Shown: piece after piece, positions 1 through 22,691 of the stretch
How positions within the stretch are numbered: position 1 is the stretch's first letter
Layout of the letters: each line of letters opens with the position of its first letter
Source of the DNA: a virus
Length of the DNA: 22,691 bases
Direction: 5' to 3' (one strand)
IMG/VR virus record: IMGVR_UViG_3300042465_002827
Coordinates: 1-22,691 of that record
The notes under the pieces: model-generated
Database searches by the model: none
Seen by the model: only the letters and a program-made list of their open reading frames with translations
Told to the model about the DNA's origin: nothing
Program-made: the position numbers and the translations under genes

Positions 1-243
1 TGGTAAAACTATTTCATCATATTGCACCATTGCTAAAATCTCTGCTTCAGTAAATAAACTACTTACATCAGTATTTACAACTAACCAATTAAATCCGTTT
101 ATGTCTACAATTGGATTTGCATAATCAATTGTATCTTCATCATTTGGCAGTCCTAATAATTCACAGCATTTTGTATCTAATTCTTTGAATTTAGCAAGTG
201 TAATGCACTTATAGAATCGTGGGTATTGAATTGAATCTTCCAT
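1..243 (-). CDS. Hypothetical protein, C-terminus beyond the window
   Basis: The first 81 codons of a gene that runs off the left edge. Its ATG shares one base with the stop codon of the fibre gene (TAATG), so it is probably translated by coupling to that gene. The visible protein starts MEDSIQYPRF, has a Cys-Cys pair near residues 26-27 and is otherwise acidic, with no membrane segment or recognised motif. Lying directly after the receptor-binding candidate, it could be a fibre accessory or chaperone protein, or the first gene of the next module. That is inference from position only. I do not recognise the family. Confidence 0.7.
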   Translation of the reverse strand, partial: MEDSIQYPRFYKCITLAKFKELDTKCCELLGLPNDEDTIDYANPIVDINGFNWLVVNTDVSSLFTEAEILAMVQYDEIVLP

Positions 244-1700
244 TATAAGTTATTTAATGTTTTAATAAAATTATAACTATCGGTTCGAACTATTGAACTT
301 AAAGCACCTGTTACACATATATATGTTCTTAATTCACCACATTGAGAAGCACCTGAGTTTCCTGCCGCCATTAAAGTTATCCCCGACTTTGAATCACTTG
401 GAGAAGTTGTATTGGTTGCTTCTGCTCCATTATTATATTGAACAATATTTGCACCTGCATTATTTACAACTGTAATTCCTGCTAATAAATTTTGTGTTAT
501 TGTTCTTTGGATAGATGTATTGTTTTGTTGATAAACGGCTATTTGCGTTGCACTTAAAAAAGTTATTGCGTTATAAAAAGCAAAATCAAACGAATCTACA
601 AAAACTCTTCCTGCCCCGCTTACCGAATTGTATTTTGTAAGTAAAAATTGTGTCGAAACATTGCCCCTACTTGCGCCATTTTGATTTACCTTATCATCAA
701 CACCATCCCCTTGAACTATCGTTCTATCAACCAATACACCTTTATAACCCGTTGTTGCTGTTCCCGTTGAAATTGTCCAGATTTCACCTGTTGCACTTGT
801 CCAAGCAGTTTGACTTGTACTTGCGTTGTATGTGTTAGGGTTGAAGTCAACTACGGGTGCGCCTCCGATTGAGTTGGAGATAGTTGCTCGTAAAACCGAA
901 ATTGAAACATTTGAACCTGATACTCCAGCATTGTAAGCCCCAACTTCAACATCTGTATTTCCATTATATAAATTACCTGTAAATAAATTAGTAGTTGCTC
1001 CTAATTGAGTCCAATTACTACCATCTAAGGAAGTATAGTATGTAATTGTTCCTACTGTTGAATCTCTTGTTACTCTAACCCATCCATCCCAATTATTAGC
1101 TATTGCGGCTGTGCTTATAAAACTTGAATTTGAAGTACCATTTGAAGATATGTATGTCCTTAAAGCCCCGTCGCCTCGTAATACTAACATATATTGAGCC
1201 TTATTATTTATGCCGTCATATTTTGTAAATAATCCCGTTTCAGAACCTGATAGAGTTTTGGTTGAAATTTGAACTTTTATATCAAAATCTCCAATAATCT
1301 GATTTGCGGTTGCATTTGGTGTTCTTACAAAGTTACCTGCAACACCACTACCAAACCAATAATTCGCCCCACTATGCACCAATAAAAGCGGTTGACTTGC
1401 TGCCGTTGTTTGTACTGCATCACCTGCTACTGTTAGTGAATAAAGTTTCGCTGCTGCTTGTCCTGCTGTTGCACCTGTTCCTGAACCTAATTTATACCCA
1501 ATCCAATGAGCATCGTAACACACTGGAACGTTTGCTAAATCACCATAAATAGACTTTAAACCTTTAACAAAAAAGTTTAATCGTGATAAGTTTGATACTC
1601 CACCATCAGCTATTATACGATTGTAAATAGTTTTAGCTTCTGCCGAAATTCCACCACGAAAACCTCCAACCCTTGCGTTAGTAGTTGTAATCCCTAACAT
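243..1700 (-). CDS. Tail fibre / receptor-binding protein with LamG-like domains
   Basis: A 485-aa protein that probably forms the surface-binding appendage of the tail. The N-terminus (about 20-90) has a motif series, ADGG, FVKGLK and GYKLGSG...AAAKLYSL, that I associate with fibre proteins of Bacteroidota phages. Residues about 122-280 read as a concanavalin A / LamG-like beta sandwich: repeated beta strands with FTKYDG, WVRVTRDS and YYTSLDGSNW, typical of sugar-binding laminin-G folds. A second beta-rich unit of similar type covers about 320-485. There are no long hydrophobic segments. The gene starts just after the 89-aa protein (2 nt gap) and overlaps the next gene by one base. The fibre role rests on the fold-like pattern and position at the end of the structural module. 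Another surface-exposed virion protein is possible. Confidence 0.7.
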   Translation of the reverse strand: MLGITTTNARVGGFRGGISAEAKTIYNRIIADGGVSNLSRLNFFVKGLKSIYGDLANVPVCYDAHWIGYKLGSGTGATAGQAAAKLYSLTVAGDAVQTTAASQPLLLVHSGANYWFGSGVAGNFVRTPNATANQIIGDFDIKVQISTKTLSGSETGLFTKYDGINNKAQYMLVLRGDGALRTYISSNGTSNSSFISTAAIANNWDGWVRVTRDSTVGTITYYTSLDGSNWTQLGATTNLFTGNLYNGNTDVEVGAYNAGVSGSNVSISVLRATISNSIGGAPVVDFNPNTYNASTSQTAWTSATGEIWTISTGTATTGYKGVLVDRTIVQGDGVDDKVNQNGASRGNVSTQFLLTKYNSVSGAGRVFVDSFDFAFYNAITFLSATQIAVYQQNNTSIQRTITQNLLAGITVVNNAGANIVQYNNGAEATNTTSPSDSKSGITLMAAGNSGASQCGELRTYICVTGALSSIVRTDSYNFIKTLNNL

Positions 1701-1702
1701 AA

Positions 1703-1972
1703 CTATTGATTGTTATAAGCGATAGCTGTTCCCGAAGTTAAAGTAATCGCAGTAATTGATGTTCCTGCTTCTGCTGGTATATACATACCTGCTGATACTG
1801 TTGCACCATTGAATGCTTTTGTTGTTAGCACGTTTACTCCGTTCATTTCAAGTACACTAATTACTGCATCTGTATTGATAACAATTCCTGAATAAGTTTT
1901 ACCTGTCTTTGCACTCGCTGCTGCGATAAATTCGCATCCACCTGAACCAATTATTTTGCCTAAATCTGTCAT
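1703..1972 (-). CDS. Small beta-rich virion protein (spike or decoration-like)
   Basis: An 89-aa protein with alternating hydrophobic and small residues, which suggests an all-beta fold. The end, from AGMYIPAEAGTSITAITL to GTAIAYNNQ, resembles short virion proteins often found just before fibre genes in Bacteroidota phages. There is no signal peptide or membrane helix. The gene lies between the tail terminator and the fibre and probably shares their transcript. A copy of the TATATTATT motif lies 20 nt before the ATG. It may be a fibre adaptor, a tail-tip spike subunit or a head decoration protein. The sequence alone does not decide between these. Confidence 0.6.
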   Translation of the reverse strand: MTDLGKIIGSGGCEFIAAASAKTGKTYSGIVINTDAVISVLEMNGVNVLTTKAFNGATVSAGMYIPAEAGTSITAITLTSGTAIAYNNQ

Positions 1973-1992
1973 TTTATTTTATTTTTATACTT

Positions 1993-2001
1993 AATAATAT
2001 A
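1993..2001 (-). promoter_or_regulatory. TATATTATT motif upstream of 89-aa virion gene
   Basis: Exact coding-strand TATATTATT, 20 nt before the ATG at 1972. It is one of six copies in the window, all upstream of gene starts. Its function is unknown. Confidence 0.4.
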
Positions 2002-2012
2002 TTTAATTCTTT

Positions 2013-2456
2013 TTATTTCAAAGGTACTTGGCATCTGTTCTTATCTTGCATCAATTGGAAGTTTAAAGTCATTCTCCAACCATTAACAATGTCTGGCATT
2101 GCCTCACGAATTGGAACTAATGGAGTTGTAGTTTCTAAAATGAAGTAATCTTGATAAGCATAAGATGTCAAAATTGAATAAATGTCTTGTGCTATACTTA
2201 AAGTATCAGACAATACATCTTTTTCGTTTGTGTTATCCGTTTTAACGATGTCTAATACCTTTAATTCAATAGTTAGTGATAATGTATTAGTATCAATATT
2301 TGAATCCTTTACATCGCTCCAAACTAATGGGTATCGTTCTTGTTCACTTGCACTTATTTCTGCATCTTCACCAAAGTTATAATAGTTAATTTGTGCGTGA
2401 CTATTAGAAATAGTTTCGATTAAATTTAAAACTTGATTTAGTGTATAAAATTCCAT
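2013..2456 (-). CDS. Tail terminator / tail completion-like protein
   Basis: A 147-aa protein whose pattern fits small tail terminator or neck proteins that cap the tail tube at the head end. Features seen are an N-terminal helix with ISNSHAQINYYNFG, a YPLVW strand, a beta region, the helix DVLSDTLSIAQDIYSIL, then DIVNGWRMTLNFQL and a final RCQVP. The arrangement of NFG, YP.xW, SDTL, GW and RC..P is what I associate with this family in Bacteroidota phages. It follows the putative head-tail adaptor, as expected for a connector. Unusually for this window, a strong Shine-Dalgarno sequence (coding-strand AAAAGGAG at 2471-2464) lies 7 nt before the ATG. The exact place in the connector is inferred. 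Confidence 0.6.
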   Translation of the reverse strand: MEFYTLNQVLNLIETISNSHAQINYYNFGEDAEISASEQERYPLVWSDVKDSNIDTNTLSLTIELKVLDIVKTDNTNEKDVLSDTLSIAQDIYSILTSYAYQDYFILETTTPLVPIREAMPDIVNGWRMTLNFQLMQDKNRCQVPLK

Positions 2457-2474
2457 TTGTTTTCTCCTTTTAAA

Positions 2475-3068
2475 TTAGCACCAAGAACATCTTTTTTCAG
2501 ATGGTTGAATCTTTATACCTTGAAAGTTATATTGACCTTGACATCCGTTACCATCGCCTAAAACTAATCCAGAATTATAGTTATTTTGCTTTGCGAAAAT
2601 AGTATCTACATTAGTATTTACTTGGTTTAAGTATAAAGGATAAGAAACTGAATTAGCAAGTAAGTAATTAGTCATCCTTTGGGCATAAACTTGAGCCTTA
2701 TTTCTTGCATCATCCATTAATCTCTCTATATCTTGCATACTTGCAGGTTGCATATTGTCTGCGTTTTGCACACCTACTGACTTATTGAAGTATTTATAGT
2801 TCATAGCCATCGGTAATTCCATACGACAATACCAAACCATTACATCGGTAATATAATCATCAAGTAAAGTAGTGTTTAAAACAGATAATGTACTTGTTTT
2901 AATTTGATTTATTACCTCATTATATAACTGTGTACCCATTATCGGAAGCACATAATACTTTTGTACATCCATTATCGTAGGTTTTACTACTTTCATATCC
3001 ACGTTATCTTGTAGTACTGACCTATCTTTTAAGGTCTGCTCTGATAAAAATAATACTTCTTGTGCCAT
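2475..3068 (-). CDS. Head-tail connector / adaptor-like protein
   Basis: A mostly helical 197-aa protein lying directly after the portal gene (6 nt gap), the usual place for a gp6-type head-tail adaptor. Motifs seen are LKDRSVLQDNVD near the N-terminus, a central YYVLPIMGTQLYNEVI, and helices around DDYITDVMVWYCRMELPMAM. The C-terminus is rich in Asn and Gln and ends KRCSWC. I associate the ITDVMVWY...LP pattern with connector proteins of Bacteroidota phages. It would form the ring joining portal to tail. The assignment depends on position and partial pattern recall. No catalytic site is expected. Confidence 0.6.
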   Translation of the reverse strand: MAQEVLFLSEQTLKDRSVLQDNVDMKVVKPTIMDVQKYYVLPIMGTQLYNEVINQIKTSTLSVLNTTLLDDYITDVMVWYCRMELPMAMNYKYFNKSVGVQNADNMQPASMQDIERLMDDARNKAQVYAQRMTNYLLANSVSYPLYLNQVNTNVDTIFAKQNNYNSGLVLGDGNGCQGQYNFQGIKIQPSEKRCSWC

Positions 3069-3074
3069 ATCTAT

Positions 3075-5063
3075 TTATTTAATCTTCTTCACAATTGATT
3101 GAACCCATATGTGTCTGCAATATGGTAAATTTACGTTTTTTAAAGGGTCGTGATACCAACCACCTCTACGAGTAAATGCATCGTAATTAGGTATACCATA
3201 TAATTCACCTAAATCATTGCCTATATTTATAATATCTTCTCTTGTATAATACCTATCATTAGCCATCATAGCCTCACAAAACTCTCTACTGCTACCTCCT
3301 TCACTCAATGGTGGTGCTGAATCTCTTTTTTCGTATTTATATCTAATCAATAACTCATCAAAAGATGGTAATTTAGTAGCATCTCCTTTACTTGTTGCGT
3401 TCAATATACCTTTATTGTCTACGATTAACTTTTCGCCTACTAATGTTTCTATTAATCCTTCGACATTATCCATACTTATTTTAAGTATTTTAGCAATATC
3501 TTCTTTAGATATGTTTGGTGTTTTCTTTATTAAGTCTAATAACCCTTTTTCGCCATCAGTCATTGCGAAATCTTGTGCTGACATCATTGTTTTCTTGCGT
3601 TTTAATGTCACATAATTATCAGAAGATTCACCATACTTCATAAATACTTCTAAATCTAAATTATCTTGTGCAGAAGTAAAATCGTGGTTACACATTCTAT
3701 CCGTACTAAATGCTCCAGGTGCTGCTACATCAGAAGATGGTGCTAATAAATCGCCACCTTCTAATCCTGCTTTACCTATTATTGCACGAACTTCGTTAGG
3801 TGTTAATTGGTTTAATACTTTTGTTGCTACTAATGGACTTAAAGCACTTAATGAATCTGCAACATTTGAAACCACGTTTTTAATCTCCAATGGTTTTCTT
3901 CCTACGATATCTCTCATCTCGTCTTTAGTCAATATGTTCATTAGTGTTTGCTCACTAAAGTTAGGCATAATAGGTTCTAAAGGCTTTATTTCTAACTTAC
4001 CTTTTATCGGTGAGAATAAATTATAGATATTTGTTTGTACTTTTTGTTTTGGTGAAATATATGTTGCAGAAAATATGTTATAAGCATCAATCATTTCTGC
4101 TCTTCCACCTAATTGACCTGCTACACGCACACCGAATATCATTGGTGAAGTTATCTTATGACCAACAAATATTTCTTGTTGTATTGTTTCATTTAATGCT
4201 TGGTATTTATCAGCAAAATCTCCTGCGTTTAAGTCTTCTATCTTTGCAGCACGAGCAGGGTCATCTACGAAATCAATAACTATACTTCCTGCTGAATCAG
4301 TAGAAGTAAATTTGTTTTTTAATTTACGTTCGGTTACCTTCATTTCATCATCACTTGGAACACCATTCATAAAAGTAATCATCTTACTTCCTTTGAATCC
4401 ATTTTGTATTTCTGCACGATGGAAATTAGCTATTTCAGCATCAGTAATGATTGCAGGAACTGCTCCAATATATTCAGGTAAAGTGTAAGTATTTAAGTTT
4501 GGTCTATATGACTTGTAATAGTAGATTGATTCTGCTTGTTTCTTTGCGTTAGGGTCAAATGGTACATAAGTATTCTCTATGTATGGATTATGTTTTTCTT
4601 GTCCATTCTCATCCATCCATTCGTTTGAATAATAGAATTCACTATTATCGTAATTGCTTCTTAACTTGCAATAATCAACGTGGTAAATGTCGTATCCTTT
4701 GCCACCTTTTCTACCAACTATTTTTAAGTAACATCCACCAAATAATTCACAGTCTAAATTTGTTTTAGACATCAAATCATTTAAAGTTTCATATGGATTA
4801 GGATTATCAATAAAAGCCTGTAAACTCAAGATATCTTTGCCTTGCATACCTGTTTGGTCAAATACGAATCCTTGACCATTTATATACAACTGCTTTGAAG
4901 TTATAATTGCGTTATGTTTAGCACTACGATTAAATAGAGTTACTAAATATTCTGGATAATTATTTGTCTCACCATATTTGATAAAGTCTTTTCCTTTTGT
5001 TTCAACGAACATCGGAACTTTATCATTGCTAAAACCTATTTTGATTACTGAATCTTTGTACAT
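3075..5063 (-). CDS. Portal protein with C-terminal winged-helix and MuF-like extension
   Basis: A 662-aa protein whose first about 435 residues look like a phage portal, the dodecameric DNA channel at one capsid vertex. Portal-like features include YPEYLVTLFNRSAKHNAII (36-54), a YHVDYCKLRSN segment (127-137), the GHKITSPMIFGVR...GQLGGRAE region (301-322) and LTPNEVRAIIG (420-430), a typical late portal motif. After a linker, residues about 502-555 read as a winged helix-turn-helix (LLDLIKK..NISKEDIAKILKIS...LVGEKLI). Residues about 570-662 form another unit with REFCEAMM and FTRRGGWYHDP...YCRHIW, which I compare, cautiously, with the C-terminal part of Mu gpF-like minor head proteins. Most portals are shorter (about 400-550 aa). 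The next genes encode connectors, which fits. Confidence 0.85.
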   Translation of the reverse strand: MYKDSVIKIGFSNDKVPMFVETKGKDFIKYGETNNYPEYLVTLFNRSAKHNAIITSKQLYINGQGFVFDQTGMQGKDILSLQAFIDNPNPYETLNDLMSKTNLDCELFGGCYLKIVGRKGGKGYDIYHVDYCKLRSNYDNSEFYYSNEWMDENGQEKHNPYIENTYVPFDPNAKKQAESIYYYKSYRPNLNTYTLPEYIGAVPAIITDAEIANFHRAEIQNGFKGSKMITFMNGVPSDDEMKVTERKLKNKFTSTDSAGSIVIDFVDDPARAAKIEDLNAGDFADKYQALNETIQQEIFVGHKITSPMIFGVRVAGQLGGRAEMIDAYNIFSATYISPKQKVQTNIYNLFSPIKGKLEIKPLEPIMPNFSEQTLMNILTKDEMRDIVGRKPLEIKNVVSNVADSLSALSPLVATKVLNQLTPNEVRAIIGKAGLEGGDLLAPSSDVAAPGAFSTDRMCNHDFTSAQDNLDLEVFMKYGESSDNYVTLKRKKTMMSAQDFAMTDGEKGLLDLIKKTPNISKEDIAKILKISMDNVEGLIETLVGEKLIVDNKGILNATSKGDATKLPSFDELLIRYKYEKRDSAPPLSEGGSSREFCEAMMANDRYYTREDIINIGNDLGELYGIPNYDAFTRRGGWYHDPLKNVNLPYCRHIWVQSIVKKIK

Positions 5064-5065
5064 AT

Positions 5066-5485
5066 TTATGTTGCTTGGTAAACTATCATTGTGTTATCTA
5101 CTGAATCGTAAGTGATATCCGTATTATTTGCGAATACTACATAAACTAATCCATCTTCTACTTCTTTTGTGATGTTTGGAACTGCTGCTGCTGCGTTTGC
5201 AAGTCCACTTGTGTTTGCTAAATTTGTTTGATAAACTTTATAATCATAATAGCCTTGCAAACCTAAAGTAACTTCTCCGTTTAAAGTGTTCGCATTAGCT
5301 TTTTCAATCACTGTAAATTGATTAAATCTATCTTTGTAAGCACTTATATCAGTTGCTATAAAATAATAGCTTACAAGTGTTTGTTGACTAACAAATTTAA
5401 ATAAATAAATCGGATTTGCAACTGTAGAATTCTCTTTTAAAGTAACTACTACATTGTTTGTTGCTGATTTGTTAAACTTAATCAT
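5066..5485 (-). CDS. Hypothetical structural protein upstream of portal
   Basis: A 139-aa protein, beta-rich with Asn/Thr-rich strands (FNKSATNNVVVTLKEN, YYDYKVYQTN, GLVYVVFANN). It has no signal peptide, membrane helix or catalytic motif. The composition and ending resemble small virion proteins of Bacteroidota phages, but I cannot name a function. It sits between the terminator that follows the 172-aa virion gene and the portal gene, which starts 2 nt after its stop. It is therefore the first gene after a predicted transcription stop and should have either its own promoter or read-through. A TATATTATT motif lies 4 nt before the ATG. Confidence 0.6.
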   Translation of the reverse strand: MIKFNKSATNNVVVTLKENSTVANPIYLFKFVSQQTLVSYYFIATDISAYKDRFNQFTVIEKANANTLNGEVTLGLQGYYDYKVYQTNLANTSGLANAAAAVPNITKEVEDGLVYVVFANNTDITYDSVDNTMIVYQAT

Positions 5486-5489
5486 ACAT

Positions 5490-5498
5490 AATAATATA
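5490..5498 (-). promoter_or_regulatory. TATATTATT motif upstream of 139-aa gene
   Basis: Exact coding-strand motif 4 nt before the ATG at 5485, preceded by AAATAA. It lies between a strong terminator and the gene, so it is the best candidate in the set for a promoter element. If it were a -10 element, though, the transcript would be nearly leaderless. Confidence 0.45.
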
Positions 5499-5533
5499 TT
5501 TATTTGACTTTTTATACTTTATTCAACAAGCAC

Positions 5534-5558
5534 AAAAAAACCCACTCGTTAGAGTAGG
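5534..5558 (-). terminator. Rho-independent terminator after 172-aa virion gene
   Basis: Read on the minus strand, CCTACTC and GAGTGGG form a 7-bp stem with one G-U pair and a TAAC loop, followed by seven T residues. On the plus strand the wobble pair would be an A-C mismatch, so the hairpin favours minus-strand RNA. It begins about 30 nt after the stop codon of the 172-aa gene. Confidence 0.85.
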
Positions 5559-5587
5559 CTCTTTTATATGAAAACAATGAAAAGAAT

Positions 5588-6106
5588 TTAAACTATAATT
5601 GAAGCTAATAACGATGCCAATGCTTCTTGAGCAAATGCTTTTTCTTGACCCATAAAAGTCAATGTGTAACCATTATACTCATTCATATTTTGTCCTGATG
5701 TAGCAGTTCCACCCGATACTTGCATTCCATTTTCTTTACCGAAAATAAATACTTGACCAGACTTCATTTCTACTACTACTACACATCTGTTTTGAATTAA
5801 CAAAGCTAATTTAGCAGATGTTGCTTGTTGCATTTTTAAGAAGTTTGCAGTGATAGTTTGCTCATAAGCTACTGTACCAATTGCAGGGTCTGATTGTATT
5901 GCTACTGAAGTGTTATTTGCACCTCTTGGTTCTAATTCATACTTGTAAAATTTGCTTCCTGATGCTTTGGTAATTGCACTTACAATTCCACTTGCATTTT
6001 CTGCATATGCTGATACGTTAGCCAATTCGGTTACGTATAAATTCTTGATTCCGCCAACTGTGTCACGGCAATCTAAACTATAATTCGATACTATTGCGCA
6101 AGGCAT
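5588..6106 (-). CDS. Abundant-type virion protein, possibly major tail tube protein
   Basis: A 172-aa protein of a pattern I associate with structural genes next to the capsid gene in Bacteroidota phages: MPCAIVSNYSLDCRDTVGGI at the start, KFYKYELEPRG near 53-63, VAYEQTITANFLKMQ in the middle, then LALLIQNRCVVVVEM, FGKENGMQVSGG and NEYNGYTLTFMGQEK. The mix of strands and one helix, and its place between capsid and connectors, suits a tail tube subunit. A head decoration protein is the main alternative. No other tube candidate was recognised in the window. The gene is bracketed by two terminators. No promoter-sized gap lies between the upstream terminator and its ATG, so it probably depends on read-through from the capsid gene. 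Confidence 0.55.
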   Translation of the reverse strand: MPCAIVSNYSLDCRDTVGGIKNLYVTELANVSAYAENASGIVSAITKASGSKFYKYELEPRGANNTSVAIQSDPAIGTVAYEQTITANFLKMQQATSAKLALLIQNRCVVVVEMKSGQVFIFGKENGMQVSGGTATSGQNMNEYNGYTLTFMGQEKAFAQEALASLLASIIV

Positions 6107-6121
6107 TTTGATTAGGGTTTT

Positions 6122-6153
6122 AAAAAAGGTAGTAACTTTATGCTACTACCTTT
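6122..6153 (-). terminator. Rho-independent terminator after major capsid gene
   Basis: A perfect 10-bp stem (coding strand AAAGGTAGTA / TACTACCTTT, 9-nt loop) begins 8 nt after the capsid stop codon. The transcript then runs into six T residues, three of which belong to the stem. The T tract is on the minus-strand side only. It may act as a partial terminator setting the capsid to downstream-gene ratio. Confidence 0.8.
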
Positions 6154-6161
6154 CTGATTAA

Positions 6162-7103
6162 TTATATTGTAAATTTAACGATTTCTGCAACTTGAGAAAC
6201 TTGAACTCCGTATTTGTAATCCATTTTAAAACGAACTAAATCGAAGTCTTCAGAGTACCAAAACTTAAAGGTTTCTTCTTCGTTTTGTAAATCTACTCCC
6301 AAGAACATATTTGCATCTTGCAAAGCATAGATTGCGTTCACTCCATTAAGACCTGGACAAGAAACAATAGTTACATCAGTTCCGTGTAATTTCATTTCAC
6401 CTAATGCACTTTCTACACTTGTGTAGTTGAATAAGTTTGCGTTAGTTAATGCGATTTGATACAATCTGAAAATGTGTGTACCTACGTTTACTTTTAAGTC
6501 AGATTTGTTTAATAAAGCAATTGGAATTGCTTGGTAAACACCTTGCATAATTGAGATGATGTTTGCTGCTGTGATAGCTGTAGCTACTGCACTTACATAT
6601 GCTGTTGCGTTAGCTTGAACTGTTCCACTTGCTGCATTGATTATCTTAACTAAACCATCGAATTTGTTGATGTTAGGATTACCACTTGCTGTGTCACCTG
6701 TCCAAATTGCAACTTCTAATTGCTCTGCGTTTGTTCCTACTACTGTGTTAACGAATGCTTGGTCAATACCACCTGGTAATGCGCTATAGTTAGAACCTGG
6801 AGATAATAATAATTGTGTGTATTTTGACTCTAAATCCTTGATACACCATTCTTTGTTAACCTTGATTTTACCTACAGTTAAAGTTCTGCCACTGATTGAA
6901 GTGTTACCACTTGCTGAAAATCCACAAGTTGAGCCATCTTGAAAAAACAAGGTGTCAGATAAACTTGGAACTTCGATTGTTGATTTTACACCTGTTAATG
7001 GTGTCATTCTTGAAGCGGTTTTTGCTTCGAACATTGCTTTAGTAATTAGAACGTTTTCGTTCGGATTAGTGTAAGCGGCTAAAGTTGATACTACAAATGC
7101 CAT
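6162..7103 (-). CDS. Major capsid protein (HK97-fold type)
   Basis: A 313-aa protein expected to form the icosahedral shell. The N-terminus has the short arm MAFVVSTLAAYTNPNENVLITKAMF, with no long cleavable scaffold domain, since the scaffold appears to be a separate gene just upstream. Later segments fit an HK97-fold capsid: an A-domain-like region (NIISIMQGVYQAIPIALLNKSDLKVNVGTH), VTIVSCPGLNG with NAIYALQDANMFLGVD, and the final strand EDFDLVRFKMDYKYGVQV, the typical end of capsid proteins of this kind. The leader is almost pure A on the coding strand (7104-7130), a pattern favouring strong initiation in Bacteroidota. A terminator follows directly. Position after the scaffold-like gene supports the call. 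Fold assignment is from pattern, not alignment. Confidence 0.85.
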   Translation of the reverse strand: MAFVVSTLAAYTNPNENVLITKAMFEAKTASRMTPLTGVKSTIEVPSLSDTLFFQDGSTCGFSASGNTSISGRTLTVGKIKVNKEWCIKDLESKYTQLLLSPGSNYSALPGGIDQAFVNTVVGTNAEQLEVAIWTGDTASGNPNINKFDGLVKIINAASGTVQANATAYVSAVATAITAANIISIMQGVYQAIPIALLNKSDLKVNVGTHIFRLYQIALTNANLFNYTSVESALGEMKLHGTDVTIVSCPGLNGVNAIYALQDANMFLGVDLQNEEETFKFWYSEDFDLVRFKMDYKYGVQVSQVAEIVKFTI

Positions 7104-7133
7104 AATTTTTTTTATTTATTTTTTTTTGATTTA

Positions 7134-7679
7134 TTATATGTTACTATTTTTCCATTCAGCAATTCTGTCTGCTGCTGATTTTGCAGGTTTTGCTTTCTTA
7201 AATGTTGAATTCTTTGGTGCTTCTACAACTACGATTGGTTCTTCTGCGATTGTATCAACAATTTCTTTGATTTCATTGAATTTAGAATCTACATTAGCAC
7301 TTGCTAATTCAACTGCTGTAAACATTTCTGAAATTTTCTTTTCCATTTCAGCAATCTTCATTTCACAGTTGCCCATTCTTTCTTCGTAAACTTTCATATC
7401 TACTTCTGCTAACTCTACTTCTACTTCAACTTCTTCTGATTTAGGTTCAATCATTGTTACTAAACCACCTACTGTAGTTACTAATGTACCATCACTTAAT
7501 TCGTGAGTAGCATCAGGTGCAGGTGTTGTGTTACCATCAGTATCAATTACCATAATTGCTGTTCCTTCTCCTAATTCACCTTCCCATTGTACTAATGTAC
7601 CATCTGCTAATTTTGCATCATTAAAGTTCTCGTTAATGAATAATGCTTTTATCTTTGCGAATGCGTTTAATTTTGTCAT
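7134..7679 (-). CDS. Scaffold-like head assembly protein
   Basis: A 181-aa acidic protein directly before the capsid gene (30-nt A-rich gap). Residues about 21-75 hold repeated beta turns of the type LADGTLVQWEG, DTDGNTTPAPD and LSDGTLVTTVGG. Next come an acidic Glu/Val stretch (about 82-94) and a predicted coiled coil (about 95-150, ERMGNCEMKIAEMEKKISEM). The C-terminus is basic (KKAKPAKSAADRIAEW). Capsid scaffolds commonly have a long coiled coil and a basic C-terminal end that binds the coat protein, and lie immediately upstream of it. This supports the call. The N-terminal beta part could instead be a small decoration domain. The prohead protease, encoded upstream, would be expected to remove it during maturation. 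Confidence 0.7.
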   Translation of the reverse strand: MTKLNAFAKIKALFINENFNDAKLADGTLVQWEGELGEGTAIMVIDTDGNTTPAPDATHELSDGTLVTTVGGLVTMIEPKSEEVEVEVELAEVDMKVYEERMGNCEMKIAEMEKKISEMFTAVELASANVDSKFNEIKEIVDTIAEEPIVVVEAPKNSTFKKAKPAKSAADRIAEWKNSNI

Positions 7680-7695
7680 TTTGATTTGTTTGCTT

Positions 7696-7704
7696 AATAA
7701 TATA
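7696..7704 (-). promoter_or_regulatory. TATATTATT motif upstream of scaffold gene
   Basis: Exact coding-strand motif 16 nt before the ATG at 7679, in the divergent intergenic region. I found no clean TTTG / TAnnTTTG promoter for this strand there, so this motif is the only recurring signal that could drive the capsid genes. Confidence 0.45.
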
Positions 7705-7820
7705 CAATACTTATTTTTTTGTTTTAATTCTTAATTATGATAAATATTTAAAATATTATAAATTTTATTTGTTTTATTTTCAACTACTTACAAAATAAAT
7801 AAAATTATTATGAAAAATGT

Positions 7821-7851
7821 TTTGCAGATATCAAAAGTATTCATACATTTG
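7821..7851 (+). promoter_or_regulatory. Bacteroidota primary-sigma promoter for plus-strand cassette
   Basis: TTTG at 7821-7824 (-33 element), a 19-nt spacer, then TACATTTG at 7844-7851, an exact match to the TAnnTTTG -7 consensus. The transcript would start near 7857 and have a leader of about 18-20 nt before the ATG at 7876. This is the best promoter match in the window and uses host, not phage, rules. Confidence 0.85.
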
Positions 7852-7875
7852 TGAGGTCAAAAAGACATAACGATT

Positions 7876-7995
7876 ATGAAAAACAAGTCAAACAAGTTAA
7901 GCCCACTTCACCAAGAGTATTTAGAATATAAAATTTATATGAGTGTGTTTGGGGTAGTAGTATTATTAATGATTATTAACAATTTAATTAAGTAA
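7876..7995 (+). CDS. 39-aa single-span membrane peptide
   Basis: A 39-codon ORF with a polar, basic N-terminus (MKNKSNKLSPLHQEY), then one hydrophobic stretch (about 22-37, MSVFGVVVLLMIINNL) ending in Lys. This predicts a small inner-membrane peptide with one helix. It is the first gene after the strong plus-strand promoter and ends 5 nt before the next ATG, so it is likely translated. Small membrane proteins of prophages often serve in superinfection exclusion or as accessory lysis factors. No specific evidence supports either here. The main doubt is its size. Confidence 0.6.
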   Translation: MKNKSNKLSPLHQEYLEYKIYMSVFGVVVLLMIINNLIK

Positions 7996-8000
7996 ACAAA

Positions 8001-8609
8001 ATGGAAAATTTAAAATTAAACTTTAGTTCAGTAAAAGTAGGAAACTACAGATTCGAAATCTATGAAGAGATAGTAGAATTATCAAGTGGTAACATCAAAA
8101 AGTATTTAGCAAAGAAATTTCTTATGACTCCTAAAGGTAAGTATCAAAAAGAAAAATGTTTGTTCTTTTTTGGTTTCAAAGAAGAGTCAGCAAGAGATGA
8201 AAAAGTAAGTAAGGAGATTGATAATATCACTGCCAATTTAATTACTCTTGAGAATGAGAAGGCTCAAAAAAAAGAGGCTCAAAAAAATCTTGTAAATCCT
8301 TTTAAAGTTGGTTCTTTATTTTATGATTCGTGGGGGTATGACCAAACTAATATTGACTTCTTCCAAGTTGTTGAGGTTAAGCCAAAATCATTAGTATTAA
8401 GAAAGATTAGCCAAATACAAACTGAAAGTGCAGGTTTTATGTGTGAGTACGTGGTTGCTAATCCTGATTCATTTATTGGTGAGCCATTTGTAAGACCTTT
8501 AAAAGTTAGTAGTAATGGTAAATCAGTTGGAGTAAATGCGGAAAGGTCTTCAAGAGGTTTGTTATTTGAATATCACGGACAACCAAAATATCAATCACAC
8601 TACGCATAA
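8001..8609 (+). CDS. Conserved hypothetical protein of accessory cassette
   Basis: A 202-aa protein. The N-terminal half (1-65) is mixed alpha/beta with basic residues (IKKYLAKKFLMTPKGKYQKEK). A charged helix follows (about 75-93, rich in Lys/Glu/Gln), then NPFKVGSLFYDSWGYDQTNIDFFQVVEV near 98-125. That last segment, KVG..FY.SWGY.QTN.DF.QV, resembles a domain I associate with uncharacterised proteins on Bacteroidota mobile elements. Its function is not known to me. There is no signal peptide, membrane helix or catalytic motif. It lies in a four-gene plus-strand operon facing all other genes, so it is more likely accessory than structural. Confidence 0.75.
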   Translation: MENLKLNFSSVKVGNYRFEIYEEIVELSSGNIKKYLAKKFLMTPKGKYQKEKCLFFFGFKEESARDEKVSKEIDNITANLITLENEKAQKKEAQKNLVNPFKVGSLFYDSWGYDQTNIDFFQVVEVKPKSLVLRKISQIQTESAGFMCEYVVANPDSFIGEPFVRPLKVSSNGKSVGVNAERSSRGLLFEYHGQPKYQSHYA

Positions 8610-8610
8610 T

Positions 8611-8772
8611 ATGAGCAGAGGAGGCAAAAGGATTGGTTCAGGCAGGAAGCCTGGACTAATTACAAAAACAATCTCTTTCAGAATTACCGAAGAGTTGTAC
8701 ATAGAAACAAAAAATAAAAATATAATTGATTTAAATAAAAAATTTATACAATGGTTAACAAAGTTAAATTAG
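8611..8772 (+). CDS. Small putative DNA-binding protein, ribbon-helix-helix type
   Basis: A 53-aa basic protein. The N-terminus SRGGKRIGSGRKPG is a short, Arg/Gly-rich, DNA-contacting type of segment found at the start of many phage and transposase proteins. The remainder, KTISFRITEELYIETKNKN then FIQWLTKL, fits a ribbon-helix-helix (CopG/Arc) pattern: one strand and two helices. An ATG exists in the same frame 25 codons upstream at 8536. I prefer 8611 because the family motif starts there and it sits one base after the upstream stop (TAATATG). It could be the autoregulator of the cassette or an antitoxin-like regulator. Both are inference. Confidence 0.65.
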   Translation: MSRGGKRIGSGRKPGLITKTISFRITEELYIETKNKNIIDLNKKFIQWLTKLN

Positions 8773-8816
8773 TTCTCAAGAAAGCAGAAAACAATTTTAA
8801 AATAAATATAATTATA

Positions 8817-8825
8817 TATATTATT
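8817..8825 (+). promoter_or_regulatory. TATATTATT motif upstream of 56-aa gene, plus strand
   Basis: The only plus-strand copy of the motif that I found, 46 nt before the ATG at 8872 of a plus-strand gene. It faces the same way as the gene, as do the five minus-strand copies. The spacing is longer than in the others. Confidence 0.35.
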
Positions 8826-8871
8826 AATAAATAAAAATACATATATTGCTAATCTAATAAACAATTCAAAA

Positions 8872-9042
8872 ATGGATATAATAATAAATAATAAACCAGT
8901 TAGTATAGAACCCTACGAAAGGATTTTAATGGACTTGATTAATGGTAAACCAGCAGTTAATGAAAGTGAAAAAGAATTAGAACTTGAATTAGAGCAAATG
9001 AAAAAAGATGGTTTTACTCCTTACATTCCATCTAACCTTTAG
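8872..9042 (+). CDS. 56-aa acidic helical protein converging on zeta-like gene
   Basis: A 56-codon ORF: MDIIINNKPVSIEPYERIL, then a Glu/Leu-rich helix (about 31-46, ESEKELELELEQMKK) and a short tail ending PYIPSNL. It has no recognised family. It is preceded by an A-rich leader (CAAAAATGG) and lies 99 nt after the ribbon-helix-helix gene. Its last 11 bases overlap the end of the zeta-like kinase gene on the other strand. A small acidic helical protein beside a zeta-type gene could be an antitoxin, but no epsilon-family similarity was seen. Conservation elsewhere would be needed to be sure it is a gene. Confidence 0.5.
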   Translation: MDIIINNKPVSIEPYERILMDLINGKPAVNESEKELELELEQMKKDGFTPYIPSNL

Positions 9043-9946
9043 ACTTATTTAAAAACTTTTTATAAGCATTTGGATTATAAATAGTTTCTTTTCCATTAGA
9101 CTTGCTATATATTAGTTTTGGAGTAGTTCCATTATTATCATATAAATGCAATTCGTTAAATACATTATTTTTAGATAGCTTTGGGAATATATTAGATATT
9201 TCTTTGTGCATCTCTTTAATGTATTTAGGCGGTATATGTCTACCTGTTTGTTCGCCTCTTTTCTTTGCCCTATCTAAAGATGTTTTTACATCTGTAGTAA
9301 CATAATGAGCAATTACATTTTTACCTGCATCTCTTTGTATTTTAACCTTGTCTGCTACACTTTGATAGCTACCATCACCAACCGCATCAATTACAGTATC
9401 AAACTTATTGTTTGCAGCATTTTTAACTATATCTTTTGAAAGTTTAGAACTTTCCTCGTGTACTTTTGCTGCTGCTTGAAAATTTTTAGTCTCAAGCATT
9501 TTATTATATTCAGGTAATTGTGTTTTAATACCATCGGGGTCAACTTTAAGAATGCCACTTGGATATGTAACTAATCCAGATGTTTCTAAAGAACTTTTAC
9601 CAGTTGCTGGTGCGCCTCCTAAAAAATAACTTGTACCTAAATTAGTTGAGCCTTTTGACATTTCCTTACCAACTATTTCTTTTTGAAATGCAACTCTTTC
9701 TTCATTAAAATTACCATCTTTATCTGAATATAATTTTAACGTATCAATTTCTGGACTTGATAACAATTTATCTACATTTGCTTGTGCTTCATTTTGATAT
9801 TTATCACTTATTTCTTGAGGTGATTGATTTCCTATTTTTCCAGTACCGCTCGTTTCGTTATCACTTCCTCCTTCTTTAGTTCTTCCAGAGCCTGGACCGC
9901 CAAACCTAACAAATCTTATTAGTTCTATTGCTTCTTCTCTTTTCAT
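9032..9946 (-). CDS. Zeta-toxin-family kinase with phage head-protein N-terminal motif
   Basis: A 304-aa protein with a P-loop kinase domain. The Walker A motif is GGAPATGKSS (110-119), followed by the acidic KVDPDGIK (134-141), KVHEESSKLS (161-170) and the arginine-rich DRAKKRGEQTGRHIP (225-239). These match the order of motifs in zeta toxins, which phosphorylate UDP-N-acetylglucosamine and block cell-wall synthesis. Residues 16-28 read FGGPGSGRTKEGG, close to a GGPGSG motif that I associate with N-termini of phage head-morphogenesis and packaged proteins. The start codon overlaps the protease stop by one base (TAATG). A virion-carried toxin is an inference. A cytoplasmic toxin or a nucleotide or sugar kinase for phage maturation are alternatives. 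No epsilon antitoxin was recognised next to it. Confidence 0.8.
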   Translation of the reverse strand: MKREEAIELIRFVRFGGPGSGRTKEGGSDNETSGTGKIGNQSPQEISDKYQNEAQANVDKLLSSPEIDTLKLYSDKDGNFNEERVAFQKEIVGKEMSKGSTNLGTSYFLGGAPATGKSSLETSGLVTYPSGILKVDPDGIKTQLPEYNKMLETKNFQAAAKVHEESSKLSKDIVKNAANNKFDTVIDAVGDGSYQSVADKVKIQRDAGKNVIAHYVTTDVKTSLDRAKKRGEQTGRHIPPKYIKEMHKEISNIFPKLSKNNVFNELHLYDNNGTTPKLIYSKSNGKETIYNPNAYKKFLNKSKG

Positions 9947-10527
9947 TAATTATCAATTTGTTTAACTATATCAATCATTTCTTCAATTAGGTCTTTAGGT
10001 TTTTCAGCTATTTTTTCAGTCTTAAATACACCTTCAACAGAGAATCCTTTAAACTCTCCAGTCTTAATGAAATTATTCCAAATATCATCGTTATCTACTT
10101 TATAACTTCCAAACCAACTACCATCAGTTAAGTTAAATCCTTTTGGTGAATTAATATCTCTTGAACTATCAATGATAAAATTTTCAATCATATACACTCC
10201 TTCTAACATCTTATTAGAATCGTGCATCATATTTACCTCTTTGTCCTTTGAGTACTTGAAGAACTTATTGCGTAGGTTGTATATATCTATAGCTGTAAAT
10301 ACTCCGTAATACTCACCGCTTTCATCTCTTCTATAAATTGGAAGGTCTGCAACCATTAATGCTCCACTTATAACTCGTTTTTCTTTGTCAGCTACAAAAT
10401 TTATTTTTGTATTATTAAATGTTTGCCAATTCAATTCAATAGCAGGATTGTCAACCAATGCCATTGCTTCTAATTGTGACTCATCATCTTCACCTACTAC
10501 GAATCTATAAATGGGTAATTTCTCCAT
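9946..10527 (-). CDS. XkdF-like prohead serine protease
   Basis: A 193-aa protein resembling the XkdF type of prohead proteases, which cut scaffold and capsid precursors during head maturation. Seen are the early MALVDNPAI (22-30), RVISGALMVADLPIYRRD (51-68), NMMHDSN (99-105, candidate catalytic His102) and FKGFSVEGVF (159-168, candidate nucleophile Ser163). This His then Ser layout in a herpes-protease-like fold is known for the family. The C-terminus is a short charged helix. It lies between tape measure and zeta-like gene and about 2.3 kb before the scaffold gene in transcription order, rather than directly beside it. A TATATTATT motif lies 4 nt before its ATG. Confidence 0.85.
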   Translation of the reverse strand: MEKLPIYRFVVGEDDESQLEAMALVDNPAIELNWQTFNNTKINFVADKEKRVISGALMVADLPIYRRDESGEYYGVFTAIDIYNLRNKFFKYSKDKEVNMMHDSNKMLEGVYMIENFIIDSSRDINSPKGFNLTDGSWFGSYKVDNDDIWNNFIKTGEFKGFSVEGVFKTEKIAEKPKDLIEEMIDIVKQIDN

Positions 10528-10531
10528 AATG

Positions 10532-10540
10532 AATAATATA
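10532..10540 (-). promoter_or_regulatory. TATATTATT motif upstream of protease gene
   Basis: Exact coding-strand motif 4 nt before the ATG at 10527, preceded by AAATAA as in the copy at 5490. It lies between the tape measure stop and the protease start. Confidence 0.45.
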
Positions 10541-10546
10541 TTTATT

Positions 10547-12289
10547 TTACTTAATTGTTGCTTTACGAATTATGCCTTTAACTTTATTTTGAGTATTAGT
10601 GATGTCGGTTTCAACTACTATTACTTTTCCTGTTGGATTATTTACGTTATTCATATCAAGTGGTTTATTTTGATTCATCATAGTTCCACTAATTGATTGT
10701 GGAATTCTCGGTGCAGTTGGTGCTACTCCTCCACCTCCTCCACCTTGACCTGGCACTTCTACACTTAATATTTTATTTACACTTGCAATACCTGATGCAA
10801 CTGCTACTGCTGCTGCTGCTATACCTAATCCTACACCATATACAGGAATAGCTGCAAATGATTCAAATGCTTTTTGAGCAGATAAGTAAGTTGAAATAGT
10901 TGCTGATGCTACTGCTAACATTTTACCTTCTGCAGTATTTTTTCCAAGTAATTCAGATGCTTGATTTAATACGTTTGCTCCTTCTTGTAATGCTGCTGTT
11001 TTTGCTGCTTGTTTTTCTTTTTCAATAGCAACTTCTGCATCTTTTAATTGTGTTGCAGTTATTATCTGCTCTGCTGCCATTTGTCTATAAGCAGCTAATC
11101 TTTCATCGTATGATAACCTATCATTAGTTGAAATTTCTTTTAAAGAAACTATGTGTTTGTCTAATGCTTTTTTATCGTTCTCTTCTTCTGTTTTATTATC
11201 TAAATCGATTTTTTTAGCAATGTCATCTTGCTCTTTATTTTTAAGTAATTGCTCATCTTTCCTATCTTGATTTCTTTTGTCTATTGCAGCATTTTCTATT
11301 GCATTTTTTTTAGCTAAATTATCTGCTATTAATTTTAGTCTTGCTTTTTCTTTGTTATCAGCATCTGTTTTTACTTTATCTAATTCGTTAACTTTTTCTG
11401 CTATTTTTTCTAAACTAACAATCTCATCATTTTTAGTCTTTAAATTCTTCTCTAATGCATCTACTTCAAATAATGCTGACTTCCCATTATTAAATCTTTC
11501 GTTGCCAGTTTTTATTAATTCTTCATTGTGTAATTTAGCTGCTGCAATTTGTTCTTCTAATACTGCTTTTTCTGCCTTTGCGTTTATTAGACTTGCTCCT
11601 GCTGCATTTGTTTTATTTTGAATAGCAATTATTTCAAGTTCAATAGACTTTACTTTCTCATCAGTTGCTTCTTTTGTTTTCTTTGTTTGTTCCGTGTATT
11701 CTTTTTCCTTTTTTGTTGCCTCCTCATTAGCTGCTGAAGTTTCAAAATACTTTGCTACCAAATATCCTAATGCTACTACTAATGCTCCAATACCAGTTGC
11801 AGCCATTGCTCCTTTTAAAGTAGAAAAAGTAGCTATTGCCGATGCTCTTATTGCGTTAAATGATGCTATTGATGTTAGTTTTAAAACACCAAATGCATCT
11901 TTCATTCCTAACAACCCATTTAGTCCTGTTGCAAGTGCGATTGCACCTTGTGTTTTAGCAATTACTTTGTTCAAGTCTTCACTCTCACTACCCATTAAAG
12001 CCATTGCACCTTGAACTGCTGCAAATCCATTTGCTGCTATGCCAACTGCATCTCCTAATGCTTTAAATTTAGCTTCAGGATTAAATGCATTTACCACATT
12101 TTTTACATCTGATATTTGGTCTTTTAAATCACCTGCTTTTTGTGCTGCTTTTACGAATGCATCACTACCTTCCTCAAGGTTTGATAATTCATTTGTTACT
12201 TGTCGTAATTCTGCTTTTAAACTCTTTACTGATGCTACCGCAGGTTGTGCTTTTACCTCTACCTCTACTACTACTTTTTCTGTTGCCAT
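10547..12289 (-). CDS. Tail tape measure protein
   Basis: A 580-aa protein that would set tail length and enter the cell during DNA injection. The N-terminal 1-130 is helical (VKSLKAELRQVTNELSNLEE). A hydrophobic segment follows at 160-182 (AMAATGIGALVVALGYLVAKYF), then a very long coiled coil from about 185 to 450, rich in Lys/Glu/Asn. The stretch ASATISTYLSAQKAFES (461-477) with a second hydrophobic segment (480-507) is a strong marker of tape measure proteins in Bacteroidota phages. A Gly-rich linker (514-521) precedes the tail end. Taking about 1.5 angstrom per residue, the tail would be near 85 nm. There are no Pro/Asp repeat modules or a lysozyme domain. It is short compared with many siphophage tape measures. 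Confidence 0.88.
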   Translation of the reverse strand: MATEKVVVEVEVKAQPAVASVKSLKAELRQVTNELSNLEEGSDAFVKAAQKAGDLKDQISDVKNVVNAFNPEAKFKALGDAVGIAANGFAAVQGAMALMGSESEDLNKVIAKTQGAIALATGLNGLLGMKDAFGVLKLTSIASFNAIRASAIATFSTLKGAMAATGIGALVVALGYLVAKYFETSAANEEATKKEKEYTEQTKKTKEATDEKVKSIELEIIAIQNKTNAAGASLINAKAEKAVLEEQIAAAKLHNEELIKTGNERFNNGKSALFEVDALEKNLKTKNDEIVSLEKIAEKVNELDKVKTDADNKEKARLKLIADNLAKKNAIENAAIDKRNQDRKDEQLLKNKEQDDIAKKIDLDNKTEEENDKKALDKHIVSLKEISTNDRLSYDERLAAYRQMAAEQIITATQLKDAEVAIEKEKQAAKTAALQEGANVLNQASELLGKNTAEGKMLAVASATISTYLSAQKAFESFAAIPVYGVGLGIAAAAVAVASGIASVNKILSVEVPGQGGGGGGVAPTAPRIPQSISGTMMNQNKPLDMNNVNNPTGKVIVVETDITNTQNKVKGIIRKATIK

Positions 12290-12304
12290 TTCTTTATAAT
12301 ATTA

Positions 12305-15103
12305 TTATGCTATTATTGGGTGTAATCTGTATTCTAATTCTATTAACATTTGACTGTTTCCTGCTGCCCCTAATCCTGCAGGTGCGCTTATTTGTATTGC
12401 TGCATCTTTAAACACTGTATCAGTAACATTGAATCCTCGTTGCATTGTTGCTGTTGTTGCTATTGTTATGCTATTGTCAAACTCACATATTACAGTTCCA
12501 TCACCTGCAAATTTTAAATCTAATTTTCTGCGTGTGTAGCCAGTTGGTGGTGTTGTTGTTCCAAAAAATACTGTTATGTATGCTCTAAATACTTCTATCC
12601 AATATCCACTTTGTGCTGCTAATATTTGAATAGGTGTACTATGTAATGCTTGAAGTTCTGCAACTGTTAAAACACGACTTGCATAATATGGTTGGTGGAT
12701 GTTGTTTATTATTACTTCGCCATCTCTTATGCTCGTGTAATCGTTTGTATTTATTAGTGTTACATTGTTGTTTAGAACTGTGTTATTTTCGCCACCTAAT
12801 ATCGCTACTTTACTTGCGTTTACAAAGTTACCATCTGAATTGACAATCTGTTCGTAGCCTTGTAATGTGTTATCGTTTCCTTGTGCGATTACATCTACAC
12901 CTTTTGGATATTGTGTTCCGTTTCTTGTAGTGTTTTGTGCGTATTGAGAACCTTCACCACCACTGCCACCATTCGTTACCAAGTTATAAGGTACAAACAC
13001 TGGTGCTACTGCAAGTTTTAAGAATGTTAATTTTGCGGGGTCTTCACTATTTGCATCAAAGTCTACTTCATATAGTCTATAAAATTGCTTATCTATAAAA
13101 TAACTATTTCTAAATGATAAATTGTTTATTTCAACTTCATTTAGCTTTACATAAAATTCAACTAATTTAGAATCCTTGTTTGTAATTTCTTCTATTCCTT
13201 TTTTGTGGTATAAATTATAAAGTGTTGATGGACTTTGTGTAGTCGAGAATCCGTTTTTATAATTTATTTTTTTAGGTATATCAAAGTTTATGTCAAAAGT
13301 AGGTGCTAATACATTATCGTAGTGACCAACATAAGCATACGAATCAAAGAAATGTGATGTACCATCAGGGTCAAGATAATGAAAGTAATTTGTACCTATC
13401 ACTGGACTTAAACCACCTGCTACAAGTAATCTTAACTTTGAAGTACTGTCTATTGATTCTCCGTTTGAGTTCTTAAATAATATTTGGCTAAATACTACTT
13501 TAGGATTGTTTTTCGCTGCTCCTAATGGTGTAGGTGCAAATATTACTTCTGTCTTGTAGCTTTCAGTTATAAAATCGTTATCAATTGTTTTCTTAAATGT
13601 TCCGTAAGGATAAGCATATTGGCTCTGATGAATTTCGTTTAACTCATCTTTGTCTTCTTGCATTTGAAAAGTATATTCCTTGAATTTACTTGCTCCTAAT
13701 GGCTTCACTTGAACACCTCTGCTTACATCAATCTTATTGGTTAAGTCTACTGTATCACTCGTAAAATAATCATCACGTGGTTCAATTTTTAATTTCTTAC
13801 TATCAAGTTCATCAACTGAAACATACAAATTAAACATCTTAATAATAGATGCTAAAAAGTCTGCTTGTTTAATATCAGCAGGTAAACAGTTAGCAAGTCT
13901 CATTGTTTGACCTACAATAATATCTGGACTTGGTATTGAGAAAAATGATGAATCAGCAAGTAAAGCATATTGCCAACTTCCAACCATAGAACTATGCATT
14001 GCTACTTTTATTTTTTCGCCTACTGCAAAATATCTTGATTGACTTTGAAAATATTGATTTAAAGTAAATGTACTTGTATTATTTACACCCCAACCACTAT
14101 TATATATTTCTCCATTAATATCACTATCTATTGTAAAATAATTACTAATACCACCTGTTGAAATCTCAACAAAACGAATATTTAATTGGAAACCTATTTC
14201 ATAATAACCTGCTTCAGTAAAAGTAAATTCATAGTTTACATTATCATATCCTGCAGGTGTGCTTTGAATTCCTGTATTGTTAAAATTAAGTACATTAAAT
14301 ATTGTGAATGGTATACTTGGCAATACTGTATACGTACTATCAACTAATCTATCTCCTTTAAAAGTTCTGTCTGTTACTTGTTGTGTTGATAGTAATAATT
14401 TTTCTTGTGTAGCAGGTACTACTAATGTATTAAAGTTTCCACTTGTTAAAAATAGTGATGCATAACGATATCCTGCATCTTTAAATATAGCATCTACAAT
14501 TGTTCTTGCAAATATTTGTGGCTTTTGGTCTGATGTTAAGAAACCTTTTTGGTCGTTGCTAAAACCCTTGTCAATTAATCCGTAATAATATCCTATTGCT
14601 GCTGATGGTGTCCAACTTGTAACCATATTAGCATAATTCCAAGTATGGTTATAAGCACTTAAATCAAGTTCACTTAATTTCTTTTCGCCTAAATCTTGAA
14701 ATAAGTTTGCAAATTTACCAATTATAATTACTTCGTATTCTATTTGGTAGTCATCTATTATATTGATATTCGTTAGTTGTAAGTAACCTTGAATCATTAC
14801 TATTCCGTTTTTATAAAGAATAGCATCTGCTTTTAAATTAGGATTAAAGTCAGGTGCAAAGTTGTAAGTATTTGTGTTACTTACTGACCTTGCCAAATTA
14901 AAAATATTACTAAAAATATCATTGTTGTTATGAGTACCTGGAAGAGTAATTGTTTTAGTAAAATCACTTTTTCTTTCTGCTACATTTTGAATGTCAATTA
15001 TGCTTTTGTTGATTGGTATAGCTACATTGTCGTACAAATCAAGTTCATACTCAACTATGTTCGCACCTGCAACTTGATTTATTATTAATCTGTTTTGATT
15101 CAT
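12305..15103 (-). CDS. Large tail protein, tail tip with adhesin-like C-terminus
   Basis: A 932-aa protein starting MNQNRLIINQ. The first about 700 residues are beta-rich with aromatic strands (SDFTKTITLPGTHNNNDIF near 46-64, YEFTFTEAGYYEIGF near 291-305, LKIEPRDDYF near 438-447). This is a type I associate with distal tail or baseplate-hub proteins next to tape measure genes in Bacteroidota phages. Residues about 710-800 contain Gly-Asn/Asp repeats (AQGNDNTLQG, ILGGENNTVLNNN), reminiscent of left-handed helical trimer stalks in phage fibres and YadA-type adhesins. The last 130 residues form a compact beta domain. The C-terminal part may bind the host. The start overlaps the preceding stop by one base (TAATG). 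Confidence 0.7.
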   Translation of the reverse strand: MNQNRLIINQVAGANIVEYELDLYDNVAIPINKSIIDIQNVAERKSDFTKTITLPGTHNNNDIFSNIFNLARSVSNTNTYNFAPDFNPNLKADAILYKNGIVMIQGYLQLTNINIIDDYQIEYEVIIIGKFANLFQDLGEKKLSELDLSAYNHTWNYANMVTSWTPSAAIGYYYGLIDKGFSNDQKGFLTSDQKPQIFARTIVDAIFKDAGYRYASLFLTSGNFNTLVVPATQEKLLLSTQQVTDRTFKGDRLVDSTYTVLPSIPFTIFNVLNFNNTGIQSTPAGYDNVNYEFTFTEAGYYEIGFQLNIRFVEISTGGISNYFTIDSDINGEIYNSGWGVNNTSTFTLNQYFQSQSRYFAVGEKIKVAMHSSMVGSWQYALLADSSFFSIPSPDIIVGQTMRLANCLPADIKQADFLASIIKMFNLYVSVDELDSKKLKIEPRDDYFTSDTVDLTNKIDVSRGVQVKPLGASKFKEYTFQMQEDKDELNEIHQSQYAYPYGTFKKTIDNDFITESYKTEVIFAPTPLGAAKNNPKVVFSQILFKNSNGESIDSTSKLRLLVAGGLSPVIGTNYFHYLDPDGTSHFFDSYAYVGHYDNVLAPTFDINFDIPKKINYKNGFSTTQSPSTLYNLYHKKGIEEITNKDSKLVEFYVKLNEVEINNLSFRNSYFIDKQFYRLYEVDFDANSEDPAKLTFLKLAVAPVFVPYNLVTNGGSGGEGSQYAQNTTRNGTQYPKGVDVIAQGNDNTLQGYEQIVNSDGNFVNASKVAILGGENNTVLNNNVTLINTNDYTSIRDGEVIINNIHQPYYASRVLTVAELQALHSTPIQILAAQSGYWIEVFRAYITVFFGTTTPPTGYTRRKLDLKFAGDGTVICEFDNSITIATTATMQRGFNVTDTVFKDAAIQISAPAGLGAAGNSQMLIELEYRLHPIIA

Positions 15104-16266
15104 TATAACGATTGGCGATAACGTGAGTAAGTAAATTCGATGTCAAACGATAGATTAAATAATTTTCTATCATCTAAAAATTTCTTGATTTCGTAATTAG
15201 TATTCTTTATGTTAACTGCAACAAAATTAGTTGCGCTGCGTTCAAGATAAATGACTGGAGATGTTGCAAGTTGTTCAAGCAATATGCTTTGCTCTTCGCC
15301 AATCCAATCACTATTGATTGAGATTTTATCATTTATAGTAGTGTTAAAATTAGTTTTTAGTCTATCAGATTTTAAGTAGCTAATCGGTAATGCTGCTTTA
15401 AATTGTTTACGTTCTATCTCTTCACTTTTTCTTGAATTCATTATAAAATTAAACGATTCAAATGCTCCTAATTTATTTAGCCAATGTAATCTTACAGTTG
15501 AGTAATTTGAACACTGTGGTGTGTACGTAAAAGTCTTTGTTGCCACTGTTACATCTCCACTTGTTTTTAATTGAACGACATAAGTTCCGTTAGCTAAAGT
15601 CAAACCTGTTGTATCAATAATCCATTTACCTGCATTTATGTTAAATAGATGTTCCTTTGCAGGTAAAGTTATAGATTGAAAAACTGAACTGCCTGATAAC
15701 AAAACTATTTTTGCAACTATTCTATTTGGGTCAAAGAATGTAAGTATTTTATTTTGACTTACTTCTATGTTTTCATTTTGTGATGTGTTTGCATTTAGAA
15801 AACCAAAGCCACTTACGTTTGTGTTTACGTATGCAGTAGGTGTGAAGTCTTCAAAATCAAAAATAGCATTACTTGCAAACTTGTAACTTGATGCACTTGG
15901 TGTCGCAGGGTCACTCGCTAACACAGCACTTAATGTCGGAACAGTTGCCACATCATACAACTCACGAAACTCAACATAATACTTTAAACGTGAATTCGTG
16001 TTAGCTGCTACATATGCTGCTTGTGCGTTTAAGAAATCATAACTTACAGAATTCTTTAAAACATCGCCTATGTCAAATGTCAAATCAGTTACTCCAGGTT
16101 GTTTTGGATATTTTAAACGTGCCAAAAGTGTTGATGTCGTAGTCTCTTTTATGTCAACTATGAAATTGAAATTAGGTTGAGCAGTATTATTGCTACTTAT
16201 CTTGTATACTACTTGATTGAATGCTCCAATAAAATCATCTGGAACTGTTACTTTAGTGATTGCCAT
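15103..16266 (-). CDS. Distal tail-like protein
   Basis: A 387-aa beta-rich protein. Landmarks are the N-terminal sandwich (NFIVDIKETTTSTLLARL near 34-51 and DLTFDIGDVLKN near 61-72) and a central Ig-like part (NGTYVVQLKTSGDV). The C-terminal third, CSNYSTVRLHWLNKLGAFESF, then SRKSEEIERKQF, SDWIGEEQSILLEQL and LFNLSFDIEFTYSRYRQ, is a pattern I associate with tail proteins encoded just before the large tail-tip protein in Bacteroidota phages. It probably forms part of the tail tip or baseplate with its neighbour, to which it is translationally coupled. No enzymatic motif was seen. The gap to the gp10-like gene upstream is only 3 nt. Confidence 0.65.
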   Translation of the reverse strand: MAITKVTVPDDFIGAFNQVVYKISSNNTAQPNFNFIVDIKETTTSTLLARLKYPKQPGVTDLTFDIGDVLKNSVSYDFLNAQAAYVAANTNSRLKYYVEFRELYDVATVPTLSAVLASDPATPSASSYKFASNAIFDFEDFTPTAYVNTNVSGFGFLNANTSQNENIEVSQNKILTFFDPNRIVAKIVLLSGSSVFQSITLPAKEHLFNINAGKWIIDTTGLTLANGTYVVQLKTSGDVTVATKTFTYTPQCSNYSTVRLHWLNKLGAFESFNFIMNSRKSEEIERKQFKAALPISYLKSDRLKTNFNTTINDKISINSDWIGEEQSILLEQLATSPVIYLERSATNFVAVNIKNTNYEIKKFLDDRKLFNLSFDIEFTYSRYRQSL

Positions 16267-16269
16267 ATT

Positions 16270-16896
16270 TTAAAATTCTGAAACTATTGATGCTAATACT
16301 TTTATTCCTATTTCTTTGCTCATTGCTTGTGATAACTTCTTTATTCTCTTTTGACCTACTGCAGGTTCAACATAATTTACTGCTTTTATACCGCTTATCT
16401 TTGTTGCTATTGCTAATTGTTTTGCTACTTTTAATATATCTCTACCTGCTTGTATTTTGCTTTTACCTTTTGTTGCTAATGTAGTTCCTTTTATTTCTCT
16501 TACACCTGTTCTTGCTGCATAATCAGCAAATGAACGTAGCATCGTTTTTGGTACTCCTAAATTTTTAAATTTAAAAGGTGAGTTGGGTGCTTTGCTTTTA
16601 TTCTTAACTCCTTGTACTCCTTTGTCTAAAAACTCCCAATGGTCTTGCATTGTTACAATCTCAATTCTTAACTTACCACTTGCATCCATTGGATATGGTT
16701 TAGGTTGTAGGTCTGCAATTAATTTACCTCTGTCTCCTATTCTTGTTTTCTTAGACAATATTTTTCTCATAATAGCAATGCTATCATTTGCCCACTCAAC
16801 CATAATCTTGTCAACACCACTTTTTAACTCCTTTTGAAAGTTGTCAACTGATGAACCATATTTACTACCTATTGATGCGCCTGTGCCTTTTGCCAT
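16270..16896 (-). CDS. HK97 gp10-like head-tail joining / tail completion protein
   Basis: A 208-aa basic protein with an N-terminal helix (VDNFQKELKSGVDKIMVEWANDSI). A short strand unit ends in DHWEFLDKGVQGV (about 85-97), the motif typical of gp10-like head-tail joining and tail completion proteins, and is followed by SPFKFKNLG. The C-terminal half is Lys-rich and probably helical (KGKSKIQAGRDILKVAKQLAIATK). Such proteins help finish the tail or attach it to the head. The gene starts inside the last 28 bases of the frameshifted chaperone ORF, which suggests linked translation. Its place between chaperone and tail genes, away from the other connectors, is unusual. Confidence 0.65.
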   Translation of the reverse strand: MAKGTGASIGSKYGSSVDNFQKELKSGVDKIMVEWANDSIAIMRKILSKKTRIGDRGKLIADLQPKPYPMDASGKLRIEIVTMQDHWEFLDKGVQGVKNKSKAPNSPFKFKNLGVPKTMLRSFADYAARTGVREIKGTTLATKGKSKIQAGRDILKVAKQLAIATKISGIKAVNYVEPAVGQKRIKKLSQAMSKEIGIKVLASIVSEF

Positions 16897-17629
16897 AATC
16901 GTTTATCTTCTTCGCTTTTGTCTTTATAAAATACAACTGTATTTAAAAACTCAATCACATTCAAATCAAAATAAAAGTCCCACTTACTCCTATCGTTATT
17001 TGACATATTGTTTATGACTGCAATCCACCCCCACTTTTCTTCAAAACTTCTACCACTTTGGGGTGATTCATTGCCATCTTCATTGACTTCTCTGCTGCTT
17101 CCTCCAAATAAATTAGGATATTGTTGTGCAATTCCTCGAAATATTTGCAAAAAAAAAGCATAATCGGATAAGCACTGGTAATCTTCATATGATTATAAAA
17201 CAAATCTGCAATCTCTTTATGATTTTCAGGATTGTATTTCAACTTCTTACCATACCAAGTTCTCTCCACGCAAATACTTGCTAAAATATTATGAATATTA
17301 TTCACGATATCTTTTTCATTCTTGCAAAATGATGTAGCATCTATGTACTGATTTGCTCCAAGTTTCTGCGTTTGCCAAATGCACTCAAATCTTTTGCCTT
17401 TAACTTTAAATTTCATTCTAACTTTAGTGTTTTCAGTTAGCTTTTCAATCTCATTAAACTGCTTTAAAGCATTAGTCAACTCATCTACTGGCATTGCTTC
17501 AATCTCATCAAAAGTCTTGTCAGTTACTATTGCTAACATTTTTATGCTTTTGTCCAAAACATCAGTTTCGAATTCAGATATTGTTTTGCATTTAATGAAT
17601 TGACCTATTGTTAAATTCTCTAATTTCAT
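16869..17629 (-). CDS. Frameshifted tail assembly chaperone fusion (GT-type)
   Basis: Predicted product of a -1 ribosomal frameshift inside the 205-aa ORF. Codons 1-160 of that ORF join the -1 frame at 17150 and continue to the TAG at 16871-16869, giving 253 aa. The added 93 residues include EEKWGWIAVINNMSNND and WDFYFDLNVIEFLNTVVFYK. The short-plus-long arrangement with overlapping frames upstream of the tape measure is the layout of lambda G / GT, where the extended form binds tape measure and tube proteins during assembly. The -1 frame has no ATG that would explain it alone; its only start near 17150 is TTG inside the slip site. The fusion is predicted from sequence, not observed. Confidence 0.75.
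17012..17629 (-). CDS. Tail assembly chaperone, short form (G-like)
   Basis: A 205-aa mostly helical protein (MKLENLTIGQFIKCKTISEFETD...), with DKTFDEIEAMPVDELTNAL around 37-55 and a helical C-terminal half (NPENHKEIADLFYNHMKI). The YIDATSFCKNEKDIVNNIHNI pattern in the middle fits tail assembly chaperones I associate with Bacteroidota phages, which keep tail proteins soluble and load them on the tape measure. The zero-frame end after the T9 tract (CKYFEELHNNILIYLEEA..) is the unshifted form. It follows the large terminase by 34 nt, a shift from the common place just before the tape measure. A TATATTATT motif lies 5 nt before its ATG. Confidence 0.72.
   Translation of the reverse strand: MKLENLTIGQFIKCKTISEFETDVLDKSIKMLAIVTDKTFDEIEAMPVDELTNALKQFNEIEKLTENTKVRMKFKVKGKRFECIWQTQKLGANQYIDATSFCKNEKDIVNNIHNILASICVERTWYGKKLKYNPENHKEIADLFYNHMKITSAYPIMLFFCKYFEELHNNILIYLEEAAEKSMKMAMNHPKVVEVLKKSGGGLQS
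17149..17158 (-). other. Slippery site for -1 ribosomal frameshift
   Basis: The coding strand reads C followed by nine T residues. In the zero frame this is CTT TTT TTT TGC, so T TTT TTT is a perfect X XXY YYZ heptamer that allows both tRNAs to re-pair after a one-base slip back. The -1 frame is open from 17192 to 16869. Confidence 0.8.
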
Positions 17630-17634
17630 TTATA

Positions 17635-17643
17635 AATAATATA
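17635..17643 (-). promoter_or_regulatory. TATATTATT motif upstream of tail chaperone gene
   Basis: Exact coding-strand motif 5 nt before the ATG at 17629, in the 34-nt gap after the large terminase gene. Confidence 0.45.
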
Positions 17644-17663
17644 TTTTAATTTGTTATTTGTGA

Positions 17664-18842
17664 TTATACTCTAATTGTTGCGTATTTACCACTTGGTCGA
17701 TTGTTTAGTTTATTTAGTGCGAAATATCTAATCGCATCAATTGAGTGGTTACTGTGGTCAATCGGTTTACCTGTTAGCTTACCATCTCTATCCTTCTCCC
17801 ACTGATATGCTCGTAATTCTTTAATGGTGTTAGTTGACTGTTTAGTGATATTCATTTGATATCGTTTAAGTATGTCAATACCTATCTTAATTGAATCAGC
17901 ACCTTTTGATGCGGGTTGAATATTAAATCCTTGTCGCCTTAATTCTTCGATTGATTTAGGTTCTGCACTATCAGCTACAATATCATAAGGTCTAACTATG
18001 TTTATTGACTTCATAAAATTTCCAATATCGTTATTAGTCATATTTGTACGATATAGTAACTCATCTATGTACAATTCATTATCCATCTTATAAATTGCCA
18101 TCAATGTTGTAGGGTCATTTGTGAACCCGAAATCCATTGAATAACCGAGTAGCTTTGCATCGTTAGGTATTGCATCCACTTGCTTCCAATTATCGAACAC
18201 AACACCTTCTAAACTACCAATTTGACCTAATCCGTAAACCTTCCACCAATTTGCCCAGTATGATGATGTCTCTGCTTTCTCTCGTGCTTTCTCAATCTCT
18301 TTGACTAATGCATCATCTAATGCCTCGTTGTCTTTGTAAGTAAGAATTATTAAGTCTGAATCTTTATCATTTGACAATTCAGTATGTACCCAAAATTCTG
18401 AACTTGGATTATAGTCAAGGTAAACAAATTTCTTTGTTCTAATCGCTAACTGATGATATGCTTCAAAGTTTACATTATTTGCCTCATTGATAAACAAAAC
18501 ATCTCTTCTTGCTCCTCGTAATTTGTTTGGTTGGTCAGCACTAAAGAATTCAATATATGACTTATTCTTAAAAGTGTATTTTAAAGTAGATTTATTGAAT
18601 TGAGTATCGTTATAAAAACCAATCCAATCCATTATTTTTAAGAAGTCTTTTAAAGCACCTCTTCTGATTTGTGGTATTGTTTCAGCTACTACACTTATTT
18701 CGCTATTAGGATTCTTATAAGCATAGTCTATCAGCAAAGGAATAATACTAAATGTTTTTGAACTTGATGTTCCACCTTGTACTATTCTAATCCTTTTTTT
18801 TAAATTAGATATCTTAACTTGTGCAGTAGTTTCTTTTAACAT
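17664..18842 (-). CDS. terL: Terminase large subunit
   Basis: A 392-aa ATP-driven packaging motor and headful or site-specific nuclease. The Walker A-type motif is GGTSSSKT (23-30), Walker B is VLFINE (115-120, Glu120 catalytic), and a coupling-type motif is LDYNPSSEFWVH (142-153). The nuclease domain has its three acidic sites at MDFGFTNDP (Asp237), VADSAEP (Asp291) and SIDAIRY (Asp369). The set is complete, so the protein should be active. The order and motifs fit the PBSX XtmB / Terminase_3 type. It is slightly short of the usual 400-440 aa. The small subunit is just upstream and a 34-nt gap with a short inverted repeat separates them. Confidence 0.95.
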   Translation of the reverse strand: MLKETTAQVKISNLKKRIRIVQGGTSSSKTFSIIPLLIDYAYKNPNSEISVVAETIPQIRRGALKDFLKIMDWIGFYNDTQFNKSTLKYTFKNKSYIEFFSADQPNKLRGARRDVLFINEANNVNFEAYHQLAIRTKKFVYLDYNPSSEFWVHTELSNDKDSDLIILTYKDNEALDDALVKEIEKAREKAETSSYWANWWKVYGLGQIGSLEGVVFDNWKQVDAIPNDAKLLGYSMDFGFTNDPTTLMAIYKMDNELYIDELLYRTNMTNNDIGNFMKSINIVRPYDIVADSAEPKSIEELRRQGFNIQPASKGADSIKIGIDILKRYQMNITKQSTNTIKELRAYQWEKDRDGKLTGKPIDHSNHSIDAIRYFALNKLNNRPSGKYATIRV

Positions 18843-18850
18843 AAATGCGA

Positions 18851-18871
18851 TTTGTCCATCGTGTAGACAAA
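18851..18871. repeat. Short inverted repeat between terminase genes
   Basis: TTTGTC (18851-18856) and GACAAA (18866-18871) are a perfect 6-bp inverted repeat with a 9-nt spacer, in the gap between the two terminase genes and just before the large subunit ATG. It could be a weak RNA hairpin or a packaging-related site, or be chance. Confidence 0.3.
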
Positions 18872-18876
18872 CGGTT

Positions 18877-19293
18877 TTATTGACTTTCTTTGTTTTCTTT
18901 AATATTTAAATCAAGACCTTTAAAAATTTCTCTTTCGCCTGATAATTCCACTTCTTGTTTTTCAACATATCCACGTTTTTTACCTTTCGTTTTTAAGTAG
19001 AATATTATTGAACTTGGATTTGGTGCATCTTTAATTTCTACTATGTCTCCTCTGTTTGTCACTACTTCGTGACTTGCTCCTTGCATCAATACATTTAGTT
19101 GAGATTCTGCAAAGTCAATTGCCATATCATTGATACCTTCTACTGCTTCTTTATAAGTCTCATCTTCTCTCATCCATAGGTAATGAGTAGTTCTATCTAT
19201 GCCTACCATTTTAGCTGCAGTAGTGACAATGCCAAGACTTTTCTCAAGTGCTTCAATCATTGCTTTTTTTAGTGTTGAATTTTGTTGTTTCAT
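18877..19293 (-). CDS. terS: Terminase small subunit
   Basis: A 138-aa protein that recognises phage DNA for packaging. Residues 20-51, LGIVTTAAKMVGIDRTTHYLW followed by REDETYKEAV, form the typical N-terminal helix-turn-helix of small terminases. The middle part (DMAIDFAESQLNVLMQ) is the helical oligomerisation region. NPSSIIFYLKTKGKKRGYVEK (about 92-112) is the common late motif of the family, followed by a charged tail. The start overlaps the stop of the preceding gene (ATGA). It is directly upstream of the large subunit, which confirms the assignment. Confidence 0.9.
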   Translation of the reverse strand: MKQQNSTLKKAMIEALEKSLGIVTTAAKMVGIDRTTHYLWMREDETYKEAVEGINDMAIDFAESQLNVLMQGASHEVVTNRGDIVEIKDAPNPSSIIFYLKTKGKKRGYVEKQEVELSGEREIFKGLDLNIKENKESQ

Positions 19294-19616
19294 TTTTTTC
19301 TATTTTGGTATAAGTTTCTTCTTGTGAATTCTTTTTCTATTACTTCTTCAATTGTTATTTGTTTTGGATTATCTAACTCGTATTTGTTTACAAATCTAAC
19401 CATATTCTTCATTGCTTGAATCATACATCCTTGACAATCGCCAGACCTAATACCTGTTATTTCTTGACTGTATTCTTTAATCCTAATCAATTGATAGTTT
19501 GTTCCACACCAAGAACTTTCATTGTCGAATATTTTTAGTAGTTCAAGTATCGTGAATCTTTCATCTGCTAATAATGCACCTTGCATCTCGTTGTATATCT
19601 CTTCGTATCTTCTCAT
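19290..19616 (-). CDS. Hypothetical protein preceding terminase
   Basis: A 108-aa helical protein (MRRYEEIYNEMQGALLADERF..). Its cysteines are one near residue 37 and a GDCQGCM pair near 64-70; two short spaced Cys suggest a possible metal site, but no full zinc-finger pattern is present. The C-terminal EEVIEKEFTRRNLYQNRKK is basic. It is coupled to the terminase small subunit by an ATGA overlap and lies 2 nt after the membrane protein gene. I do not recognise the family. A packaging accessory is suggested only by position. Confidence 0.6.
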   Translation of the reverse strand: MRRYEEIYNEMQGALLADERFTILELLKIFDNESSWCGTNYQLIRIKEYSQEITGIRSGDCQGCMIQAMKNMVRFVNKYELDNPKQITIEEVIEKEFTRRNLYQNRKK

Positions 19617-19618
19617 TT

Positions 19619-19849
19619 TTAAAATTTAAATAATAATCTTTTTAACATTATAGAACCATAAGCACCATATCCTGCATACGCAAAAGGCTCGGCATAAGTT
19701 TGCAAATTAAAAACATAAGTAAGCACACATACCCAAAAGGTTAGGCACACTATACAGTTGAAAGGTTTAAAGTCTAACCACTTTGGGAATTGTGTAAGTG
19801 AAAAGAATGATACAAAGACCATTGCTATTCCGATTGCTATTATTATCAT
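19619..19849 (-). CDS. Small membrane protein with Cys-x-x-Cys
   Basis: A 76-aa hydrophobic protein. The first about 18 residues (IIIAIGIAMVFVSFFSL) form one transmembrane helix. A second hydrophobic stretch around 30-46 carries FNCIVCLTFWVCVL, and a third weaker one lies near 55-68. The CxxC within a membrane segment is unusual. Small membrane proteins of this type occur near terminase genes in Bacteroidota phages, but I know of no proven role. A holin is possible, though no endolysin was recognised nearby. The ATG overlaps the glycosyltransferase stop (ATGA), so the two are likely co-translated. Confidence 0.65.
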   Translation of the reverse strand: MIIIAIGIAMVFVSFFSLTQFPKWLDFKPFNCIVCLTFWVCVLTYVFNLQTYAEPFAYAGYGAYGSIMLKRLLFKF

Positions 19850-20952
19850 TTGTTTAATATTTGTTTGTATGCGTTATATCTTAATTCAGCTATTTTCTCT
19901 ATTGATTGCACCTGTACATCTAAATATAATTGTTCAGCCAGGTCTTCAATCATATTTGGATTACGGATTAGTTTTACCATATTTTTAAACCAATCGTGTT
20001 TGTTCTTTGCAATTAAGCAATTCTTATCAGTTAGTAAAGTATTGTATGGATGTACATCTGAAACTATTACTGCTTTCTTTTTAAATCCTGCTTCCAATAA
20101 TTTTAGGTTTGATTTCATATTATTAAACCTTGTATCTTTTAAAGGTATAAGAGCAACATTTATTTTATCATAAAAGTAAGCATAGTTATGTACATCAGTA
20201 CTTGGATATATTTCAAAGTTATTTGCACTTGCTTTGCCTTTACAAGATAGCACACCTAACATTGATTCTGATTCTCCATCTCCCTTTGCATATCCTCCAT
20301 ATATCATTTTGAATTCATCCTTATACCTGTAATCCGTGTATAGTGCTAATAAGCTATCGTGCATTAGCATAATGTCATCAAAGTGAGTAATACTACCACT
20401 CCAACCAAATACTACTTTTAAATCACTCTTAAAAGGTTTGGGTTCAAATTGTGCAAAGTCTGGTAATCCGTTTGGTATTATGTAAGTTTCTTTCTTTCCA
20501 AATTCTTTTGTTATCTCATCAGCTAAAACTTGGTGAGTACAGGTAATTACATCAGCATATCTAATTGAATCTTTTACATCTGCTCCTATGCCATCTCTTT
20601 TTGATACATTGTAAAGTATGTGATTTGTTGGAAGTAAGAAGTCATCATCCATATCAAGAACGAATTTAACTCCTGCTTTCTTTATTTTATCTGCTACTTT
20701 TTTTGATTCAAGTATCTTTGACATAGTTCTATTTGCTACAACTAAATCAAATCTTTGAATAAACTCAATCGAATCTACACCATCTATTTCATTTGAATCA
20801 ATATCACCTATTTGATGTAATTCAACATCATCTGAATATTTAAACAATGCTCTATGTGGATTAAGCAAACGATGATAATCAACTCCGTTTAATGTTGACT
20901 TTTCACCTGGCTTTGTTTCGCTATAACTTGGTATTAGAACTAATATTTTCAT
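19846..20952 (-). CDS. GT-B type glycosyltransferase (GT4-like)
   Basis: A 368-aa enzyme of the two-Rossmann GT-B fold that moves a sugar from a nucleotide donor. The N-terminal domain starts MKILVLIPSY and has LDMDDDF (99-105). The inter-domain region has IPNGLPD (159-165), common in GT4 enzymes, and the C-terminal domain opens with KVVFGWSGS (179-187). The donor-binding site is marked by SNLKLLEAGFKKKAVIVSD (281-299), matching the E-x7-E region of the family. There is no signal peptide, so it is cytoplasmic. It is coupled by ATGA to both the sigma-like gene before and the membrane protein after. Likely roles are modification of host surface sugars, virion proteins or DNA. The acceptor cannot be read from the sequence. 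Confidence 0.85.
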   Translation of the reverse strand: MKILVLIPSYSETKPGEKSTLNGVDYHRLLNPHRALFKYSDDVELHQIGDIDSNEIDGVDSIEFIQRFDLVVANRTMSKILESKKVADKIKKAGVKFVLDMDDDFLLPTNHILYNVSKRDGIGADVKDSIRYADVITCTHQVLADEITKEFGKKETYIIPNGLPDFAQFEPKPFKSDLKVVFGWSGSITHFDDIMLMHDSLLALYTDYRYKDEFKMIYGGYAKGDGESESMLGVLSCKGKASANNFEIYPSTDVHNYAYFYDKINVALIPLKDTRFNNMKSNLKLLEAGFKKKAVIVSDVHPYNTLLTDKNCLIAKNKHDWFKNMVKLIRNPNMIEDLAEQLYLDVQVQSIEKIAELRYNAYKQILNK

Positions 20953-21452
20953 TTTTTTAAAATCTTTGAATATTCTTTTATTCTGTTTTTTGCTTTTCTT
21001 AATGTTTCGTAACTAATACCTGTTGCACGATGTACTTTTGACAATGTTCCCAATTCGTTATAGTGTAGTAGTATTCGGTTATCCATCTCATCAAGTTCAA
21101 GCATAAACTCTTCTATGCTTTGTAAATCTACATTGTAGCCTATTTCCTCTTCTTCTAATACATTATCTATTGCTTCTTGATGTGTATCCTCCTTTGAATA
21201 GATGTATCCGTAATCTTCGTATTTATAAATGATGTAGCCTAACTTACCTTGTTTACTGATTATATTTCTCGCTACACAAAAAAACCAAAAAGACAAATGC
21301 TCTCTGGTTGGTAATCGGTCTTCAGCAATAGTCAATATTTGTTCGCATACTTCTTGAAAAATATCCTCACAATACTTCTTGTTTATTTTATAGCAAGTAG
21401 TTTTAAAACTTTCATTGCTTAAAATGTGTTCTATTATTTCGTTTCGTGTCAC
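20949..21452 (-). CDS. Sigma-70-family (ECF-like) transcription factor
   Basis: A 167-aa protein with the two domains of a small sigma factor. Region 2 (about 14-70) includes EDIFQEVCEQIL (29-40) and SFWFFCVARNIISKQ (54-68), similar to the DxxQEVF and W...IARN motifs of ECF sigmas. Region 4 (about 118-162) includes MDNRILLHYNELG and LSKVHRATGISYETLRKAKNRIKE, a helix-turn-helix for -35 recognition. The linker is short and acidic. It heads the coupled set that ends in the terminase genes, so it is a likely late-gene activator of the phage. A host-type regulator that lost core-binding is an alternative. A terminator hairpin lies just upstream. Confidence 0.75.
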   Translation of the reverse strand: MTRNEIIEHILSNESFKTTCYKINKKYCEDIFQEVCEQILTIAEDRLPTREHLSFWFFCVARNIISKQGKLGYIIYKYEDYGYIYSKEDTHQEAIDNVLEEEEIGYNVDLQSIEEFMLELDEMDNRILLHYNELGTLSKVHRATGISYETLRKAKNRIKEYSKILKK

Positions 21453-21464
21453 AATTTTTTATAT

Positions 21465-21492
21465 AAAAAAAAGCATCATATATTTGATGCTT
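21465..21492 (-). terminator. Rho-independent terminator of small-gene operon
   Basis: A perfect 8-bp stem (AAGCATCA / TGATGCTT) with a 6-nt loop, followed on the minus strand by a run of T residues (from 21472 to 21465). It ends the operon of three small genes at 22088-21533. The start of the sigma-like gene is only 13 nt further on. Confidence 0.85.
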
Positions 21493-21500
21493 CAAAAATA
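21493..21500 (-). promoter_or_regulatory. Possible -7 element upstream of sigma-like gene
   Basis: Minus-strand TATTTTTG fits the TAnnTTTG consensus, but no TTTG or TTG was found at the expected 19-21 nt spacing. The predicted start would fall inside the terminator hairpin. It is a weak candidate. Confidence 0.25.
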
Positions 21501-21532
21501 GATGTAATTCTACTTTAAGTTTTAAACAAGTT

Positions 21533-21691
21533 TTAAACTTTATCTGATTTTAAAATTTGATTTACTTTTTGACTAATTTCTTTTATTAGTTCTTGTTTTT
21601 TCTTATAATAAAAATTTATCAATTCATTATAAGAATTATCATTTTTCATTTCTAAATGATAAATTAAATTATTTAATTGTATTAGATTCAT
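21533..21691 (-). CDS. 52-aa helical hypothetical protein
   Basis: A 52-codon ORF, third in the small-gene operon and 9 nt after the preceding stop. The protein is Asn/Lys/Ile-rich and nearly all helical (LIQLNNLIYHLEMKN; FYYKKKQELIKEISQKVNQIL), with a heptad-like hydrophobic spacing that suggests a short coiled coil. Its leader is A-rich (AAAAAAAATATATG). There is no recognised family and no membrane segment. It ends about 40 nt before a strong terminator, which supports it as the last gene of the operon. Confidence 0.55.
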   Translation of the reverse strand: MNLIQLNNLIYHLEMKNDNSYNELINFYYKKKQELIKEISQKVNQILKSDKV

Positions 21692-21700
21692 ATATTTTTT

Positions 21701-21862
21701 TTAGTTAATTACTTTATAAAATTTTGCTTCGTTTTCAAAATGTACTGTTTTTCTTGACTCCCATATTCCATCAGCATATTTACTTATTAATATAAATTCG
21801 TAGCCCTCTGATGATATCAATTTTGTACCTACTTTAAAATCTTCTATTGTTGCTATTCTCAT
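21701..21862 (-). CDS. 53-aa hypothetical protein
   Basis: A 53-codon ORF (MRIATIEDFKVGTKLISSEGYEF...). The pattern DFKVGTKLIS..GYEF.LISKY..GIWESRK suggests a small beta barrel or SH3-like fold, but I do not recognise a family. It lies 13 nt after the 70-aa gene and 9 nt before the 52-aa gene. It shares the leader TAAAAATTATG with the 70-aa gene, which argues that both are real. Its function is unknown and it is probably an early host-takeover or accessory protein. Confidence 0.65.
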   Translation of the reverse strand: MRIATIEDFKVGTKLISSEGYEFILISKYADGIWESRKTVHFENEAKFYKVIN

Positions 21863-21875
21863 AATTTTTATTTTT

Positions 21876-22088
21876 TTAATTAATGTTACAAGCTAAATAA
21901 AATAAAACCATTTCTCTTAGTTCTTCTTCGCTTGTATTTTCTCTTTCTGTTGAAATAATCACTGGATAATTACCAGCCGATACTGAGTAGTCAACTATAA
22001 AATACATATAAGTTTGTCCGCTTAATTTTGATTTTAAAATCTCTACTTGTTCTTTACTTCCGATGTTTCCTAATTCAATTGTAGTCAT
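21876..22088 (-). CDS. 70-aa hypothetical protein, first in small-gene operon
   Basis: A 70-aa mixed alpha/beta protein: a helix KEQVEILKSKLSG, a strand TYMYFIVDYSV, then ISTEREN and a second helix EEELREMVLFYLAC. It is small and soluble, with no recognised motif. A good Bacteroidota -7 element lies about 25 nt upstream, giving a leader near 19 nt. It is therefore the first gene of an operon with the 53- and 52-aa genes that closes at a strong terminator. Small early phage proteins of this size often interact with host machinery, but nothing here points to a specific target. Confidence 0.65.
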   Translation of the reverse strand: MTTIELGNIGSKEQVEILKSKLSGQTYMYFIVDYSVSAGNYPVIISTERENTSEEELREMVLFYLACNIN

Positions 22089-22112
22089 AATTTTTAGTTG
22101 TTTATTACTCTA

Positions 22113-22120
22113 CAAATGTA
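22113..22120 (-). promoter_or_regulatory. Bacteroidota-type promoter for small-gene operon
   Basis: Minus-strand TACATTTG at 22120-22113 is identical to the -7 element of the plus-strand cassette promoter. A run of T residues lies at the -33 position with the 19-nt spacing (TTTT rather than TTTG). The start would be near 22107, about 19 nt before the ATG at 22088. Confidence 0.65.
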
Positions 22121-22196
22121 TAATAACTTTTTTAATAAAAAAATTAATACTAATATATTTTTACAATTATTTTCTAACTAACACATTTTTAAACAT

Positions 22197-22595
22197 TTAA
22201 AATTTATTTAATTTGTTTAATAATTTTATTTCACTTTCTAACTGCTTGATTCTTTCGCTAAATATTATTTGGTTGGTTTCTAACTCTCGGACCTTCTCCC
22301 TGTATATAATTGATTCAAAATAATACTTGCCATATTGCTGTTGAATTAAGTAAAGTGTTTTAAGGTGCTTTTCTGCTGTTATTTTCCTTTCACCTGTACT
22401 TTGTATTACCTTACCTTCAAAGTCTTCTATAAAGTTGTTAATTGCCCATAGATTTATATAGTTAGGTTCTTTCTGTGTCATTAGATTTGTAAACCCACAG
22501 TATTCATCCATTATTTCTTTTAACTTTTTGTAGTCAGCATTGCGAAGTTCATTTAACTTTTGCTGCTCTTCTTGGAATTTTTTTAGTTCGTTCAT
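22197..22595 (-). CDS. Coiled-coil hypothetical protein
   Basis: A 132-aa protein that is almost entirely helical. There is a charged N-terminus (MNELKKFQEEQQKLNELR) and a mid-section (YINLWAINNFIEDFEGKVIQ). A C-terminal coiled coil covers about 95-130 (REKVRELETNQIIFSERIKQLESEIKLL) with leucine spacing typical of a dimer. The ATG overlaps the stop of the upstream gene by one base (TAATG). I do not recognise a family. Its place next to a gene that may encode a DNA-metabolism protein could mean an accessory role, but this is weak. Confidence 0.6.
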   Translation of the reverse strand: MNELKKFQEEQQKLNELRNADYKKLKEIMDEYCGFTNLMTQKEPNYINLWAINNFIEDFEGKVIQSTGERKITAEKHLKTLYLIQQQYGKYYFESIIYREKVRELETNQIIFSERIKQLESEIKLLNKLNKF

Positions 22596-22690
22596 TAGAA
22601 TGGTGCTGTGTTAAATGGGTTTTCTAAATTTATTGTTGATTGTATTTCTTTTGCAGGTGCTTTGTATTTTTCTTTAAAGCCAGTATCAAT
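22595..22690 (-). CDS. C-terminal end of a gene cut by the window edge
   Basis: Only the last 31 codons are present, ending NLENPFNTAPF before the TAA. The reading frame is open to the edge and its stop overlaps the next ATG, so it is a real upstream gene. The short Phe-ended tail might suggest a DNA-metabolism protein, but 31 residues do not allow identification. Confidence 0.5.
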   Translation of the reverse strand: MDTGFKEKYKAPAKEIQSTINLENPFNTAPF

Positions 22691-22691
22691 A

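What the first reader, a model, noticed from the sequence alone, without database searches (positions are those of the whole stretch)
9032..10527. Zeta-toxin-like kinase with a head-protein motif, coupled to the prohead protease
Seen: a P-loop kinase with zeta-type motifs (GGAPATGKSS, HEESS, RAKKRGEQTGRHIP) carries FGGPGSGRTKEGG near its N-terminus and overlaps the XkdF-like protease gene by one base. Known: zeta toxins phosphorylate UDP-N-acetylglucosamine; I recall GGPGSG motifs at the N-termini of phage head-associated proteins. Inference: the kinase may be packaged in the capsid, possibly cut by the protease, and delivered or released to block cell-wall synthesis. A role in lysis is also possible, since no lysis genes were recognised here.
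Basis: partly seen in the sequence, partly recalled or inferred. Interest (0 to 1): 0.75.

Follow-up and report, generated by a model that had tools for sequence, protein, structure and literature searches.

The report
Phage head protease carrying swappable toxins
In this freshwater-type phage a zeta-toxin-like kinase is tied to the enzyme that matures the virus head; in close relatives the same head enzyme is fused to this kinase, to a (p)ppApp-synthetase toxin, or to nothing, each toxin with its own matching protective-gene candidate, which points to a new way for phages to load toxins into their heads.

Summary
ORF 9032-9946(-) is a zeta-fold kinase (Pfam Zeta_toxin 1.4e-23; Foldseek best hits zeta and PezT) behind a disordered FGGPGSGR linker, overlapping the XkdF protease gene by one base. 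In IMG/VR relatives the two are one open reading frame. Across 95 distinct loci the XkdF protease either ends at ~195-198 aa or continues, at that point, through GGPGSGRxPEGG into a cargo: zeta kinase (16 loci, 2 split), Tas1-like (p)ppApp synthetase (26), an unidentified domain (3), or an ART-like domain (1, unconfirmed). Identical protease cores carry different cargos. Every zeta locus has a convergent 56-57 aa gene (window 8872-9042, dN/dS ~0.14); every synthetase locus has a small gene plus an HD hydrolase, as in MuF-Apk2 toxins; 53 other loci have none. I read this as a polymorphic toxin-immunity system built on the prohead protease. Capsid loading and injection are inferred, not shown. 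The UDP-GlcNAc-binding GTxR motif is missing, so the cell-wall target is not supported; a lysis role is unlikely because a relative carries an ordinary endolysin. New variant of head-borne phage toxins.

The parts
9032..9946 (-). zeta-type kinase, 304 aa: leader helix 3-11, disordered GGPGSGR linker 12-37, kinase core 43-303 (K117, D138, R226, R236 = zeta K46, D67, R158, R171)
9946..10527 (-). XkdF-like prohead protease (Peptidase_S78_2); 1-nt overlap with the kinase; same ORF as the kinase in L002-L006, L008, L009
9866..9904 (-). stretch coding FGGPGSGRTKEGG (residues 15-27 of the kinase), the linker at which cargos are joined to XkdF in relatives
8872..9042 (+). 56-aa gene convergent with the kinase (11-nt 3' overlap); present in 16/16 zeta loci and 0/79 others; candidate immunity protein or antitoxin
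8611..8772 (+). 53-aa basic protein (RHH-like by eye), only in window and L001; part of the opposite-strand operon
8001..8609 (+). 202-aa family phrog_37844, present in every zeta or synthetase cassette, absent from cargo-free loci; role unknown
7821..7851 (+). Bacteroidota-type promoter-like match (TTTG-N19-TACATTTG) upstream of the opposite-strand operon; not above chance in number
7134..7679 (-). scaffold-like protein; in cargo-free relatives it follows XkdF after 40-50 nt; its N-terminal helix resembles the kinase leader
6162..7103 (-). major-capsid-like protein (SU10_MCP weak match; 99% identical in cargo-free L014/L018)

Best explanation
The kinase is the toxin module of a polymorphic toxin-immunity cassette whose carrier is the XkdF prohead protease. 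Shown: the cargo is appended at the natural C-terminus of the protease through a GGPGSGRxPEGG linker (or, as in the window, made from an overlapping gene that keeps linker and leader helix); cargos swap between nearly identical proteases; the two main cargo types each have their own partner genes. Inferred: the protease, which belongs to the prohead core, carries the toxin into the prohead; the flexible linker is cut during maturation; the kinase stays in the head and enters the next cell with the DNA, where it phosphorylates a small-molecule metabolite (nucleotide sugar or other nucleotide) and so helps takeover or harms rivals; the convergent 56-aa protein neutralises it in the producing cell.
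For: Protease and kinase in one ORF in L002-L006, L008, L009, L211. Cargo-free proteases end at 195-198 aa; linkers start after 191-198 aa. Cargo changes at least 28 times on a 115-row XkdF tree, 15 for zeta; two sets of identical cores bear different cargo. Window versus L014/L018: XkdF 98%, MCP 99%, scaffold 97%, cassette absent; window versus L002: kinase 77% but XkdF 46%, MCP 48%, scaffold 29%. The alternative cargo is an established toxin type: Tas1 2.4e-44 by profile, 1.8e-15 by fold, with hydrolase plus small gene as in Apk2 (PMC12226406). Partner genes partition 16/16, 26/26 and 0/53. Zeta also sits in a MuF protein of cyanophage PSS2 and beside MuF in HCTV-1. Leader helix resembles scaffold N-termini (best score 25; 1740 other ORF starts reach at most 17).
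Against: No virion proteomics, cleavage site or toxicity data. The window's kinase is a separate gene, so covalent carriage by the protease is not available here unless a minor fusion is made. The 202-aa gene accompanies both zeta and synthetase cassettes, so it is not cargo-specific. No integrase was found, unlike MuF toxins, which are tied to temperate phages, so the benefit of immunity is less obvious. The loci are related, so their counts are not independent.
Confidence: 0.6

Rival explanations
1. Intracellular toxin-antitoxin or superinfection-exclusion module that rides in the late operon: kinase made late, never packaged, held by the 56-aa antitoxin, released when a rival phage or a defence system disturbs the cell.
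For: Convergent small partner gene under purifying selection; separate opposite-strand operon, the only one seen in a 35-kb relative; kinase split from protease in the window.
Against: Repeated precise fusion to the prohead protease through one linker, in many loci and with several cargos, is not needed for a free module.
Confidence: 0.2
2. Metabolic or repair kinase serving the phage (nucleotide or polynucleotide kinase).
For: Weaker matches to polynucleotide kinase (phrog_505 7.8e-07; PDB 3.4e-04) and missing UDP-GlcNAc motif.
Against: Best fold and sequence matches are zeta and PezT by orders of magnitude; interchange with a Tas1-like toxin in the same slot; cargo-specific partner gene.
Confidence: 0.1
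3. Head-assembly factor: the zeta domain is a catalytically idle packing or scaffolding module.
For: In this phage group always in the head gene cluster; leader resembles the scaffold N-terminus.
Against: K117, D138, R226, R236 invariant in 15 homologues; phages with 97-99% identical head genes do without it.
Confidence: 0.05
4. Lysis or cell-wall weakening by UDP-GlcNAc phosphorylation, as the first reader proposed (overlaps with the best explanation if the kinase is injected but does act on UDP-GlcNAc).
For: Zeta fold; general reading of phage zeta kinases in PMC5512222.
Against: GTxR replaced by invariant VGD, E100 by K171, E116 by D187 (roles from PMC6356619, PMC6362051); endolysin present in a relative.
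Confidence: 0.1

Closest known systems
MuF polymorphic toxins (Jamet 2017, PMC5576092; Apk2, PMC12226406; Bxa, PMC11699363)
   Same: Phage head protein as constant N-terminus, variable C-terminal toxin, adjacent immunity genes; the same (p)ppApp-synthetase cargo type with hydrolase plus small protein
   Different: Carrier is the XkdF prohead protease, not MuF; GGPGSGR linker; cargos include a zeta kinase; no integrase found; part of the immunity operon runs on the opposite strand
Polyvalent and head-packaged phage effectors (Iyer 2017 PMC5512222; 2022 PMC9503650)
   Same: Zeta kinase fused to MuF in phages, and Nudix fused to MuF, portal and the capsid-processing serine peptidase, were noted there
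   Different: XkdF-zeta and XkdF-synthetase fusions, cargo swapping, the shared linker and the partner genes are not described in the passages found
Zeta/PezT toxins (PDB 1gvn, 3q8x, 2p5t)
   Same: Fold, Walker A, catalytic Asp, both essential Arg
   Different: UDP-GlcNAc motif lost; partner is a 56-aa protein with no detectable similarity to epsilon or PezA; linked to a head protease
Tas1 type VI toxin (6ox6)
   Same: Relative of the alternative cargo in the same slot
   Different: Different delivery system; not present in the window

Membership tests
Zeta toxin family (PF06414) | Score above the Pfam gathering cutoff | tested here: met
   83.8 bits against 22.3
Zeta toxin family (PF06414) | Zeta/PezT fold | tested here: met
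   AlphaFold2 pLDDT 78.5; Foldseek 1gvn_B 2.8e-10, 3q8x, 2p5t first
Zeta toxin family (PF06414) | Walker A Lys, catalytic Asp and two essential Arg (K46, D67, R158, R171) | tested here: met
   K117, D138, R226, R236, invariant in 15
Zeta toxin, UDP-GlcNAc kinase subtype | GTxR substrate motif plus E100 and E116 | tested here: not met
   AVGD, K171, D187
Zeta toxin, UDP-GlcNAc kinase subtype | Cognate epsilon or PezA antitoxin | tested here: not met
   The partner is a 56-aa protein with no Pfam match; PDB profile hits are repeat-protein artefacts. Antitoxin activity itself not testable.
MuF polymorphic toxins | MuF domain at the N-terminus | tested here: not met
   No Phage_Mu_F in kinase or XkdF; MuF present in the PSS2 relative
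[quoted passage not shown]
   No PF00589 in eight 29-36 kb relatives, which may be incomplete
Polymorphic toxin system (general) | Constant trafficking domain with interchangeable C-terminal toxins | tested here: met
   Interchange shown; that XkdF is a trafficking domain is inferred
Polymorphic toxin system (general) | Cargo-specific immunity gene beside the toxin | tested here: met
   Met at gene level; neutralisation not tested
Polymorphic toxin system (general) | Toxin is exported or delivered to another cell | not testable with these tools
   Needs virion proteomics
XkdF prohead protease (PF14550) | Peptidase_S78_2 domain | tested here: met
   41.5 bits against 24

The most novel reading that the evidence does not exclude
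A polymorphic toxin class in which the head-maturation protease is the delivery domain: toxins are loaded into the prohead as C-terminal passengers of XkdF through a GGPGSGR linker that acts as a general adaptor in phage head proteins, cut loose by the same protease and injected. The class occurs in phages without a recognisable integrase, and its zeta members have a new substrate and a new 56-aa antitoxin.
Probability: 0.45. Interest if true: 0.82.

Novelty: new variant of a known kind. Interest (0 to 1): 0.74.

Why it matters
It would add a second chassis beside MuF by which tailed phages carry toxins in the head, link toxin loading directly to capsid maturation, and give a sequence handle (GGPGSGRxPEGG behind a head protein) for finding further cargos. 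The two cargos with their predicted partners are small enough to test in a laboratory strain, and an orphan zeta kinase family with an altered substrate site becomes a defined biochemical target.

Tried and rejected
Rejected: lysis role (endolysin in a 35-kb relative); metabolic kinase (fold search); UDP-GlcNAc as assured substrate (motif lost). The 202-aa gene as a zeta-specific antitoxin: rejected because it also accompanies the synthetase cargo. Led nowhere: the literature search for GGPGSG with phage found nothing relevant; ART identity of the L107 cargo could not be confirmed (no significant PDB or phage match; no second copy found); bacterial genomes held no close relative of the kinase (one hit, 26% identity); no Rfam family in the window; no cultured phage with the XkdF-zeta fusion in the phage collection. 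Promoter matches: the Bacteroidota-type pattern is not above chance in number and sigma-70-type matches in the AT-rich gap were not taken as evidence. A canonical -1 slippery heptamer at the protease-kinase overlap was not seen by eye; coupling by reinitiation is assumed.

Full report
WHAT IS THERE. The window is the whole of a 22,691-base IMG/VR virus record. Nearly all genes run on the minus strand in the order terminase, tail-like genes, XkdF protease, kinase, scaffold-like, capsid-like, portal. ORF 9032-9946(-) encodes 304 aa and begins in the stop codon of the XkdF gene (TAATG). Pfam gives Zeta_toxin 1.4e-23 for it and Peptidase_S78_2 1.6e-10 for its neighbour. The AlphaFold2 model (15-row alignment, pLDDT 78.5) has a short leader helix, a disordered stretch to residue 37 that contains FGGPGSGRTKEGG, and a kinase core. 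Foldseek places it first with zeta (1gvn_B 2.8e-10, 3q8x) and PezT, well before polynucleotide kinases. A profile of the family finds the zeta toxin alone in the PDB (2.5e-8).

ACTIVE SITE. From the profile alignment, zeta K46, D67, R158 and R171 correspond to K117, D138, R226 and R236, all invariant in 15 homologues. Published alanine mutants show that D67, E116, R158 and R171 are essential and that E100 and T128 contact UDP-GlcNAc (PMC6356619); the GTxR motif is needed to bind UDP-GlcNAc (PMC6362051). In this family E100 is K171, E116 is D187 and GTxR reads xVGD, with VGD invariant. The chemistry is therefore probably kept and the substrate probably changed. This is inference from sequence.

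FUSION TO THE PROTEASE. Searching IMG/VR with the kinase returned nine loci at 75-90% identity. In L002-L006, L008 and L009 protease, linker and kinase form one 485-486 aa reading frame; the window and L001 have the split version. L211 carries both Pfam domains over cutoff in one 489-aa ORF. A viral structure library holds a 480-aa protein, 63% identical, named only 'Zeta toxin domain containing protein'.

CARGO SWAPPING. Searching with the L002-type protease gave 80 loci at 89-100% identity. The protease either stops at 195-198 aa or continues at that point through GGPGSGRxPEGG into a cargo. Cargos: zeta kinase; a second domain that matches Tas1 at 2.4e-44 by profile and 1.8e-15 by fold; a ~100-aa unknown domain (L123, L151, L281); and, once, an ART-like domain by eye (L107), which I could not confirm. 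On a tree of 115 protease cores the cargo label needs at least 28 changes, zeta 15 and synthetase 13, though many forks are poorly resolved; starred branches alone force 7 and 8. Two sets of identical cores bear different cargo, and 45 pairs at 97% or more differ in cargo. Against L014 and L018, which lack the cassette, the window's protease, capsid and scaffold proteins are 97-99% identical; against L002, which has it, the kinase is 77% identical but protease, capsid and scaffold are 46%, 48% and 29%. The cassette has moved.

PARTNER GENES. In 95 distinct loci with the scaffold gene in view, 16 of 16 zeta loci have a convergent 56-57 aa gene next to the kinase; 26 of 26 synthetase loci have a same-strand 72-76 aa gene and an opposite-strand HD-domain hydrolase; none of 53 loci without these two cargos has any of them (Fisher p about 2e-18 and 7e-24 if loci were independent, which they are not). 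The synthetase pair matches the layout of the MuF toxin Apk2, where IapK blocks the toxin and Aph1 hydrolyses (p)ppApp (PMC12226406). The 56-aa gene is under purifying selection (dN/dS about 0.14 outside the overlap); in the window it is 8872-9042(+). A 191-202 aa family (phrog_37844) precedes the partner genes in both cassette types; its role is unknown. In the 35-kb relative G001 this opposite-strand group holds the only two plus-strand genes over 75 aa.

LINK TO THE HEAD. The GGPGSGR motif is not special to XkdF: among other ORFs with it, four have a Phage_portal_3 domain, one of them followed by a PBECR1 nuclease. Zeta kinases meet head proteins elsewhere too: cyanophage PSS2 has MuF and zeta domains in one 1,499-aa 'minor head protein', and halovirus HCTV-1 has a zeta protein directly after a MuF protein and shortly before the major capsid gene. 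The window kinase's leader (MKREEAIELIRFVRF) is closer to scaffold N-termini (mean score 7.3, best 25) than to 1,740 other ORF starts (mean -6.5, best 17). This suggests, but does not show, a shared core-targeting helix; an amphipathic helix would raise such scores by itself.

MECHANISM. Most likely the protease carries the toxin into the prohead, the linker is cut during maturation, and the toxin leaves with the DNA. Fusion, linker, swapping and partner genes are shown. Packaging, cutting, injection, toxicity and neutralisation are inferred. The function in a phage without a recognisable integrase may be an early strike on the new host or on resident competitors. A relative has an ordinary endolysin (phrog_894, 8.4e-27), so a lysis role is not needed.

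KNOWN OR NEW. Head-borne effectors are known: MuF toxins (PMC5576092), zeta-MuF fusions mentioned in one sentence (PMC5512222), and Nudix fused to the capsid-processing serine peptidase (PMC9503650). I found no description of XkdF as a polymorphic toxin carrier or of the GGPGSGR linker in the open library; subscription papers and preprints were not searchable. I therefore file it as a new variant of a known kind.

Noticed in passing
L001:4108-5001; L020-L036 (XkdF ORFs): XkdF of relatives has an optional ~100-aa domain (YNDYPxxASENAQxAL...CGTxVGxxRAxQLA) inserted just after NWQ(A/T)F; L028, L033 and L034 add a HAD-like SFDFDDTLS module and a zinc ribbon. The protease has a second, N-terminal cargo site.
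   Followed up: partly
L202:1516-3387; L129, L192, L147, L161, L130/L142/L170: GGPGSGRxPEGG follows portal proteins and precedes PBECR1, DUF4258, metallopeptidase-like or topoisomerase IB domains, so the motif may be a general adaptor in phage head proteins.
   Followed up: partly
window 8001-8609 (+): phrog_37844 family: present in every zeta and synthetase cassette, absent from cargo-free loci; its C-terminal half matches proteins of Vibrio and other phages.
   Followed up: partly
L132:4488-6287: Reverse order: a long N-terminal part, GGPGSGRHPEGG, then the XkdF protease domain.
   Followed up: no
L295:702-1571 (G001): TET-associated glycosyltransferase, hinting at modified DNA bases in the 35-kb relative.
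   Followed up: no
window 19846-20952 and 20949-21452: Glycosyltransferase-like gene overlapping an ECF sigma-like gene (GTG start) upstream of the terminase region.
   Followed up: no
L123, L151, L281 (XkdF C-termini): Unknown ~100-aa cargo without partner genes; in L123 it ends with a copy of the XkdF tail helix (KIEKIKEILSQVK).
   Followed up: no
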